A stretch of DNA of 64,000 nucleotides. Origin: Brevundimonas sp. M20. Its GTDB lineage: Bacteria > Pseudomonadota > Alphaproteobacteria > Caulobacterales > Caulobacteraceae. The position numbers were made by a program, and so were the translations under genes. The notes below the pieces were generated by a model. It was given only the letters and a program-made list of their open reading frames with translations, made no database searches and was not told the origin of the DNA. The stretch covers positions 2,371,001-2,435,000 of the forward strand of contig NZ_CP041243.1 of NCBI RefSeq assembly GCF_006547065.1, in the 5' to 3' direction. Positions 1-64,000 of the stretch are shown one piece after another. Each line of letters begins with the position of its first letter. Within the stretch, counting starts at the first letter, position 1.

Positions 1-1043
1 ATGTAGCGGTCGTCGCCCACCCCGCCCTGAAGCGTATTGGCCACGCCCTGACCGCCACTCAGGACATCGTTCCCGGTGCCGCCCAGCAGGGTGTCCCGAC
101 CGAGGCCGCCGGACAGATGGTCGTTCAGCGCGCCGCCGACCAGCAGATCGTCGAAGGCGGAGCCGACAATGGCCTCGATATCCACATAGGTGTCGACCCC
201 GCCGTCGCCGTCGTTGAAGGCGGTCATGTAGTCCAGTCGGGCGTGTATCCCCGCCGCGGCGGTGGAATAGTCGGCGGTGTCCATGCCGCCCCGACCGTTC
301 AGGGTGTCGTTGCCGACCCCGCCGCGCAGGACGTCGTTGCCCGATCCGCCGGTGATGACATTGTCTCCAGCATTGCCGTTGCCGGTGAAATCCTGCGGAC
401 CGTCGTACCAGAGGTTCTCGACATTGGCGGCCAGGTTCACCAGTGTGAGGGAGGTCCGGACGGTGTCGATACCGCCGCCCGCCAGTTCCACGACCGTGTC
501 GTTGGCGTCGAGATAGAAGGTGTCGTCGCCCGCGCCACCGTACAGCTCGTTGGCCGCGCCGACGCCGCCGTAGATGCGGTCATTACCGGCCCCGCCGATC
601 AGGACATCGTATCCCGCGCCGCCGACCAACAGGTTGTCCTGCCCGTCGCCGATCAACACGTCGTTGAAGGCCGAGCCGTACAACCGCTCGATAGAGTTCA
701 GGATATCGACGCCGCCGTCGCCGTCATTGGTCGCCCGGCCGATATCCAGACGCGCTGTCACGCCGGACGCCGCGGCCGAATAGTCCCCGGTGTCTATGCC
801 GTCGCCGCCGTTGAACACATCGTTCCCGGCGCCGCCGATCAGCCAGTCGTAACCGTCTTCGCCATTCAGGACGTCGTTCCCCGCCATACCGTTCAGGGTG
901 TCGTCGTTGTGCGTGCCGTAGAGGAAGTTGTCGCCCGCATCGCCGGTTTCGGTGATGCCCGGCGCGAACCGGTCATCGGCCATCAGCGGCAAGGTCGGCG
1001 GCAAGGCTGTCCCGGCCGGAAGCGCGGCAGTGCGATCAGACAA
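1..1043 (-). CDS. RTX (hemolysin-type) calcium-binding repeat protein, C-terminus outside window
   Basis: Reading the minus strand gives about 347 codons of an open frame running off the left edge. It is full of glycine/aspartate nonapeptides (GGAGNDV, GGVGNDTLNG types) that fold as calcium-binding beta-rolls in type I secreted proteins. There is no N-terminal signal peptide, as expected when the export signal is C-terminal and lies outside the window. Two similar modules, each starting D-x-(G/A)-DYS and continuing with NDGDGG and an SAFxDxLxG block, sit near residues 80-150 and 250-325, suggesting internal duplication. I chose a TTG start because AAGGAGG lies at 1051-1057, 7 nt upstream; an ATG at 983 has no such site. 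Whether it is an adhesin, protease or other RTX protein cannot be told from this part. Confidence 0.85.
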   Translation of the reverse strand, partial: MSDRTAALPAGTALPPTLPLMADDRFAPGITETGDAGDNFLYGTHNDDTLNGMAGNDVLNGEDGYDWLIGGAGNDVFNGGDGIDTGDYSAAASGVTARLDIGRATNDGDGGVDILNSIERLYGSAFNDVLIGDGQDNLLVGGAGYDVLIGGAGNDRIYGGVGAANELYGGAGDDTFYLDANDTVVELAGGGIDTVRTSLTLVNLAANVENLWYDGPQDFTGNGNAGDNVITGGSGNDVLRGGVGNDTLNGRGGMDTADYSTAAAGIHARLDYMTAFNDGDGGVDTYVDIEAIVGSAFDDLLVGGALNDHLSGGLGRDTLLGGTGNDVLSGGQGVANTLQGGVGDDRY

Positions 1044-1050
1044 TCCCGGC

Positions 1051-1057
1051 CCTCCTT
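1051..1057 (-). promoter_or_regulatory. Strong ribosome binding site fixing a TTG start
   Basis: On the minus strand this reads AAGGAGG, 7 nt before the TTG at 1043. It decides the start of the RTX gene. Confidence 0.6.
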
Positions 1058-1148
1058 GCCTTCGGGTTGGCGTGCGAACGTGGATCAGGAACCGACTTTA
1101 AGCACTTCGCGCTTCAGATTTGAACCCGGATCACCGGGAGCCGCCGCG

Positions 1149-2048
1149 TCAGGCCGCGCTGAGGGCGTCCTGACGCAAGCGATCGGGGTGATTGACCTCG
1201 TGGGTGTACTGGGCGGCGCCGGATTCCGGGACCTGCTCGCCCGCACGGTCGGAGATACGGCCCCATTGCGCGTCGATCCGGTCCGCCGCATCAGGCGCGG
1301 CGCCGATGTGAACGCCCTGCGTCATGGTGATATGCGCCTGCTCGAACGCCCCCGCCCCGGCCAGCAGTATGGTCCGCGTCGGCGCGCTTTCCGCCGCCAG
1401 GGCGACGACGCCGGGGCTGACCAGATCGGTGGACAGGCCGTTCAGATCCTCCTCGGCATAGAGCCCTTCAGTCATCTGCGTCGCCGCGCTGGGCGCCAGA
1501 CAGTTGACGTGGATGCCGGACTTGCGCCCTTCCAGTGCGAGGGTCTGCATCAGACCGACCAGCGCCATCTTGGCCGCGCCGTAGTTCGACTGGCCAAAGT
1601 TGCCGTACAGGCCCGACGAGGAGGTGGTGAAGATCACCCGGCCGTAGCCGCGCTCGCGCATATGGTCCCAAGCGGCCTTGGTCAGATTGACCGAGCCCAT
1701 CAGGTGCACGTCCAGCACCAGTTCGAAATCGTCCAGGTCCATCTTGGCGAAGGTCCTGTCGCGCAGGATGCCCGCGTTGTTCACCAGAATATCGACCTGA
1801 CCCCAGTGCGCGATGACGTCCTGGACCATGGCGAAGACGCCGTCCCGGTCGGTCACGCTGCACGGCCACGACAGGGCCTCGCCGCCCGCGGCGGTGATTT
1901 CCGCCGCGACCGCGTCGCAGGCGGCGGACTGCAGATCGTTGACAACCACCCTGGCGCCGTAGCGGGCCAGAGCCAGCGCATGACTGCGTCCCAGACCGCC
2001 GCCGGCGCCCGTGATGACGGCCACGCGGCCCTTCAGATCGATGCTCAT
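1149..2048 (-). CDS. SDR-family NAD(P)-dependent oxidoreductase (3-hydroxyacyl-CoA dehydrogenase-like)
   Basis: This 299-residue classical short-chain dehydrogenase has the Rossmann motif TGAGGGLGRSHA near the N-terminus, the NNAG motif, and the catalytic set S...Y-G-A-A-K (SGLYGNFGQSNYGAAK). The N-terminus (KGRVAVITGAGGGLGRSHAL) resembles the dehydrogenase unit of MFE-2/17-beta-HSD4 enzymes that act on 3-hydroxyacyl-CoA. The region after about residue 230 is longer than the usual 250-residue fold. It is transcribed away from the TonB receptor at 2238 and shares a promoter region containing a TetR-type inverted repeat. A role in oxidising acyl-CoA made by the ligase at 4491 is an inference from context. 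Confidence 0.85.
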   Translation of the reverse strand: MSIDLKGRVAVITGAGGGLGRSHALALARYGARVVVNDLQSAACDAVAAEITAAGGEALSWPCSVTDRDGVFAMVQDVIAHWGQVDILVNNAGILRDRTFAKMDLDDFELVLDVHLMGSVNLTKAAWDHMRERGYGRVIFTTSSSGLYGNFGQSNYGAAKMALVGLMQTLALEGRKSGIHVNCLAPSAATQMTEGLYAEEDLNGLSTDLVSPGVVALAAESAPTRTILLAGAGAFEQAHITMTQGVHIGAAPDAADRIDAQWGRISDRAGEQVPESGAAQYTHEVNHPDRLRQDALSAA

Positions 2049-2128
2049 TCTGCGTCCTCATCCCTGTCGCGGACATCGCCGCCCTGCCCCGTTCCGGGCG
2101 GCGGCACTCTGCTGATGTTCGCCGAAAG

Positions 2129-2162
2129 GTCAATATTCACTAGGCGGCGAGTGAGTATTGAC
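2129..2162. promoter_or_regulatory. Inverted repeat, candidate TetR operator in divergent promoter
   Basis: The arms GTCAATATTCACT (2129-2141) and AGTGAGTATTGAC (2150-2162) pair over 13 bp with one mismatch around an 8-nt spacer. The site lies between the divergently transcribed SDR (start 2048) and TonB receptor (start 2238) genes. A TetR-family repressor is encoded in the same cluster at 6082. Site size, symmetry and position fit a TetR operator; binding itself is inferred. Confidence 0.6.
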
Positions 2163-2237
2163 GATCTTCTGAATCGGTGAGACGGTGACCTCATGGCGCC
2201 GTCAGAGCGCACGAGGAAACATCGAGGGAGGAAGACC

Positions 2238-4409
2238 ATGGGGCGCAAGCTCTGGCTCACCACATCCGCCGCCGTCCTGCTGTGGACCGGAGCCGCGCAG
2301 GCTCAGGACGCCGCGACCGCGCAGACCGATCAACAGGACGAGGCCACCACCCTGGGCGAGGTGGTCGTCACCGCCGAGCGCCGCACCAGCAACCTCCAGG
2401 AAACCGCCGTCGCGGCCACCGTCCTGTCCGGTGAAAGCCTGGACGACCGGGGTGTCTTCTCACTGGAGCAGTTGCAGTTCGTGGCCCCTTCCACGACCGT
2501 CCAGAACTACGGCCAAGGAAATTTCTTCAACGTGCGCGGCATCGGCAAGTCCGAAGCCACCACCGCCATCGGCGTGGGCGTGACCACCTATCGTGACGGC
2601 GTGCCGGTATTCCCCGGCTATTTCCAGACCGAGCCCTATTACGACATCGGCGGCGTCGAACTGCTGCGGGGCCCGCAGGGCACCTTCGCCGGCACCAATG
2701 CGACCGGCGGCGCCGTCTTCATCACATCGCGCAACCCCGACTTCACGGGCGTGAACGGCTATGTGATGGGGCAGGCCGGCAACTACGATAACCTGAAGTT
2801 CCAGGGCGCGATCAACCTGCCGATCAGCGACACCTTCGCCGCCCGTTTCGCCTTCAACAGCGAGCAGCGCTCCAGCTTCCACGACATCACCGGCCCGTAC
2901 AGCGGCGCCCCGGGCGACATCGACATGAACAGCGTGCGCGCCAGCTTCCTGTGGATGCCGACCGACGCCCTGCGCGTCCTGTTGAAGGTCGACTACAACA
3001 GCCTGGACTTCGGCGGTTACCCGGCGGACCCGGCGCTGGCCACCAACGATCCGTTCGAGATCACGGCCAACGGCCCGCACTCGGGCAAGGACGAGACCGC
3101 GCGCGTGTCGCTGAACGTCAGCTATGTGCTGGACAACGGCATCACCCTGCGGTCGATCACCGGCTATCAGGACGGCATCAGCGTCTTCTCGACCGATCTG
3201 GACGGGACCAGCGCCCTGAACAACACCTTCTACGACCGCGTCGAGGAAGAGGTCTGGTCGCAGGAGTTCAACATCGTCTCGCCGGACAACCAGCGCCTGA
3301 CCTGGCTGGTCGGCGCCTTCTGGCAACAGGACAAGGTGACGTTCCCGGTCACCACCTTCCCCGAGGGAGCCTACCACGTCGGCTTCCCGGAGGGCGTGCT
3401 GGACTACTACATCTTCGGTGAGACGCCGAAGGAGACCAAGGCTGTCTTCGGCCAGATCAGCTACGACATCTCGGACCGGCTGCAGATTCAGCTGGGCGCC
3501 CGCTGGTCGGAAAGCACCTCGCGTAATGAGAACGTCTACACGACCTACCCGGCGTTCGGCCTGACCCTGCTCCAGAACGACGAGGTCACCGCCGAGAAGA
3601 CCACCGGCAAGCTGAGCCTCAACTACAAGGTCGATGACAACAACTTCCTGTATGGCTTCGTAGCGACCGGCTTCAAGATGGGCGGCCTGAACGCGCCGAA
3701 CTTCTATGTGCCGGCCAGTTCCTTCGGTCCGGAAGACGTGGTCGATTACGAAATCGGTTGGAAGTCGACCATGTTCGGCGGTCGCGTCCGCACCCAGGTG
3801 GGCGCCTATTACATGACCTACGAGGGCTTCCAGGTCATCGTCGGCGACCCGGCGGTTCCCCTGTTCAGCTCGATCGTGAACGTGGCGGACGAGACGGTGC
3901 TGATGGGTCTCGAAGCCTCGGCGCAGGCCCGGATCAACGACTGGACCGTCGATGTCGGCGCCGCCTTGTCGAAGTCGGAGCTGGGCGAGTTCTACGCCGC
4001 CGATCCGCGTATCGCCCGCAGCGGAACCTGTAACGCCGAGACCGGTCCGGCCAGCCCGAATTGCCTCAATCTGGACGGCAACACCCAGGGCTATGCGCCG
4101 GAGTTCACGTTCAATATCGGCGTCCAGTACGACGTCCACCTGCCGAATGGCGCGACGCTGTCGCCCCGCATGGACTACGCCCACATCGCGGAATCCTGGA
4201 CCAGCATCTTCAACAACGAGGCGCTGGGTGATCGGCTGGAGGCCCGCAACCTGGTCAACCTGCTGCTCAGCTACAAGACCGACAACTGGACGCTGGCCGG
4301 CTATGTGCACAACGCCACCGACCAGACCTACATCGCCGCGATCAACGCGGGCCTGCGTTACGCCGGACCGCCGCGCCAGTTCGGCGTCAACCTGACGCGG
4401 ACCTTCTGA
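2238..4409 (+). CDS. TonB-dependent outer membrane receptor
   Basis: This 723-residue receptor starts with a signal peptide (MGRKLWLTTSAAVLLWTGAA, cleavage likely after AQA). A TonB-box-like segment (GEVVVTAERR) follows, then the plug domain with the typical RGPQGTFAGTNATGGAVFI block, then a beta-barrel ending in aromatic F (LTRTF). The start at 2238 is preferred over an upstream in-frame codon at 2193 because GGGAGGAAG lies just before it and the signal peptide begins there. It imports a substrate across the outer membrane using TonB energy. Neighbouring ligase, hydrolases and MFS genes suggest a carbon compound, perhaps an ester or lactone, rather than iron, but the ligand is unknown. Confidence 0.9.
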   Translation: MGRKLWLTTSAAVLLWTGAAQAQDAATAQTDQQDEATTLGEVVVTAERRTSNLQETAVAATVLSGESLDDRGVFSLEQLQFVAPSTTVQNYGQGNFFNVRGIGKSEATTAIGVGVTTYRDGVPVFPGYFQTEPYYDIGGVELLRGPQGTFAGTNATGGAVFITSRNPDFTGVNGYVMGQAGNYDNLKFQGAINLPISDTFAARFAFNSEQRSSFHDITGPYSGAPGDIDMNSVRASFLWMPTDALRVLLKVDYNSLDFGGYPADPALATNDPFEITANGPHSGKDETARVSLNVSYVLDNGITLRSITGYQDGISVFSTDLDGTSALNNTFYDRVEEEVWSQEFNIVSPDNQRLTWLVGAFWQQDKVTFPVTTFPEGAYHVGFPEGVLDYYIFGETPKETKAVFGQISYDISDRLQIQLGARWSESTSRNENVYTTYPAFGLTLLQNDEVTAEKTTGKLSLNYKVDDNNFLYGFVATGFKMGGLNAPNFYVPASSFGPEDVVDYEIGWKSTMFGGRVRTQVGAYYMTYEGFQVIVGDPAVPLFSSIVNVADETVLMGLEASAQARINDWTVDVGAALSKSELGEFYAADPRIARSGTCNAETGPASPNCLNLDGNTQGYAPEFTFNIGVQYDVHLPNGATLSPRMDYAHIAESWTSIFNNEALGDRLEARNLVNLLLSYKTDNWTLAGYVHNATDQTYIAAINAGLRYAGPPRQFGVNLTRTF

Positions 4410-4416
4410 CCGCGTG

Positions 4417-4442
4417 GGGGCGACGGCTCCGGCCGTCGCCCC
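4417..4442 (+). terminator. Hairpin after TonB receptor gene
   Basis: GGGGCGACGG (4417-4426) and CCGTCGCCCC (4433-4442) form a perfect 10-bp stem with a 6-nt loop, starting 8 nt after the receptor stop. A C/T-rich tract follows instead of a clean T-run. It may be a weak terminator or an mRNA-stabilising stem that lowers expression of the downstream ligase gene. Confidence 0.5.
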
Positions 4443-4490
4443 TCCCTGCCCTTCCTCCCCCCTGCCTATCGACTGGACCGCCGCTTCAGG

Positions 4491-6080
4491 ATGACCGCCT
4501 TTCTCCCCGCTCCGATGCAGGACTACGCCCTGACCGTTGATCGCTTTCTGGATCATGGGGCGAAGTGGCACGGGACCGCGCAGGTGGTTACCGCGAGCGG
4601 GCCGGACGGCGACGACGCCTTGGGCTACGCGGGTCTGCGCGACCGTGCCAACCGCCTGTCCGGCGCCCTGCTCGATATGGGCCTGAAGCCGGGCCAGAAG
4701 ATCGCCACCCTGGCCTGGAACACCCGGCATCACGTTGAGGTCTGGTATGCCGCCATGGGCGTCGGCCTTGTCTGCCACACCCTGAATCCCCGCCTGACCG
4801 TCGCCCATCTGGCCGCCATGGTGGCCAAGGCGGACGACCGCGTACTGGCCGTCGGCGCCGGGCTGCGCGACATGGCCGAGGCCCTGATGGACGCCTGCCC
4901 CTCGCTGGAACGGCTGATCCTGCTGGACGGCGAAACGGCCGAGCCGGGCCGCAAGGACATCTGCGATCTCGAGAGCCTGCTGGCCTCGCGTGGCCGTCCC
5001 GCGATCTGGGGCCAGTTCGACGAGACCGCTCTGGCGGGCCTGTGCTTCACCTCGGGCACTACGGGCGCGCCCAAGGGCGTGGCCTACACCCACCGCTCCA
5101 ACTACCTGCACACCCTGCGCGCGCTGCAGGCGGACTCCATCGCCCTGACCGCCCACGATACGGTGCTGGTCGCCGTGCCCATGTTCCACGCCAACGCCTG
5201 GGGCTTGCCGTTCGCGGCGCCGGCGGTGGGCGCGACCCTGGTGCTGCCCGGACGGGTCACGGACGGCGCCAGCCTGGCCCGCCTGATTGATCGGCATCAG
5301 GTCACGGTCGCGGTCGGGGTGCCGACGGTCTGGCTGGGCCTGCTGGACCATCTGGACGCCACCGGCGGCCAGACCCACAGTCTGGAGCGCATCATCATCG
5401 GCGGCTCCAGCTGCCCGGACAGCCTGCTGCGCCGGATGGAAAGCCGCTTCGGAGCCACGGTGCAGACCAGTTGGGGCATGACCGAGCTTTCGCCGCTGGG
5501 CGCTATTTCCCCCCGCACCGATCAGCCGGGCGCGACGCGCGGTTCGGGACGGCCGCCCCTGGGTCTGGACCTGCTGCTGACAGACGCCGACGGCATCCCC
5601 CTGCCCGACCAACGCAACGGCGTCGGGCGCCTGAAGGTGAAGGGCCAGAGCGTCGTGAACGCCTACTTCGGCGCGGCCGAGCCGGCCGTGGATGCCGACG
5701 GCTGGTTTGATACCGGCGACCTTGCCTCGCTGGACGACGACGGCAACCTGACCCTCGCGGGCCGCTCCAAGGACCTGATCAAGTCCGGCGGTGAATGGAT
5801 CAATCCGGTCGAGATCGAGGACATCATCGGCGCCCTGCCGGGCATCGGTCTGGTGGCCGTGATCGGACGGGCTGACCCGAAGTGGGGCGAGCGTCCGCTG
5901 ATGGTCATTGAACCCGCGCGTGGACAGGAGATCGCCGACACAGACCTGAAGGCCGCGCTGAAGGGACAGGTCGCGGACTGGTGGATTCCCGAGCAGGTGG
6001 TCCGCGTCGACGCCATGCCGCTGGCGGCGACGGGCAAGATCAACAAGACCCAGCTTCGCGCCACCTATGGAGGCGCATAG
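4491..6080 (+). CDS. Acyl-CoA synthetase (AMP-binding, fatty-acid-CoA ligase type)
   Basis: This 529-residue ANL-superfamily enzyme would activate a carboxylic acid to its acyl-CoA through an acyl-adenylate. The P-loop FTSGTTGAPKG lies near residues 186-196, SWGMTELSP supplies the adenine-binding region, GWFDTGDLA is the A8-type motif, and the catalytic lysine is K516 in AATGKINK. The sequence resembles medium/long-chain ligases that begin MQDY-LTVDRFLDHGAKWH; that internal ATG (4515) is an alternative start. It is followed with a short overlap by the TetR gene. In this cluster it probably commits the imported or hydrolysed acid to beta-oxidation; the substrate is not predictable. Confidence 0.88.
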   Translation: MTAFLPAPMQDYALTVDRFLDHGAKWHGTAQVVTASGPDGDDALGYAGLRDRANRLSGALLDMGLKPGQKIATLAWNTRHHVEVWYAAMGVGLVCHTLNPRLTVAHLAAMVAKADDRVLAVGAGLRDMAEALMDACPSLERLILLDGETAEPGRKDICDLESLLASRGRPAIWGQFDETALAGLCFTSGTTGAPKGVAYTHRSNYLHTLRALQADSIALTAHDTVLVAVPMFHANAWGLPFAAPAVGATLVLPGRVTDGASLARLIDRHQVTVAVGVPTVWLGLLDHLDATGGQTHSLERIIIGGSSCPDSLLRRMESRFGATVQTSWGMTELSPLGAISPRTDQPGATRGSGRPPLGLDLLLTDADGIPLPDQRNGVGRLKVKGQSVVNAYFGAAEPAVDADGWFDTGDLASLDDDGNLTLAGRSKDLIKSGGEWINPVEIEDIIGALPGIGLVAVIGRADPKWGERPLMVIEPARGQEIADTDLKAALKGQVADWWIPEQVVRVDAMPLAATGKINKTQLRATYGGA

Positions 6081-6081
6081 G

Positions 6082-6852
6082 ATGACCGCCGTCTCACGCA
6101 TCGAGTCGGCGTATCCCCAACCGGAGACGCCGGACCGCCCGGAGTTTCAGGTCATGCCCACCCCGTCCCCGAAGCCCCGCCGCAAGGCCGAGCAGCGCGC
6201 CGAAAGTCTGGAGCAACTGCTCGATGCCGCCGAGGAGCTGTTCTCGCAGCACGGCTTCTATGGCGTCACGATCAAGGACATCGCCGACAAGGTCGGGGTC
6301 CACAAGTCGCTGGTCCATTACTACTTCGCCGACAAGCAGGACGTGTTCGACAAGGTCATGGCCCGTCGCGCGCCGGTGACCAGCGGACGACGGATGGATG
6401 CGCTGGACGCCTATGAGAAGGCCGCGAACGGCAAGCCGACGGTCGAGGGCGCCCTGCGCGCGTTTCTGGACACCGATCTGGACACCTATTCCAACGGCGG
6501 CGACGGCTGGCGGCATTTCGGGGCCCTGAGCGCCCAGATCAACAACACCCCGGCCTGGGGCGCGGAGGTGATGGACCGGCTGTACGATCCCGTCGTGCTG
6601 CGTCTGATCGGCCTGCTGAAACAGGCCCTGCCCGAGGCGGCGGAAGAAGACATCTTCTGGGGCTACCACTTCGTGACCGGCGCCCTGACGCTGAGCCTCG
6701 CCCGGACAGGCCGGATCGATCACCTGTCCGGCGGCAAATGCCGATCCGACGACTTCGACGCGATCAAGGAGCGGATGGCCGCCTTCATGGCCCACGGCTT
6801 CATCGGCGTCTGCCGGGATCGCGCGGCGGCGCGACAGGGGACGCAGGGATGA
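6082..6852 (+). CDS. TetR/AcrR family transcriptional regulator
   Basis: This 256-residue protein has an N-terminal helix-turn-helix (LLDAAEELFSQHGFYGVTIK through VHKSLVHYYFADKQDVFDKV) after an unusual extension of roughly 35 residues rich in proline and charge. The C-terminal ligand domain is TetR-like, with a cluster-typical HFGALSAQINNTP segment. ATG 6082 is chosen because GGAGG lies 8 nt upstream; an earlier ATG at 6067 sits inside the ligase gene. It ends in an ATGA overlap with the next gene. It is the likely repressor acting at the inverted repeat at 2129-2162, relieved by a pathway intermediate such as an acyl-CoA; that is inference. Confidence 0.88.
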   Translation: MTAVSRIESAYPQPETPDRPEFQVMPTPSPKPRRKAEQRAESLEQLLDAAEELFSQHGFYGVTIKDIADKVGVHKSLVHYYFADKQDVFDKVMARRAPVTSGRRMDALDAYEKAANGKPTVEGALRAFLDTDLDTYSNGGDGWRHFGALSAQINNTPAWGAEVMDRLYDPVVLRLIGLLKQALPEAAEEDIFWGYHFVTGALTLSLARTGRIDHLSGGKCRSDDFDAIKERMAAFMAHGFIGVCRDRAAARQGTQG

Positions 6853-8096
6853 CGGCGCGCGACCTGCCCTTCGCCTCCAGCCCCGAAGCGCTCGGCTTCG
6901 ACCCGCAAGGCCTCGCGTCGCTTGACGGGTACATGTCGGGAATGGTGGAGAGCGGCAAGGTCGCCGGGACATCCACCCTGCTGATCCGCCACGGACGTGT
7001 CGCCGCCTTCAGCACCTTCGGCAAGGCCGATCTGGCGGACGACAAGCCGATCGAACGGGACACCCTGTTCCGCATCTATTCGATGACCAAGCCGGTCACG
7101 GGCGTGGCCATGATGATCCTGTACGAACAGGGGCTTTGGCGGCTGGACGACCCGATCACCGACTACCTGCCCGAGTTCATCGGCCAGAAGGTGTTCGCGG
7201 GCATCGCCGACGACGGCTCCATGCTGACCAAAGACGCCATTCGCGCGCCAACCATGCGCGAGCTGATGAGCCACACCACCGGCCTCGGCTACGGCCTGTT
7301 CGACGTGCATCCGGTTGAACGCGCCTATCGCGAGAGCGGCGTGATGATGGCCGACAGCCATGAGCAACTGGCCGAACGCGCCGCCCGCATCCCGCTGATG
7401 TTCCAACCGGGAACCGAGTGGTTCTACTCCATCGCCACGGATCTGCAGGCGCTGGTGGTCAAACGGCTGTCGGGGATGAGCTTCGCGGACTTCCTGCGCA
7501 CCCGCATCTTCGAGCCGCTCGGTATGGCCGACACCGGCTTTCATGTGCCCGCTGATCAGGTCCACCGGCTGGCCGAGATGTACTGCGACGACGGCGCGGG
7601 CGGCCTCAGAGTCGCGACCGACGCCTTCGACATGCCGATCAACGACTATACCCGCCCGCCCCGGTTCGAGGGTGGCGGCGGGGGGCTGGTCTCGACGGCC
7701 ATGGACTACGCCCGCTTCTGCCAGATGATCCTGAACCGGGGCGAACTGGACGGCGTCCGCATCCTTAAGCCGGCGACGGTGGACCTGATGGCCACCAACG
7801 CTGTCCCAGAGGCCGTGCTGGACACCACCCACCCGCTGCGCCTGCTGCCCTTCAGCCGCGCCCTGACCTTCGGTCTGGACTTCGCCATCACCGAGGATCC
7901 GAAGCGGCTCGGACTGGTCGAGGGCAAGGGCACACTCAGCTGGGGCGGCGGCGGCGGAACCTGGTTCTGGATCGACCCGGAAAACGACCTGATTTTCGTC
8001 GGCCTGATCCAGCGCATGGCCGACCCGGTGAGCGGCGAGTTCCGCATCCGGGCCCGAAGTCTGACCTACGCCGCCCTGACCCATCCCGAGAAATAG
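6849..8096 (+). CDS. Serine hydrolase, class C beta-lactamase / family VIII esterase type
   Basis: This 415-residue protein has the S-x-x-K nucleophile motif (S78-M-T-K81 in IYSMTKPVTG), the second-motif tyrosine around Y193 in EWFYSIATD, and a glycine-rich GGGGGTWFWIDP near the C-terminus in place of KTG. These are features of beta-lactamase-fold esterases such as EstB rather than true lactamases. No signal peptide is seen, so it is probably cytoplasmic. The start is the ATG of an ATGA overlap with the tetR stop, so the two are translationally coupled. It may cleave the imported ester or an amide; the substrate is unknown. Confidence 0.85.
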   Translation: MTARDLPFASSPEALGFDPQGLASLDGYMSGMVESGKVAGTSTLLIRHGRVAAFSTFGKADLADDKPIERDTLFRIYSMTKPVTGVAMMILYEQGLWRLDDPITDYLPEFIGQKVFAGIADDGSMLTKDAIRAPTMRELMSHTTGLGYGLFDVHPVERAYRESGVMMADSHEQLAERAARIPLMFQPGTEWFYSIATDLQALVVKRLSGMSFADFLRTRIFEPLGMADTGFHVPADQVHRLAEMYCDDGAGGLRVATDAFDMPINDYTRPPRFEGGGGGLVSTAMDYARFCQMILNRGELDGVRILKPATVDLMATNAVPEAVLDTTHPLRLLPFSRALTFGLDFAITEDPKRLGLVEGKGTLSWGGGGGTWFWIDPENDLIFVGLIQRMADPVSGEFRIRARSLTYAALTHPEK

Positions 8097-8130
8097 ACGG
8101 GCCACAAGGCCCGCAGCCGAGGAAACGACC

Positions 8131-9474
8131 ATGAGCGCCACACCGATTGAATCCGGAGGACCGCCCTCCGCCCACCCCTCGGTCGGCAGAAACGCCTGGG
8201 TCGCCCTGGGCATGCTGTGGTTCATCTATGTGCTGAACTTTCTGGACCGGCAGTTGCTGTCGATCCTCGCCAAGCCGATCCAGGACGCCCTTCACATCAC
8301 CGATGGTCAGCTGGGCCTGCTGGGCGGGCTGTATTTCGCATTCTTCTACTGCTTCATCGCCATTCCGGTGGGCTGGTTGGCGGACCGCACCAACCGGGTC
8401 TGGGTCGTCTCCGTCGCCTGCGGCATCTGGAGCGCGGCGACCATCGCCTTCGGCCTGTCGAGGAATTTCGGCCAGCTGGCCGCGTCGCGGATGTCCGTCG
8501 CCTTCGGCGAGGCCGGGGGCGTGCCACCGTCCTATGCGATCATCACCGACTATTTCCCGCCCGGCCGTCGCGGCATGGCGCTGGGCATCTACAATCTCGG
8601 ACCGCCCGTGGGCGCGGCGCTGGGCATAGCCTTCGGCGCCTCGATCGCCGCCGCCTTCAGCTGGCGTGACGCCTTCATCGCCATCGGCGCGGTCGGCGTT
8701 CTGGTCGCGCTGATTACGCCCCTGCTGGTCAAGGAGCCCCGCCGTGGCGGACTGGATCAGTCCGCGGTCGCCGCCACCGACGCCCCGCTGGCGCCCGCCC
8801 CTGCCGCGACGCCCGCCAAAGCCGGCTTCTGGGCGACGGTGAAGATGTTCTTCTCCAACCCGGTGCTGGTGCTGGCCTCGCTGGGCAGCGGCGTGACCCA
8901 GATCGTCACCTACGGTCTGGGCAATTTCGCCGTGCTGTTCCTGATGCGCGAGAAGGGCATGCAGCTGGGCGACGTGGCCCTGTGGTACGCCCTGGTGGTC
9001 GCCATCGGCATGGGCGGCGGCATCTTCGCCTCGGGCTATCTGATCGACAAATATACGAAGCGGACGAAGAAGGCCTACGCCCTGCTCCCGGCGCTCTCGC
9101 TCACACTGGCCCTGCCGCTCTACATCGCCTTTGTGTGGGCGCCGTCCTGGCCGCTGGCGCTGGTCCTGATGCTGGGGCCGAACTTCCTGAACTATTTCTA
9201 TCTGTCGTCGTCGGTGGCGCTGGTGCAGGAGGAGGTGAAACCGAACCAGCGGGTCATGTCCGGCGCCCTGCTGCTGCTGGTGATGAACTTCATCGGCATG
9301 GGTTTCGGTCCGACCTATGTCGGCGCCGCCAGCGACTTCTTCCGCGCCACGCATCCCGAGAACTCGCTGCAGATCGCGCTCTACACCCTGATCCCGGTCT
9401 ATCTGGCCGCCATCGGCCTGTTCCTGTGGCTGTCGAAGGTCATCGGTCGCCGGCTCAAGGCGGAGGCCGTCTGA
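8131..9474 (+). CDS. MFS transporter (spinster-like)
   Basis: This 447-residue protein is highly hydrophobic with about 12 predicted membrane segments. It has the N-terminal FLDRQLLSILAKPIQ signature seen in spinster-like and organic-anion MFS carriers, and a loop GWLADRTNR between TM2 and TM3 that matches the MFS GxLaDrxGrR motif. A hydrophilic, alanine/proline-rich central loop separates the two halves. It sits 34 nt after the esterase gene and overlaps the next esterase gene by one base (TGATG). It likely carries the cluster substrate or a hydrolysis product across the inner membrane after TonB-dependent uptake. Confidence 0.88.
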   Translation: MSATPIESGGPPSAHPSVGRNAWVALGMLWFIYVLNFLDRQLLSILAKPIQDALHITDGQLGLLGGLYFAFFYCFIAIPVGWLADRTNRVWVVSVACGIWSAATIAFGLSRNFGQLAASRMSVAFGEAGGVPPSYAIITDYFPPGRRGMALGIYNLGPPVGAALGIAFGASIAAAFSWRDAFIAIGAVGVLVALITPLLVKEPRRGGLDQSAVAATDAPLAPAPAATPAKAGFWATVKMFFSNPVLVLASLGSGVTQIVTYGLGNFAVLFLMREKGMQLGDVALWYALVVAIGMGGGIFASGYLIDKYTKRTKKAYALLPALSLTLALPLYIAFVWAPSWPLALVLMLGPNFLNYFYLSSSVALVQEEVKPNQRVMSGALLLLVMNFIGMGFGPTYVGAASDFFRATHPENSLQIALYTLIPVYLAAIGLFLWLSKVIGRRLKAEAV

Positions 9475-11099
9475 TGAAGCGTTTCCTCTCCATCGCGGTC
9501 AGCGCCCTGGCCCTGACCGCCTGCGCCACGGCGAACGCCCAGACGGTCACCGCCCCCGCGGGCGCCGTGCGCGGAACGACCGAGAACGGCATCGCCGGGT
9601 TCAAGGGCATCCCGTTCGCGGCCCCGCCCGTCGGCGAGATGCGCTGGCGACCGCCCGCCCCCGCCGCCCGCTGGACCGGCACGCGGGACGCCACCCGCTA
9701 CGGCGCGGCCTGCATCCAGCCCACGCCGGTCTTCCAGACCATCTATTCGTCCGACATCGGCGCGACGAGCGAGGACTGCCTGACCCTGAACGTCTGGACC
9801 CCGTCCACCACCGGCCGCGCGCCGGTCATGGTCTGGATCCACGGCGGGGCTCTGGTCACCGGCTCCAGCAAGGAGACGCTGTACGACGGCGGACGGCTGG
9901 CCCGCGAAGGCGTGGTCGTGGTCTCGATCAACTACCGCCTCGGCGTTCTGGGCTGGCTGTCGCATCCGGACCTCAGCGCCGAAAGCCCGCTGGGCATCTC
10001 CGGCAACTACGGCCTGATGGATCAGGTCGCGGCGCTGGAATGGGTGAAGCGAAACATCGCCTCGTTCGGCGGCGATCCGGAGAATGTCACCATCGCGGGC
10101 GAGTCCGCGGGCGGCCTGAGCGTCCTGTATCTGATGGGTACGCCGCTGGCGCGCGGCCTGTTCGACCGGGCTATCGCCCAGAGCGCCTATATGATCTCGA
10201 CGCCCGAGCTGAAGACCGCCCGTTTCGGCGCGCCGTCAGGCGAGGAGGCCGGATCGGCCCTCTCGCGCACCTTGCAGGCGCCCAGCCTGCGCGCCCTGCG
10301 CAGCATGGACGCCCAGACCCTGACTGATCGCGCGGCGCTGGGCGGCTTCGCCACCTTCGGCGTCGTGGACGGCAAGGTGCTGCCGCGCCAGTTGGTCGAC
10401 ACCTTCGATCGGGGCGAGCAGGCGCCTATCCCGGTGCTGGCGGGGTTCAACAGCGGTGAAATCCGGTCCCTGCGCGTTCTGGCGCCTGCCGCCCCAGGCA
10501 GCGCTGCGGACTATGAGCGGATGATCCGCGAACGTTACGGCGACATGGCCGACGCCTTCCTGGCTCTCTACCCGTCCTCCGATGTCGGCGAGAGCATCCT
10601 GGCCGCCAGCCGGGACGCCCTGTACGGCTGGACCTCCGAGCGTATGGTGCGGTCCCAGACGGCGGCGGGACATCCGTCCTTCCTCTATCTGTTCGACCAC
10701 GGCTATCCGGCGGCGGACAGCGCGGGCCTGCACGGCTTCCATGCCAGCGAACTGCCCTACGTGTTCGGCACGCTGGAGCGGACCCCGCCCCGCTGGCCGA
10801 AGGTTCCCGACACCGCGGCGGAACGGCGCCTGTCGGACGCCATGGTCGGCTACTGGACCAGCTTTATCCGCACTGGTCAGCCGGTGGCGACGAACGCCCC
10901 GGACTGGGCGCCTTATGGAGACAGTCGCAGCTGGATGACCTTCCGCGACGGGCCGGAGCCGCAAACGGCCCTGTTCCCCGGCATGTTCGACCTGCACGAA
11001 CAGACCATGTGCCGCCGCCGCGCGGCCGGGACGATCGGCTGGAACTGGAACACGGGTCTGGCCTCGCCGCCGATGCCGCCCGCCGACTCGGGCTGCTAG
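9474..11099 (+). CDS. Type-B carboxylesterase, exported
   Basis: This 541-residue alpha/beta hydrolase is of the carboxylesterase/lipase type B family. The nucleophile S211 sits in GESAGG after the family motif FGGDPENVTIA, the oxyanion hole is WIHGGAL, and a histidine candidate lies in GLHGFHASELPYVF. The N-terminus MKRFLSIAVSALALTACATANAQ is a signal peptide with a possible lipobox (LTAC), so the enzyme is periplasmic or a lipoprotein. The start overlaps the MFS stop. Placed between receptor and inner-membrane carrier, it could hydrolyse an ester in the periplasm. Its 3' end overlaps the convergent gene by 4 nt. Confidence 0.88.
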   Translation: MKRFLSIAVSALALTACATANAQTVTAPAGAVRGTTENGIAGFKGIPFAAPPVGEMRWRPPAPAARWTGTRDATRYGAACIQPTPVFQTIYSSDIGATSEDCLTLNVWTPSTTGRAPVMVWIHGGALVTGSSKETLYDGGRLAREGVVVVSINYRLGVLGWLSHPDLSAESPLGISGNYGLMDQVAALEWVKRNIASFGGDPENVTIAGESAGGLSVLYLMGTPLARGLFDRAIAQSAYMISTPELKTARFGAPSGEEAGSALSRTLQAPSLRALRSMDAQTLTDRAALGGFATFGVVDGKVLPRQLVDTFDRGEQAPIPVLAGFNSGEIRSLRVLAPAAPGSAADYERMIRERYGDMADAFLALYPSSDVGESILAASRDALYGWTSERMVRSQTAAGHPSFLYLFDHGYPAADSAGLHGFHASELPYVFGTLERTPPRWPKVPDTAAERRLSDAMVGYWTSFIRTGQPVATNAPDWAPYGDSRSWMTFRDGPEPQTALFPGMFDLHEQTMCRRRAAGTIGWNWNTGLASPPMPPADSGC

Positions 11100-12457
11100 C
11101 GCCGCAGCAGCCGACCGGTCCCGATATCGGTGCTTAGACCGGCGACGAAGGCGGCATGTCCGTCATCGCCGGTCTGGGTCGCCAGACTTTCAGCCTCATG
11201 GATCAGGCCCTCGACCTCCTCGGTCATGCCCGAGCCCAGCCGCACCAGCGTCTTCGCCCGCGCCCGCAGCAGCACCAGCGCCGCCTTCGGATAGCGGGCC
11301 GCCAATCGAGCCGCCCAGAGGGGCGTATCCTCATGCCCGCCGCGCAGTTCGCCCGAGCGGGCCTCGACCATCTCCGCCGCCTCGCGCAGGGCGGGCCAGT
11401 TCATCAGGAAGGCCAGCCCCTTCACCGGGTCGAAATAGCCGGCGGCATGGGCGAAGGCCCGATCCAGCGCCGCCACGTCCTCGAAGTCCGGCAGACGGGC
11501 GATGATGGCGCGCAGGGCGTCGGGTGACAGGTTCCGCTCGAACAGCGCCCATCGCGCCTCGTCCGCTTCCGCGACGCGCCCTTCCGCGTCCAGCACAGCG
11601 ATCTCGGCCTCAAACCATTGCTCGGGCGGTGCGGGCGCGGGCTCCGGCTTGCGCCCCCAGCGCGAGGACGGCGGCGCCGCCGGGCGGGAGGCGTCCAGCG
11701 CGGCCCTCGCCTCCTCAGCCCGTCCGGCGGCCGCCAGCCTCGCGGCCATGACGGAGCCGACCTCGGGCCGCTTCTGGTCATCGTCGGGAATGGCGCTGAT
11801 CCAGGCGTCCAGATCGCCACTGCGCTCGGCCAGCTTGCGAACCACCAGCGCCAGTCGCCCGGTTGGACGCGGCTTACCCTTCGTCAGATCAGTCAACAGC
11901 GCTGACGCAACCGCAGGGCTGAGATCATCCACCCCGCGTCCGACCCACGACGCCCACTCCGACAGCCGGGTGGCCAGCGCGTCCGACAGGATCGGCGCCG
12001 CCCCCTCCGGCCCCAGCGCCGAGGCCAGCCTCGCCAACTCTCCGGTCGCGCCGTCGAACAGCAAACCCAGTTCGCCCTTGGGATCCTTCACCCGCACCGT
12101 CAGCCCCGGATAGAGGTCGAACCACGCCACCATCCGGTTGAACGCCAGCCGCGCATCCAGTTGCGACAGCCGGTCAACGATCATCCGGCGCAGGCTTTGC
12201 AGATCGCGGATCAGCTCAGGCCGCTTGCGCCAGGACACCCGCACGCGGCTGTCGCCCAACGTGGTCAGACGCTTGTCCAGCTCCAGCGCCAGATCAGGCG
12301 CACCGACCTCGCCTGCCAGCTCCATGCGCAGCCGCCGCTTCCACAGCGCATCGCCGCCCGCCACCTCCATCAGGAGCGCGGCCAGCCGATCCGCGCCGAG
12401 AACGGCGAGGTTGGGAGCGGTCAGGGTCTTTTTCGGGGTCGCCGGGCGTTTCGCCAT
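11096..12457 (-). CDS. DUF6880-like protein of unknown function
   Basis: This 453-residue, alanine/leucine/arginine-rich protein is predicted mostly helical, with no signal peptide or membrane segment. Its N-terminus (KKTLTAPNLAVLGADRLAALLMEVAGGD) and repeated helical pairs recall the alphaproteobacterial DUF6880 family, often annotated as hypothetical; the family assignment is from memory. The middle part (EARAALDASRPAAPPSSRWGR, WFEAEIAVLDAEGRVAEADE) resembles TPR/HEAT-like helical repeats suited to protein binding. It is convergent with the carboxylesterase and stands alone, so context gives no job. Confidence 0.6.
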   Translation of the reverse strand: MAKRPATPKKTLTAPNLAVLGADRLAALLMEVAGGDALWKRRLRMELAGEVGAPDLALELDKRLTTLGDSRVRVSWRKRPELIRDLQSLRRMIVDRLSQLDARLAFNRMVAWFDLYPGLTVRVKDPKGELGLLFDGATGELARLASALGPEGAAPILSDALATRLSEWASWVGRGVDDLSPAVASALLTDLTKGKPRPTGRLALVVRKLAERSGDLDAWISAIPDDDQKRPEVGSVMAARLAAAGRAEEARAALDASRPAAPPSSRWGRKPEPAPAPPEQWFEAEIAVLDAEGRVAEADEARWALFERNLSPDALRAIIARLPDFEDVAALDRAFAHAAGYFDPVKGLAFLMNWPALREAAEMVEARSGELRGGHEDTPLWAARLAARYPKAALVLLRARAKTLVRLGSGMTEEVEGLIHEAESLATQTGDDGHAAFVAGLSTDIGTGRLLRR

Positions 12458-12489
12458 GCCGCCTTCTAGAGCCTGAGCGATTGAACAGC

Positions 12490-12519
12490 AAAAAGGGGCG
12501 GCCGCATCACGACCGCCCC
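12490..12519 (-). terminator. Rho-independent terminator of the GH3 gene
   Basis: On the minus strand, GGGGCGG (12519-12513) pairs with CCGCCCC (12501-12495) around an 11-nt loop and is followed by a run of T (TTTTTG). It lies 20 nt after the GH3 stop codon. The same GGGGCGG/CCGCCCC core recurs after ftsZ and after the receptor at 41637. Confidence 0.8.
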
Positions 12520-12538
12520 CGTTCGCTTGCCTCAGCGT

Positions 12539-15031
12539 TTAGTGAGCCGGGCAGACCGTGTCGTTTTCGTTCGACGCCAGCCGGACTTCCGAAACCGAGA
12601 CCGTGAAGGTTCCGGACGTGCCCAGCTGGAACGGCGTCTCCACGCCCGCCAGATTGGCGCCTGCCTCGCCAAAGCAGGACAGACGGATCTTCACCGACTT
12701 CCACTCCCCCACGGGCGCGCTGTTGAAGATCGAGGTCATGTCGACCGAACCGCCCTGCACCTTCAGCGACACCGCCGAGGCCGGACGGGCGTCGACGCGG
12801 TAGCGGAAGCTCAGCGCCATCTCGCCGTTGGACTGACGGGTCAGGTCCACCGCGCTGCCCCAGATCTGGGCGTCGCCGTGGCCCGAGCCGTTCCAGCGGA
12901 ACTGACGGGCGCTTTCCTGCGCACGGTCATCGACCACAAAGGCCTCGATAGCGCCGCGCGGGCTGACGCCGCCCAGCCCCAGGGTCGGCTTGGCCTGACC
13001 GCCGGTGTCGTTGAGCAACAGCGACCAGGGCGAGACGAATTTGCCGTCCACGAAATAGCGATCGACCACCGAGGTCTCGCCACTCACGCCCGACACTTCC
13101 GACAGCGTCGGCACAGAACCGCCGCGCGCATAGGTCAGGCCGTAGCCATAGGCGAACAGCGGATCATAGCCCGGCTGTCCCCGGTTCAGGGTCGCCCCGG
13201 TCGCATCCTTGGGCCACGAGAAGGACAGGGCGCCGCGGAAGTCGTGACGCGCCTTGCCGGTGCGGTCGCCGATCAGGACGTCGGCGATGCCCGCGCCCTC
13301 GGTGCCCGGCAGCCAGGCGGCGACGAAGGCGTCGGACTGGTTCAGTTCCGGGTTCACCCACATCGGGCGGCCCGACAGGAAGACGGACACGGTCGGAATA
13401 CCCGCCGCCTTCAGGCGACGCAGGGTCTCCAGCGGCTCGGTCGGAACGAAGTCCAGCGTGTCCACGTCGCCCTGGAACTCGGCGTATGGCGTCTCGCCGA
13501 AGACGACGATGGCGACGTCCGGCTTCCGGGTAAACGAACCATCGGCGCTCAGCACCGCCGTGCCGCCGCCTTCGCTGACGGCCTCGTTGATGCCGCTCCA
13601 GATCGACTGGCCATTGGGGAAGTCGGCATTGGTGTTGCCGGTGCCCTGCCAGGTCAGGGTCCAGCCGCCCGAAGCCTGACCGATGTCGTCCGCCGCCGTT
13701 CCGGCCACGAGCACACGCGCCCCGGCGCGGATCGGCAGGACTGAACCTTCGTTCTTCAGCAGAACCAGAGACTCGCGCACGGCCTCACGGGCGATGGCGC
13801 GGTGAGCGGGCGAACCCAGATGCTCGAAACGGCCCTCGACCTCATAGGGTGAGCCGAACAGGCCGGCCTTGACCTTGGCGCGCAGGATGCGGGTCACGGC
13901 CTCGTCCAGACGCGCCATGCTGATCTCGCCCGAACGCACCTGAGCCAGGGTGTTCTCGTACAGCGGCTTCCAGCTGTCCGGCGCCATGAACATGTCGATA
14001 CCGGCATTGAAGGCCGAGGCGCAGCTTTCGTTGGAGCAGCCCGGCAGCTGGCCGTGGGCGTTCCAGTCCGACACCACGAAGCCGTCGAAGCCCAGTGGAC
14101 CGTGCAGCACGTCCCGCAGGATGGTCGGATTGCCCGAGTGCTTGAAGCCGTTCCAGCTGGAGAAGCTGGCCATCACCGACAGCACGCCCGCGTCGATCGC
14201 CTGCACATAGCCGCCCAGATGGATGTCGATCAGCTCCTGTTCCGTCCCGGCGAAGTCGCCCTGATCCTTCCCGTCCGTGGTGCCGCCGTCGGCGAGGAAG
14301 TGCTTGGCCGAACCGGCGATGCGGCCCGGAAGCAGGGGATGATCCGGCGACAGCTCGCCCTGAAGGCCCAGCGTCATCGGCCCGGCGTAGCTGCGCTGAA
14401 CCTCCGGATCCTCGGCATAGCCTTCGTAGGCGCGACCCCAGCGGTCATCGCGCGGCACGGCCAGCGTCGGGCCGAAGGTCCAGTCGGCGCCGGTGACAGC
14501 GACTTCCAGAGCCGTGGCCTCACCGATGCGACGGATCAGGTCCGGATCACGCGCGGCGCCCAGGCCGATGTTGTGCGGGAAGATGGTCGCACCGATCACA
14601 TTGTTGTGCCCGTGCACGGCGTCGATGCCGTAGATCAGCGGGATGCGCGCGCCCGGTCGGGCGGCGGCGGCGGCGCGGAACTGGCGCGCCAGATCGACCC
14701 ACGCCTGCGGTGAAGCCCGCTCATCCCCGCCAGGCGAGGAGTTGCCGCCCGCCAGGATCGAGCCGAGCGGATAGGTCAGCAGGTCCTCGGGTTTGATCGA
14801 GGCGATGTCAGCCTGAATCGTCTGGCCGACCTTCTCTTCCAGCGTCATGCGCGACAGCAGATCGGCGACGAAGGCTTCTGTCCGGGCGTCGCTCATCGCG
14901 TCCGGCGACGAGGCGTGCGGCCAGTGGGCCGGGTTCGCCCGCGCGACATTCGGCACGGGCGGCGGGGTTTGGGCGAAGGCCGGCTGAGTGATGGCGAGCG
15001 TCAGCGCGAGAACGGAAACAGTGCGCAGCAT
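12539..15031 (-). CDS. Glycoside hydrolase family 3 beta-glucosidase/exoglucanase, exported
   Basis: This 830-residue enzyme starts with a signal peptide (MLRTVSVLALTLAITQPAFAQ). It has the GH3 N-terminal barrel (EKVGQTIQADIASIKPEDL; IYGIDAVHGHNNV; AKHFLADGGT), the nucleophile aspartate in FVVSDWNA, and the GH3 C-terminal domain (LVLLKNEGSVLPI, VFLSGRP). A further C-terminal domain of about 180 residues resembles the extra module of bacterial exo-1,3/1,4-beta-glucanases (ExoP type). It would release glucose from beta-glucans or cello-oligosaccharides in the periplasm. The start at 15031 is chosen because the signal peptide begins there; the frame is open further upstream. A LacI-type palindrome 76 nt upstream suggests sugar-responsive repression. 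Confidence 0.9.
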   Translation of the reverse strand: MLRTVSVLALTLAITQPAFAQTPPPVPNVARANPAHWPHASSPDAMSDARTEAFVADLLSRMTLEEKVGQTIQADIASIKPEDLLTYPLGSILAGGNSSPGGDERASPQAWVDLARQFRAAAAARPGARIPLIYGIDAVHGHNNVIGATIFPHNIGLGAARDPDLIRRIGEATALEVAVTGADWTFGPTLAVPRDDRWGRAYEGYAEDPEVQRSYAGPMTLGLQGELSPDHPLLPGRIAGSAKHFLADGGTTDGKDQGDFAGTEQELIDIHLGGYVQAIDAGVLSVMASFSSWNGFKHSGNPTILRDVLHGPLGFDGFVVSDWNAHGQLPGCSNESCASAFNAGIDMFMAPDSWKPLYENTLAQVRSGEISMARLDEAVTRILRAKVKAGLFGSPYEVEGRFEHLGSPAHRAIAREAVRESLVLLKNEGSVLPIRAGARVLVAGTAADDIGQASGGWTLTWQGTGNTNADFPNGQSIWSGINEAVSEGGGTAVLSADGSFTRKPDVAIVVFGETPYAEFQGDVDTLDFVPTEPLETLRRLKAAGIPTVSVFLSGRPMWVNPELNQSDAFVAAWLPGTEGAGIADVLIGDRTGKARHDFRGALSFSWPKDATGATLNRGQPGYDPLFAYGYGLTYARGGSVPTLSEVSGVSGETSVVDRYFVDGKFVSPWSLLLNDTGGQAKPTLGLGGVSPRGAIEAFVVDDRAQESARQFRWNGSGHGDAQIWGSAVDLTRQSNGEMALSFRYRVDARPASAVSLKVQGGSVDMTSIFNSAPVGEWKSVKIRLSCFGEAGANLAGVETPFQLGTSGTFTVSVSEVRLASNENDTVCPAH

Positions 15032-15106
15032 TGGGTTCCCCCCGGGAGAGTTTCTTGTTCGGCGCGACCGGTTTGAACACGCCCTCCGTCCCGGAACCGG
15101 GCGGAT

Positions 15107-15118
15107 GTTAGCGCTAAC
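15107..15118. promoter_or_regulatory. LacI/GntR-type palindromic operator upstream of GH3
   Basis: GTTAGCGCTAAC is a perfect 12-bp palindrome with the central CG typical of LacI-family operators (consensus-like TGTTAGCGCTAACA). It lies 76-87 nt upstream of the GH3 start, in the divergent region shared with the YerC/his operon. No LacI-family gene is present in the window. Confidence 0.6.
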
Positions 15119-15183
15119 TATCAGCGACAGGACGCGCTCTTGGCAAGTCACGGAGTCTTTCGTGTTCGCGACAGAATGCACTT

Positions 15184-15217
15184 GCGCGTTCCATCGTTAC
15201 AGCATAATGGAACGCGC
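15184..15217. promoter_or_regulatory. Perfect 11-bp inverted repeat at the yerC-his operon start
   Basis: GCGCGTTCCAT (15184-15194) and ATGGAACGCGC (15207-15217) are perfect reverse complements around a 12-nt spacer. The right arm contains one of two candidate start codons of the TrpR-like gene and ends 1 nt before the other. It could be the operator of that regulator or an RNA hairpin that hides its translation start. Confidence 0.6.
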
Positions 15218-15218
15218 C

Positions 15219-15503
15219 ATGACGATCCCCGCCGCCCGCGACGCCCTGCACGACGCCCTTCTGACGCTGAAAACGCGTGAGGAGGTGGACGCCTTTCTGG
15301 CCGACCTTTGCACGCCCGCGGAGCTGCGCGCCTTCACCGAGCGCTGGGCCGTGGCCCGGCTTCTGGACGCCGGCGGCAAGTCGTACCGCGAGATCGCCGC
15401 CGAGGCGCAGGCCAGCCCGACCACCGTCGTGCGGGTCGCCCGTTTTCTGAAAGAGATGCCGCATCAGGGCTACCGCCTGGTGCTGGACAGACTGAAAGCC
15501 TGA
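15219..15503 (+). CDS. YerC/YecD family TrpR-related regulator
   Basis: This 94-residue protein matches the TrpR-like YerC family: an N-terminal helix (LHDALLTLKTREEVDAFLADLCTPAEL), then a helix-turn-helix ([34 protein letters not shown]). Family members often lie next to histidine genes and are presumed regulators of amino-acid biosynthesis; their effector is not established to my knowledge. The ATG at 15219 has a weak GGAA upstream. The ATG at 15207 (adding MERA) has none and sits in a hairpin arm, so I prefer 15219. It is followed 9 nt later by hisG, so it is probably the first gene of the his operon. Confidence 0.8.
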   Translation: MTIPAARDALHDALLTLKTREEVDAFLADLCTPAELRAFTERWAVARLLDAGGKSYREIAAEAQASPTTVVRVARFLKEMPHQGYRLVLDRLKA

Positions 15504-15512
15504 GTTGAGATC

Positions 15513-16394
15513 ATGAGCACCGTTGAGGGTCGGCTGCGTATCGCCGTCCAGAAATCCGGCCGTTTGTCCGAACGCAGTCTCGATCTGGTCCGCGATGCGG
15601 GCCTGCGCGTGGTGAAGGGCAACAACGACCTGCTGTATCGGGTCGAGAACTATCCCATCGACCTGCTCCGCGTGCGCGATGACGACATTCCCACCTTTGT
15701 CGCCGACGGCGTCTGCGATCTGGGAATCGTCGGCGAGAATGTGCTGGAGGAGGGCCGCAACGGCGGGCCGGTCGCGCAGGTGGTAATGCCGCTGGGCTTC
15801 GGCAAATGCACGCTGAAGATCGCCGTGCCGCCGACACTGGACTACGCCGGGCCCGCCTCGCTGGACGGCAAGCGGATCGCCACCTCCTATCCGCGCGTCC
15901 TGCGCCGCTATCTGGAGGCGCAGGGCGTCAGCGCCGACATCGTCACCATGCGCGGCGCGGTCGAGGTCGCGCCGCGGCTGAAGCTTGCCCACGCAATCTG
16001 TGACCTGGTCTCCACCGGCGCGACCATCGAGGCGAACGGCCTGTCGGCGCGGGACACCGTGCTGGACTCGCAGGCGGTGCTGATCCGCTCGCCCGTCGCG
16101 CCCGAGCCCCAACTGGCCGAACTGCTGGACAGCATCATCGAACGAATGAGCGGCGTCGTCGCCTCCCAGGGCGCCAAATACGTGATGCTGAACGCCCCGC
16201 GCGCGGCGCTGGACCAGATCACCGCCATCCTGCCGGGCGCCGGCGCCCCGACGGTCATGCCCCTGTCCGGCCGGGACGACGCCGTGGCCGTGCACGCCGT
16301 TTGTCAGGAAGCCGTGTTCTGGGAGACGCTCGAGAAGCTGAAGGGCGCGGGGGCCTCGGCCATTCTGGTGCTCCCCATCGAGAAGATGATGTGA
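15513..16394 (+). CDS. hisG: ATP phosphoribosyltransferase (long form)
   Basis: HisG joins ATP and PRPP in the first step of histidine synthesis. The 293-residue length and the C-terminal segment (EKLKGAGASAILVLPIEKMM) indicate the long form with its own ACT-like histidine-binding domain, which does not need HisZ. The N-terminal RIAVQKSGRLSE and DLGIVGENVLEE match the catalytic domains, and the PRPP site is near residues 160-175 (DLVSTGATIEANGL). Its stop overlaps the hisD start (TGATGA). Feedback inhibition by histidine is expected from the family. Confidence 0.95.
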   Translation: MSTVEGRLRIAVQKSGRLSERSLDLVRDAGLRVVKGNNDLLYRVENYPIDLLRVRDDDIPTFVADGVCDLGIVGENVLEEGRNGGPVAQVVMPLGFGKCTLKIAVPPTLDYAGPASLDGKRIATSYPRVLRRYLEAQGVSADIVTMRGAVEVAPRLKLAHAICDLVSTGATIEANGLSARDTVLDSQAVLIRSPVAPEPQLAELLDSIIERMSGVVASQGAKYVMLNAPRAALDQITAILPGAGAPTVMPLSGRDDAVAVHAVCQEAVFWETLEKLKGAGASAILVLPIEKMM

Positions 16395-17716
16395 TGACCC
16401 GGCTGATTGGAAACATCATCGACTGGTCGTCGCTGGACGCCGCCGGTCGCCGCGCCGCCCTCGCGCGCCCTGCCCGCCGCAGCGAGGCGCAGGTCACCGA
16501 CGGCGTGCGCGCCATCTTCGACGACGTGCAGGCGGGCGGCGGCGCGGCAGTCACCGACTGGAGCCTGAAGCTGGACGGCGCCGCGCCACGCCGCATCGCC
16601 ATCACGGACCAAGTGGTGGCCGACGCCCGCGCATCACTCCCGCCCGCCGCCACCCGCGCCCTGAAGATCGCCGCCGAGAACGTCCGGATCTTCCATCAGG
16701 CCACCCGGCCCGACGGCAGCCAATGGATCGAGACCCGGCCCGGCGTCCGTTCGAGAATCGTATGGCGACCCATCGGGTCGGCGGGTCTTTATGTTCCGGG
16801 CGGCACTGCCCCCCTGTTCTCGTCCCTGCTGATGCTGGCCATTCCGGCCCAGGTGGCGGGGGTGGCGCGACGCGTGGCCGTAACGCCGCCGTCGAAGGAC
16901 GGCCGGCCCCACCCGGCCATGATCGTCGCGGCCGCCGAGGCCGGACTGGACGCCCTGTGGCTGATCGGCGGCGCGCAGGCCATCGCGGCGCTGACCTTCG
17001 GCGCGACGTTCGAAGACGGCGAGATCGAGCCCGTGGCCAAGCTGTTCGGTCCCGGCAACGCCTGGGTCGCGGAGGCCAAGAAGCAGGCCAGCGCCCTCCC
17101 CGGCGGCCCCGCCGTCGACATGCCCGCCGGGCCGTCTGAGCTGCTGGTCATCGCCGACCGGGACGCCGACGCCGTGGTCGCCGCCGCCGATCTGCTCAGT
17201 CAGGCCGAGCACGACCCGGACGCCCAGGTCGTGCTGGTGTCCGAGAGCAAGGGCCTGATCGACGCCGTGCTGGACGAGCTGGAGCTTCAGCTCGAAACCC
17301 TGCCCCGCGCCGACATCGCCCGCGCGGCCCTGTCCGAAGGGCGGGTCATCCGGGTGAAGAGCGTCGCCGAAGCCTGCGAGGTCTCGAACCTCTATGCCCC
17401 GGAACACCTCGCGCTTCAGGTGCTGGATGCGGAAAAGCATGTCGAGCGGATCACCGCCGCAGGCGCTGTGTTCGTCGGCCCCTACGCCGCCGAGACCTTG
17501 GGCGACTACGCCGCCGGGCCCAGCCATGTCCTGCCGACCGACGGCGGAGCACGGACCCTCGGCGGGATCACCACCGCCAGCTTCATGACCTCCATGTCAG
17601 TCCAGAGCGTGAGCGCCGCAGGCGCCGCCGGTCTGGCGCCGGTGGCCGCCCAGCTGGCCCGGATGGAAGGGCTGGAAGCCCACGCCCGCGCCGCCGACCT
17701 GAGGTCGGGCCAATGA
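16394..17716 (+). CDS. hisD: Histidinol dehydrogenase
   Basis: This 440-residue NAD- and zinc-dependent enzyme catalyses the last two oxidations, histidinol to histidinal to histidine. The sequence shows the glycine-rich VPGGTAPLFSSLLM region, the family signature GPGNAWVAEAKKQ, the zinc-site segments LSQAEHDPDAQ and APEHLALQV, and GPSHVLPT. The start is the ATG overlapping the hisG stop by one base; a GTG three bases earlier is possible. The stop overlaps the next start by 4 nt. Confidence 0.95.
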   Translation: MTRLIGNIIDWSSLDAAGRRAALARPARRSEAQVTDGVRAIFDDVQAGGGAAVTDWSLKLDGAAPRRIAITDQVVADARASLPPAATRALKIAAENVRIFHQATRPDGSQWIETRPGVRSRIVWRPIGSAGLYVPGGTAPLFSSLLMLAIPAQVAGVARRVAVTPPSKDGRPHPAMIVAAAEAGLDALWLIGGAQAIAALTFGATFEDGEIEPVAKLFGPGNAWVAEAKKQASALPGGPAVDMPAGPSELLVIADRDADAVVAAADLLSQAEHDPDAQVVLVSESKGLIDAVLDELELQLETLPRADIARAALSEGRVIRVKSVAEACEVSNLYAPEHLALQVLDAEKHVERITAAGAVFVGPYAAETLGDYAAGPSHVLPTDGGARTLGGITTASFMTSMSVQSVSAAGAAGLAPVAAQLARMEGLEAHARAADLRSGQ

Positions 17717-19149
17717 AGAACCTGCCCGCCCCCTTCGCCCCGCTGGTCGCGGGTGGTGAAGGTCTGGATCGCTATCCGGCCGCGCCCGCCGCGCTCACGG
17801 CCCGGATGGGCGAGGTCTACGGCCTGCCCGCCGGTCAGGTGCTGCCGGTGCGGGGGCTCACGCACGGGCTGGAGCTGGTCTTTCGCCTCGCCGCCCGCGA
17901 CGGCCTGAAGGTCGAGGCGCCGGACGCCGAGCCCTACCGCTCGCTTGCCGCCCTCTATCGCACGGCAGCCCCACAGGCCGAGACCGGAGCCGTCATCGTG
18001 CGCGCCCTCGGTTCTCCCGAAGCCGTGGCCGAAATGGCCGCTCGGGTGGCGCCTGCCCTGCTGGTCGTGGACGAGGGGATGGCCGAGTACGCCGACGCCG
18101 CCTCGGCCGCTGAAGCCGTTGGAGAACAGCAGAACCTGATCGTTCTGCGCAGCCTGTCGATGGCCTACGGCCTCGCGGGCGCCCGTGTGGGGGCGGCGCT
18201 GGGTCAGCCGGAGGCGCTGGCGCAACTGGCTTCGGTGCTGGAGCCCTATGCCCTGCCGGAAGTCTCGGTGCGGCTGGCCCTGCAGGCGCTCGATCCGTCC
18301 CGCCTGATCGAGACGAAGGAACGTCTGGGGGCCGTCCGGCGTGAGCGGGAGCGACTGGCCAAGGCCCTGTCGCGCGAGATGACCATTGAACCCGGCTTCG
18401 GCCCGGTCCTGATGGCGCGCCCATCCGATCCCGGGGCCGTGCTGGCCGTCCTGACCCGCTACGGCGTCGTCGCCGAGCGCGCGGGCGACCGCCTGCGTCT
18501 GCCGGTCTCCGCCAAGATGGAGATCAACGACCGCCTGCTGGTCGCGCTGGACCTCGCCCCCGCCAAGGCGCGCGCCAATCGCACCGGTCAGGCTGTGCGC
18601 GACACCAAGGAGACCCGCATCGTCTGCGCCGTCGATCTGGACACGACCGGCCCGGTCGTGATCTCGACTGGCGTCGGCTTCTTCGACCACATGCTGGAGC
18701 AGATCGCGGCGCACGGGGGCTTCTCCCTGACCCTGTCGTGCGAGGGCGACCTGCACACCGATCCGCACCACACCATCGAGGACAGCGCCATCGCGCTGGG
18801 TCTGGCGCTGAAGCAGGCGCTGGGCGCGCGCCGCGGCATCGCCCGCTATGGCTTCATCCTCGCGATGGACGAAGCCGAGGCCCATGTCGCCATCGACCTG
18901 TCGGGGCGGCCCTATCCGCTGTTCGAGGGAACGTTCGCCACGCCCTTCATCGGCGAGTACCGCACGGATCTGACGGCCCACGTCTTCCGCTCTCTGGCCG
19001 AGGCCATGGGCGCCGCGGTCCACATCAAGGTCACCGGCGACGACGACCACCACAAGACCGAGGCCGCCTACAAGGGTTTCGGCCGCGCCCTGCGTCAAGC
19101 GATCCGCGTCGAGGGCGAAGCGGTGCCGTCGACCAAGGGTGTTCTGTGA
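17713..19149 (+). CDS. hisB: HisC-like pseudo-aminotransferase fused to imidazoleglycerol-phosphate dehydratase
   Basis: This single 478-codon frame has two parts. Residues about 289-478 are a complete HisB dehydratase (RDTKETRI, GFFDHML, DPHHTIED, GDDDHHKTEA, VPSTKGVL), which makes imidazole-acetol phosphate. Residues about 1-285 align by eye to histidinol-phosphate aminotransferase (HisC), whose reaction comes next in the pathway. The PLP lysine motif SLSKAxGLAG reads SLSM150AYGLAG, the VDEAY tyrosine is M123 (VDEGM), and an NPNNPTG block is not visible. Only D120 and the arginine in GLAGAR persist. The domain is therefore likely not a transaminase and may be structural or regulatory. The frame is intact with no frameshift sign. 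A working hisC must lie elsewhere. Confidence 0.88.
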   Translation: MKNLPAPFAPLVAGGEGLDRYPAAPAALTARMGEVYGLPAGQVLPVRGLTHGLELVFRLAARDGLKVEAPDAEPYRSLAALYRTAAPQAETGAVIVRALGSPEAVAEMAARVAPALLVVDEGMAEYADAASAAEAVGEQQNLIVLRSLSMAYGLAGARVGAALGQPEALAQLASVLEPYALPEVSVRLALQALDPSRLIETKERLGAVRRERERLAKALSREMTIEPGFGPVLMARPSDPGAVLAVLTRYGVVAERAGDRLRLPVSAKMEINDRLLVALDLAPAKARANRTGQAVRDTKETRIVCAVDLDTTGPVVISTGVGFFDHMLEQIAAHGGFSLTLSCEGDLHTDPHHTIEDSAIALGLALKQALGARRGIARYGFILAMDEAEAHVAIDLSGRPYPLFEGTFATPFIGEYRTDLTAHVFRSLAEAMGAAVHIKVTGDDDHHKTEAAYKGFGRALRQAIRVEGEAVPSTKGVL

Positions 19150-19748
19150 AATCCGTCACCATCCTCACCTATGGCGCGGGCAACGTCGCCTCGGTCCAGT
19201 TCGCGCTGGAGCGGCTGGGGGCCGCCGTGCGCCTGACCAGCGACCCGGCCGATGTGGCCGAAGCCGAGCGGCTGATCCTGCCGGGCGTAGGTCAGGCGGG
19301 CTACGCGATGTCGCGACTGGACCAACTCGGCCTGACCGACGCGATCCGCGCCTTCCCCCGCCCCCTGCTGGGCGTCTGTCTGGGCCAGCAACTTCTGTTC
19401 GCCGACAGCGATGAAGGCGGCGGCACGCCACTGCTCGGCCTCATCCCCGGGCGCGTCTCCAGACTGGAGCCCGGCCCCTCCCTGCCCGTGCCCCACATGG
19501 GCTGGTCACGGCTGGAGGTGACGCAGGCCGATCCCCTGCTCGAAGGCTTGGGCGATGACGACTGGGCCTATTTCGTCCACGGCTTCGTCTGCCCCGACGG
19601 CCCCGCCACCCTTGCGCGGGCCGACTACGGCGGCGTGGTTCCGGCGGTGGTCCGTCAGGCCAATCGCTGGGGTTGCCAGTTTCACCCGGAGCGTTCGGCC
19701 AAGGCCGGGGCCCGCATCCTCAAGAATTTTCTGGAGCTGGACGCATGA
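19146..19748 (+). CDS. hisH: Imidazole glycerol phosphate synthase, glutaminase subunit
   Basis: This 200-residue class I glutamine amidotransferase supplies ammonia to HisF. The nucleophile cysteine is in GVCLGQQLLF and the His/Glu pair in CQFHPERS; the N-terminal TYGAGNVASVQ is typical of HisH. Translation starts at a GTG that overlaps the preceding stop by 4 nt, and it ends in an ATGA overlap with hisA. Confidence 0.95.
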   Translation: MKSVTILTYGAGNVASVQFALERLGAAVRLTSDPADVAEAERLILPGVGQAGYAMSRLDQLGLTDAIRAFPRPLLGVCLGQQLLFADSDEGGGTPLLGLIPGRVSRLEPGPSLPVPHMGWSRLEVTQADPLLEGLGDDDWAYFVHGFVCPDGPATLARADYGGVVPAVVRQANRWGCQFHPERSAKAGARILKNFLELDA

Positions 19749-20475
19749 TCGTCTATCCGGCCATCGACCTGCGCGACGGCGTCTGCGTTCGCCTGATGCA
19801 CGGCAAGTTCGATCAGGTGACCCACTATGACGATGCGCCGCCCAAACGACTGGCGGCCTTCCGCGCGTCAGGCGCGACCTGGGCCCACATCGTCGATCTG
19901 GACGGCGCCGAGGCCGGGCGCGCCATGCAGCATGAGCTGATCGGCGAACTGGCCTCGGCCATCGACATCCGTATCCAGTCCGGCGGCGGCGTGCGCAGCG
20001 CCGATGATGTCGCACGCCTGCTGGACGCCGGGGTCAGCCGCGTCGTGGTCGGCTCGCTGGCCGTGACGAAGCCGGACGAGGTGCTGGGCTGGCTCGAGCG
20101 CTTCGGCGCCGACCACATCACCCTGGCCATCGACGTGAAGGCCGACGGCGATCGCTATGTCCCGGCGCTGAAGGGGTGGACCGAAGCCGCCGACGTGGAC
20201 CTGTGGACCGCGCTCGAGCGCTATCCGGTCGGCAGCGCCAGACACCTGCTGGTCACCGATGTGGGGCGCGACGGCGCCCTGACCGGGCCGAACCTCGACC
20301 TGCTGGCCGAGATCCACCAGCAGCGCCCCGACCTGTGGCTTCAGGCCTCGGGCGGGGTTGCGGACCTGACCGATCTGACCGGCGCCCGTTCTGTCGGATC
20401 GTCCGGCGCCATCATCGGCCGCGCCCTCTACGAGGGCCGCTTCACGCTGGAACAGGCGCTGGAGACCGCCCGCGC

Positions 20476-20479
<4 letters not shown>
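19745..20479 (+). CDS. hisA: ProFAR isomerase (phosphoribosylformimino-AICAR-P isomerase)
   Basis: This 244-residue TIM-barrel enzyme opens the ribose ring of ProFAR. The catalytic aspartate is in YPAIDLRDG and the second in [13 protein letters not shown]. The phosphate-binding segments IQSGGGVRS and QASGGVADL are the half-barrel repeats shared with HisF. It has 4-nt overlaps with hisH and hisF. Confidence 0.95.
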
Positions 20480-21239
<760 letters not shown>

Positions 21240-21243
<4 letters not shown>

Positions 21244-21857
21244 TCGATCCGAACACCCTCGACTTCGCCAAGGGCGACGGCCTGATCCCGGTTGTGGTGC
21301 AGGACGCCGCGACCCTTCAGGTGCTCACCCTCGCCTATATGGACCGCGCCGCCTTCGACGAGACGGTGGACAGCGGCGAGGCGACCTTCTTCTCGCGCTC
21401 GCGCGGCGGGCGCTGGCGCAAGGGCGAGACCTCGGGCGACCGGCTGCACGTCGTCTCGATCACGCCTGACTGCGACAGCGATGCGCTGGTGCTGAAGGTC
21501 CGCCCGGTCGGCAACGCCTGCCACCTGAACCGGGTCAGCTGCTTCGGCGAAGAGGACGCGCCGGGCGTCGGACGTCTGGCCCGGCTGGAGCAGACCATCG
21601 CCGTCCGCGCCGCCGCCGATCCGGCTGAAAGCTGGACCGCCCGTCTGCTGGCCGAGGGGCCCAAGCGGGTGGCCCAGAAGGTGGGCGAGGAAGGCGTCGA
21701 GACAGCGCTGGCCGGAGCCGCCGGACCGGATGAGGAACTGGCCTCCGAAGCCGCTGACCTGATCTATCACCTGCTGGTCCTGCTGCACGCCCGTGGGCTC
21801 GGGCTGCAGGACGTTCTGGACGTGCTGGCGACGCGGGCGGTGAAGACCAGTCACTGA
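21240..21857 (+). CDS. hisI: Bifunctional phosphoribosyl-AMP cyclohydrolase / phosphoribosyl-ATP pyrophosphatase
   Basis: This 205-residue protein carries out steps 2 and 3 of histidine synthesis. The HisI part (residues about 1-115) has [15 protein letters not shown] and the metal site [11 protein letters not shown] plus [11 protein letters not shown]. The HisE part (about 120-205) has [17 protein letters not shown] and a metal-binding helix [15 protein letters not shown]. It is the last his gene of the operon. Only 44 nt separate it from the next gene, and I see no terminator hairpin with a T-tract, so read-through into the following cluster is plausible. Confidence 0.93.
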
Positions 21858-21901
21858 ACAGTGATGGACGCAAGGCCACAGGCGAGGCTAAGCCTGCGGG
21901 C

Positions 21902-22897
21902 ATGACGCCGATGACGTTGACCGGTTTCGGGGCCTATGCGCCGCGCGACCAACGCCCCTCGACGGTGCTGGACACCCTCTTCGGCCAGCCGGAGGGCTGG
22001 ACGGAAAGCCAGTTCGGCATCGCCACGCGCGGCGTCGCCTCCGCCGAGGAAACCACTTCCGCCATGGGCGTCGAGGCCGCGCGCAAGGCGCTGGCCATGG
22101 CCGGCTGGGCGGCGGACAATCTCGACGTCATCATCGGCGCCTGCGGGGTGATGGAGCAGCCGATCCCCGGCACATCGGTGCTGATCCAGCAAGCGCTGGG
22201 CCTCGGCAAGTCCGGAGTCTGGGCCTTCGACGTGAACCAGACCTGCCTGTCCTTCGTCACCGCCCTGGACATCGTGGCCATGGGCTTGGAGACCGGCCGC
22301 TTCCGCCGGGCGTTGATCGTGTCCAGCGACATAGCCTCGGCCGGTCTGGACTGGGGCACGCCCGCCTCCGCCGCCATCTTCGGCGACGGCGCCGCCGCCG
22401 TCTGCATCGAGGCCGGGACAGGCGGAGGCGGCCCGGCCCTGCTGGCGCGCGGGTTCGAGACCTATGGCGACGGCAAGGACCTGGCCACCCTACGCAGCGG
22501 CGGCACCCGCATCCGTATCGAGCATGGACTCGAGGCGCTGACGGAAGGCGCCCGCTTCCACATGGACGCCTTCGGCATCTTCAAGGCCGCCGCCCGCTGC
22601 CTGCCGGACCTGATCGACAGGGTGCTGGGCGAGGCCGGGCTGACCCGAGACTCCGTGGACGTCATTGTGCCCCATCAGGCCAGCAAGCCCGGCGTGGAGC
22701 ATGTGCGTCGCCTGATGGGCGGAGACCCGGCCCGCGTAATCGACATCTTCAACACCCACGGCAACCAGATAGCCGCCTCCCTGCCCACCGCCCTGACCCT
22801 CGCGCAGGCTGAGGGTCGGCTGACCCCGGGCAAGACCGTCCTGCTGCTCGGCACAGCCGCCGGGATCAGCGCAGCCGCCATGGTGATCCGCACATGA
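21902..22897 (+). CDS. 3-oxoacyl-ACP synthase III-like condensing enzyme
   Basis: This 331-residue thiolase-fold enzyme has the KAS III catalytic triad: C115 (VNQTCLSF), H258 (VPHQASKPG) and N288 (NTHGNQIAAS). It would condense an acyl thioester with a second acyl group. It is more likely a specialised KAS III than housekeeping FabH because it begins a six-gene overlapping operon with no acyl-carrier or fatty-acid gene nearby. Possible analogies are OleA-type head-to-head condensation or a pathway-starting beta-ketoacyl synthesis; the sequence alone does not decide. It is in the same orientation as the his operon and only 44 nt after it. Confidence 0.85.
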   Translation: MTPMTLTGFGAYAPRDQRPSTVLDTLFGQPEGWTESQFGIATRGVASAEETTSAMGVEAARKALAMAGWAADNLDVIIGACGVMEQPIPGTSVLIQQALGLGKSGVWAFDVNQTCLSFVTALDIVAMGLETGRFRRALIVSSDIASAGLDWGTPASAAIFGDGAAAVCIEAGTGGGGPALLARGFETYGDGKDLATLRSGGTRIRIEHGLEALTEGARFHMDAFGIFKAAARCLPDLIDRVLGEAGLTRDSVDVIVPHQASKPGVEHVRRLMGGDPARVIDIFNTHGNQIAASLPTALTLAQAEGRLTPGKTVLLLGTAAGISAAAMVIRT

Positions 22898-23883
22898 CCC
22901 GTCGCGCACTCGTCACCGGCGCCACCGGCGGGCTGGGACTGGCCGTGGTCGAGGCTCTGCTGGCCGCCGGCTATTCGGTCCGCGCCTCGGGCCGCAAGCC
23001 GGAAGCGTTGGAGCGGCTCAAGGCCATGGGCGCCGAGCCCTTCGGCGGCGATCTGCTGGACCAGACCGAAGCCGCGTGCCGTGACATCGACGTCGTCTTC
23101 CACGCCGCCGCCCTGTCCAGCCCATGGGGACCGGACGCCGATTTCGAGCGCGCCAATGTCGAACTGACCCGCCGCCTGCTGGACGCCGCCAGAAACGCCG
23201 GGGCCGACGGCTTCATCTTCGTTTCGTCGCCGTCCGTCTTCGCCCGCTGGGGAGACCAGACCGATCTGACCGAGGACAGCCTGCCCAATCCGCGCCCGCT
23301 CAATGCCTACTCCCGCACCAAGGGCGAGGCCGAACGGATGGTCCGCGCCGCGGATACGACGGGCTTCCGCACCGTATCCCTTCGCCCCCGCGCCATCGTC
23401 GGGCCGGATGATCAGGTGCTGCTGCCGCGCATCCTGAGGCTGGTGAAGAAGGGACGCTTCCCCCTGTTCCGGGGCGGCAAGGCCATGGTCGAGCTGACCG
23501 ACAGCCGCGACGCCGCCCGTGCCCTGCTGCTGGCCGATCTGCATCGCGAACGAGCAGGCGGGCAGGTGGTCAACATCACCTCGGGCCGCCCGACGGCTCT
23601 GGCCGATCTGGTCGGCAAGCTGGGGCAAGCGCTGGGCGTGGAGGTGAAGATCATCCCCGTGCCGCTGGTCATCGGGCAGGTGATGTCCGTGCTGTCCCAG
23701 ACCGTCAGCCGCCTGCTGCCCGGCCAGCCAGAGCCGGTGCTGACGCCCTACACCCTGTCCACTCTGGCCTGGTCCCAGACCTTCGACCTGTCCGGCGCCA
23801 AGCGCCTGATCGATTACGAGCCCCGGCACGACGCCATCGAAACCGCCATGCAGATGGCGCCCGAACTGGCGAAGCGGGCGTGA
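22894..23883 (+). CDS. NAD(P)-dependent extended SDR, 3-beta-HSD/OleD-like reductase
   Basis: This 329-residue extended short-chain dehydrogenase has the N-terminal TGATGGLGLAVVE cofactor motif and the active-site pair Y139-x3-K143 (YSRTKGEAE), preceded by SSPSVFARW. The layout matches the 3-beta-hydroxysteroid dehydrogenase group that includes OleD, which reduces the 2-alkyl-3-keto acid made by OleA. Paired with the condensing enzyme upstream, reduction of a beta-keto product to a beta-hydroxy acid is a reasonable inference. The start overlaps the previous stop by 4 nt. Confidence 0.82.
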   Translation: MTRRALVTGATGGLGLAVVEALLAAGYSVRASGRKPEALERLKAMGAEPFGGDLLDQTEAACRDIDVVFHAAALSSPWGPDADFERANVELTRRLLDAARNAGADGFIFVSSPSVFARWGDQTDLTEDSLPNPRPLNAYSRTKGEAERMVRAADTTGFRTVSLRPRAIVGPDDQVLLPRILRLVKKGRFPLFRGGKAMVELTDSRDAARALLLADLHRERAGGQVVNITSGRPTALADLVGKLGQALGVEVKIIPVPLVIGQVMSVLSQTVSRLLPGQPEPVLTPYTLSTLAWSQTFDLSGAKRLIDYEPRHDAIETAMQMAPELAKRA

Positions 23884-24725
23884 CCCGTTGCCGGGTGCAT
23901 ATCCTGCGCGCCGGGGCGTGTTCGCATCCGGAGGTGATGACCCGGCGTGACGGCGGCCTGAATCCCGCGGTCTTCCCGGCTCTGGCCGCCCTGATCCTGC
24001 ACCCGGTCGAGGGCGCGATCCTGTTCGACACCGGCTACGACCCCGCCTTCTTTGAAGCGACCAGGACCTTTCCGGAAATTCTCTATCGCTGGATGACCCC
24101 GGTTGATCTGGGACCGGGCGAGGCGGTGGCGGACCAACTGCCCGACTTCGGCATTCGCCCGGAGGAGGTCCGCGCGGTGATCGTGTCCCATTTCCACGGC
24201 GACCACATCGCCGGTCTGAAGCGCTTTCCGAACGCCCGCATCTTCTGCGCCCGGGCGGGGCTGGCGCAGGTGCGCAAACCGGGCCGGTTCGCGCGGGTGC
24301 GGCAGGGCGTGCTGGCCGATCTGGCGCCGGCCGATATCGACGCCCGCGCCGCCTTCTTCGAGGACCACCCCCGCCTGCCGCTCGGTCCCGACCTGTCGCC
24401 GTTCGAGGACGGCGCCGACCTGCTGGGCGACGGCTCGCTGATGGCGGTCCAGCTCCCCGGCCATTGCCCCGGTCACTGGGGGCTGGTCGTGCGGCAGGAG
24501 GACGGACGCACCCGCTTCCTGATCGCCGACGCCGCATGGTCCAGCGGCGCCGTGCGCGACAACGCCCCGCCCCCGCGCCTGACCACCGCCCTGCTGGGCG
24601 AGACCGGGCCATGGCGCGACACCCTGACGGCCTTGCACCGGCTGTGGAACCGCAATCCCGAACTGCTGCTCACGCCCTCCCACTGCGGCGAGGTCGAGGT
24701 GGAGGCGCCGCGTGGGCGCGGTTGA
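23880..24725 (+). CDS. Metallo-beta-lactamase-fold hydrolase
   Basis: This 281-residue MBL-fold protein has the zinc motif H104-F-H-G-D108-H109 in VSHFHGDHIAG, further ligands likely in LPGHCPGHWG and LIADAAW, and a last histidine in SHCGEVEV. The pattern resembles lactonases (AHL-lactonase type) and thioesterase-like members. Translation begins at a GTG overlapping the SDR stop by 4 nt. In this operon it could open a lactone or hydrolyse a thioester intermediate; that role is inferred. Confidence 0.82.
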   Translation: MTRCRVHILRAGACSHPEVMTRRDGGLNPAVFPALAALILHPVEGAILFDTGYDPAFFEATRTFPEILYRWMTPVDLGPGEAVADQLPDFGIRPEEVRAVIVSHFHGDHIAGLKRFPNARIFCARAGLAQVRKPGRFARVRQGVLADLAPADIDARAAFFEDHPRLPLGPDLSPFEDGADLLGDGSLMAVQLPGHCPGHWGLVVRQEDGRTRFLIADAAWSSGAVRDNAPPPRLTTALLGETGPWRDTLTALHRLWNRNPELLLTPSHCGEVEVEAPRGRG

Positions 24726-25971
24726 TCGCCCCGCCGTCCTGCGCGCCTGGCTGGACGCCCGCTGGACCGGCTCGCGCCTGACCACCCGCGCCGCCATCGA
24801 GGCCCGACAGGCCCGACTGTGGGCGGACCTGACACCCACACTCGCCCGGACGCCCGCTGTCGCGGAACTGGCCGGACAGCCGCTGGACGCCTTCCCCATC
24901 ACCACTCCGAACGATGTCCGCGCGGACTTCGACCGCTGGAACACCCTCGGCCTGACCCGCGCCGAGACCGAGGCCGCCGCCCATGCCGCCGAGCAGGGCG
25001 GGACCGGCGAGGTCCGTCCAGGCGTGGTCGCCGGCTTCTCGTCCGGCTCGTCTGGACCTCCCGGCCTGTTCGTCAGCGGCAAGGCCGAGCGCGCCGCCTA
25101 TCTGGGCCACATGATCGCGCGGCTGATGCCCAAGTCCGCCCTGTTCCGGAAGAAGCGGATCGCGCTGAGCCTGCGCGCGACGTCGAAGCTCTACAGCGAC
25201 GTCTCCGGCGCCGGGCCGTTCCGCTTCCTGTTCCTGGGGCTGGACATGCCGACGGCGGAGAAGCTGGACCGTCTGGACGCCTTCGCGCCCCACGTCCTGA
25301 TCGCCCCCGCCCATGTCCTGTCCGAGCTGACGCATGGGGTGGAAACCGGCGCTCCATGGCGGCCAGCCCGTCTGTTCTGGGGCGCCGAGCCCATGGGGGA
25401 GACCGAGCGTGACTGGATCGAAGCCACGCTGGAGAGCCGCCCCGCCCCCATCTATCAGGCCACGGAGGGCTTCATCGGCGCCCCCTGCGTACACGGCGCC
25501 CTGCACCTGAACGAGGATGTGCTGATCATTGAGCGCGAACCCGTGCCGGGAACCAACCGCTTCCTGCCGGTCATCACCGACCTGCGGCGCGTGACACAGC
25601 CGATGATCCGGATGCGCCTGCCCGATCTGCTGGAGCCTCTGTCCACGCCCTGCCCCTGCGGCACCGCGCGGCTGGCGGTCCGGCCGGTCGAGGGCCGGCT
25701 TGAGGACCTGTGGCGATGGGGCGAGACGGTGATCCCGCCCCGCGCCGTGGACGAGGCCGTCAGCGCCGTCCTGCCGCCCGGCGAGGACTGGCGGGCCGTC
25801 GCCGGACCGGCCGGCGTCCGGGTCGAGGCCGCCGCCGACAGCATGGAGGCCGTGGCCGGGGCGATCCGCGCCCTGCTGGCCGACAAGGGGATCGACCTCC
25901 CCGTCACCGCACGGAGCGCGCCTGAACCGTTCGCCGTCAAACGTCGCCGCGTGCGCTGGTCTGATGGCTGA
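24712..25971 (+). CDS. F390/CoF-synthetase-like adenylate-forming enzyme
   Basis: This 419-residue protein belongs to the PaaK/F390-synthetase-like branch of adenylate-forming enzymes. It has a serine/glycine-rich P-loop (FSSGSSGPPG, residues 109-118), a central FWGAEPMGETER, and a Q-A-T-E-G segment corresponding to the adenine-binding motif, followed by CPCG (C314, C316), a possible metal-binding feature of this branch. A GTG start with GGTGGAGG shortly upstream overlaps the previous gene by 14 nt. It probably activates a carboxylate as an acyl-adenylate, passing it to CoA, an amine or an alcohol. Its role would parallel OleC in the olefin pathway, though it is from a different branch. Confidence 0.75.
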   Translation: MGAVDRPAVLRAWLDARWTGSRLTTRAAIEARQARLWADLTPTLARTPAVAELAGQPLDAFPITTPNDVRADFDRWNTLGLTRAETEAAAHAAEQGGTGEVRPGVVAGFSSGSSGPPGLFVSGKAERAAYLGHMIARLMPKSALFRKKRIALSLRATSKLYSDVSGAGPFRFLFLGLDMPTAEKLDRLDAFAPHVLIAPAHVLSELTHGVETGAPWRPARLFWGAEPMGETERDWIEATLESRPAPIYQATEGFIGAPCVHGALHLNEDVLIIEREPVPGTNRFLPVITDLRRVTQPMIRMRLPDLLEPLSTPCPCGTARLAVRPVEGRLEDLWRWGETVIPPRAVDEAVSAVLPPGEDWRAVAGPAGVRVEAAADSMEAVAGAIRALLADKGIDLPVTARSAPEPFAVKRRRVRWSDG

Positions 25972-27136
25972 GCACATCCTGATCACCGGCGCCCGGTCCG
26001 TCGCGGCGCTGGACATCGCCCGCAGCCTCCGCGTCGCCGGGTTCGAGCCCCATCTGGCCGACTGCGTCCCGGCCCGGCTGGCGCGATGGTCGAACAGCGC
26101 CGGGCCGGTGCATCGCCATGCCTCGCCGGTACAGCAGCCCGCCGCCTTCGCCGCCGGCATTCGCGCCCTGATCAATCGGCTGGAGCCGGTGTGGATCATC
26201 CCGACCTGCGAGGAGGTCTTCCATCTGTCGGCGCTGGCGACCGCTGACGGCTGGTCTGACCGGCTACTGGCTCCCCGCCCGCAGCCGTTGGCCGAGCTTC
26301 ACGCCAAGGACCGCTTCGTCGCCTTGTGCGCCCGGCTGGGCCTGCCGACGCCGGAAACCCGGACAGTGACCGATCCCGCCGACCTGTCACAGGCCGTCAC
26401 CGACATGGGCGATGTGGTGATCAAGCCGGTGTGGTCCCGTTTCGGTGAGGCCCTGATCTCGCCGTCCCCCGCCGCCGTCGCGCGCATCCGACCCACCGGA
26501 GACCGGCCATGGATCGTCCAGCGACGCATCCGGGGCGAAGAGGTCTCCTTCCATGCCGTCGCCCACGCGGGACAGATAGCGGCCTTCAGCGCCTACGGCT
26601 CGGACTGGAGGCTGCCCGGCGGCGCGGCCTATGCCCTCCACCCTCTGCCCGACCCCCTGACCACCGAGTTGCGCCGGATGGGCGATGCGCTCGCGCCCGA
26701 GGTCGGGACCGGTCAGTTCGCCTGTGACGCGTTGGTCGACGACGTCGGGCGCCCCTGGCTGATCGAGTGCAATCCGCGCGCGACCAGCGGGGTGCATCGG
26801 TTCGGCGCCGATCCCGCATTCGCCTTGGCCCTGATCGGTCGGGGAGAGGCGACGCCCGACCCGACGCCCCGCCATATCGCCCCCGCCCTGTGGCGCTACG
26901 GCCTGCCCGCCGCCCTGCGCGAGCGTCGCCTGACCGGGTGGCGGCGGCAGAGGCGCGACGGTCTCGACGCCCTGACCCGCCCCGGCGACCGCGCGCCCCT
27001 TGCCGGCGCCCTGATCGACACCCTCGGCTTCGCCCTGCGCGCGCTGCGACAGCGTCAGTCGCTGACCGCCGCCATGACCGCTGATATCGAGTGGAACGGA
27101 GCGCCGCTTTCCCCCGACCGCTGGAGCCGCCCTTGA
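25964..27136 (+). CDS. ATP-grasp domain protein
   Basis: This 390-residue protein has an ATP-grasp fold: an N-terminal preATP-grasp Rossmann segment (HILITGARSVAALDIARSL), the ATP-binding segment VVIKPVWSRFGE, PWIVQRRIRGEEVSFHAV, and the Mg-binding LIECNPRATSG (E268, N270). ATP-grasp enzymes form amide, ester or thioester bonds via acyl-phosphates. A C-terminal arginine-rich region follows. It overlaps the previous gene by 8 nt. It likely ligates the activated or free acid to a partner in this pathway; substrate unknown. Confidence 0.8.
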   Translation: MAEHILITGARSVAALDIARSLRVAGFEPHLADCVPARLARWSNSAGPVHRHASPVQQPAAFAAGIRALINRLEPVWIIPTCEEVFHLSALATADGWSDRLLAPRPQPLAELHAKDRFVALCARLGLPTPETRTVTDPADLSQAVTDMGDVVIKPVWSRFGEALISPSPAAVARIRPTGDRPWIVQRRIRGEEVSFHAVAHAGQIAAFSAYGSDWRLPGGAAYALHPLPDPLTTELRRMGDALAPEVGTGQFACDALVDDVGRPWLIECNPRATSGVHRFGADPAFALALIGRGEATPDPTPRHIAPALWRYGLPAALRERRLTGWRRQRRDGLDALTRPGDRAPLAGALIDTLGFALRALRQRQSLTAAMTADIEWNGAPLSPDRWSRP

Positions 27137-28146
27137 CGCCCCTGCCCGAAAGCCTGTCCCGCAGCTGGCAGATGGCCGCCCTGTCGCGCGATGTGGGACG
27201 CAAGCCGCTGGCCCGCACCGTCGCCGATACCCCGCTGGTCCTTTTCCGGGGCGCCGACGGCGCGATCGCCGCCCTGATCGACCGCTGCCCGCACCGGAAC
27301 TATCCGCTTTCCGAAGGCAAGCTGGTCGGGGGCGCGATCCAGTGCCCTTATCACGGTTGGCGCTTCGCCCCCGACGGCGCCTGCGTCGAGGTTCCCGGCT
27401 GCGCCCTTTCCGAAAGCGAGGGCGCGCGTCTGGCCGCCGCTCCGGTCGAGGTGCGCGAACTGAACGGCGCGGTTCTGATCCGCCTGTCGCCCGGCGGCCC
27501 CGACCTGCCAGACCTCGGCCCGTGGGGCGCAGAGGATCACGATCACTTCTGGTGGTCGCAGGGCGTCTGGGGCGGCCGGGCTCTCGATGCGTTGGAGAAT
27601 GTGCTGGACCCGTTCCACACCAACTTCATCCACGACGGCATCATCCGCCGCAGCAGCCGTCGCATGCCCGTGCGCCTGTCGGTCCGGGCGGGGACGGACT
27701 GGATCGAGTCGATCATCGAACAGCCCCAGCCCGACCTCGGCTGGATGTCGCGCCTGCTGGAGCCGCCGCGGGATCGCAGCATCACACGCCTGCATGCGCC
27801 CACTCTGGTTCAGGCGCGGTGGGAGGGACCGCGCGGCCTGACCCTGTGCGTGACGGTCTTCTTCACCCCCGTGACCCCGACCAGCCTGATGCCCTTCGCC
27901 TGCTTCACCACGCCGAAGGGGCGTGGCCCCGGCTGGCTGAAGGAGCGCGCCATCCGCCTGTTTCTCGATCCCGTGGTCAGACAGGACCGCGAGGCGCTGG
28001 CACGGCAACTGGACAATATCGAACGCTTCGGCGCCCCGCGTTTCCTGCAAGGCCCCGGCGATCTGCTCGGCGCCCGGGTGGCGCAGCTCTATCAGGGGCA
28101 GTCACTGGAACCGGCCGAAGAAGGCCCGTTCGACCATCAACTCTAG
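27133..28146 (+). CDS. Rieske-type ring-hydroxylating/oxygenase alpha subunit
   Basis: The Rieske cluster motif C52-P-H54 ... C71-P-Y-H74 lies in the N-terminal domain, and the mononuclear iron site N156-x2-D159-x2-H162-x4-H167 in ENVLDPFHTNFIHDG follows, so this is an oxygenase catalytic component of about 337 residues. No reductase or ferredoxin gene is nearby, so electrons must come from elsewhere. I prefer a TTG start at 27133 because its 4-nt overlap and a GGAG 6 nt upstream fit the operon; a GTG at 27091 would add 14 residues. It could hydroxylate, demethylate or desaturate the pathway product. It ends 4 nt before the convergent GST gene. Confidence 0.85.
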   Translation: MTPLPESLSRSWQMAALSRDVGRKPLARTVADTPLVLFRGADGAIAALIDRCPHRNYPLSEGKLVGGAIQCPYHGWRFAPDGACVEVPGCALSESEGARLAAAPVEVRELNGAVLIRLSPGGPDLPDLGPWGAEDHDHFWWSQGVWGGRALDALENVLDPFHTNFIHDGIIRRSSRRMPVRLSVRAGTDWIESIIEQPQPDLGWMSRLLEPPRDRSITRLHAPTLVQARWEGPRGLTLCVTVFFTPVTPTSLMPFACFTTPKGRGPGWLKERAIRLFLDPVVRQDREALARQLDNIERFGAPRFLQGPGDLLGARVAQLYQGQSLEPAEEGPFDHQL

Positions 28147-28149
28147 AAG

Positions 28150-28770
28150 CTAGACGCCCGCCTTCGCCGCCGGACGGGCGCGGCCGGCCTCCAGCCAACG
28201 GGCCAGATGAGTGAACTCCTCCGGCGGCCGGTATTTGATCAAGCGGGCGAAATCGAGCCCGACCACCGCCACCACATCGGCGATGGTGAAGCGGTCGGCG
28301 GCGATGAACTCGTGATCGGCCAGACGGCGGTCCAGCGTCTTCATGAATTTCTCGGCCGAGAGTTTGTTGTACTCGGCCACCTGCGGCAGCTGGGTCGCCT
28401 CCAGCGCGGCCAGCGCGGGGTGCGAGTGGCGCACGTTCAGCATGATCGGATTGGCAAGATAGAACTCGCACCGACGGGTCCACATCTCGATCACCGCCTG
28501 CTCGGCGGCGTCGCGCCCGAACAGGTTAGGCTCGGGATAGACCGCCTCCAGATAGCGGCAGATGGCGACGGATTCGGAGATGGTCGTGCCGTCGTCCAGT
28601 TCCAGCGCCGGCACGTGCGGCACACCGACCTTGGACCGGTACTCCGGCGTCCGGTGCTCGCCGACCATGATGTCCAGTTCGACCAGTTCGACGTCCTCGA
28701 CGCCCTTCTCGGCCAGAACCCAGCGGACCCGGCGCGGGTTGGGCGCGCGGTGGGAGGTGAACAGCTTCAT
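28150..28770 (-). CDS. Glutathione S-transferase family protein
   Basis: This 206-residue protein has an N-terminal thioredoxin-like GST domain (KLFTSHRAPNPRRVRWVLAEKG, with the VPALELDDGTTISESVAICRYLE glutathione-binding segment) and an all-helical C-terminal domain with FIAADRFTIADV. It resembles the alphaproteobacterial GSTs that begin MKLFxSxRAPNPRRV. ATG 28770 is chosen because that motif starts there. It is convergent with the Rieske operon and downstream of the transporter gene. Confidence 0.88.
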   Translation of the reverse strand: MKLFTSHRAPNPRRVRWVLAEKGVEDVELVELDIMVGEHRTPEYRSKVGVPHVPALELDDGTTISESVAICRYLEAVYPEPNLFGRDAAEQAVIEMWTRRCEFYLANPIMLNVRHSHPALAALEATQLPQVAEYNKLSAEKFMKTLDRRLADHEFIAADRFTIADVVAVVGLDFARLIKYRPPEEFTHLARWLEAGRARPAAKAGV

Positions 28771-28787
28771 GTGATCGGCCTTTCCGT

Positions 28788-30053
28788 TCAGCCGAATATG
28801 GCGCCGGGCATGACCCCGACAATGGCCGCCGTCATCAGCGTCGACAGGAAGCCCGCGAACAGCGCCTTCCACACCAGCCCCAGCACCTCTTCCCGACGCT
28901 CGGGCATCAGCACCGACAGACCGGTCACGGTGATCCCGACCGAACCGATGTTGGCGAAACCGCAGAGGGCGTAGGTCATCAGCATGCGCGACCGTTGCGT
29001 CAGTTCGCTCGCCGGCACCGCGCCCAGATCCATGAAGGCCTTGAACTCCGTCTGGGTGAGCTTCGTGCCCAGCAGCAGACCCGCCTGCCGCGCATCAGCC
29101 CACTCCACCCCCGTCAGCCAGGCGACCGGGGCGAAGACCCAGCTCAGCAGCCATTCGACGCTGATGCCCGGAAAGATCGCGCCGACCATGATGTTCACCA
29201 GCGCCACCAGCGCCACGAAGACGATCAGCACCGCCGAGATGTTCAGCACGACCATCAGGCCGTCCGAGGTTCCCTTCACGATGGCGTCGATGGCGCTGTC
29301 GTACTTCAGGGCCGAGTCGTATTCGGCGTAGGCTCCGCCCTCGCCGGGCTTTTCCGGAATGACGATGCGCGCCAGCAGGATGCCCGCCGGGGCCGAAATG
29401 ATCGAGGCCACCAGCACGTGCCCGGCGGCGTTCGGCAGGGTCGTTTCGAGCATCAGGGCGTAGGCCACCATGGTCGAACCGGCCACCGTCGCCAGACCGA
29501 CCACCATCATCAGGAACAGTTCCGACCGGGTCAGCTTGTCCAGATAGGCGCGGATGACGATGGGGCTCTCGATCATGCCCAGGAAGATGTTGGCCGCCAC
29601 GGCAAGCGCCGAGGCGCCGCCCAGCCCCATCGTCTTCTGGAAGAGGATACCGAAGCCGTAGGTGATCCACTTCAACACCTTCCAGTGCCACAGCAGGGCC
29701 GACAGGGCCGAGATCACGAGGATCAGCGGCAGGACGTTGAAGGCGAAGGTGAACAGCGAGCCCTGATCCTGCACCGCATAGGGTTGCTGGAACTCACCAC
29801 CCGCCAGGTAGCCGAAGACGAAATTGGTGCCGACGCTGGTCGCCTTCGCCAGCCCGTCCACCGCGCCGTTGATCGCTTCCAGCGCACCGCGCGACGCGGG
29901 GTTGAACAGCACCAGCACCAGCGCCGCCTGCACAAGGATGGCGCCGATCGCCAGCTTCCACGGGAAGGCGCGCTTGTTCTCGGACAGACCCCAGCAGGCG
30001 CCCAGAATGACGACGAGCCCCAGCAGGCTCTGCAGGTTCAAAAGGCTGAACAT
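28788..30053 (-). CDS. NupC-type concentrative nucleoside transporter
   Basis: This 421-residue protein has many membrane segments. The CNT family signature is present: GLGGASALAVAANIFLGMIESPIVIRAYL, FGYLAGG, and the late SRMLMTYALCGFANIGSVGI. It carries nucleosides with an ion gradient across the inner membrane. The start 30053 is preceded by GGGGAAG; a longer frame upstream is unlikely. It may be co-transcribed with the GST gene, 17 nt downstream. Confidence 0.9.
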   Translation of the reverse strand: MFSLLNLQSLLGLVVILGACWGLSENKRAFPWKLAIGAILVQAALVLVLFNPASRGALEAINGAVDGLAKATSVGTNFVFGYLAGGEFQQPYAVQDQGSLFTFAFNVLPLILVISALSALLWHWKVLKWITYGFGILFQKTMGLGGASALAVAANIFLGMIESPIVIRAYLDKLTRSELFLMMVVGLATVAGSTMVAYALMLETTLPNAAGHVLVASIISAPAGILLARIVIPEKPGEGGAYAEYDSALKYDSAIDAIVKGTSDGLMVVLNISAVLIVFVALVALVNIMVGAIFPGISVEWLLSWVFAPVAWLTGVEWADARQAGLLLGTKLTQTEFKAFMDLGAVPASELTQRSRMLMTYALCGFANIGSVGITVTGLSVLMPERREEVLGLVWKALFAGFLSTLMTAAIVGVMPGAIFG

Positions 30054-30150
30054 CAACACTTCCCCGACCGACGCACTCCGCCGATCCCGTTCAGCCCTTG
30101 AACGACAGGTTGTCGCATCTGGCAAGCGCCGCCAGACGCCACCGCCCTGA

Positions 30151-31029
30151 TCAGAGCTGGCCGCGGACCAGCTTGCCGTAGTCTTCCATCAGCCCGAGGC
30201 TCAGCGCGCCCGGAGTGAAGCGGTACTCGCCGATCTCGCTGACCGGGGTGACTTCCGCGGCGGTGCCGGTCAGGAAGCATTCGCTGAACGTGGCCAGCTC
30301 CTCCGGGCGGATGTGGCGCACGACCACCTCGATGCCCTTGGCCTTGGCCATTTCGATCACGGTCTGGCGGGTGATGCCGTCCAGAATGGCGTCGACGGGC
30401 GGTGTGTGCAGCACGCCGTCCTGCACGAAGAAGACGTTGGCGCCGGTCGCCTCGGCCACATAGCCGCGCCAGTCCAGCATCATCGCGTCCGAATAGCCGC
30501 GCTTCTCGGCGGCGGTCTTGGACATGGTGCAGATCATGTAGAGACCCGCGGCCTTGGCCGCCGACGGGGCGGTCATCGGGTCCGGGCGGCGCCACTTGGC
30601 CCACTCCAGCCGAATCCCCTTCGCCTTGGTCTCCGGATCGAAGTAGCTGGGCCACTCCCAAACGGCGATGGCGACGTGGGTTTTGTTGTTGACGGTCGAG
30701 ACGCTGACCTGTTCAGGCCCGCGATAGGCCACCGGACGCACATAACAGTCCGAAAGCCCCATCTTTTCGCAGGTTTCCTTGCAGGCGGCGTCGATCTCGG
30801 CCACGCTGTACGGAAGATCAAAATCAAGAAGGTTCGCGGAACGCTGGAGGCGCTCCGAATGCGGCGTCAGCTTGAAGATTTCGCCGCCATACATACGCTC
30901 ACCCTCGAATACCGACGAGCCGTAGTGAAGGGCATGGGTCAAAACGTGCGTTTTCGCGTCCCGCCAGGGCACGAAATGCCCGTCCATCCAGATCCAACCA
31001 TCACGATCGTCGAAAGGAACGAAGGCCAT
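30151..31029 (-). CDS. ilvE: Branched-chain amino acid aminotransferase
   Basis: This 292-residue fold-type IV PLP enzyme would interconvert leucine, isoleucine and valine with their 2-oxo acids. It has HALHYGSSVFEGERMY, the PLP lysine in the AKAAGLYMI segment, GYSDAMMLDWRGYVAEATGANVFFV and the phosphate-binding TGTAAEVTPV. Its divergent neighbour is a response regulator gene 88 nt away. Similarity to D-amino acid transaminases of the same fold is possible but the length and motifs favour IlvE. Confidence 0.92.
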   Translation of the reverse strand: MAFVPFDDRDGWIWMDGHFVPWRDAKTHVLTHALHYGSSVFEGERMYGGEIFKLTPHSERLQRSANLLDFDLPYSVAEIDAACKETCEKMGLSDCYVRPVAYRGPEQVSVSTVNNKTHVAIAVWEWPSYFDPETKAKGIRLEWAKWRRPDPMTAPSAAKAAGLYMICTMSKTAAEKRGYSDAMMLDWRGYVAEATGANVFFVQDGVLHTPPVDAILDGITRQTVIEMAKAKGIEVVVRHIRPEELATFSECFLTGTAAEVTPVSEIGEYRFTPGALSLGLMEDYGKLVRGQL

Positions 31030-31117
31030 TGAAGAACGTCTCCCGCGAAACTTACCGGTTTAGACCCGCCGGAATCGCTCAGGTCAACGCCTGTTGCGCG
31101 TGTGAGGGCGTATCCGC

Positions 31118-31849
31118 ATGACCGATGTTCGCTCCAGCGGCCGTTCGGGCCCGATCGCGGGGCCGGGCGCGGGTCGGCATCTGCTGGTCGTCGATGACGA
31201 CGACCGCATCCGCGAACTGCTCAAGGAATTCCTGACCCGCGAGGGCTATCGCGTCACCGGCGCCGCCCACGCGGCCGCCGCCAAGCGTCTTGTCGAACTG
31301 ATCGAGTTCGACCTGATCGTGCTGGACGTGATGATGCCGGGCGAAAGCGGTTTCGACCTGACGACCTGGATTCGCTCCAAGGCCGAAACGTCCAAGACCC
31401 CGGTCCTGCTGCTGACGGCCAAGGGCGATCCGGACGACCGGATCGAGGGCCTGTCCCGCGGCGCTGACGACTATATGTCCAAGCCGTTCGACCCGCGCGA
31501 ACTGGCCCTGCGCATTGACGCCATCCTGCGCCGCACCGGCGGCAAGCCCCTGACCCCGCGCGAGATCAAGCTGGGGCCGGCGGTGTTCGACATGGAGCGG
31601 CTGGAACTGTTGAAGGACGGCAAGCCCCAGCGCCTGACCGAGGCCGAGGCCCAGTTGCTGAAAACACTGGCCATCCATGCCCACGCTCCGGTCGAGCGCA
31701 TGAGCCTGTCGCCCGACACCGCCGACATCACCGGCCGCGCCGTGGATGTTCAGGTCACCCGCCTGCGCCGCAAGCTGGAAGCTGATCCGAAGAACCCGCG
31801 CTACCTCCAGACCGTGCGCGGCATCGGCTACATGCTGGCCCCGGACTGA
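31118..31849 (+). CDS. OmpR-family response regulator (PetR-like)
   Basis: This 243-residue protein has a receiver domain with acidic pocket (VVDDDDRIRE), phospho-acceptor D70 (IVLDVMMPGESG) and the conserved KPF. A winged-helix DNA-binding domain follows (VQVTRLRRKLEADPKNPRYLQTVRGIGYML). It starts with about 20 glycine/proline-rich residues. The sequence recalls PetR of photosynthetic alphaproteobacteria. It is followed, after a 130-nt hairpin-rich spacer, by its probable sensor kinase. Confidence 0.9.
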   Translation: MTDVRSSGRSGPIAGPGAGRHLLVVDDDDRIRELLKEFLTREGYRVTGAAHAAAAKRLVELIEFDLIVLDVMMPGESGFDLTTWIRSKAETSKTPVLLLTAKGDPDDRIEGLSRGADDYMSKPFDPRELALRIDAILRRTGGKPLTPREIKLGPAVFDMERLELLKDGKPQRLTEAEAQLLKTLAIHAHAPVERMSLSPDTADITGRAVDVQVTRLRRKLEADPKNPRYLQTVRGIGYMLAPD

Positions 31850-31860
31850 TGCACCGCATT

Positions 31861-31956
31861 CCTCCCCCCTCGGGGGAGGGGGACCGCGAAGCGGTGGAGG
31901 GGCGCCGGCCCCGCGCACGCTTCAACACCCCTCCACCATCCTGCGGATGGTCCCCC
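31861..31956. repeat. REP-like paired hairpin element between response regulator and kinase
   Basis: It has three perfect hairpins. CCTCCCCC/GGGGGAGG (31861-31879) has a 3-nt loop, ACCGC-GAA-GCGGT spans 31883-31895, and ACCATCC-TGC-GGATGGT spans 31935-31951. The last two are flanked by matching blocks (GGGGGACC and TGGAGGGG on the left; CCCCTCCA and GGTCCCCC on the right), so the element is two copies of one unit in inverted orientation, like a BIME. The loop stems differ but keep pairing, which argues for selection on structure. Confidence 0.65.
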
Positions 31957-31979
31957 GCCTCCAGGGAGGAGGAACGGGC

Positions 31980-33323
31980 ATGAGGCTTCTTCCCACCGCT
32001 CTGTGGCCGCGCTTTCTGAAGCGGCGTCTGCCGACCTCGCTCTGGGGCCGGTCACTGCTGATCATCGTCCTGCCCGTGCTGGTCATGCAGGTGGCCGTCA
32101 CCTGGGCCTTCTTCGACATGCACTGGCAGACGGTGACCGCGCGCCTGTCCGACGGTCTGGCGGGCGACATCGCCTGGGCGGTCGAAAGCTATGCTGACGA
32201 TCCGACGCCCCAGAATCTGGACGTCATCGCCGAGCGGGCCGAGCGTTCCATGTCCCTGTCCATCGTCCTTCAGGAGGGCGAGACCCTGCCGCGCGAGACC
32301 CGGCGCGGCACGCTCGGCGTCGTGGACCGGACGCTGGAGGCGGCGCTGCGCAACCGCATCGACCAGCCGGTCTGGTTCGACACCACCCGCTACCCCGCCT
32401 ACGTAGACATCCGGGTGCAACAGCCGCAAGGGGTGCTGCGCATCATCGCTCCGCGAGAGCGCGCGGTGGCGACCCAGGCCCACATCTTCGTCCTTTGGCT
32501 GCTGATCGCCACGGTCCTGCTCATGGGGGTGGCGATCCTGTTCATCCGCAATCAGGTCCGAGCCATCGAACGCCTCGCCGAGGCGGCGGAAGCCTTCGGC
32601 CGGGGCGAGCCGCAGGAGCGGTTCAAGCCGTCCGGCGCGCGCGAGGTCCGGGCCGCCGCCCGCGCCTTCATGGACATGCGCGACCGCATCCAGCGCCACA
32701 TCGACCAGCGCACCGCCCTGCTGGCCTCCGTCAGCCACGATCTGCGCACGCCCCTGACGCGCCTGCGTCTGGAGCTCGCCCTCGCTCCGCCGTTCAAGCG
32801 CGCGGACGCCATGCGCGGCGACATGGACGAAATGGAGCATATGATCGACGAGTACCTCGCCTTCGCCCGCGGCGAGGCCGGAGAGGCGGCGCAGGATGTG
32901 TCCATCCCCGAGCTTCTCGCCTCCGCCGCCGAAGACGCCCGCCGCGCGGGGGCCGAGGTCGAGGTCATCGCCCCGGACGCCCTGACCGCGCTGGTGCGCC
33001 CCCTCGCCTTCAAGCGCGCGATCATCAATCTGGCGGGCAACGCCGCCTCGCACGGCGAGCACGTCCGTCTCAGCGCCCGCCCCCTGCCGTCCGGCGGGCT
33101 GGAGATCACGGTCGAGGATGACGGCCCGGGTATCCCGGACGAGATGCACGAGGAAGCCTTCCGCCCGTTCTCGCGCCTCGACGAAAGCCGCAACCAGAAC
33201 CGCAAGGGCGTGGGGCTGGGACTGGCTATCGCCCGCGACGTGGCGCGCGGTCACGGCGGCGACATCACCCTGGAGCGCAGCGATCTGGGCGGCCTTCGCG
33301 CCCTGATCCGCCTGCCGGGCTAG
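31980..33323 (+). CDS. Sensor histidine kinase (PetP/EnvZ-like)
   Basis: This 447-residue inner-membrane kinase has two transmembrane segments (about residues 20-45 and 160-180) around a periplasmic sensor region. A HAMP domain follows (VRAIERLAEAAEAFGRGE), then HisKA with phospho-acceptor H253 in SVSHDLRTPLTRL, and an ATPase domain with N box (NLAGNAASHGE), G1 (VEDDGPGIP) and G2 (GVGLGLAIA). ATG 31980 follows GGGAGGAGGAA. It is the partner of the response regulator upstream. Confidence 0.92.
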   Translation: MRLLPTALWPRFLKRRLPTSLWGRSLLIIVLPVLVMQVAVTWAFFDMHWQTVTARLSDGLAGDIAWAVESYADDPTPQNLDVIAERAERSMSLSIVLQEGETLPRETRRGTLGVVDRTLEAALRNRIDQPVWFDTTRYPAYVDIRVQQPQGVLRIIAPRERAVATQAHIFVLWLLIATVLLMGVAILFIRNQVRAIERLAEAAEAFGRGEPQERFKPSGAREVRAAARAFMDMRDRIQRHIDQRTALLASVSHDLRTPLTRLRLELALAPPFKRADAMRGDMDEMEHMIDEYLAFARGEAGEAAQDVSIPELLASAAEDARRAGAEVEVIAPDALTALVRPLAFKRAIINLAGNAASHGEHVRLSARPLPSGGLEITVEDDGPGIPDEMHEEAFRPFSRLDESRNQNRKGVGLGLAIARDVARGHGGDITLERSDLGGLRALIRLPG

Positions 33324-33401
33324 GAACGCCGGTCGTCCATTGCCAAGCCGCGCCATCACGCCCATGTTTCAGGTCAGATCGGGGGCGATCTGGAGACTGC
33401 C

Positions 33402-33893
33402 ATGCGTAACCTCGCCTTTATCGTGCCCTTCGCCGTCGCCGCCACGGCCGCCGGCGTCGCGGTCGCCCAGCCGTCGGTGACCGTGACCCTCGGCGAAGAT
33501 CTGCAAAAGGAAAGCCGCGAGCTCGGCGCCCGGGAGGTGCAACAGCAGGTCGATCAGCTGACCCGCATCGTGTCCCGCGCCATTGCGGAAGATGCTGATC
33601 TGGCGGGAGCCCGGGTTGAACTGGTGCTGACCGAGCTGAAACCCAACCGCCCGACCTTTCAGCAGGTCGCTGATCGCCCGGGCATCGACCCTATGCGTAG
33701 CATCTCCATCGGCGGCGCGGCGATCGAGGGCCAGATCATAATGGCCGACGGAAGGGTTCAGCCCGTGCGTTACCGCTGGTTCTCGAACAACCTGTCTGAC
33801 GTTCGCGGCTTCGCGGTCTGGCAGGACGCCGATCGCGCCTATCGCCGCCTCGGGTCGAACATCGCCGCGGGTCGCTACGTCGTCGGCCGTTAA
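33402..33893 (+). CDS. Exported protein of unknown function
   Basis: This 163-residue protein has an N-terminal signal peptide (MRNLAFIVPFAVAATAAGVAVAQ, cleavage after AVAQ). I do not recognise the family. The mature part has a charged helical stretch (ESRELGAREVQQQVDQLTRIVSRAI), then beta-rich sequence with SIGGAAIEGQIIMADGRVQPVRYRW, probably periplasmic. It overlaps the convergent proC by 4 nt. Confidence 0.7.
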   Translation: MRNLAFIVPFAVAATAAGVAVAQPSVTVTLGEDLQKESRELGAREVQQQVDQLTRIVSRAIAEDADLAGARVELVLTELKPNRPTFQQVADRPGIDPMRSISIGGAAIEGQIIMADGRVQPVRYRWFSNNLSDVRGFAVWQDADRAYRRLGSNIAAGRYVVGR

Positions 33894-34690
33894 AGGCTCT
33901 TCGCCCGCGCCACGGCGGCGCTGACGGCGGCTTCGGCTGCACGCGTCAGGTCGCCGCCGTCGGTCATGGCGTCCAGCCCCGCGCGGGTCGTGCCGCCGGG
34001 CGAAGCGATGCGGGCGATCAGGGCGTCCAGTCCCTCGCCCGTCTCCAGCCCCGCCCCTGCCGAGCGCAGGGCCCCGCGCGCCAGTCGCGCCGCCGCCTCG
34101 GGCGACAATCCTTGCGCCACACCGGCATCCGCCAGTCCCTGCACGAAAGCATAGATGAAGGCAGGCGCGGATCCGGCCACGGCGGTCGCTGCATCCATCA
34201 ACGACTCATCCTCCAGCGGCGCCACATCGGCGACCGGCGTGAACAGGGCTTCCGCCGCCGCCCGCGCGCGTGGATCGTCGGACCAGACCGCCGCCACGCC
34301 CTGCCCCTGCGCCACCGCCGTGGTGGGCATGACCCGCGCCACCGGTCGAACGGCGACAGCGGCGATATCGGCGGCCTTCACGCCCGCCATCACGGACACG
34401 ATCACAGCGTCGGGGTTCAGGTGTTCGACCAGCGGCGCCAGCGCGGCTCGCCACATCGCCGGCTTGACCGCCAGCACCACGGTCTTCGCCTGATGCAGAT
34501 CGCCCGACGGTGGATTGATGCGCGCGCCCTTGGCGCCGGCCGCTTCGGTCGCGGGCTTGGACGAAGGACTGAGAATGATCAGGTCGGTCGCCGCGACCGT
34601 ATCGGTCGCCAGCCAGCCTTCCAGCATGGACGAACCCAGACGGCCGCAGCCCACCAGGACCACGCCGTCACGGGAAACATCGGATGTCAT
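33890..34690 (-). CDS. proC: Pyrroline-5-carboxylate reductase
   Basis: This 266-residue enzyme reduces 1-pyrroline-5-carboxylate to proline. The N-terminal Rossmann motif VVLVGCGRLGSSMLEGWL and the VVLAVKPAMW helix are typical. The C-terminal family signature (ESLMDAATAVAGSAPAFIYAFVQGLADAG through SPGGTTRAGL) is complete. The YbjN gene lies 4 nt upstream on the same strand. Confidence 0.92.
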   Translation of the reverse strand: MTSDVSRDGVVLVGCGRLGSSMLEGWLATDTVAATDLIILSPSSKPATEAAGAKGARINPPSGDLHQAKTVVLAVKPAMWRAALAPLVEHLNPDAVIVSVMAGVKAADIAAVAVRPVARVMPTTAVAQGQGVAAVWSDDPRARAAAEALFTPVADVAPLEDESLMDAATAVAGSAPAFIYAFVQGLADAGVAQGLSPEAAARLARGALRSAGAGLETGEGLDALIARIASPGGTTRAGLDAMTDGGDLTRAAEAAVSAAVARAKSL

Positions 34691-34694
34691 GGGA

Positions 34695-35201
34695 TCAGGC
34701 GGTGCCGACCGTCTCGAACAGGCAGGCGTCGATCGCCTCCTGCGGCTTCTTCGACCCGCGGATCATGAAGTCGAAGGCCGGATAGTAGCGGTCAGCGGCC
34801 TCCACGGCGGCGTCGATCATCGACGCGGCCTGCGCCAGCGTCGGACGCTCGCCCAGCGGCAGGGCCAGCGAATGGCGGAAGACGATCTCGCCATCCTCGG
34901 CCCAGACCTCGAAATGCCCCATCCAGGTGCGCTGGTTGATCAGGCCGACCAGCTCATAGGCAGCGGCGCGGCGAGCCTTGGACGCCTGCAGGTCCAGGGC
35001 GCAGCACAACTGAAGGCAATCCCCTTCCGGACGCCAGGCGAACCACAGCTCGTAGTCCTTCCAGTCACCGGCCAGCGAGAAAGCCAGATCGCCCTCGTCG
35101 GTACGATCAAACGGCAGGTTTTCCGCCACCAGCACATGCTCGACCACGTCCAGCGGATCGTAGGGCGTGTCGATTTCTTCGGGCCGAACGGCGTCCATCA
35201 A
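34695..35201 (-). CDS. YbjN domain-containing protein
   Basis: This 168-residue protein has the YbjN/type III secretion chaperone-like fold. Signature segments are NLPFDRTDEGDLAFSL, WFAWRPEGDCLQLCCALDL, NQRTWMGHFEVWAEDGEIVFRHSLAL and the C-terminal AVEAADRYYPAFDFMI. Function in these bacteria is not established; the family is suggested to act as a chaperone. It lies just upstream of proC in a likely shared transcript with the UbiK gene. Confidence 0.85.
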   Translation of the reverse strand: MMDAVRPEEIDTPYDPLDVVEHVLVAENLPFDRTDEGDLAFSLAGDWKDYELWFAWRPEGDCLQLCCALDLQASKARRAAAYELVGLINQRTWMGHFEVWAEDGEIVFRHSLALPLGERPTLAQAASMIDAAVEAADRYYPAFDFMIRGSKKPQEAIDACLFETVGTA

Positions 35202-35262
35202 GTCTTCCTTGGGCGCGACTCACGCCCTGTTAAGGAACCGTAGGCGGGTTCGCAGATTCGGC

Positions 35263-35538
35263 TCAACCGGCTGCGTCCTGAGGGGGAACACTCGCTGTGG
35301 ACGTTCCCTTGCGAGGCGTTCTGGCGGCCTTCAGGGCGGCGATTTCCTCACGCAAAGCCGTGACTTCCGCCTTCAGCGCATCGAACTCATCGCGGCGGAC
35401 CAGGTCCATTTCGGCGACGAAGCGATCCGCCTGCGCGCGCATGGCGGTCCGGGCTTCCTCGCCCGCGGTCTGGGCCAGACCCATGGCGCCGGTGGCCAGT
35501 TTCGAGAACTCGTCGAGGAAGGGATTTCGGCTTTGCAT
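35263..35538 (-). CDS. ubiK: UbiK/BMFP-domain accessory factor
   Basis: This 91-residue protein begins MQSRNPFLDEFSKLATGAMGLAQ and has a C-terminal coiled coil (RRDEFDALKAEVTALREEIAALK), the layout of the BMFP/YqiC family. E. coli UbiK helps ubiquinone synthesis enzymes work with lipid. The N-terminal amphipathic helix probably binds membrane. Confidence 0.85.
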   Translation of the reverse strand: MQSRNPFLDEFSKLATGAMGLAQTAGEEARTAMRAQADRFVAEMDLVRRDEFDALKAEVTALREEIAALKAARTPRKGTSTASVPPQDAAG

Positions 35539-35718
35539 GGTGTTCAGAGGCTCCGACTCGGACTGATGAGCATGGTTAATGAAGGTTGACCCGATATGGT
35601 GAACGAAACCTTGTCATGCTTGCGGCGAAACCGCGCTCGAGGCGTTACTGAAATTTCGGGGACGTGATCGGCGACGCTTGCTAAACCACGCCCCAAGGAA
35701 ACGCCTTCAGGAGCGCCC

Positions 35719-36630
35719 GTGCAATTTCCCGAGTTCAATCCGGTGTGGTTCAGCATCGGCCCGCTGGACATTCGCTGGTACGCCCTCGCCTATGTGGCGG
35801 GCATCGTTCTGGGCTGGTGGTACGCCGCCCGCATCATCAGGACCGAGCGTCTATGGGCGCCGGGCAAGCCGCCGATCAGCACCCAGCAGCTGGATGATCT
35901 GGTCCTGTGGATCACCCTCGGCATCATTCTGGGCGGCCGTCTGGGCTTCGCACTCTTCTATCAGCCGCATCTGTACGGCGACCTGTTCACCGGCGCGAAC
36001 TGGGGCGAGCGGCTGGCGCTGTTCCGGCTGTGGGACGGCGGCATGTCCTTCCACGGCGGCCTCTTGGGCTGCACCCTCGCGGTGGTCCTGTTCGCCCTGC
36101 GCTCGAAGGTCCGCATCCTGACCATCGGCGATATCGCCCTGGCGGCGGCGCCGTTCGGCCTGATGTTCGGGCGTCTGGCCAACTTCATCAACGGTGAACT
36201 CTGGGGTCGCGAGACGACGGTTCCGTGGGGCGTCAACTTCTGTAACCAACGCGCCCGCGACATGTACGGCGCGACCTGCGAATACCTCGGTCAGGGCCCC
36301 GGCGACGTCGTGCGCCACCCCAGCCAGCTTTATGAAGCCGGCCTCGAAGGCGTCTTCCTGCTGGGCCTGCTGGCCTTCGCCGTCTGGAAATGCGGCCTGC
36401 TGCGCAAGCCGGGCTATGCCACCGGACTGTTCCTGCTGGGCTATGGCCTGATCCGCGCCCTGCTGGAGACGGTGCGCCAGCCGGACGTCGGTCTGGATCA
36501 CCTGCCGTTCGGCCTGACCATGGGCATGATCCTGTCGACGCCGATGATGCTGATCGGCGCCTGGCTGATCTGGCGCGCCTGGAGCCGCCCGCCGGTGGAC
36601 CGGACGGACGGGGCGCCCGCGGCGTCATGA
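35719..36630 (+). CDS. lgt: Prolipoprotein diacylglyceryl transferase
   Basis: This 303-residue inner-membrane enzyme adds diacylglycerol to the lipobox cysteine. It has seven or so membrane segments, the family signature GRLANFINGELWGRET, RWYALAYVAGI, the active-site region FHGGLLG and HPSQLYEA. A GTG start with CAGGAG 5 nt upstream is clear. Its stop overlaps the next gene (ATGA). Confidence 0.93.
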   Translation: MQFPEFNPVWFSIGPLDIRWYALAYVAGIVLGWWYAARIIRTERLWAPGKPPISTQQLDDLVLWITLGIILGGRLGFALFYQPHLYGDLFTGANWGERLALFRLWDGGMSFHGGLLGCTLAVVLFALRSKVRILTIGDIALAAAPFGLMFGRLANFINGELWGRETTVPWGVNFCNQRARDMYGATCEYLGQGPGDVVRHPSQLYEAGLEGVFLLGLLAFAVWKCGLLRKPGYATGLFLLGYGLIRALLETVRQPDVGLDHLPFGLTMGMILSTPMMLIGAWLIWRAWSRPPVDRTDGAPAAS

Positions 36631-37712
36631 GCCTGAAGGACCGGCTGGCGCGCGAGATCGCCCTGACGGGACCGATGACGGTCGCCGACTACATGACCCG
36701 GTGCCTGCACGATCCGCAGGCCGGCTATTACGCGACCCGCCCCGCCCTCGGCGCGACCGGCGACTTCATCACCGCGCCGATGATCAGCCAGATGTTCGGC
36801 GAACTGATCGGTCTGTGGGCTATCGAACTGTGGAACCGGCTGGGCGCGCCCGAGCGGGTGCGGCTGGTCGAGGTTGGCCCCGGCGACGGGACCCTGATGG
36901 CCGACGCCCTGCGCGCCGCCCGTCTGGCGCCGGAGTTCCTGGAGGCGGTCGATCTGATCCTGATTGAGCCCAGCGCGCCCCTGCGCGAGGCGCAGGCCCG
37001 CATGCTGGCCGACAGCGACGTGCACCCGCGCTGGGTCTCGTCCCTCCAGCAGCTCGAGACCGACGCCCCCGTGATCCTGATCGCCAATGAGGTCCTCGAC
37101 TGCATGCCCGCCCGCCAGTTCGTGAAGACGGAGGATGGCTGGGCCGAGCGCTGCGTGGGCGTGACCGACGCCGAGAACGGCGCGGGCGATCTGCAGTTCG
37201 GGCTCGTGCGGATCACCGGCGGCTTCAAACGCCCGGACTTCGAGGTCGCGCCGGGCCAGACCATCGAGATTTCGGACCAGCAGGCCATCTTCGGTCGCGA
37301 TCTGGCCAACCTGCTGAAGGCCGCCGACGGCGCCGCACTGCTGATCGACTACGGCCGCGCAAGACCCGAGGCCGGAGATACCCTTCAGGCCCTGAAACGT
37401 CACCAGAAGGTCGATCCGCTGGCTGAGCCCGGTGAGGCCGATCTGACCCAGTGGGCTGACTTCCCCACCGTGCAGGAAGCCGCCGTGCATGCGGGCGCCG
37501 GCGTGACCGGCTGTCTGGGTCAGGGCGAGTTCCTGAAGCTGCTTGGCATCGAGGCTCGCGCCGACCGGCTGAAGTCCGGCCGCCCGGACGCCGCCCCGAT
37601 CATCGAGCGCCAACTGGCCCGCCTGACAGACGACGACCAGATGGGAACCCTGTTCAAGGCCTGCGCGATCTTCTCTCCGCACACCCTGGTCGTGCCGGGA
37701 TTCGAGGAGTGA
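36627..37712 (+). CDS. SAM-dependent methyltransferase, MidA/NDUFAF7 family
   Basis: This 361-residue protein has MTVADYMTRCLHDPQAGYYATRPALGATGDFITAPMIS (the MidA N-terminal signature), the SAM-binding VEVGPGDGTLMADALR and ILIANEVLDCMPARQF. Mitochondrial NDUFAF7 methylates complex I subunit NDUFS2; bacterial members are presumed protein arginine methyltransferases. It is coupled to lgt and to the next gene. Confidence 0.88.
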   Translation: MSLKDRLAREIALTGPMTVADYMTRCLHDPQAGYYATRPALGATGDFITAPMISQMFGELIGLWAIELWNRLGAPERVRLVEVGPGDGTLMADALRAARLAPEFLEAVDLILIEPSAPLREAQARMLADSDVHPRWVSSLQQLETDAPVILIANEVLDCMPARQFVKTEDGWAERCVGVTDAENGAGDLQFGLVRITGGFKRPDFEVAPGQTIEISDQQAIFGRDLANLLKAADGAALLIDYGRARPEAGDTLQALKRHQKVDPLAEPGEADLTQWADFPTVQEAAVHAGAGVTGCLGQGEFLKLLGIEARADRLKSGRPDAAPIIERQLARLTDDDQMGTLFKACAIFSPHTLVVPGFEE

Positions 37713-37714
37713 CC

Positions 37715-38485
37715 ATGTCGCTGGAACCGATCACCCATCCCCTGCTGGACCGCGCGGGCGTCCGCCACGGGTTCTTCACCCGGCAGGGCGGTGTCTCGAC
37801 CGGTATCTACGACAGCCTCAACGCCGGGCTGGGCTCCACCGACGATCCAGCCGCCGTGGCCGAGAACCGCCGCCGCATCGCTGCCCACTTGGGCGGGACG
37901 CCGGACGACATCGCCGCCTGCTACCAGATCCACTCCGCCGTCTGCCGGGTGGCCGAGGCGGGCTGGAAGGGCGAGCGGCCCGAGGGCGACGCCGTCGCCA
38001 CCGCCGCGCCCGGCGTCATCTGCGGCGTCCTTACCGCCGACTGCGCCCCTGTCCTGCTGGCCGATCCGGACGCCGGCGTCGTCGGCGCGGCCCACGCGGG
38101 CTGGAAGGGCGCGTTGGGCGGGGTCGTCCATTCCACCGTCGCCGCCTTGGAGGCGCTCGGCGCGCGTCCGGCGAACATCGTCGCCGTGGTCGGCCCCTGC
38201 ATCGGTCAGGCGTCCTATCAGGTCGGCGCCGATTTCGAGGAACGCTTCGCCCACCACGATCCGGGCAGCGAGCGCTTCTTCATCCCCGCCGGGGCTCCGG
38301 ACAAACGCCTGTTCGACCTGCCCGGCTTCGTCCTGTGGCGTCTGGAGCAGGCGGGCGTGGGTCAGGCCGCATGGACCGGCCACGACACCCGCGCCGACGA
38401 GGTGCGGTTCTTCTCGAACCGCCGCGCCTTCCTGAACGGGGAGCCCGACTTCGGCCGCCTGATGAGCGCGATCAGCCTGGGCTAG
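37715..38485 (+). CDS. pgeF: Laccase-domain (YfiH/PgeF-type) multicopper polyphenol oxidoreductase family protein
   Basis: This 256-residue protein matches YfiH/DUF152, whose E. coli member edits peptidoglycan precursors and other members act as purine nucleoside phosphorylases. Key segments are RHGFFTRQGGVSTG, TADCAPVLLADPDAGVVGAAHAGWKGALGGV (zinc-binding histidine and cysteine) and VGPCIGQASYQVG. ATG 37715 has GAGGAG 5 nt upstream; the GTG at 37709 is less likely. Confidence 0.88.
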   Translation: MSLEPITHPLLDRAGVRHGFFTRQGGVSTGIYDSLNAGLGSTDDPAAVAENRRRIAAHLGGTPDDIAACYQIHSAVCRVAEAGWKGERPEGDAVATAAPGVICGVLTADCAPVLLADPDAGVVGAAHAGWKGALGGVVHSTVAALEALGARPANIVAVVGPCIGQASYQVGADFEERFAHHDPGSERFFIPAGAPDKRLFDLPGFVLWRLEQAGVGQAAWTGHDTRADEVRFFSNRRAFLNGEPDFGRLMSAISLG

Positions 38486-38594
38486 CCTGTCCCCCCCCCG
38501 TTGCGGAGCAATGCCGAGTCGCAGGCCATGACCTACGGCGCAGCGGACGGACACGGCCCGCGCCGTCGCCGTCGTCTCTCAAATCACAGGAAGC

Positions 38595-38681
38595 CGTCGT
38601 CGAAATCACCGAGAATTCGTCGTCGAAATCACCGAGAATTCGTCGCCGAAATCACCGAAAATTCGTCGTCGAATTCTCGCC
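38595..38681. repeat. Tandem repeat, 23-bp unit x about 3.8
   Basis: Three consecutive 23-bp units (38595-38617, 38618-38640, 38641-38663) and a partial fourth carry CGTCGTCGAAATCACC followed by GAGAATT. Units 1 and 2 are identical and unit 3 has two changes. The rest of the 38486-38696 gap holds no gene I can support. Confidence 0.75.
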
Positions 38682-38696
38682 AACCCTAACGGGTGT

Positions 38697-39602
38697 TCAG
38701 CCTGCCATCGCCATCTGCGGCACGCGGGTCACGACGCGCCAGGCCTGCGGGTTGGCCAGCAGTTCCCGGACCAGCAGGTTGTTGATCGCGTGACCGGCCC
38801 TCACGCCCTCGTAGCGGCCAAGCAGGGGCGCGCCGAGCACGTACAGGTCGCCTATAGCGTCCAGCGCCTTGTGCTTCACGAACTCGCGCTCCATGCGCAG
38901 CCCGCCCGGGTTCAGGATCTGGTCGCCGTCGATGACCACGGCGTTCTCCAGCGAGCCGCCACGGGCCAGACCGGCCTTGCGCAGGGCCTCGACCTCATGG
39001 GCGAAGCCGAAGGTGCGGGCGGCCATGATCTCGTCGCGGAAGGTCTGCTCATCGACCACGAAGTCCACGACCTGATTGCCGATGACCGGGGTGGCGAAGT
39101 CGATCTCGAACCGCATCTCGTAACGGTCGCAGGGCAGCAGGACGGCGGACTTGTCGCCCTCCTGAACCCGGATCGGCTCCAGAATCTCGATGTACTCGAC
39201 CGGGGCTTCCTGCTTGCGGAAGCCCGCGCGGTCCAGCAGCTGCACGAACTGCAGGGCCGAACCGTCCAGGATCGGCAGTTCGGGGCCGTCCACCTCGACC
39301 ACGGCGTTCGACACGCCCAGCGCGGCGAAGGCGGCCATCAGGTGCTCGATGGTCGACAGGCGAACGCCGGCGGCGTTCTCGATCATGGTGTTCAGGCGGG
39401 CGTCGACCACGGCCTCGCCCGTCACCGGGATGCGGTTGTCGCGGTCAGTGATGTCGGTGCGGACGAAGACGATGCCCGTGCCGACCGGCGCCGGGCGCAC
39501 GGCCAGACGCACGCGGTCGCCCGTGTGCACGCCCACGCCGGCGATGATCGCGGGCGCGATGGTCGTCTTCTGAAGATGGTCGTGACGGACCGACAAACTC
39601 AA
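38697..39602 (-). CDS. lpxC: UDP-3-O-acyl-N-acetylglucosamine deacetylase
   Basis: This 301-residue zinc enzyme makes the committed step of lipid A synthesis. It has IAGVGVHTGDRVRLAVRPA, the zinc histidine in STIEHLMAAFAALG, the segment RTFGFAHEVE, and the second zinc motif HKALDAIGDL. It follows ftsZ on the minus strand, the usual dcw order. The start is a TTG at 39602; there is no strong ribosome binding site, so start confidence is modest. A terminator lies between ftsZ and this gene, so it probably has its own promoter in 39603-39764. Confidence 0.94.
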   Translation of the reverse strand: MSLSVRHDHLQKTTIAPAIIAGVGVHTGDRVRLAVRPAPVGTGIVFVRTDITDRDNRIPVTGEAVVDARLNTMIENAAGVRLSTIEHLMAAFAALGVSNAVVEVDGPELPILDGSALQFVQLLDRAGFRKQEAPVEYIEILEPIRVQEGDKSAVLLPCDRYEMRFEIDFATPVIGNQVVDFVVDEQTFRDEIMAARTFGFAHEVEALRKAGLARGGSLENAVVIDGDQILNPGGLRMEREFVKHKALDAIGDLYVLGAPLLGRYEGVRAGHAINNLLVRELLANPQAWRVVTRVPQMAMAG

Positions 39603-39764
39603 ACTCTCTTCATCTTGCGCCCCGCCTCTCTGTGCGGAGTTCGCCCCACGCCTTGGTTACCGATCTCTTCGCAACCGCGAAATGAAAGTCGGGTTTCGGA
39701 TTGTTTCGGCCTGAAACAGAGGAGGCCTGAGGGCTAAAGAGACGAGCGTTGAGGCGAAAGAAGA

Positions 39765-39790
39765 AGGGGCGGCCCCTGCGGACCGCCCCT
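39765..39790 (-). terminator. Rho-independent terminator of ftsZ
   Basis: On the minus strand, AGGGGCGG (39790-39783) pairs with CCGCCCCT (39772-39765) around a 10-nt loop, followed by TTCTTCTTT. It lies 27 nt past the ftsZ stop. It separates ftsZ from lpxC transcription. Confidence 0.8.
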
Positions 39791-39816
39791 CGAACCTTTA
39801 CCCTTGAACCCTGGTC

Positions 39817-41385
39817 CTAGTTCGCCAGCCGGCGCAGGAAGGACGGGATTTCCAGATCGTCTTCGGCCTGGCCCAGCTCCGGCTCGATGGTCGGCTGGGT
39901 CTGACTGGTGTGACGCATTTCCGTCTGACGGTTGCCGGACGGCGGATAGGTGGGCTGCTGACGCTTCTTGCCAAACAGGCTCCAGCCGCTCTTGCGGTGG
40001 TCCCGGTCGTCATAGCCGTCGTCATAGGCCGGTTCCGGACGCGGGGCGGGCTCGGGAGCCGGCGCGCGTTCCATGTACAGGTCGCCCTGGGCTTGCGGCG
40101 CCTTCTCGGCGGCCGGACGCGGATTGTTCTCGTACTCCTCGACCCACGGATCGACGATCGGCTCCAGCGTGCGCTCTTCAGCGACGTGGATAACCGGCTC
40201 GGGCTTGGGCTCCGGCGCGCGCGCTACCGCGCCGTAAGCCGGCTGAGCGGGCTGAAAGGTGGGGACGATCGGAGCCTCTTCGACGCGGGCGCGGACCGGC
40301 TCGGCGGCGCGAACGGGCTCCGAACGCACCGGCTCGGAAGCGCGCGGAGCGAAGGCCGGGGCCGGGCGACGCGTGTCGAAGGTCGCCGAACCCGAAGAGG
40401 GCGGCGCCTTGGCGGCGGCGGTGTCTTCCATGCCGGTCGCCACGACCGACACGCGGATCTTGCCGTCCAGGGCCGGATCGAAGGCGGCGCCGAAGATGAT
40501 GTTGGCGTCCGAATCCACTTCGCCGGCGATGGCGTTGGCGGCCTCGTCGACTTCCAGCAGGGTCATGTCCATGCCGCCGGTGATGTTCACCAGCACAGCC
40601 TTGGCGCCCTTCAGCGAGGTCTCGTCCAGCAGGGGGTTGGCGATGGCGTTCTGGGCCGCCATCAGGGCGCGGTCGTCGCCCGAGGCCTCGCCGGTGCCCA
40701 TCATCGCCTTGCCCATCTCGGACATGACGGCGCGGACGTCGGCGAAATCGAGGTTGATCAGGCCCGGCAGGATCATCAGGTCGGTGATCGAGCGCACGCC
40801 AGAGTGCAGGACCTGATCGGCCATGCCGAAGGCGTCGGCGAAGGTCGTGCGCTCGTTGGCGACGCGGAACAGGTTCTGGTTCGGAATGACGATCAGGGTG
40901 TCGACGTAGCGCTGCAGCTCGGCGATGCCGGCCTCGGCCAGACGCATGCGGTGACGGCCTTCAAAGGTGAAGGGCTTGGTCACGACGCCGACGGTCAGGA
41001 TGCCGCGATCACGGGCGCATTTGGCGATGACGGGGGCCGCGCCGGTGCCGGTGCCGCCGCCCATGCCACAGGTGATGAAGACCATGTGGGCGCCGTCCAG
41101 GTGCCCGAAGATTTCCTCGGCGGATTCCTCGGCGGCGTTCATGCCGACTTCGGGGTGCGCGCCGGCGCCCAGTCCCTGGGTGATGGTCTCACCCAGCTGG
41201 ATGCGGCGGTCGGTCTTGGCGAAGGAGAGGTGTTGCGCGTCGGTGTTGGCGACCACGAACTCGACACCTTCCAGACCGGCGTCGATCATGTTGTTGACGG
41301 CATTGCCGCCCGCGCCGCCGACGCCGAACACGACGATCCGGGGCTTCAGTTCCGTAGCTTGCGGACGCACCAGCGAGAGAGACAT
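39817..41385 (-). CDS. ftsZ: Cell division protein FtsZ
   Basis: This 522-residue tubulin-like GTPase forms the division ring. The GTPase domain has [14 protein letters not shown], the tubulin signature [13 protein letters not shown] and the T7-loop region [12 protein letters not shown] long Pro/Glu/Arg-rich linker (about residues 320-508) leads to the conserved tail [11 protein letters not shown], the Caulobacter-like FtsA/partner binding peptide. Upstream are a CtrA-like site and two GANTC sites. It is separated from ftsA by a TonB receptor gene, unlike the usual ftsA-ftsZ order. Confidence 0.97.
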
Positions 41386-41387
41386 TT

Positions 41388-41514
41388 TTCCGACCCTAAT
41401 TCCGACCCTGCCCTTGCAGTCCCGATGCGAAATCCCCGCCGAATCGCATTGGTTATGAGCGCGTTAAGGAAGCGCCCGAACTGCTTAAGGGAGTGTTACC
41501 GGATAGGCTGAGTC
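41388..41514 (-). promoter_or_regulatory. ftsZ upstream region with CtrA-like and CcrM-type sites
   Basis: A pair TTAT-N7-TTAA (41453-41467) matches the CtrA box TTAA-N7-TTAA with one change. GANTC sites, the CcrM methylation target, lie at 41441-41445 (GAATC) and 41510-41514 (GAGTC). A 10-bp direct repeat (AGGGTCGGAA read on the minus strand, at 41388-41397 and 41400-41409) sits just before the ATG. In Caulobacter CtrA and CcrM methylation are known to control ftsZ transcription; here the role is inferred by position. Confidence 0.55.
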
Positions 41515-41584
41515 GGGTCGGAGGCCACGGAAATCGTTAACCTTGGCCGCAAAATCCCGGCCGCGTCCGCCGCCGCGCAACGAA

Positions 41585-41612
41585 AAGGGGCGGCCCTCGC
41601 GAGCCGCCCCTT
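41585..41612 (-). terminator. Rho-independent terminator of the TonB receptor gene
   Basis: AAGGGGCGGC (41585-41594) and GCCGCCCCTT (41603-41612) form a perfect 10-bp stem with an 8-nt loop. On the minus strand it ends in TTTT. It lies 24 nt after the receptor stop and insulates ftsZ from that transcript. Confidence 0.8.
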
Positions 41613-41636
41613 CCGTCTTGTGTCGTCTGCTCGTTC

Positions 41637-44600
41637 TTAGAACGGGCGGTAATTCAGGCCCACGAAGAAGCGCGTGCCGTAGGGGTCGAAGTTGCTGTAC
41701 GTCGTCGTGCCCAGGTAGGCGGGCTGTTCGGCGTCGAACGCGTTGACCACACCGAAGCGGATCGACAGGTCGTCCCGGAGGTTCGCACGGACCGTGAAGT
41801 CATGGCGGGCGAAGTCGCCGGTGTCGTAGGTGTCATACGGACGAGAGTCCAGGTTGGACATCTGGTCGCGGATGCGAGCGCTGTTCTGGGCCGTCTGCCA
41901 GTCCATCGACCAGTTGACGCTCCAGGTGTCGTTCGGAACCCAGGTCAGCGACGAGGTGAAGCGAACGCGGGGGTAGAAGACGCCGGCCGACAGTTCGGTG
42001 AAGCTGGCGGCGTTCGCCGGGTCCAGGAACTGCTTCTGCTCGATCAGCCAGAGGCCGCCCAGGCTGTAGTTGAAGCGGCCCAGGTTCCAGCCGAAGGCTT
42101 CTTCGGTGTCCAGCGAGTAACGCAGGGTGAAGTCCAGACCACGCGTCTGAAGCGCCGCGTAGTTGATCGAGCTCTGGATGAAGCCGCCGATCGGATCGCC
42201 CGAAGCGGCGCCGAGGTAGAACTCACGGCCCGGGGTCGGGTCGTTGCGGAACAGCAGACCGCAGGTTTGCGGGTCCAGGGTCGGTCCGTTGACGCAGAGG
42301 TTGGACATCGTCTGGGCGCTGACCGACGCGATAACGTCGGTGATCTCGATTTCATAGTAGTCGAGGATCAGCTGCAGGTTCGGGAACATCCGCGGTTCCA
42401 GCGCCACCGAGAAGGTGAAGCTTTCCGATTCTTCCGGACGGAGGTTGGCGTTGCCGCCGCTGACGCCCGCGATACCCGACGAATAGATCGGGTTGAAGTC
42501 GTCGGTGTTGGTCGCCGTCGTGCCCGCGAAATCGTAGGCCAGAGCGGTGCCGTTGGCGGCGTTGTACTGGTTCAGCAGCGCCTGGCAGTTGGCAATCCGG
42601 TTGGTGCGAATTTCCGTGTTCTGGGCGGCGATGTTCAGCGTCGCGCAGGGATCAACGTAGCCGTTGGCGAAGGTCTGGCTGAAGGGCGAGAAGTTCTCAC
42701 CCAGGTTCGGCGCGCGGAACGAGGTGTTCAGGCTGGCCTTGAAGGTGATGTCGCGGATCGGGCGATACACGAAGTTCACGCCGTAGACATCGCCGTCGCC
42801 GGCGGTGGTGTAGTCGAAGGCGCGGTACGAACCGCTCACTTCGGCGTACTCACCCAGCCAGCTGTCGCGGACCAGCGGCAGCGAAAGTTCGGCGAACCAC
42901 TCTTCCGACTCGTACTCCGCGCCGAGGAAGTCAGCACCGGTGTTGAGGAACAGCAGACGGTCGCCCGTCGTGGCGCTGCGGCCGACACCTTCGGTGTACT
43001 CGCGACGCCATTCGGCGCCGACGGCGACGCCGATCGCGCCGGCGCCCCAGAAGTCCCACAGCTGGCCGGAGATGGCGCCGATGGCCTGCTCCTGCTGGTT
43101 GACGTGGCTGACGGTGATCGCCGCATCGACATAGGCCAGGGCGGCTTCGCTCTGGTTGCCGGCGCCGAAGACGTTGAGCGGAACGCACTCGTTCAGGGCG
43201 CGCGTGCCTTCAACGCTGTCGGTCAGCAGACCGCCGCGGAAGTAGTCGTCCAGATCGCCGGAGGTGGCCTGGATCAGCTTGGCGCGGCAGACGATCTCGC
43301 CCGGACGGCCGTTGACGGCGCCCGCGGTGTCGACCACGGCGTCAGCCGCGAGGGCGAAGCGCTGAACGTCAACGCCACGCTCGACGTTCTCGTTGCGGGC
43401 CTCGCCGTTCACATACGACAGATCCCAGTTGATGTTCTTGATGAAGGCCAGCTGGTCGAAGCCGCCGTTCAGGCCGATCACATAGCGCTCGACTTCGCGG
43501 TGGTTGTCCTGGGTGCGATCCGGACCGAACATCGAGTGACGGGCCCAGGCGCGAGCCTGCGTCAAGGCCGGCGTGCCGGGCGTGGTCGCGTTGGCGGTGT
43601 AGTTGGTGACAGTGTTCGCCTGGATCGCCGCACGGACGTTGGCCGGCAGATAGGCGTTGTCCAGACGCAGGTCGAACTGGCTGGTCGCCCGGATCGGGTT
43701 GGTCCAGTTCGCGGCATAGCTGCCGTCGTGCAGGAAGATGTCGAAGAAGGTCGGCTGGCTGATGTCGAAGGTGTCTTCCTCGACGTACTTGTATTCAGCC
43801 GTCAGACCGATGTTCTCGGTGATCGCGAAGTTCGCGCCGACCTGATAGCGGGCCGAGGTCGATTCCGGAACGCGGCTGTCCTGACCGAAGCGCGAGGGAT
43901 TCTCGCCGTCACCGCCGATGTTCAGGGTGCGGTTGGAGCCGACGTTGCCGATGCGCTGGCCGAAGTTGGCGAGGCGGGCGGTGGTGCCTTCATAGACGTA
44001 GGTCTTGAGCGGATCCAGCGAGTAGCAGTTGGCGCTGGTCAGAGCGGTACAGCTGGCCAGCGGCACATCCGGGTCGTTCAGCGGGCTGGGCTGCTGCGAG
44101 TTGGCGAGCGTGGTCTGACCCCAACGCGGACGCGACAGGGTGGTCAGGCCGCTGAACACGGCGCTGTCCAGCATGCCGTCGTTCGGGGCGTTGGTCGGGT
44201 CGGCGTCGATACCGACCAGGGCGCGCGAGTCACGCAGCCAGTCGATGTCCATCGACTCGACCATGTCGATGTCTTCGTACTCGGCGAAGCCGTACAGGTT
44301 CAGACGATCATCCAGCAGGTTGATGCCGCCCAGCACCGAGATACGCTTGTTGGCCTGACCGGCCTGGTTGATCATGCCGTAGTTGGCGTCGATCTCGAGA
44401 CCCTCGAAGTCACGACGCAGGGTGAAGTTCAGCACGCCCGAGACGGCGTCAGCGCCGTAAACCGACGAGGCGCCGCCGGTGACGATTTCGATGTTCTCGA
44501 TCAGCAGACGCGGGATCGAGTCGACGTCAACGGCCAGGTTGCCCTGGGCGGCGCCGACGTGACGACGACCGTCGACCAGCACCAGGGTGCGGCCGGTGCC

Positions 44601-44960
44601 GAGCGAGCGGAGGTTGGCGAACGACAGGCCGCCGTCGTTGAGGTTGGAGCCGGTGGTGTCCGACGGAACCAGCGAGTTCGACAGGGCGGGAATGGTCGCC
44701 AGGTAGTCGATGATGGTCGTCTGGCCGGTGGTCTGCAGCTGCTCGCCGGTGACCTGGATCAGCGGGGTCGGCGAGTTGACCGGGTCACGACGGATACGCG
44801 AACCGGTGACGACGACGTCGTCGATCTGGGTCGCGGACTGGTCCGCCTGGCCCTGAACGCTCACGCCCGGGAGCTGGCTCTGCGCGAAGGCCGGAGCCGC
44901 CAAAGCCATGACCCCGGCCAGGATCGTAGTGCCAAAGAGATACTTGCGCTTGATTAGCAT
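41637..44960 (-). CDS. Large TonB-dependent outer membrane receptor
   Basis: This 1107-residue receptor begins with a signal peptide (KRKYLFGTTILAGVMALAAPAFAQ). A TonB-box-like segment (QIDDVVVTGSRIRR) is followed by a plug domain with LRSLGTGRTLVLVDGRRH and the block IENIEIVTGGASSVYGADAVSGVLNF, then a long beta-barrel ending in aromatic residue F (YRPF). The start at 44960 is where the signal peptide begins; the frame is open further upstream. It is the type seen in many copies in Caulobacterales, with unknown ligand (oligosaccharide or peptide are possibilities). It is unexpected between ftsA and ftsZ. Confidence 0.92.
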   Translation of the reverse strand: MLIKRKYLFGTTILAGVMALAAPAFAQSQLPGVSVQGQADQSATQIDDVVVTGSRIRRDPVNSPTPLIQVTGEQLQTTGQTTIIDYLATIPALSNSLVPSDTTGSNLNDGGLSFANLRSLGTGRTLVLVDGRRHVGAAQGNLAVDVDSIPRLLIENIEIVTGGASSVYGADAVSGVLNFTLRRDFEGLEIDANYGMINQAGQANKRISVLGGINLLDDRLNLYGFAEYEDIDMVESMDIDWLRDSRALVGIDADPTNAPNDGMLDSAVFSGLTTLSRPRWGQTTLANSQQPSPLNDPDVPLASCTALTSANCYSLDPLKTYVYEGTTARLANFGQRIGNVGSNRTLNIGGDGENPSRFGQDSRVPESTSARYQVGANFAITENIGLTAEYKYVEEDTFDISQPTFFDIFLHDGSYAANWTNPIRATSQFDLRLDNAYLPANVRAAIQANTVTNYTANATTPGTPALTQARAWARHSMFGPDRTQDNHREVERYVIGLNGGFDQLAFIKNINWDLSYVNGEARNENVERGVDVQRFALAADAVVDTAGAVNGRPGEIVCRAKLIQATSGDLDDYFRGGLLTDSVEGTRALNECVPLNVFGAGNQSEAALAYVDAAITVSHVNQQEQAIGAISGQLWDFWGAGAIGVAVGAEWRREYTEGVGRSATTGDRLLFLNTGADFLGAEYESEEWFAELSLPLVRDSWLGEYAEVSGSYRAFDYTTAGDGDVYGVNFVYRPIRDITFKASLNTSFRAPNLGENFSPFSQTFANGYVDPCATLNIAAQNTEIRTNRIANCQALLNQYNAANGTALAYDFAGTTATNTDDFNPIYSSGIAGVSGGNANLRPEESESFTFSVALEPRMFPNLQLILDYYEIEITDVIASVSAQTMSNLCVNGPTLDPQTCGLLFRNDPTPGREFYLGAASGDPIGGFIQSSINYAALQTRGLDFTLRYSLDTEEAFGWNLGRFNYSLGGLWLIEQKQFLDPANAASFTELSAGVFYPRVRFTSSLTWVPNDTWSVNWSMDWQTAQNSARIRDQMSNLDSRPYDTYDTGDFARHDFTVRANLRDDLSIRFGVVNAFDAEQPAYLGTTTYSNFDPYGTRFFVGLNYRPF

Positions 44961-45155
44961 GTGTTGGGCCCCAACCGATAAAGGATGCAAGACGCCGCGC
45001 CCCGATTGAAGTCGGGACACTGCTTCGGATTCCACGCTAGCAGCAAAGATGGCCTCCACAAGGGATTGTGGCGGCTTGGCGACCACGGAAGACCCGTGTT
45101 GTTACAATCTGGACACAGTCTCGCCATGCAGGCGAGAAAAACGGGCGAACGGAGG

Positions 45156-45188
45156 CCGGATAACGGCCAAACGCGCGACGTTATCCGG
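45156..45188. promoter_or_regulatory. Perfect 10-bp inverted repeat upstream of TonB receptor
   Basis: CCGGATAACG (45156-45165) and CGTTATCCGG (45179-45188) are perfect complements around 13 nt. It lies between ftsA (stop 45220) and the receptor start (44960), without a T-tract on the minus strand. A regulator binding site is as likely as a terminator. Confidence 0.45.
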
Positions 45189-45219
45189 ATTTAGCCCGCC
45201 AAATGGGGCTTTCAGCGCC

Positions 45220-46560
45220 TTAAAGGTTGTCGCGCAGCCAGCCCGCGGCGCGCGCCACCAAGCCGCCCGTGTGAGCGCGGGGCGCATCCGCTGCGGTAAT
45301 CTGACGCGACATGAGTTTCCGCGCCGACACCGCCTCGCGTGGACCGTAGGCGGCGCGCAGCAATACGCCCGCCGCCGAGCAGAAGGCCGGCCCGGAGGCG
45401 GCGTCCGCGAGGTGAGGCGCGCGCTGGGGCTTGCCGAGTCGCACGGGGCGATCAAACACCCGCACCGCCATTTCGCAGACGCCGTTCAGCTGGCTGGCGC
45501 CGCCGGTCAGCACCAGACCGGCGCCGGGCTCAAGCCCCACGCCCGCGGCGCGCAGCCGGTCGCGCAGAAGTTCCAGCGTCTCCTCGACGCGCGGCGCGAT
45601 GACGGTCTTCAGCATGGCGCGCGGCACCACGACCGGGCTGGCCGACGGGTCCTCGCCGCGCGGCGGGGCCTCCAGCATCTCGCGATCCTCATTGGCCGAG
45701 GCCATGGCCGAGCCGTGCAGGGTCTTGAGTCGCTCGGCGCCCGCGCGCGAGGTCGACAGACCGCGGGCGATGTCCGCCGTGACGTGATCGCCGCCGACAT
45801 TGAGCGATTCGATGTGCAGCAGGCTGCGCCCGCCCCACACCGCCGCCGAGGTGGCGCCGCCGCCCATATCGATGCAGACGCAGCCGAGGTCCATCTCGTC
45901 GTCTTCCAGCGCCGCCAGCGACGACGCCACCGGCGCGGCGACCACGCCCTGCAGATCAAGGTGGGCGAGTTCCAGACAGTGGCTCAGGGCCGTGAAGGCG
46001 CTCTCGGCCATCGACACGACCAGCAGATCGAGCCCCAGCGAGTGACCGCGCATGGAGCGGGGATCACGCACGCCGCGCGCGCCGTCCACCGACCAGGCGA
46101 TCGGCAGCACGTGGATCGGGCGGCGGCTGGGCAGGCGAATCTGGGCCAGCGCCATCGCGATGGCGCGCGCCAGATCGCCGTCGCCGACCGGGTTCTGCCC
46201 CAGCGAGACGCGCGACTGCACCCGGTGGCTGGCCATCTGGCCGATCGCCGTGGTCACGACGACGCCCGCGACGGGCGCGCCGGCGGCCCGCTCGGCGCGT
46301 TCGACGGCGTGGCCGATGGCCTGCGCGGCCTCATCCATGCTGATGATCCCGCCGCCGCGAATGCCGCGCGACTGCACATGGCCCGCGCCCGCGACCCGGA
46401 TTGTCCGGTCCGCGTGGCGCACGCCCTCGGGCTTCATGATGAAGCAGCCGACCTTGGACTGACCCAGATCCAGCGCGGCCACCACGGGCGCGCGGCTCGA
46501 TGCGCCACGACCATCAACAGCCTTGTCCAGACTCCGCCCGGCCATACCCTGCCCTCTCAA
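45220..46560 (-). CDS. ftsA: Cell division protein FtsA
   Basis: This 446-residue actin-like protein anchors FtsZ to the membrane. It has an ATPase phosphate-1-like segment (AALDLGQSKVGCFIM), the phosphate-2 motif CIDMGGGATSAAVW, GLVLTGGASQLNG and a C-terminal amphipathic helix (GGLVARAAGWLRDNL) that would insert in the inner membrane. The start may be 46560 or the internal ATG at 46545. It overlaps ftsQ by 4 nt, indicating coupled translation. Confidence 0.94.
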   Translation of the reverse strand: MRGQGMAGRSLDKAVDGRGASSRAPVVAALDLGQSKVGCFIMKPEGVRHADRTIRVAGAGHVQSRGIRGGGIISMDEAAQAIGHAVERAERAAGAPVAGVVVTTAIGQMASHRVQSRVSLGQNPVGDGDLARAIAMALAQIRLPSRRPIHVLPIAWSVDGARGVRDPRSMRGHSLGLDLLVVSMAESAFTALSHCLELAHLDLQGVVAAPVASSLAALEDDEMDLGCVCIDMGGGATSAAVWGGRSLLHIESLNVGGDHVTADIARGLSTSRAGAERLKTLHGSAMASANEDREMLEAPPRGEDPSASPVVVPRAMLKTVIAPRVEETLELLRDRLRAAGVGLEPGAGLVLTGGASQLNGVCEMAVRVFDRPVRLGKPQRAPHLADAASGPAFCSAAGVLLRAAYGPREAVSARKLMSRQITAADAPRAHTGGLVARAAGWLRDNL

Positions 46561-47450
46561 GCTTTACCGTTGTCGGACGAGGGCCGGACGGCGACCTCTT
46601 CCGGTGTTCTCAGATCAATCCGGGCGAAGCCCAGCTCCAGCAGCCGGCGGCGCTGGTCCATCTCATCCAGCTGGATGAGGGCCGCGTCCTGGTTCAGGGC
46701 GGGCAGCTGGATCAGGCTGCCGTCCTTCAGACGCAGGTCCCAGCGGCGCTCGTCCACGCGCACCAGAGCCTCGACTCGGCTCATCAGACGCGGGCGCTGG
46801 GCGACCAGCGGCAGGATTTCAGCCGCCGCCTGTTCGGCGCCCACGCCCACCACCAGCGGCAGGCCCGGGTAGCGACCGGCGTCGGCGCCCTGGATGACCC
46901 GGCCTTGCCCGTCGATGACCTGATTGCGGCCCGCCACCTGCCAGATCGCCAGCCGGTCGTGTTCCACCACATGTACGATCAGGGTGTTGGGCAGCAGGCG
47001 AACCACCCGCGCCGACTTGACCCAGCCCACGCCCTCGACCCGCTGGCGCACGGCGTCCAGATCAATGGAGGTGATCGGCTGACCGGGCGCCAGTTGCACG
47101 GCCCGCTGGATCGCGACGGTCGCCTCGGCGCTCTCGCCCTCGATGAACACCTTGTCCAGCTTGAAGCCCATGCCGACGGTCAGGCCGTCGATCCCGCGGC
47201 CCACCGAGGCGCCGATCCGGTCAGCCCGCGCACCCGTGGCCAGCACGCCGCCGAGCAGCAGGACGCCCGCCGCGATCGAGATCACCACCGCGCGCGGCGA
47301 CAGGTCCAGACGGCCGATGGCGGCCACCTTTCCGGGGATGGGCGAAGCATTGCGGGGCGCGCGACCGCGCCCTCCGTTCCGGGGCGCCGCGCCGCGTTTT
47401 GCGGTCTGGCCTGAACTCTGTCGCCGACCGCCGCGAACTACCGCGGGCAT
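46557..47450 (-). CDS. ftsQ: Cell division protein FtsQ
   Basis: This 297-residue protein has a basic cytoplasmic tail of about 60 residues, one transmembrane helix ([19 protein letters not shown]), a POTRA-type domain ([23 protein letters not shown], the [29 protein letters not shown] segment) and a C-terminal beta domain. It recruits FtsB/FtsL to the division site. ATG 47450 is preferred, preceded by GGAGG; the frame is open further upstream. It overlaps ddl by 13 nt. Confidence 0.92.
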
Positions 47451-48376
47451 GAGGCGTCCTCCACCATCCACCGGACAAGGTCTTTGTATTCCAACCCGCA
47501 ATAGGCGGCCTGCTCGGGAACGAGGGAGGTCGGCGTCATGCCGGGCTGGGTGTTGACCTCCAACAGGACCAGATCGTCCTTAACATCGTCATAACGGAAG
47601 TCGGATCGGCTAACGCCCCGGCAACCAAGCGCCTTGTGCGCCAGCTCGGCCTCGCGCAGCGCGCGCTCGAAAACGGCGGGCGGCAGGTCGGCCGGAAGCT
47701 TGTGGACAGATCCGCCCGGAGCGTACTTGGCCTCATAGTCATAGAAGCCCTTCACCGGCGTAATGTCGGTCACGGTCAGGGCGCGCGGGCCAGAGGCCTC
47801 GCCGATCACGGTGACGCACAGCTCCTTGCCGGCGATATAGGGCTCGACCATCACCTCCTCGCCATAGGTCCAGTCGGGCGCGCCGACCTCGGTCTGCGGA
47901 CCGTTGGCGCCTTCCGGCACCAGATAGACCCCGACTGACGACCCCTCGGCGTTCGGCTTGATCACATACGGGGGCGGGATGACGTGACGGCTGGCCACCT
48001 CACGCCGGTCGAACAGCCCGCCGCCCGGCACCACCACGCCCGCGGCGCGCAGGACGGACTTGGTCTTGTCCTTGTCCATCGTCAGGGCCGAGGCCAGCAG
48101 ACCGGAGTGGGTATAGGGAATCCGCAGGGTCTCGAGGATGCCCTGCACGCAGCCGTCCTCGCCCCATTCGCCGTGCAGGGCGTTCAGCACCACGTCGGGC
48201 TTCAGCTCGGTCAGCACCTGGGCCAGGTCACGGCCCGCATCCACACGGCTGACCTTGGCCACCTGCCCTTCAAGCGCGTCGGCGCAGCCCTTGCCGGAAC
48301 TCAGCGACACCTCGCGCTCGGACGACAGCCCGCCCATCAGGACGGCGACATGAAGCTCTGCGAGGGGACGGGTCAT
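47438..48376 (-). CDS. ddl: D-alanine-D-alanine ligase
   Basis: This 312-residue ATP-grasp enzyme makes D-Ala-D-Ala for peptidoglycan. It has the N-terminal [49 protein letters not shown], and the metal-binding [22 protein letters not shown] 48376 has GGAG about 8 nt upstream and is preferred to the TTG at 48397. Confidence 0.95.
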
Positions 48377-48467
48377 GATCGGCTCCGGAACGCTCAACGC
48401 ATGACGCGAACGTCCTTAACAGCCTGTCAACTTAACCCACGATCTCGCTGTTCTTCGGGGATGCCCT

Positions 48468-49586
48468 TCAGGAGGCCGTAGGGTCGACCGAATAGATGTA
48501 GACGCCGGTGCACGGGAAGCGGGCCTCGGCCGTGTATTCGACGGGGCGCAAGCCCCCCGGAATCCGGCCCGCGGGAACGATGTCATCGCGCATCGTCATG
48601 TCCGGCATCATCCGTCCCGAGAGGTCGAAGGAGCCGAGATACAGCGCCTCTCCCGCCCGCGCGTCGAAGGCCATCGTTCCTTGGCAGAAGCTCCAGGCCA
48701 TGTCGGTGCGGGCCATTCCCGTCAGACGCCAGCGGCCCGGCGGCAGGCGGTAGGCATAGACACCGACACGTGGCCGTCCGCGCTCGACCGTCCTGTCATT
48801 GAGGGAGGGCGCGAACAGGTTCGAACGTTGATCAATCCACGCCGGAGTGGAGGCATCCGGCCCGAGCCGCTCGAAGACCAGAATATCGGCGCTGAAGCGG
48901 ATATCGCCAGTCATCCGAATGAACACCAGCGCGCTGTCATCCGTGACGCGGATATCCCGCGGTCGCAGCGGGTCCAGCGGCAGGGCGTCGAGCGAGGGGC
49001 GTGGCAGGTCCGGGATCGGCGGCCAGCTGATCAGGCCCCGACTGGCGGTCATCCCGCCTTCCAGACTCAGGGATACGCCCTCGACGAATTCGGCTCCGGA
49101 GAAGCGGTCACTGGCGCCGTTCATGGCGTCATTGGTGAACCAGCGCGTCATCGTCCCGATGGGCCGTTCCGCGCCGACCATCCGGGCCAGCGCCATACGC
49201 AGGCTATCACGTTCACGGAGCAGAGGGAGCAGCGGAGCCGCCTCCGCTTCGCTCAGACTCATGATGGTCCACCGATTGGCGACCATGCAGTTCTCTATAT
49301 TAACCCGACGCCCCGCGCGATTGCGGCGAAGGTCGTAGCCCACGCCCGCGATGCCCAGCGCCGGGTTGATCAGGACAAGGGCGTTGCCGCCGCTGGCCGG
49401 CTGGGCCGTTCTTTGGGCATCGGCGACACACTGGGCCAATTGGGTGTCGTGATCCTCAAGGCTGGCGCCGGCCTTGTGGTAGTAGGCCGCGCCCGGCGTG
49501 GTCCGGGTCATCACGAATTGCGCCGCCGCCGGTTGGGCGACGAGCAGCGCCACGGCGCCGACAACGGCGCTGAACAGGAATTTCAT
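48468..49586 (-). CDS. Exported protein of unknown function in the dcw cluster
   Basis: This 372-residue protein has a signal peptide (MKFLFSAVVGAVALLVAQPAAAQ) and a start preceded by GGAGGGG. I do not recognise a family. Visible features are a predicted periplasmic globular region with four or five cysteines (QLAQCVADAQ, NCMVAN, WSFCQG, RFPCTG), allowing disulfides, a short WTIMSLSEAEAAPLLPLLRERDSLRMALARM helix, and beta-rich sequence with YAYRLPPGRW and GEALYLGSFDL, similar in style to small beta-sandwich domains. It separates murB and ddl. Confidence 0.75.
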   Translation of the reverse strand: MKFLFSAVVGAVALLVAQPAAAQFVMTRTTPGAAYYHKAGASLEDHDTQLAQCVADAQRTAQPASGGNALVLINPALGIAGVGYDLRRNRAGRRVNIENCMVANRWTIMSLSEAEAAPLLPLLRERDSLRMALARMVGAERPIGTMTRWFTNDAMNGASDRFSGAEFVEGVSLSLEGGMTASRGLISWPPIPDLPRPSLDALPLDPLRPRDIRVTDDSALVFIRMTGDIRFSADILVFERLGPDASTPAWIDQRSNLFAPSLNDRTVERGRPRVGVYAYRLPPGRWRLTGMARTDMAWSFCQGTMAFDARAGEALYLGSFDLSGRMMPDMTMRDDIVPAGRIPGGLRPVEYTAEARFPCTGVYIYSVDPTAS

Positions 49587-49644
49587 GGGAGCCCCCTCCG
49601 AGAGTCCCACGGCATAGCTGGCCGCCGTCAGAGGCGCAACGCGT

Positions 49645-50550
49645 TCAGCCCTTGCGGCCGATCCGCTTGATCTCCCAGTCCAGCTGGATGCCCGTCTTCG
49701 CCTTCACGTCGGCGCGGACGGCCTCGCCCAGCCCCTCGATGTCGGCGGCGGTCGCCTCGCCGGGGTTGATCATGAAGTTGGAGTGAAGCTCGCTGAACAT
49801 GGCCCCGCCGCCGTTCACGACGTGCAGCTTGCCGCGCCAGCCCGCCTCATCGACCAGCTTCCACGAGGAATGGCCCTCGGGGTTCTTGAAGGTCGAGCCG
49901 CCGGTCTTCTCGCGGATCGGCTGGGTAGTTTCGCGACGGCTGGTGATCTCGTTGATCTTCGCCGTGACAGTCTCCGGATCGGCGGGCGTCCCGCGATAGA
50001 CCGCCTCGACCCAGATGATCTCGTTCTCGGGCACGACCGAGTGGCGATAGGTGTAGCCGAAGTCGGCCAGCGCATAGTCCACCCGCTCGCCCGCCCGGGT
50101 CAGGCCCCAGGCCGAGACCAGCACGTCCTTCGTCTCCGAGCCGTAGCAACCCGCATTCATGGTCAGGGCGCCGCCGATGGTGCCCGGAATCCCCGCATAG
50201 AACTCCAGCCAGCCGATGCCCGCCTTCGCGGACGCCTTGGCGACCATGCTGTCCAGCGCGCCCGCGCCGGTCGTGATCGTATCGCCCTCGGTCGTGATCT
50301 GGGCCCACGGACGCCCCGCCAGCCGGATCACCACGCCCTCGACCCCGCCGTCACGCACGATGACGTTCGAGCCGACACCCAGCACGGTCACGGGCACAGC
50401 CGGGTCGAGCGCCTTCAGGAAGTCGGCCAGATCCTCGGCGTCCGCCGGGATGAACAGCGCGTCCGCCGCCCCGCCCACCCGGAACCAGGTGTACGGCCCC
50501 AACGGCTCGTTCAGCAGCAGCTTGCCGCGGACTTCGGGGTACTGGCTCAC
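49645..50550 (-). CDS. murB: UDP-N-acetylenolpyruvoylglucosamine reductase
   Basis: This 301-residue FAD enzyme makes UDP-MurNAc. Segments include [28 protein letters not shown] (FAD binding), [20 protein letters not shown] and the catalytic serine region [12 protein letters not shown]. The GTG start at 50550 overlaps the murC stop by 4 nt. The C-terminal [10 protein letters not shown] contains the conserved glutamate that protonates the product. Confidence 0.94.
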
Positions 50551-51977
50551 GACAGCGCCTCCAGCTGCGCCGGCAGGGCGTAGGCCCAGCTGGTGATGTC
50601 GCCGGCGCCCAGCAAGACGACCAGATCGCCCGGCTTGGCCTCTTCCTTGATCGCGCGCGGCAGGACGGCGGCGTTCTCGAGGGGCTGGACGTGGCGGTGA
50701 CCGAAGCGACGGATGCCGTCGACCAGCGCATGCTTGTCCACGCCCTCGATGGGGCTTTCGCCCGCCGGATAGACGTCGGCCACGATCACCGCGTCGGCGT
50801 CCGAGAAGCAGGTGGAGAACTCCTCCATCAGGTCGCGCAGGCGGGTGTAGCGGTGCGGCTGGACCACGGCGATGACGCGGCCCTCGGCGACCTGACGGGC
50901 AGCCTTCAGCACGGCGGCGATCTCGACCGGATGGTGGCCGTAGTCGTCGACCACGCGCACGCCGCCCACCACGCCCGTGGTGGTGAAGCGGCGCTTCACC
51001 CCGCCGAACCCCGCCAGACCGGCCTTGATCGCCTCGTCCGACACGTCCAGCTCGCGCGCCACGGCGATGGCGGCCAGGGCGTTGGAGACATTGTGCCAAC
51101 CGGCCATCGGCAGGTGCAGGCCCTCGATGCGGACAGGCTCGTCCAGCATGGCCAGACCCTGCTGCTGGATCACCACGTCGAAGCGGCAACCGTCCGGCCC
51201 CATCTGGCAGTTGTCCGCGCGGACCATGGCCTGCGGATTGACGCCATAGGTGACCAGACGCCGGTTATCGATGGAGGCCACGAGGCGCTGGACCTCGGGG
51301 TGGTCCAGACAGACCGCCGCGAAGCCGTAGAAGGGGATGTTCTCGACGAAGTCCACGAACGCCTTCCGGACGCCGTCGAAGTCGCCGTAGTGATCCAGAT
51401 GCTCGGGGTCGATGTTGGTGACGATGGCCACCGTCGACTTCAGGCGCAGGAAGCTGCCGTCGCTCTCATCGGCCTCGACCACGATCCAGTCGCCGTCGCC
51501 GACCTTGGCGTTGGTGCCGTAGGCGTTGATGATCCCGCCGTTGACCACCGTCGGGTCCAGACCGGCGGCGTCCAGCAGGGCCGCGACCATCGAGGTCGTC
51601 GTCGTCTTGCCGTGCGTGCCGCCCACCGCGATGGAGAACTGCAGCCGCATCAGCTCGGCCAGCATCTCGGCGCGGCGGACCAGCGGGATACGGCGCTCGC
51701 GGGCGGCCATCATCTCGGGGTTCGAGGCTTTCACCGCGGTCGAATAGACCACCGCCGAAACGTCCTCGCCCACATGGGCGGCGTCGTGGCCGATGAAGAT
51801 CTTCGCGCCCAGCTTCTCCAGCCGCTCGATATTGGCCGAGGCCTTGGCGTCCGAGCCCTGCACCGAATAGCCGATCTTGAGCATGATCTCGGCGATGCCG
51901 CTCATGCCGATGCCGCCGATGCCGACGAAGTGGACGGGACCGAGGTCGAACGGAACGGGGCGAAGGCGAGCGATCAT
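50547..51977 (-). CDS. murC: UDP-N-acetylmuramate-L-alanine ligase
   Basis: This 476-residue Mur ligase adds L-Ala to UDP-MurNAc. The N-terminal [17 protein letters not shown] binds the UDP sugar. The ATP P-loop is [16 protein letters not shown], and the central [14 protein letters not shown] and C-terminal [19 protein letters not shown] complete the fold. It is the first gene of the dcw-like run in this window and is not preceded by murG or ftsW, as it often is in proteobacteria. Confidence 0.95.
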
Positions 51978-52050
51978 CGAAGCGGGTTAGCAGGGGTTTT
52001 GGCGGAATGCATCACCTTCGGGCAGCGAGCCCGGAAAGTGGCTAGTGGAT

Positions 52051-52134
52051 AGTGATTAGTGGGTGGCAGCGCTACGGCCGGAGACGGTCCTGCACCGACG
52101 GTCGCGGCATCGACCCACTAACCACTAATCACCA
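52051..52134. repeat. Inverted repeat between scpB and murC
   Basis: GTGATTAGTGG in the left arm (from 52051) pairs with CCACTAATCAC in the right arm (52113-52134). A second GTGGGT/ACCCAC pairing and further TAGTGG copies lie in the left flank. The whole 51978-52194 gap holds no gene I can support. Confidence 0.55.
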
Positions 52135-52194
52135 AGCACTTGGCTGCGCCGGCGTCGAACACCCGAGCACCGCCACCGATCCTGCCCTCAGCCC

Positions 52195-52860
52195 TCAGTC
52201 CTCCGACACGAAGTCCTGCGCGAACTCCGGCGAGTCTTCTTCGCCCGGCAGCAGGGGTGTTTCGTCGTCGCCGTCGCCCGAGCGGGTCGGGTCGGGCACC
52301 TCGAAGCCGACGGGGATGGAGAGGTCCAGCAGGCCGGCGGCCTTCATCTCCTGCACGCCCGGCAGGTCGTAGAGGCTGGCGAGGCTGAAGTGCTCCAGGA
52401 ACTTGTCGGCCGTCGCATAGGTGACCGGGCGGCCCGGCGTGCGGCGGCGGCCCTTCAGCTTCACGAACCCCATCTCCAGCAGCAGGTCCAGCGTTCCCTT
52501 GGACAGGGAGACGCCGCGCACGCTCTCGATCTCGGCGCGGGTGCAGGGCTGGTGGTAGGCGATGATGGCGAGGGTCTCGAGCGCGGCCTTGGACAGGCGG
52601 CGCGGCTCCTCGCGCTCCTCGGTCATCATGAAGGACAGGTCGGCGGCGGTGCGGAAGCGCCAGCGGTCGGCCACGCACTCCAGTTCCACGCCCCGGTTCT
52701 GATACCGGTCGCGCAGGGCCGAGATGGCCCCGCCCACATCCGCGCCCTCGGGCAGACGACGCGCGATCTCGGCCGCCGACAGCGGACCGGCGGCGGCGAA
52801 CAGCAGCGCCTCGACGCGGCGTTCGATCTCCAGATCGTCAGGGGCGAATTGAATGCTCAT
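52195..52860 (-). CDS. scpB: Segregation and condensation protein B
   Basis: This 221-residue protein has two winged-helix domains (VEALLFAAAGPLSAAEIARRLPEG and KAALETLAIIAYHQPCTRAEIESVRG, then GRRRTPGRPVTYATADKFLEHF) and an acidic tail. It binds the ScpA kleisin in the SMC complex for chromosome segregation. It follows scpA with a 4-nt gap. Confidence 0.93.
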   Translation of the reverse strand: MSIQFAPDDLEIERRVEALLFAAAGPLSAAEIARRLPEGADVGGAISALRDRYQNRGVELECVADRWRFRTAADLSFMMTEEREEPRRLSKAALETLAIIAYHQPCTRAEIESVRGVSLSKGTLDLLLEMGFVKLKGRRRTPGRPVTYATADKFLEHFSLASLYDLPGVQEMKAAGLLDLSIPVGFEVPDPTRSGDGDDETPLLPGEEDSPEFAQDFVSED

Positions 52861-52864
52861 CAGA

Positions 52865-53692
52865 TCAGTTCGGGGTCAGTTCCAGCGGCAGGCCCCTGCC
52901 CCGGCGCTTGAGGTAGATTTCCGCGAAGGCCTCGGCCTGTTTCACGTCCATGGCTCCCTCCTTCACCAGCTCCAGACTGGCTGAAAGGGTGGACGCCGTA
53001 TAGCTGGCCTGCGACGGCCCTTCCTCGTCATCGTATTTCTCGGGCGCGACCCGGTGGAGCGGGGTCCAGTCCTCCATGCGCGGCAGGATTTCGCGCAGCC
53101 AGTCGCGCGCGGCCTCCAGCTGGAACGCCTCGACCCGCTGGCCGGGATTGTAGCGCCGCAGTTCCTCGCGGCGCCGCTGGGTCACATAGGCGGCCATCAG
53201 CTCGTACAGGCTGGCGTCGATGCGGTCGGACGGAATGATGACGGTGGCTTCCGGATCGCCACGCGTGAAGACGTCGCGCTTCAGCTGGGGCCGCGACTGG
53301 ATCGCCTCCACCGCCCGGCGCATGGCCTCCAGCTTCTGCAGCCGGAAGGCCAGGGCCGCCGCCATTTCCTCGGCCGGGACTTCGTCCGCCTTGCCCTTCT
53401 CGTTGCGGGGCAGCAGCAGGCGCGACTTCAGATAGGCGAGCCAGGACGCCATCACGAGATAGTCCGCCGCGAGGGCGAAGTTCCGGCGGCGCGCCTCGTG
53501 GACGAAGGCCAGATACTGTTCGGCCAGTCGGGTGATGGACAGCTTCAGCAGGTCCACCTTCTGCGTCCGCGCCAGCGCCAGCAGGACGTGCAGCGGCCCT
53601 TCATAGCCCTCCAGATCGACCACGAAGGCGTCGCGGGTGTCGACCTGTTCGGCCGCCGCGAAGTCGAGGTTTGGCTGGAACGCATCGGTCAT
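52865..53692 (-). CDS. scpA: Segregation and condensation protein A (kleisin)
   Basis: This 275-residue kleisin bridges SMC heads. The conserved LEGYEGPLHVLLALARTQKVDLLKLSITRLAEQYLAF and the ADYLVMASWLAYLKSRLLLP region identify it, with a winged-helix C-terminus (KQAEAFAEIYLKRR). The start at 53692 fits the family; the frame is open further upstream. Confidence 0.92.
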   Translation of the reverse strand: MTDAFQPNLDFAAAEQVDTRDAFVVDLEGYEGPLHVLLALARTQKVDLLKLSITRLAEQYLAFVHEARRRNFALAADYLVMASWLAYLKSRLLLPRNEKGKADEVPAEEMAAALAFRLQKLEAMRRAVEAIQSRPQLKRDVFTRGDPEATVIIPSDRIDASLYELMAAYVTQRRREELRRYNPGQRVEAFQLEAARDWLREILPRMEDWTPLHRVAPEKYDDEEGPSQASYTASTLSASLELVKEGAMDVKQAEAFAEIYLKRRGRGLPLELTPN

Positions 53693-53732
53693 GTCTTTGA
53701 CCTGCCGAGCTGCGCGCTGCTTGTGGTCATGG

Positions 53733-54779
53733 CTACGCCTCCGCCACATCCGGCCCCTTGGCCGCATCCAGCCGCCCCGCCAGCATCGCATCGAAGCGGT
53801 CGCGGGCCTCGCGGTAGTCCAGCGGCTCGGGCGTATGGACGATCCGGGCCAGCGCCGCATCGGCGCGGCGCTTGGCCCCGCCCTTCAGCTTGCCGGTCCC
53901 CTCTGCCACCTGACGCATCTCGTCCAGCACCCCATTCCAGTGGATCACCAGATCGCACCCGGCCTTCAGCGACTTCTGCGCCCGCTCGGTCAGGTCGCCT
54001 GACAGGGCGTTCATGACCAGATCGTCAGACAGCAGCAGGCCGTTGAAGCCCAGCCGCTCGCGGATCATCCGGATGGCCTTCTTGGACTGGGTCGCCGGAT
54101 GCTTCCGGTCGATGGCGGTGAAGATGATGTGGGCCGTCATGCCGATGGGCATGTCGGACAGGGCCTTGAAGGGCGCGAAGTCCCAGGCGTCCAGCGTCTC
54201 CAGGTCGGCGTGGACCGTCGGCAGTTCCTTGTGGGTGTCGGCGAAGGCGCGGCCGTGGCCCGGCATGTGCTTGATCACCGGCAGGACGCCGCCCGCCAGA
54301 AGCCCTTCCGCCGCCGCGCGGCCCAATTGGGCCACCAGGGCCGGATCGCGGGCATAGGCGCGGTCGCCGATGATGTCGTGGGCGCCGGGCACCGGCACAT
54401 CCAGGACCGGCGCGCAGTCGATGTTGATGCCGACAGCCTTCAGTTCATGGGCCATCAGGCGCGCGCCGATACGGGCCAGCTCGCGCGCCGCCAGCGGATC
54501 GTTGGTCGCCTTCAGATAGGCATCCCCCGGCGGGTACTTCGGCCAGTGCGGCGGCCCCATCCGCTGGACCCGCCCGCCCTCCTGATCGATCAGGATCGGA
54601 GTATTGGCGTCCCCGCCGATGCAGTCGCGCAGCTCGTCGGTGAGGGCGCGCAGCTGATCGGGGTTGTCCACGTTGCGGCGGAACAGGATGAAGCCCCACG
54701 GCCGGGCGTCGGAGAAGAAGACCTTCTCCTCCGCCGTCAGTCGATGGCCGCCACAGCCGTAGATCGCCGCCGAGGTCAC
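53733..54779 (-). CDS. nagZ: Beta-N-acetylhexosaminidase (NagZ)
   Basis: This 348-residue GH3 hexosaminidase recycles muropeptides in the cytoplasm. It has SAAIYGCGGHRLT, ILIDQEGGRVQRMG, the catalytic loop HMPGHGRAFADTHKELP, and the nucleophile in GLLLSDDLVMNAL. A GTG start at 54779 fits the family's N-terminus and lies 7 nt after the SPOR gene stop. Confidence 0.92.
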   Translation of the reverse strand: MTSAAIYGCGGHRLTAEEKVFFSDARPWGFILFRRNVDNPDQLRALTDELRDCIGGDANTPILIDQEGGRVQRMGPPHWPKYPPGDAYLKATNDPLAARELARIGARLMAHELKAVGINIDCAPVLDVPVPGAHDIIGDRAYARDPALVAQLGRAAAEGLLAGGVLPVIKHMPGHGRAFADTHKELPTVHADLETLDAWDFAPFKALSDMPIGMTAHIIFTAIDRKHPATQSKKAIRMIRERLGFNGLLLSDDLVMNALSGDLTERAQKSLKAGCDLVIHWNGVLDEMRQVAEGTGKLKGGAKRRADAALARIVHTPEPLDYREARDRFDAMLAGRLDAAKGPDVAEA

Positions 54780-54786
54780 GGGGGGA

Positions 54787-55527
54787 TCAGCGCACGATGC
54801 AGTCGCCGCCCGCCGACTTGATGGCGGTGCACAGGCCTGTGGCCTGTTCACGGCTCAGGCCGGTGACGGTGGTGCGGTACAGGGTCGAGCCCGAGGACGA
54901 GGTCACTTCCTGCACCCGGCGGCTGCCGCCACGGGTCAGCGAGGGATAGCGACCCACGATCTGGTTGTACTGGCTCTCGGCGATGGCCGGGGTCGAGAAG
55001 GCGCCGATCTGGACGCCCGAGGTTCCACCGGCGGCGGGCGGCGGCGCGGCGGGCTCGGTCCTGGCCGGAGACGGGGCCGGACGCACGGGCGGCGGGGCCG
55101 TTTCAGGCTGCGGCTGCGGACGCGGCTGCACGGCTTCCGGTGGCGGCACGAAGGTCGGCGGCGTGGTCGTGGGCTCACCGGCGGAATAGACGTCGATGCC
55201 CGCTTCCGGATCGACCGGCTGGGCGTCGACCGGCGGCTCGACCTTGATGTCGCCGACCGGCGTGCCGACAGCGGGCGGGGCCTTGTCGGGACTGGCCGAC
55301 TCCCACGGCTTCATGACCAGCACGGCGACAATGATCGCCAGCAGGACCACGACGCTGATGATCAGGGTCAGGGGCGGCGCCTTGCCGCCGCCACCGCCGG
55401 CCGGACCGCCCGGGCCACGGCGCGGATCATAGCCGGCGCGGTCGAACGGCAGGTCATCCTCGGTCGGAGGCGTGTAGGCGCCGCGGTCGCGACCCGGGTT
55501 CGGACGATAGGGATCTTCGTGGGACAT
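54787..55527 (-). CDS. SPOR-domain membrane protein
   Basis: This 246-residue protein has a charged N-terminus, one transmembrane helix (LTLIISVVVLLAIIVAVLVM), a long proline-rich spacer and a C-terminal SPOR domain (GVQIGAFSTPAIAESQYNQIV to TTVTGLSREQATGLCTAIKSAGGDCIVR). SPOR domains bind denuded peptidoglycan glycans at division sites. It is in an operon-like run with nagZ. Confidence 0.9.
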   Translation of the reverse strand: MSHEDPYRPNPGRDRGAYTPPTEDDLPFDRAGYDPRRGPGGPAGGGGGKAPPLTLIISVVVLLAIIVAVLVMKPWESASPDKAPPAVGTPVGDIKVEPPVDAQPVDPEAGIDVYSAGEPTTTPPTFVPPPEAVQPRPQPQPETAPPPVRPAPSPARTEPAAPPPAAGGTSGVQIGAFSTPAIAESQYNQIVGRYPSLTRGGSRRVQEVTSSSGSTLYRTTVTGLSREQATGLCTAIKSAGGDCIVR

Positions 55528-55608
55528 GACCGCGCCTCAGGACTTTTCGCCGCCCGCGAATCGCCCGCGTCGGCCCGATAGCTTACCCGTCCCAGCGAGG
55601 CTTACGAA

Positions 55609-56784
55609 TCACAGATCCAGCGCGAGGTCGAGGCTGAACAGCTTCCTGTGTTCCTCGATGGCGTAACGGTCCGTCATTCCGGCGATGTAGTCGCAGACCG
55701 CGCGGGCGCGCTTCACGTCGTCGCCGTCGCGGGCGGGCTTCGACCATTCCGGCGGCATGGTCTCGGGTTCGGCCATGAACAGCTGGAACATCTCGGCCAG
55801 AATACGCCGCGCCTGACTGCGGGTCCGGTTGACCCGATAGTGGCGGTACATCCGCTCGAACAGGAACTTCCTCAGCACCCCGAGATCCGCCAGCATGGCC
55901 GGCGAGAAGGCGACCAGCGTCCGCGAGGCGGTGCGCACATCCTCGGTCGAGCGGATATTGTCGGTCTCCAGCCGCCGCCCGGTTTCGGCCAGCACGTCCT
56001 CGACCATGACGCCGATCATCCGGCGCACGGCCTCGATCCGCACCATACGCTCGTCGATGTCCGGCCAGTCGGCGCGAACGCCGTGCAGCACCGGACCGAT
56101 CAGGGGCACGTCCATCAGGTCGGCCAGCGAGAACAGGCCCGCCTGCACCCCGTCATCAACGTCATGGTTATTGTAGGCGATGTCATCGGCGATGGCGGCG
56201 GCCTGCGCCTCCAGCGAGGCGAAGCTGTCCAGCCGCAGGTCCCAGCCGGGCGCATACTCGGCGATGGCCTTCCAGGCGGGCTCGTCCAGCCGGTGGCTGA
56301 CGGGGCCGTTGTGTTTGACGACGCCCTCGACCGTCTCCCAGCTCAGGTTCAGGCCGTCGAACTGCGGATAGCGGCTCTCCAGCCTGGTCACGACGCGGAA
56401 GGTCTGGACGTTGTGGTCGAACCCGCCCCAGTCCGACATGCAGGCCTGCAGCTCATCCTCGCCTGCGTGGCCGAAGGGCGGATGGCCCAGATCGTGGGCC
56501 AGCGCCACCGTCTCGGCCAGGTCGGTGTCCAGCCGCAGGGCGTGGGCCAGAGAGCGGGCGATCTGCGCCACCTCGAGGCTGTGTGTCAGACGGGTGCGAT
56601 AGTGATCGCCCTCGTGCGCCACGAAGACCTGCGTCTTCTCCTTCAGCCGCCGGAAGGCCGTCGCATGGATGATCCGGTCGCGGTCGCGGGCGAAGGCGTT
56701 GCGTGTACGGCTGATGGGCTCGGGCGACAGCCGGCCGCGGCTGTGCTCGGGATATTCGGCGTAGGGCGCGCGGTCAGGGATCAA
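55609..56784 (-). CDS. dgt: Deoxyguanosinetriphosphate triphosphohydrolase-like protein
   Basis: This 391-residue HD-domain phosphohydrolase has the metal-binding His-Asp pairs in [32 protein letters not shown] and [13 protein letters not shown]. Family members cleave dNTPs to nucleosides and triphosphate. A TTG start at 56784 without a visible ribosome binding site is used. The divergent erpA-like gene is 65 nt away, a common alphaproteobacterial neighbour. Confidence 0.9.
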
Positions 56785-56849
56785 GTTGAACTGCTCATTC
56801 GCGAGGACGGGCCTTTGCGAACGCCCGTGCGCGCCTCATATAGGCCCTT

Positions 56850-57227
56850 GTGAGCACCGTCCAATCCAGCCCCGCCTTCACGATCTCCGCCCCGACCGGC
56901 GGGCATGGTCTGACGCTGTCCGAGAGCGCCGCCCGGCGGCTGGCGAAACTGGGCGAGATCGAGGGGCGTCCCGTGCTGCTGCGCGTGGCCGTGGACGGCG
57001 GCGGCTGCTCGGGCTTCCAGTACCGGTTCGAGCTGATCGAGGCGGGCGAGCCCGACGACATCCGCATCGAGACCGACGGTCAGGCCGCCGTGATCGACAC
57101 CGTCTCCCTGCCCTTCCTCAAGGGGTCGGAGATCGCCTTCGTCGATGATCTGGCGGGGGCGCAGTTCGTCGTCAGGAACCCGAACGCCGCCTCAAGCTGC
57201 GGTTGTGGCGTCAGCTTCTCGATCTGA
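56850..57227 (+). CDS. erpA: HesB/IscA-family iron-sulfur cluster carrier (ErpA-like)
   Basis: This 125-residue protein has the A-type carrier signature GGCSGFQYRFEL (first cysteine) and the C-terminal SSCGCGVSF (two cysteines). It hands Fe-S clusters to target proteins in the cytosol. The start is a GTG. ErpA versus IscA cannot be settled by sequence alone; context next to dgt suggests ErpA. Confidence 0.88.
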   Translation: MSTVQSSPAFTISAPTGGHGLTLSESAARRLAKLGEIEGRPVLLRVAVDGGGCSGFQYRFELIEAGEPDDIRIETDGQAAVIDTVSLPFLKGSEIAFVDDLAGAQFVVRNPNAASSCGCGVSFSI

Positions 57228-57353
57228 TTCAACACCCTGCGACGGATTACCGCGTTACGTGATTTACCGTAAACGCCTGTGAACCAGACGCTCAGCCTTG
57301 CCGTGCTTCACGGGATCCAGGCGCCCCTCCGTGGGTCCGTTTCGAGGTCCGAC

Positions 57354-59162
57354 ATGAAGCTCAAAGCTCTCTCGCTGTCCGCCAAGACGGCCCTGATGGT
57401 CATCGCCGCACTGGGTCTGCTGACCTGTGCGCTGGTCGGCGTCGCCGCGGTGCTGCTGACGATGGACGCCACCGAGAGCGCGGCCGAGCGGCAGGAGACC
57501 AACATGCGCGTCGCCTGGGAGGTGCTGGGCGACTACGGCGACGGCTTCAGCGTTCAGGGCGACACCCTGATGGCGGGCGAGACGCCGTTGAACGGCTTCA
57601 CCGAGCCGGTGGACCGGATCAAGACCCTGGTCGGCGGCACCGCGACGGTCTTCATGGGCGACATGCGGGTGACCACCAACGTCATCAAGGAAGACGGCGA
57701 GCGGGCCGTGGGCACGCGGCTGAAGGCCGGCCCCGTGCACGACGCCGTCCTGCGCGACGGCAAGACCTATCGCGGGACCGCCGACATCCTGGGCAAGCCC
57801 TATTTCGTGGCCTACGACCCGATCAAGAACGCGGCGGGCCAGACCATCGGCGTGTTGTATGTCGGCGTGCCCAAGGCCGACTTCATGGCCCACGTCCATC
57901 AGGCGATCATCGCCATGGTCATCGGCGGGGTGGTCGTGGCCCTGCTGGTGCTGGGCGGCGCCCTGCTGATGTCGCGCCGGATGTTCTCGCCGCTGCGGGC
58001 CCTGTGCGACCGGATGGAGCGCCTGCGTCAGGGCGACACCGCCTTCGAGGCGCCCTGGGCGTCGCGCGGCGACGACATCGGCCAGATCGCCCGCGCCGTT
58101 CTGGCCTTCCGCGACGCCGCCATCCGCCAGCGCGAGGTCGAGGGCGAGGCCGAGGGCATGCGCGAGACCGCCCGCCAGTCTCGCATCGCGTCCGAAGCCG
58201 AGCGCGCCCGTCTGGCCGAGGAGGACGCCATCGTCGTCGACGCGCTGGGCAAGGGCCTGTCGGCGCTGGCGCAGGGCGACCTGACCCACCGCATCGAGGC
58301 GACCTTCGCCGAACGCAGCCGCCAGCTGAAGGACGACTACAACGCCGCCATGGACGCCCTGTCGGAGACGATGGGCGAGATCATCGTCCTGACCGGCGCC
58401 ATGCGCTCGGGCACCGCGGAGGTCAGCAACGCCACCGACGACCTGTCGCGCCGCACCGAGCGTCAGGCTGCCGCGCTGGAGGAGACCGCCGCCGCGCTGG
58501 ACCAGATCACCGTCACCGTGAAGAAGACCGCCCAGGGCGCCCGCGCCGCCGCCGATATCACCGACGAGGCCCAGAAGGGCGGCGTCGAGCGCGAGCGGAT
58601 CATCGCCGACACCACCGCCGCCATGGAGCAGATCGAGAGCACCTCGGGCCGGATCGGCGAGATCATCGGCGTCATCGACGAGATCGCCTTCCAGACCAAC
58701 CTGCTGGCCCTGAACGCCGGTGTCGAGGCCGCCCGCGCCGGTGAAGCCGGCCGCGGCTTCGCGGTGGTCGCCTCGGAAGTGCGGGCGCTGGCCCAGCGCT
58801 CGGCGGACGCCGCCAAGGAGATCAAGGAGCTGATCGCCGCCTCCAGCGCCAGCGTCGGCGAGGGCGCGCGTCTGGTCTCGCGGACCGGCGGCGCCCTGAC
58901 CGCCCTGATCGGTCAGGTGGCGAAGATCAATCAGCTGGCGGGCGAGATCGCCGCCTCGGCCAATGAGCAGGCCGTGGGGCTGGTCGAGGTCAACACCGCC
59001 GTCAACCAGATGGACCAGACCACCCAGCAAAACGCCGCCATGGTCGAACAGACCACCGCCGCCAATCAGGCCCTGAGCCAGGAGGCCGAACAGCTGGCCG
59101 CGCTGATGCAGCGCTTCCGGATCACAGGGGGCGGTTCGCAGGCGATGGCGCGGGCGGCCTAG
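57354..59162 (+). CDS. Methyl-accepting chemotaxis protein
   Basis: This 602-residue chemoreceptor has an N-terminal TM helix (about residues 10-32) and a Cache-type periplasmic domain (residues about 45-180, [42 protein letters not shown]). A second TM and HAMP follow, then the signalling domain with hairpin tip [41 protein letters not shown]-terminal CheR-binding pentapeptide (NWxxF type) is not seen. ATG 57354 follows GAGG; a GTG at 57279 is less likely. No chemotaxis operon is adjacent. Confidence 0.92.
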
Positions 59163-59917
59163 TCCCGCACCAGCCCGCCGTCGACCACGAGGTTCTGCCC
59201 CGTCACAGCCCGGCTCCAGGGCGAGGCGAAGAACAGCACCGCGTCGGCGAACTCTTCCGGGGTCGTGACCGAGCGCAGCGGGGTCATGCCGGCGATCAGG
59301 TCGAAGACGGCTTCCGGGGTCGCCTTGCTGGCGTCGGTGGTCCGCAGCAGGCCGCCCGAGACCATGTTGACCGTGATGCCTTGCGGGCCGAGGTCGCCCG
59401 CCGCCGTGCGGGTCAGGCTGAGCAGGGCGGCCTTGGCGGCGGTGTAGTCGTGGTAGGGTACGACCGGATTCTGGAACAGGTTGGTGCCGATGTTGATGAC
59501 CCGGCCGAAGCCGTTGGCGGCCATGCCCGGCGCCGTGGCCTGAATGACGTTCAGGGCGCCGCGCACGACGGTGGCGAACTGATCCTCGATCTCGGACCAC
59601 TCGATGTCGTTCAGCTTGGACCGGGCCTCGCCGTTGAAGCTGTAGTCCAGCGCATTGTTGACCACGGTGGTGACCGGCGAGCCGAACACATCCTCGGCCA
59701 GGGCCACCATCTCGTGCACCGCCTCGCGGTCGGTGACGTCGGCGCGGAAGGCGACGGCCTGCTCGGGGAACTCGTCCACCAGCTCGCGGGCGGCATCCTC
59801 GCTGGCGCGGAAATTGATGACCACGCGCGCGCCTTCACGGGCGAAGGCGCGGATCACGGCGGCGCCGACGCCGCGCGCCCCGCCGGTGACGAGGACGATC
59901 TGTTCCGAGAGTTGCAT
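59159..59917 (-). CDS. SDR-family oxidoreductase (FabG-like)
   Basis: This 252-residue protein has [22 protein letters not shown], and the catalytic Y-T-A-A-K ([11 protein letters not shown]). The usual active-site serine 13 residues before the tyrosine is a threonine (NIGTNLFQN), and NNAG is NNAL. It overlaps the upstream dihydroorotase by one base, ATGA, so the two are coupled. Function beyond oxidoreductase is not assigned. Confidence 0.82.
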
Positions 59918-61242
59918 CAGGCGAGGGTCTCCTGGAAGCGGACGGGGCGGCCGTGGGCGGCTCCCTGAAGCTCGCCGTCGCGCATGACGACACGGCCGCG
60001 AACGATGGTGGCCATGGCCTTGCCGGTGGCCTCGAAGCCGTCGAAGGGGGTCCAGCCCGAGCGGGTGGCCATGTCCTCGTGCTTCAGCACATGCTTCTTC
60101 TTCAGATCGACGATGGTCAGATCGCCGTCATAGCCCTCGGCCATGCGACCCTTGCCGGCGATGCCGAAGACGCGGTTCGCGCCGTGGCTGGTCAGGTCGA
60201 TGAAGCGATCCAGCGTCAGGCGACCGTTGGCGACGTGGGTCAGCATGACCGGCACCAGCGTCTGCACGCCCGGCATGCCCGAGGGCGAGGCCGGATACGG
60301 ACGGGCCTTTTCCTCCAGCGTGTGCGGGGCGTGGTCCGAGCCCAGCACGTCGGCGATGCCCTGCTCGATGCCGCGCCACAGGCCGGCGATGTGGTAGTTG
60401 TTGCGGATCGGCGGGTTCATCTGGGCCAGACCCTTGAGGCGATCATAGGCCTCGTCCCCGTCCAGCGTCAGGTGCTGGGGCGTCAGCTCGACGGTCGCCA
60501 CATCCTTGTGATGGGCCAGGAATTCGATCTCTTCCGCCGTGGTGACGTGCAGCACGTGGATGCGGGCGCCGGTCTCCTTCGCCAGCCCGACCAGACGGCG
60601 GGTGGACATGATGGCGCTCTCGGGATCGCGAACCTCCGGGTGGCTGGTCCAGTCGCCGGTGCGGGCCAGCGGGCGCCGCTCGACCAGACGGTACTCATCC
60701 TCGGAGTGGAAGGTGGCGCGGCGCTTCACGTGGCGCAGCACCTCGCGCACGCCGTCGTCGTCGGCCACCAGAAGCGTTCCGGTCGATGCGCCCATGAAGA
60801 CCTTGACCCCGCAGCAGCCCGGCAGGCGCTCCAGATCACCGAGGAAGCGCGCGTTCTCGTGGGTGCCGCCGATGTAGAAGGCGTGGTCGGTCCACATGCG
60901 GTCGCGGGCGCGGGCCAGCTTGTCCTCCAGCGTGACCGGATCGGTGGTGTTCGGCTCGGTGTTCGGCATCTCGAACACGGCGGTGACGCCGCCCAGCGCC
61001 GCGGCGCGGGAGCCTGTCTCCAGATCTTCCTTCCACTCGAGGCCTGGTTCGCGGAAGTGGACCTGGGTGTCGATGACGCCCGGCAGGACCGTCAGCCCCG
61101 TGGCGTCGAACACCTCGCCCGCCGAGGCCTGCGACAGGTCGCCGATGAAGGCGATCTTGCCGTCAATGATGCCGACATCGGCGAGGCCGCGTCCGGCGTG
61201 ATTGGCGACTTCGCCGCCGCGAACGATCAGGTCATAGGTCAT
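59917..61242 (-). CDS. Dihydroorotase-like amidohydrolase
   Basis: This 441-residue amidohydrolase has the metal-site segments GVIDTQVHFREPGLEW, KVFMGASTGTL, HSEDEY, HVLHVTTAEE and GSDHAPHT. The first histidine of the usual HxH is Q60 (D-T-Q60-V-H62), as in a subgroup annotated as dihydroorotase in Bacteroidetes and some alphaproteobacteria. The product could be dihydroorotase or a related cyclic amidase. The start 61242 is where the motif-rich frame begins. Confidence 0.82.
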   Translation of the reverse strand: MTYDLIVRGGEVANHAGRGLADVGIIDGKIAFIGDLSQASAGEVFDATGLTVLPGVIDTQVHFREPGLEWKEDLETGSRAAALGGVTAVFEMPNTEPNTTDPVTLEDKLARARDRMWTDHAFYIGGTHENARFLGDLERLPGCCGVKVFMGASTGTLLVADDDGVREVLRHVKRRATFHSEDEYRLVERRPLARTGDWTSHPEVRDPESAIMSTRRLVGLAKETGARIHVLHVTTAEEIEFLAHHKDVATVELTPQHLTLDGDEAYDRLKGLAQMNPPIRNNYHIAGLWRGIEQGIADVLGSDHAPHTLEEKARPYPASPSGMPGVQTLVPVMLTHVANGRLTLDRFIDLTSHGANRVFGIAGKGRMAEGYDGDLTIVDLKKKHVLKHEDMATRSGWTPFDGFEATGKAMATIVRGRVVMRDGELQGAAHGRPVRFQETLA

Positions 61243-61561
61243 GGGCGCTCTGAATAGTCGCAAAGGCGGTGAAAGGCAGGGGGCGGGGGCGAAAAAACAG
61301 GGTGTGAAGAGTGTAATTGGTGTGAGACGACGAGACGGTGGAGACGCGTGAAATACACCGTCTATGCCGTCTATCGACGGAGGCAGTGGGGTATCAGGTG
61401 GGTGCGTCAGAATTGGACGTATGCGTCCTCCTCCCCTGCTTTCGTCATCCTCCGGCAAGGCGCGCAGCGGCGCCGCTGGGTCCCGAGGTTCGCTCCGCGC
61501 CCTCGGGATGGCGATAGCAAAAGGGGTGGCGCCGGCGGGATGATGGCAACAAGGGTAAGCG
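61243..61561. other. Intergenic region, hairpin-rich, no supported gene
   Basis: This 319-base gap separates two minus-strand genes. An 83-codon plus-strand frame at 61348-61599 starts at a GTG but overlaps the next gene and looks spurious. The right half holds a REP-like repeat. The left half is GA-rich and probably contains the promoter of the dihydroorotase gene. Confidence 0.6.
61445..61526. repeat. REP-like hairpin repeat
   Basis: The palindrome CAGCGGCGCCGCTG (about 61467-61480) is followed by TCCCGAGG and CCTCGGGA, a perfect 8-bp stem around a 12-nt loop. GTCATCC and GGATGGC at the edges are near-inverted. The pattern resembles short repeats dispersed between genes in Caulobacterales. 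Confidence 0.5.
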
Positions 61562-62512
61562 CTACCCCCGCTCCGCCAGCAGCTTCTTCGCCGCCTTGAG
61601 CACGCGGTCCGCGGGGACCTCGTTCATGTGCAGGATGGCCTGGTTGAGGCCGGGGTCGATCTTGCGGAACTCGTCCACCGAACGGGGGCCGCGCACGACC
61701 ACGCCGCCCCACGGCCCGCGCACGGTCTCGTCCGAGGGGCCATAGGCGGCCACGACCGGCGCGCCCGCCGCCACGGCCAGCTGGGTCCACAGCGAGTCGC
61801 CGCCCAGATACAGCGCCGCCCGCTCCAGCACGGCCACGGCCTGCAGGGGCGTCAGCCGACCCGGCAGTTCGGTGGTGCGGTTGCGCGGCATGGCGAGGCG
61901 GATGGTGTGGCCCGCGTCCTTGTCAGCCTCGGCGCCGATGACCACCACGCGGGCGCCGGCCAGCGGGCCGTCATTGGTCAGGGTCGCGGCCAAGGTCGCA
62001 TAGCGTTCGGACGGCCACTCGCGGCCCATCCATTCGGCGCCCGGCGCGATGACCAGCAGGGGCGCATCCTCATTCGGCAGCAAGGCGTCGATGGAGGCGC
62101 GGGTGGCGTCGGAGACGAACAGGCGCGGCGGTGGCGTCTCGTCCAGATGCAGGACGCGGGCGGCCAGTTCGACCTTGTGGAAGCCCGCCTCGTCCTTGCC
62201 GCGCACGGCGCGCTTCTGACGGCTGAGCTTGCCCGAGAAGGTGGTGCCGCGCATGTCGACGACCAGCCCCCACTTGATCGCCCGGACCTGGTTCCACAGA
62301 CCCAGCCAGTCGAGCCGCTTCTCGCGCTCCAGCACGATCAGCCTGTCGAGGCGCGGGGTGTCGGCGAACAGGGGCGCGCTCTGCGGCGAGCCGACGACGG
62401 TGAAGGTCGCCTGCGGCATGGCGTCGACAAGGTACGCCAGGACGCCGCTCGACATCACGGCGTCTTCCGCGCCGGCCTCGGCGATGTAGAGAATGGGGAA
62501 ACGGCCCGCCAT
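61562..62512 (-). CDS. Glycosyltransferase family 9 protein
   Basis: This 316-residue GT9 enzyme resembles ADP-heptose:LPS heptosyltransferases. Segments are YIAEAGAEDAVMSSGVL, VVDMRGTTFSGKLSR, VIAPGAEWMGREWPSERYA, the ELPGRLTPLQAVAVLERAALYLGGDSLWTQLAVAAGAPVVAAYGPS donor site. It probably adds a sugar to LPS core at the inner membrane; which sugar is unknown. Confidence 0.88.
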   Translation of the reverse strand: MAGRFPILYIAEAGAEDAVMSSGVLAYLVDAMPQATFTVVGSPQSAPLFADTPRLDRLIVLEREKRLDWLGLWNQVRAIKWGLVVDMRGTTFSGKLSRQKRAVRGKDEAGFHKVELAARVLHLDETPPPRLFVSDATRASIDALLPNEDAPLLVIAPGAEWMGREWPSERYATLAATLTNDGPLAGARVVVIGAEADKDAGHTIRLAMPRNRTTELPGRLTPLQAVAVLERAALYLGGDSLWTQLAVAAGAPVVAAYGPSDETVRGPWGGVVVRGPRSVDEFRKIDPGLNQAILHMNEVPADRVLKAAKKLLAERG

Positions 62513-62608
62513 GACTCGTTTGTACAGGGATTCTCGTCACGTCATCGGGACATGATGGCTTTCCGGATGCGAACGCGTAGGTTCGTGTGGACGAAACGGG
62601 AGAGACCC

Positions 62609-63052
62609 ATGCGCCGCCGCCTGAGCCTGATCACCCTGTCCCTCATCGCCGCGACCGGACTGACCGCTTTCGGCAGCGCGCCGGTTCAGATCCGTCGCGA
62701 GACGCCGCCGGGCGAAGGGGTGATCTGCGCCTGGGCGATCTACAGCTTCGCGTCGGATGTGGTGGAGCGCTGCCCGTCGGACGTCAGCCCCGGGATGAAG
62801 GCCGAGCTGAAGCGGTCGGTCGAGCGGCTGGACGCCTATGTCCGGGCGAACTCGGAGATCACGCAGGACCAGTTCGACCAATTCAAACGGGAGCAGGCGA
62901 ACGTCGGACGTCCCGAGGCGGAAATCTGTCGGGCCAATGCGGACGAGGGTCTGATCGAGGCCATGACCCGGATGCCTGTCGAGGAACTGCGGAGCTACAT
63001 CGACGGCATCACGGCTCGCCCCGGCAGGCCGACCTGGGGGACGTGCCTGTAG
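62609..63052 (+). CDS. Exported small protein of unknown function
   Basis: This 147-residue protein begins with a basic, hydrophobic leader (MRRRLSLITLSLIAATGLTAFGS) and has three cysteines in the mature part (VICAWAIYSF, VERCPSD, EICRANAD) plus a C-terminal one. A helical segment (KAELKRSVERLDAYVRANSEITQDQFDQFKRE) dominates. I do not recognise the family. The next gene starts one base after its stop. Confidence 0.7.
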   Translation: MRRRLSLITLSLIAATGLTAFGSAPVQIRRETPPGEGVICAWAIYSFASDVVERCPSDVSPGMKAELKRSVERLDAYVRANSEITQDQFDQFKREQANVGRPEAEICRANADEGLIEAMTRMPVEELRSYIDGITARPGRPTWGTCL

Positions 63053-63053
63053 G

Positions 63054-63605
63054 ATGAGCCTTCCCCTTCTGCCCGGTCGCGAGTGCGGCGGCTGCGTCGA
63101 GTGCTGCCGGGTGATCCCGCTGGACCTGCCAGAGCTGGCCAAGCCGACGGGCGAGCTGTGCGGCTATTGCGTCAACGGCGCGGGATGCAGCGTGCATGCG
63201 ATCCGGCCGCAGACCTGCCGGGTGTGGTTCTGCCTGTGGCGGGTGATCGAGCTGGACGACGACTGGCGGCCCGACCGCAGCGGGATCATCGTCCGGCCGG
63301 ACGGCATCGATGAGGGGGTGATCACCCTCTTCGTCATCCGCAGGTCAGAGTTCCTGGCGTCGGAGGACTTCTTCGCCGTGGTCGCCGGCTGGCTGGCCGA
63401 GGGGATCGAGGTGGCGCTGAGCGTGCCGGGGCCGGTGGGCTTCTTCCCGGCGCGGGCGGTGGTGACCGAATGGCTGCGGCCGGCGGTCGAGGCGGGGGAT
63501 TTCGAAGGGTTTGTCGGGCGGGTCGTGCGGTCGCTGGACAGGCTGGACCAGCACGACTGGCAGCCGGACGGGGTGCTGGCGCGGTATGCGGTGGGGCAGG
63601 CGTAG
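63054..63605 (+). CDS. YkgJ-like cysteine-cluster protein
   Basis: This 183-residue protein has CGGCVECCRV near the N-terminus and CGYC plus GCSVHAIRPQTCRVWFC, the zinc/iron-binding cysteine pattern of YkgJ-type proteins. The remainder is hydrophobic and beta-rich. Function is unknown for the family. Its start follows the previous stop by one base. Confidence 0.75.
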   Translation: MSLPLLPGRECGGCVECCRVIPLDLPELAKPTGELCGYCVNGAGCSVHAIRPQTCRVWFCLWRVIELDDDWRPDRSGIIVRPDGIDEGVITLFVIRRSEFLASEDFFAVVAGWLAEGIEVALSVPGPVGFFPARAVVTEWLRPAVEAGDFEGFVGRVVRSLDRLDQHDWQPDGVLARYAVGQA

Positions 63606-63626
63606 CCCTCTCCCATCGGGAGAGGG
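63606..63626. terminator. Short hairpin, terminator or REP remnant
   Basis: CCCTCTCCC and GGGAGAGGG form a perfect 9-bp stem with an ATC loop, immediately after the YkgJ-like stop. No T-run follows, so it may be a REP-type unit rather than a terminator. Confidence 0.5.
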
Positions 63627-63646
63627 AACGCCCTATCTAACCCTCC

Positions 63647-64000
63647 ATGACCACGCAGATCGCCCGCCTGACTTCCCGCGCCCTGATCCGGGTGAGCGGC
63701 CCGGACGCCAAGCCCTTCCTGCACAATCTGCTGACGCAGGACGTGGAGACGATCAGCGAGGGCCAACTGCGGTTCGGCGCCCTGCTCTCCCCGCCCGGGC
63801 GGCTGCTGTTCGACCTGTTCATTTTTGGCGAGGCCGATGATGTGCTGCTGGATGTGGCGGCGGAGCGGCGGGACGCGCTGATCCAGCGACTGTCGATGTA
63901 CAAGCTACGCGCCAGTGTCGCCGTCGAGGCGGATGAGCGCCCGGTCCTCGTCGGCTGGAACGGCGCCGTCGAGGGCTTCGCGGTCGATCCGCGCGAGCCC
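63647..64000 (+). CDS. ygfZ: YgfZ/GcvT-type folate-binding protein, 3' end outside window
   Basis: The first 118 codons read MTTQIARLTSRALIRVSGPDAKPFLHNLLTQDVE and contain the LLSPPGRLLFDLFIF segment typical of YgfZ/IBA57, which helps Fe-S cluster assembly through folate. The signature K-x-GCY-x-GQE lies further on, outside the window. The start is an ATG at 63647. Confidence 0.85.
   Translation, partial: MTTQIARLTSRALIRVSGPDAKPFLHNLLTQDVETISEGQLRFGALLSPPGRLLFDLFIFGEADDVLLDVAAERRDALIQRLSMYKLRASVAVEADERPVLVGWNGAVEGFAVDPREP

What the first reader, a model, noticed from the sequence alone, without database searches (positions are those of the whole stretch)
21902..28146. Six-gene overlapping operon with KAS III, OleD-like reductase, MBL, F390-like ligase, ATP-grasp and Rieske oxygenase
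The genes are coupled by overlaps of 4-14 nt, so their products likely act together. The set could condense two acyl groups, reduce the beta-keto product, activate an acid, ligate it to a partner, oxidise it and hydrolyse an intermediate. It resembles the olefin/beta-lactone Ole pathway in its first two enzymes but replaces OleB and OleC with an MBL hydrolase and F390-synthetase-like enzyme and adds ATP-grasp and Rieske. I know of no characterised pathway with this set. No carrier protein, reductase or dedicated export gene is in the window.
Basis: partly seen in the sequence, partly recalled or inferred. Interest (0 to 1): 0.82.

Follow-up and report, generated by a model that had tools for sequence, protein, structure and literature searches.

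The report
Widespread uncharacterised lipid-assembly gene operon
Six overlapping genes in a Brevundimonas bacterium form one version of a conserved gene set with swappable parts, found in many bacterial groups including some E. coli, that probably builds a modified lipid whose identity appears to be unknown.

Summary
The six-gene operon is real: its genes overlap, are under purifying selection, and keep catalytic motifs where checked.

It is not isolated. The first four genes (KAS III, OleD-like reductase, MBL, F390/PaaK-like enzyme) lie together in 66 of 80 loci fetched through the F390 gene, across several phyla; in a cyanobacterial sample the core is more often broken up. Beside it sit changing modules: ATP-grasp with or without GNAT and Rieske (as here), or PAP2 + FA hydroxylase + desaturase; sulfotransferase, DUF3419 or ceramide-glucosyltransferase-like genes appear in one or two loci each. 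The PAP2 form is in 672 of 5,426 E. coli genomes, between narI and purU in those opened; K-12 MG1655 has none of it at that site.

The Ole analogy is weak. The KAS lacks the OleA/PpyS glutamate (0 of 76) and groups with the chain-joining ketosynthases MxnB/CorB, which nest inside this family.

Best reading: an uncharacterised lipid-assembly pathway that makes a hydroxyacyl backbone, opens or releases it, activates it and, here, amidates and oxidises it. All substrates and the product are inferred. My paper searches found no characterisation.

The parts
21902..22897 (+). core 1: KAS III of the MxnB/CorB side of the family (Cys115-His258-Asn288)
   Evidence: Pfam/NCBIfam; best PDB matches CorB and MxnB; triad 76 of 76; tree
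22894..23883 (+). core 2: extended SDR, OleD-like / 3-beta-HSD-like reductase (Tyr139, Lys143)
   Evidence: Tyr and Lys 75 of 75
23880..24725 (+). core 3: metallo-beta-lactamase-fold hydrolase nearest to 4-pyridoxolactonase and AHL lactonases
   Evidence: HxHxDH 68 of 68, His195 and Asp217 68 of 68, His268 67 of 68
24712..25971 (+). core 4: PaaK/F390-synthetase-like adenylate-forming enzyme (TIGR02304 relative, below cut-off)
25964..27136 (+). type I module: ATP-grasp ligase (PRK06849-like) with the GAR-synthetase/PurK/PylC fold
27133..28146 (+). type I module: Rieske oxygenase alpha-type subunit, likely TTG start at 27133 (mechanical GTG start 27091)
   Evidence: 2Fe-2S ligands 43 of 44 and His176/His181/Asp299 44 of 44

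Best explanation
The operon is a type I version of a widespread, modular lipid-assembly system. Proposed steps: (1) the KAS takes an acyl chain on Cys115 and joins it to a second thioester whose alpha-carbon is already activated (beta-ketoacyl, as in MxnB, or malonyl), giving a beta-keto or lactone-type product; (2) the OleD-like SDR reduces the ketone to a hydroxyl; (3) the lactonase-like MBL opens a lactone or releases the free hydroxy acid; (4) the F390/PaaK-like enzyme adenylates a carboxylate; (5) the ATP-grasp ligase joins a carboxylate to an amine through an acyl phosphate; (6) the Rieske enzyme oxidises the product with a reductase encoded elsewhere. In other lineages steps 5-6 are replaced by PAP2, FA hydroxylase and desaturase, glycosyltransferase, sulfotransferase or DUF3419 enzymes acting on the same kind of backbone. 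Shown: gene content, order, catalytic residues, families, constraint and module swapping. Inferred: every substrate, the step order, that two long chains are joined, and that the product is a lipid.
Against: No metabolite is known. A shared clade with MxnB/CorB does not show two-chain joining; FabH-type elongation fits the residues equally. The core is not universal: in the 9 stretches (cyanobacterial and Clostridium-phylum samples) only L143, L148 and L149 have all four together; L147 has KAS, OleD and F390; L144 and L145 have MBL + F390; L142, L146 and L150 have F390 alone. Among the 80, three Asticcacaulis loci lack OleD and MBL, and L107 and L118 lack KAS. The 80 are the best matches to an alignment headed by the window protein, half of them Alphaproteobacteria. 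DUF3419, GT21 and sulfotransferase are in one or two loci each and could be chance neighbours. No ACP, acyltransferase or GNAT is in the window operon. Rieske and ATP-grasp enzymes are not specific to lipids.
Confidence: 0.45

Rival explanations
1. Single-chain version: the KAS performs ordinary FabH-type decarboxylative elongation of one acyl chain, and the operon makes a beta-hydroxyacyl amide or lipoamino acid (signal or surfactant) with one tail.
For: The Cys-His-Asn triad is FabH-like and there is no OleA-type glutamate; the ATP-grasp fold is of the acid-plus-amine ligase kind; a GNAT is in 21 of 80 loci.
Against: The KAS profile scores MxnB and CorB above every listed FabH; cluster KAS plus MxnB/CorB lie on one side of the branch to FabH, 100/100.
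Confidence: 0.27
2. Specialised metabolite (alpha-pyrone- or lactone-type antibiotic or signal) rather than a membrane lipid; the MBL opens or detoxifies the lactone.
For: MxnB and CorB make antibiotic alpha-pyrones (PMC5724707 passages; PMC4578411); the MBL is nearest to lactonases; patchy distribution, 8 of 37 genomes of the genus with a match below 1e-50; divergent TetR gene next to 10 of 80 loci; in L161 AMP-binding, PP-binding and NRPS genes lie 2.5-6 kb away on the other strand.
Against: Acyl-chain desaturases/hydroxylases and headgroup-type enzymes are atypical of such pathways (general knowledge); the breadth across phyla is unusual.
Confidence: 0.15
3. Ole-like olefin or beta-lactone pathway with non-homologous replacements.
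For: Best NCBIfam match of the reductase is OleD; an adenylate-forming enzyme could play OleC; an alpha/beta hydrolase lies next to the core in relatives L039 and, beyond the module genes, in L111.
Against: Glu at the OleA/PpyS position in 0 of 76 KAS; OleD cut-off not met; no alpha/beta hydrolase and no PF00501 match in the window operon; an ATP-grasp and a Rieske have no place in that pathway.
Confidence: 0.08
4. Housekeeping or catabolic genes that lie together by chance.
For: Each family has housekeeping relatives; the operon follows hisIE by 44 bp in this genome; the core is split in part of the cyanobacterial sample.
Against: Recurring order across phyla; a separate FabH exists; no match below 1e-50 in 29 of 37 genomes of the genus.
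Confidence: 0.02

Closest known systems
MxnB / CorB ketosynthases (myxopyronin, corallopyronin)
   Same: KAS III with the CHN triad; hydrophobic residue where OleA/PpyS have Glu; same side of the branch to FabH, nested among cluster KAS.
   Different: MxnB/CorB serve polyketide assembly lines; here the KAS sits in a small operon with reductase, MBL and adenylating enzyme. Substrates unknown.
OleABCD olefin / beta-lactone pathway
   Same: KAS III + OleD-like reductase + an adenylate-forming enzyme.
   Different: No OleA glutamate, no OleB-type hydrolase, no AMP-binding (PF00501) OleC; MBL, ATP-grasp and Rieske instead. OleB/OleC families recalled.
Bacterial sphingolipid (ceramide) pathway of Caulobacter (AasR, CerR, AcpR, Spt, CerS)
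   Same: Analogous layout in relatives: acyl ligase + ACP + condensing enzyme + reductase (L147), and a GNAT in others. Gene roles from PMC11324152 passages.
   Different: A ketosynthase stands where serine palmitoyltransferase would; homology of reductase and GNAT to CerR/CerS was not tested.
TIGR02304 F390 synthetase-related family
   Same: Best family of the window F390 gene; public records name the same gene so in E. coli and plasmid copies.
   Different: The window member scores below the curated cut-off; the family name states no function.

Membership tests
OleABCD pathway | OleA catalytic glutamate (E117; E105 in PpyS) | tested here: not met
   Position 88 is I 58, L 15, V 3 of 76 sequences, no Glu; residue identity from PMC4578411
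OleABCD pathway | OleD equivalog (NF042422) | tested here: not met
   167 bits against a cut-off of 580
OleABCD pathway | OleB alpha/beta hydrolase and OleC AMP-binding enzyme in the operon (features recalled) | tested here: not met
   No Abhydrolase and no PF00501 match in the six proteins; rest of the genome not tested
MxnB/CorB-type chain-joining KAS III | Cys-His-Asn triad with no OleA-type Glu | tested here: met
   76 of 76 for each triad residue, 0 of 76 Glu
MxnB/CorB-type chain-joining KAS III | Same clade apart from FabH | tested here: met
   FabH branch 100/100; MxnB+CorB with L122 and L092 at 99/97; AU p 0.0053 against cluster KAS without MxnB/CorB (group named after the tree was seen; 3 FabH outgroup rows only)
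MxnB/CorB-type chain-joining KAS III | Two acyl tunnels and joining of two chains | not testable with these tools
   No KAS model was made; substrates need an assay
TIGR02304 | Curated score cut-off 251.9 bits | tested here: not met
   Window protein 185.6 bits; 6 of 398 sampled Pseudomonadota genomes have a member over it
PRK07204 beta-ketoacyl-ACP synthase III (NF005541) | Curated cut-off 402 bits | tested here: not met
   331 bits
Carboxylate-amine ATP-grasp ligases | Fold and ATP-grasp motif | tested here: met
Carboxylate-amine ATP-grasp ligases | Acid and amine substrates | not testable with these tools
   needs a biochemical assay
Bacterial sphingolipid pathway | Serine palmitoyltransferase in the gene set | tested here: not met
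   No PLP-enzyme match among the six proteins; elsewhere in the genome not tested
Rieske oxygenase | 2Fe-2S ligands and 2-His-1-Asp iron site | tested here: met
   43 of 44 and 44 of 44 sequences

The most novel reading that the evidence does not exclude
A previously unrecognised class of two-tailed bacterial lipid, built by ketosynthase joining of two acyl chains instead of by glycerol acylation or serine palmitoyltransferase, with the headgroup chosen by swappable modules. It would run from Brevundimonas to about one in eight complete E. coli genomes of the collection searched, and the antibiotic ketosynthases MxnB/CorB would be later offshoots of it.
Probability: 0.22. Interest if true: 0.88.

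Novelty: new variant of a known kind. Interest (0 to 1): 0.66.

Why it matters
A four-enzyme core kept together, mostly in one order, in Pseudomonadota and scattered members of other phyla, and present with its PAP2 module in 672 of 5,426 complete E. coli genomes, has no assigned product in the papers I searched. If it makes a lipid, a membrane or surface component is missing from the lipid inventory of well-studied strains, and the origin of MxnB/CorB gets an explanation. It is directly testable by deletion plus lipidomics.

Tried and rejected
Rejected: (a) Ole membership (glutamate, OleD cut-off, no OleB/OleC match in the operon). (b) Chance or housekeeping grouping (co-occurrence; second KAS III, FabH-like, at G000:C1:1852630-1853586). 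(c) F390 and AHL-lactonase labels as functions: they are family names only.

Led nowhere: paper searches gave no account of the gene set (open-licence PMC only). The one trace was the E. coli KAS (c1689) in a table of transposon fitness factors (8.47; PMC3855560 section 9). That c1689 is this KAS is inferred from its annotation and its place between narX c1682 and rssA c1698; the table's hits crowd around that part of the chromosome, so I give it no weight. A GNAT profile search of the PDB gave nothing. A GNAT model was never made and a Foldseek 'pdb' search of the ATP-grasp never ran. The ATP-grasp single sequence found nothing in the PDB; profile and fold did.

Dropped rows: L044-L046 (weak or no F390 match and no core) were left out from then on. 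The tree was discarded because the row taken as own FabH was another ORF (plsX-like by eye); it was rebuilt with 5 more cluster KAS and without the long-branch row ownKAS2505k. L093 was missing from the F390 tree (32 of 33 chosen locus rows + 8 others + window = 41). In one search loci without a cleanly picked ORF are absent (KAS 76, OleD 75, MBL 68, Rieske 44 rows, window included). The tool kept only the best 80 of 576 loci.

Limits: searches scored at most 8-9 and at most 6 candidates per genome, at E 1e-40 and 1e-60, so their counts may miss distant members. dN/dS is a plain Nei-Gojobori estimate of my own. Gene calls in loci without annotation are longest-ORF picks.

Full report
OBSERVATION. 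Six + strand ORFs lie at 21902-28146 with overlaps of 4, 4, 14, 8 and (TTG start at 27133) 4 nt. Families: KAS III; extended SDR with OleD as best NCBIfam hit; Lactamase_B; TIGR02304-like; PRK06849-like ATP-grasp; Rieske/VanA_C. The window is Brevundimonas-like by its nearest relatives and lies at 2371001-2435000 of a 3.3 Mb single-contig genome. The operon starts 44 bp after hisIE; in the near relative L047 HisF and HisIE precede it too, so co-transcription with his genes is possible here.

CONSERVATION. Twenty loci from relatives and other Pseudomonadota were fetched; 17 of 20 carry KAS, OleD-like, MBL and F390 together, 3 (L044-L046) do not. A scan of one genome per species with the F390 alignment found 576 encoding stretches, of which the tool kept the best 80; some are the same strains as. 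The 80 are 70 Pseudomonadota (40 of them Alphaproteobacteria), 3 Bacillota, 2 Melainabacteria, one each of Myxococcota, Bdellovibrionota, Verrucomicrobiota and Cyanobacteriota, and 1 unassigned. Within 7.5 kb of F390: KAS 76, OleD 76, MBL 75, ATP-grasp 54, Rieske 45, GNAT 21, PAP2 17, FA hydroxylase 13, TetR 12, FA desaturase 11, SDR 5 of 80; F390 is 80 by construction. The order KAS-OleD-MBL-F390 is uninterrupted by other named families in 66 of 80. Exceptions: L082, L083, L090 (Asticcacaulis) lack OleD and MBL; L107 and L118 lack KAS; L092 lacks MBL and has a radical SAM gene in between; L100, L106, L112 and L120 have ATP-grasp between KAS and OleD; L121 and L122 differ in order; L103 and L113 lie on short contigs. 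Junction overlaps recur (starts picked by script). dN/dS: 0.12-0.46 in Brevundimonas pairs, 0-0.32 between two E. coli copies.

AGAINST A UNIVERSAL CORE. Nine stretches around F390 matches from the cyanobacterial and Clostridium-phylum samples were fetched. Three (L143, L148, L149) have all four core genes together; L147 has KAS, OleD and F390; L144 and L145 have MBL + F390; L142, L146 and L150 have F390 with no core gene nearby (L145 and L150 are short contigs). G1226 (L158) has all four.

FREQUENCY. Patchy: 8 of 37 genomes of the genus, own included, have a match below 1e-50; 14 of 398 sampled Pseudomonadota at 1e-20 and 6 over the family cut-off; 9 of 194 in the phylum of the cyanobacterium L122 and 4 of 199 in that of the Clostridium L106, at 1e-40; 1 of 194 in that of the Verrucomicrobiales L116; 2 of 274 and 1 of 289 in two class samples at 1e-60. 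The last five counts include the genome that seeded the search.

E. COLI AND PLASMIDS. Plasmid records gave 26 matches; 7 were opened. They show type II in an E. coli record, type I in Paenibacillus and Rhizobium, core only in one Pseudomonas, MBL + F390 with the other core-type genes scattered in another, and core + TetR + sulfotransferase in Paracoccus and Ketogulonicigenium. The E. coli form (KAS, SDR, MBL, F390, PAP2, sterol desaturase family, fatty acid desaturase) is in 672 of 5,426 genomes, 671 with at least 80% of the 6.9 kb. In CFT073 and JJ1887 it lies between narI and tRNA-Tyr/purU. K-12 MG1655 has ychS, tpr/rttR and the tRNA genes there and none of the seven; the rest of the K-12 genome was not searched on its own.

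MODULES. Type II genes: PAP2_3, FA_hydroxylase, FA_desaturase, with PF10118 in two Burkholderia-type loci tested. Type I: ATP-grasp with or without GNAT and Rieske. Of five GNAT members scanned, one matched PF13480 (L088) and four matched nothing; public records name GNAT genes in the same place. Single finds: GT21 and EryCIII-like GT in Nodosilinea, EryCIII-like GT in L028, DUF3419 in Maricaulis L098 with a same-looking ORF in L109, sulfotransferase in L161/L162, ACP + AMP-binding ligase upstream of the KAS in L147, MFS-acyltransferase-AMP-binding fusions at L064 and L112. That DUF3419 includes BtaA, that PAP2_3 includes inositol-phosphorylceramide synthases, and that the fusion resembles Aas-LplT are recalled. 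On the F390 tree the fewest changes are ATP-grasp 6, GNAT 7, Rieske 5, PAP2 4, FA hydroxylase 4 (41 rows): modules are swapped.

INTERPRETATION. A core that condenses, reduces, hydrolyses and activates, next to changing sets of chain-modifying and headgroup-type enzymes, fits lipid assembly best. Some relatives parallel the Caulobacter ceramide genes (acyl-ACP synthetase, ACP, condensing enzyme, reductase, N-acyltransferase; roles from PMC11324152 passages), with a ketosynthase where serine palmitoyltransferase would be. In the window the product would be amidated (ATP-grasp) and oxidised (Rieske). Everything about substrates is inference. A single-chain product remains a serious rival, and a specialised metabolite is possible.

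KNOWN OR NEW. The gene families are named in databases, but eight paper searches (open-licence PMC only) gave no pathway; one paper lists what is probably the E. coli KAS in a fitness table. I rate it a new variant of a known kind (small KAS-based lipid or metabolite operons), with a fair chance of something larger.

Noticed in passing
window 16301-21857: his genes directly upstream (hisD-, hisB-, hisH-, hisA-, hisF-, hisIE-like by eye); the ORF at 17713-19149 looks like a HisC-like aminotransferase fused to HisB. Only 44 bp separate hisIE from the operon.
   Followed up: partly
G000:C1:2330000-2351500 (L171, L172), about 40-63 kb upstream of the operon: Three of the genome's four PP-binding matches and KAS-type ORFs lie here beside an ammonia-lyase-like ORF; by recalled features it looks like an aryl-polyene-type cluster.
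   Followed up: partly
L027 (G029, same genus): A Brevundimonas with a divergent version (F390 34%, KAS 49% identity) and a GNAT-cluster ORF between ATP-grasp and Rieske, suggesting separate acquisition.
   Followed up: partly
L147, 13317-16574: Phosphopantetheine carrier and AMP-binding ligase directly upstream of the KAS: the best hint at how the acyl chain is supplied.
   Followed up: yes
E. coli CFT073, L168 6001-12882: Seven-gene type II version between narI and tRNA-Tyr/purU; 672 of 5,426 E. coli genomes match it; none of it at that site in K-12 MG1655.
   Followed up: yes
KAS tree: The myxopyronin/corallopyronin ketosynthases nest among the cluster KAS, suggesting that the antibiotic enzymes were recruited from this family.
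   Followed up: partly
L142, L146 (cyanobacterial sample): F390-like genes about 50% identical to cluster members stand without any other core gene nearby; whether KAS, OleD and MBL lie elsewhere in those genomes was not searched.
   Followed up: no
source names of homologues (P0020, P0022 and others): NCBI-derived names call the Brevundimonas F390-like protein 'cell division protein FtsA'; nothing in its family matches supports that.
   Followed up: no
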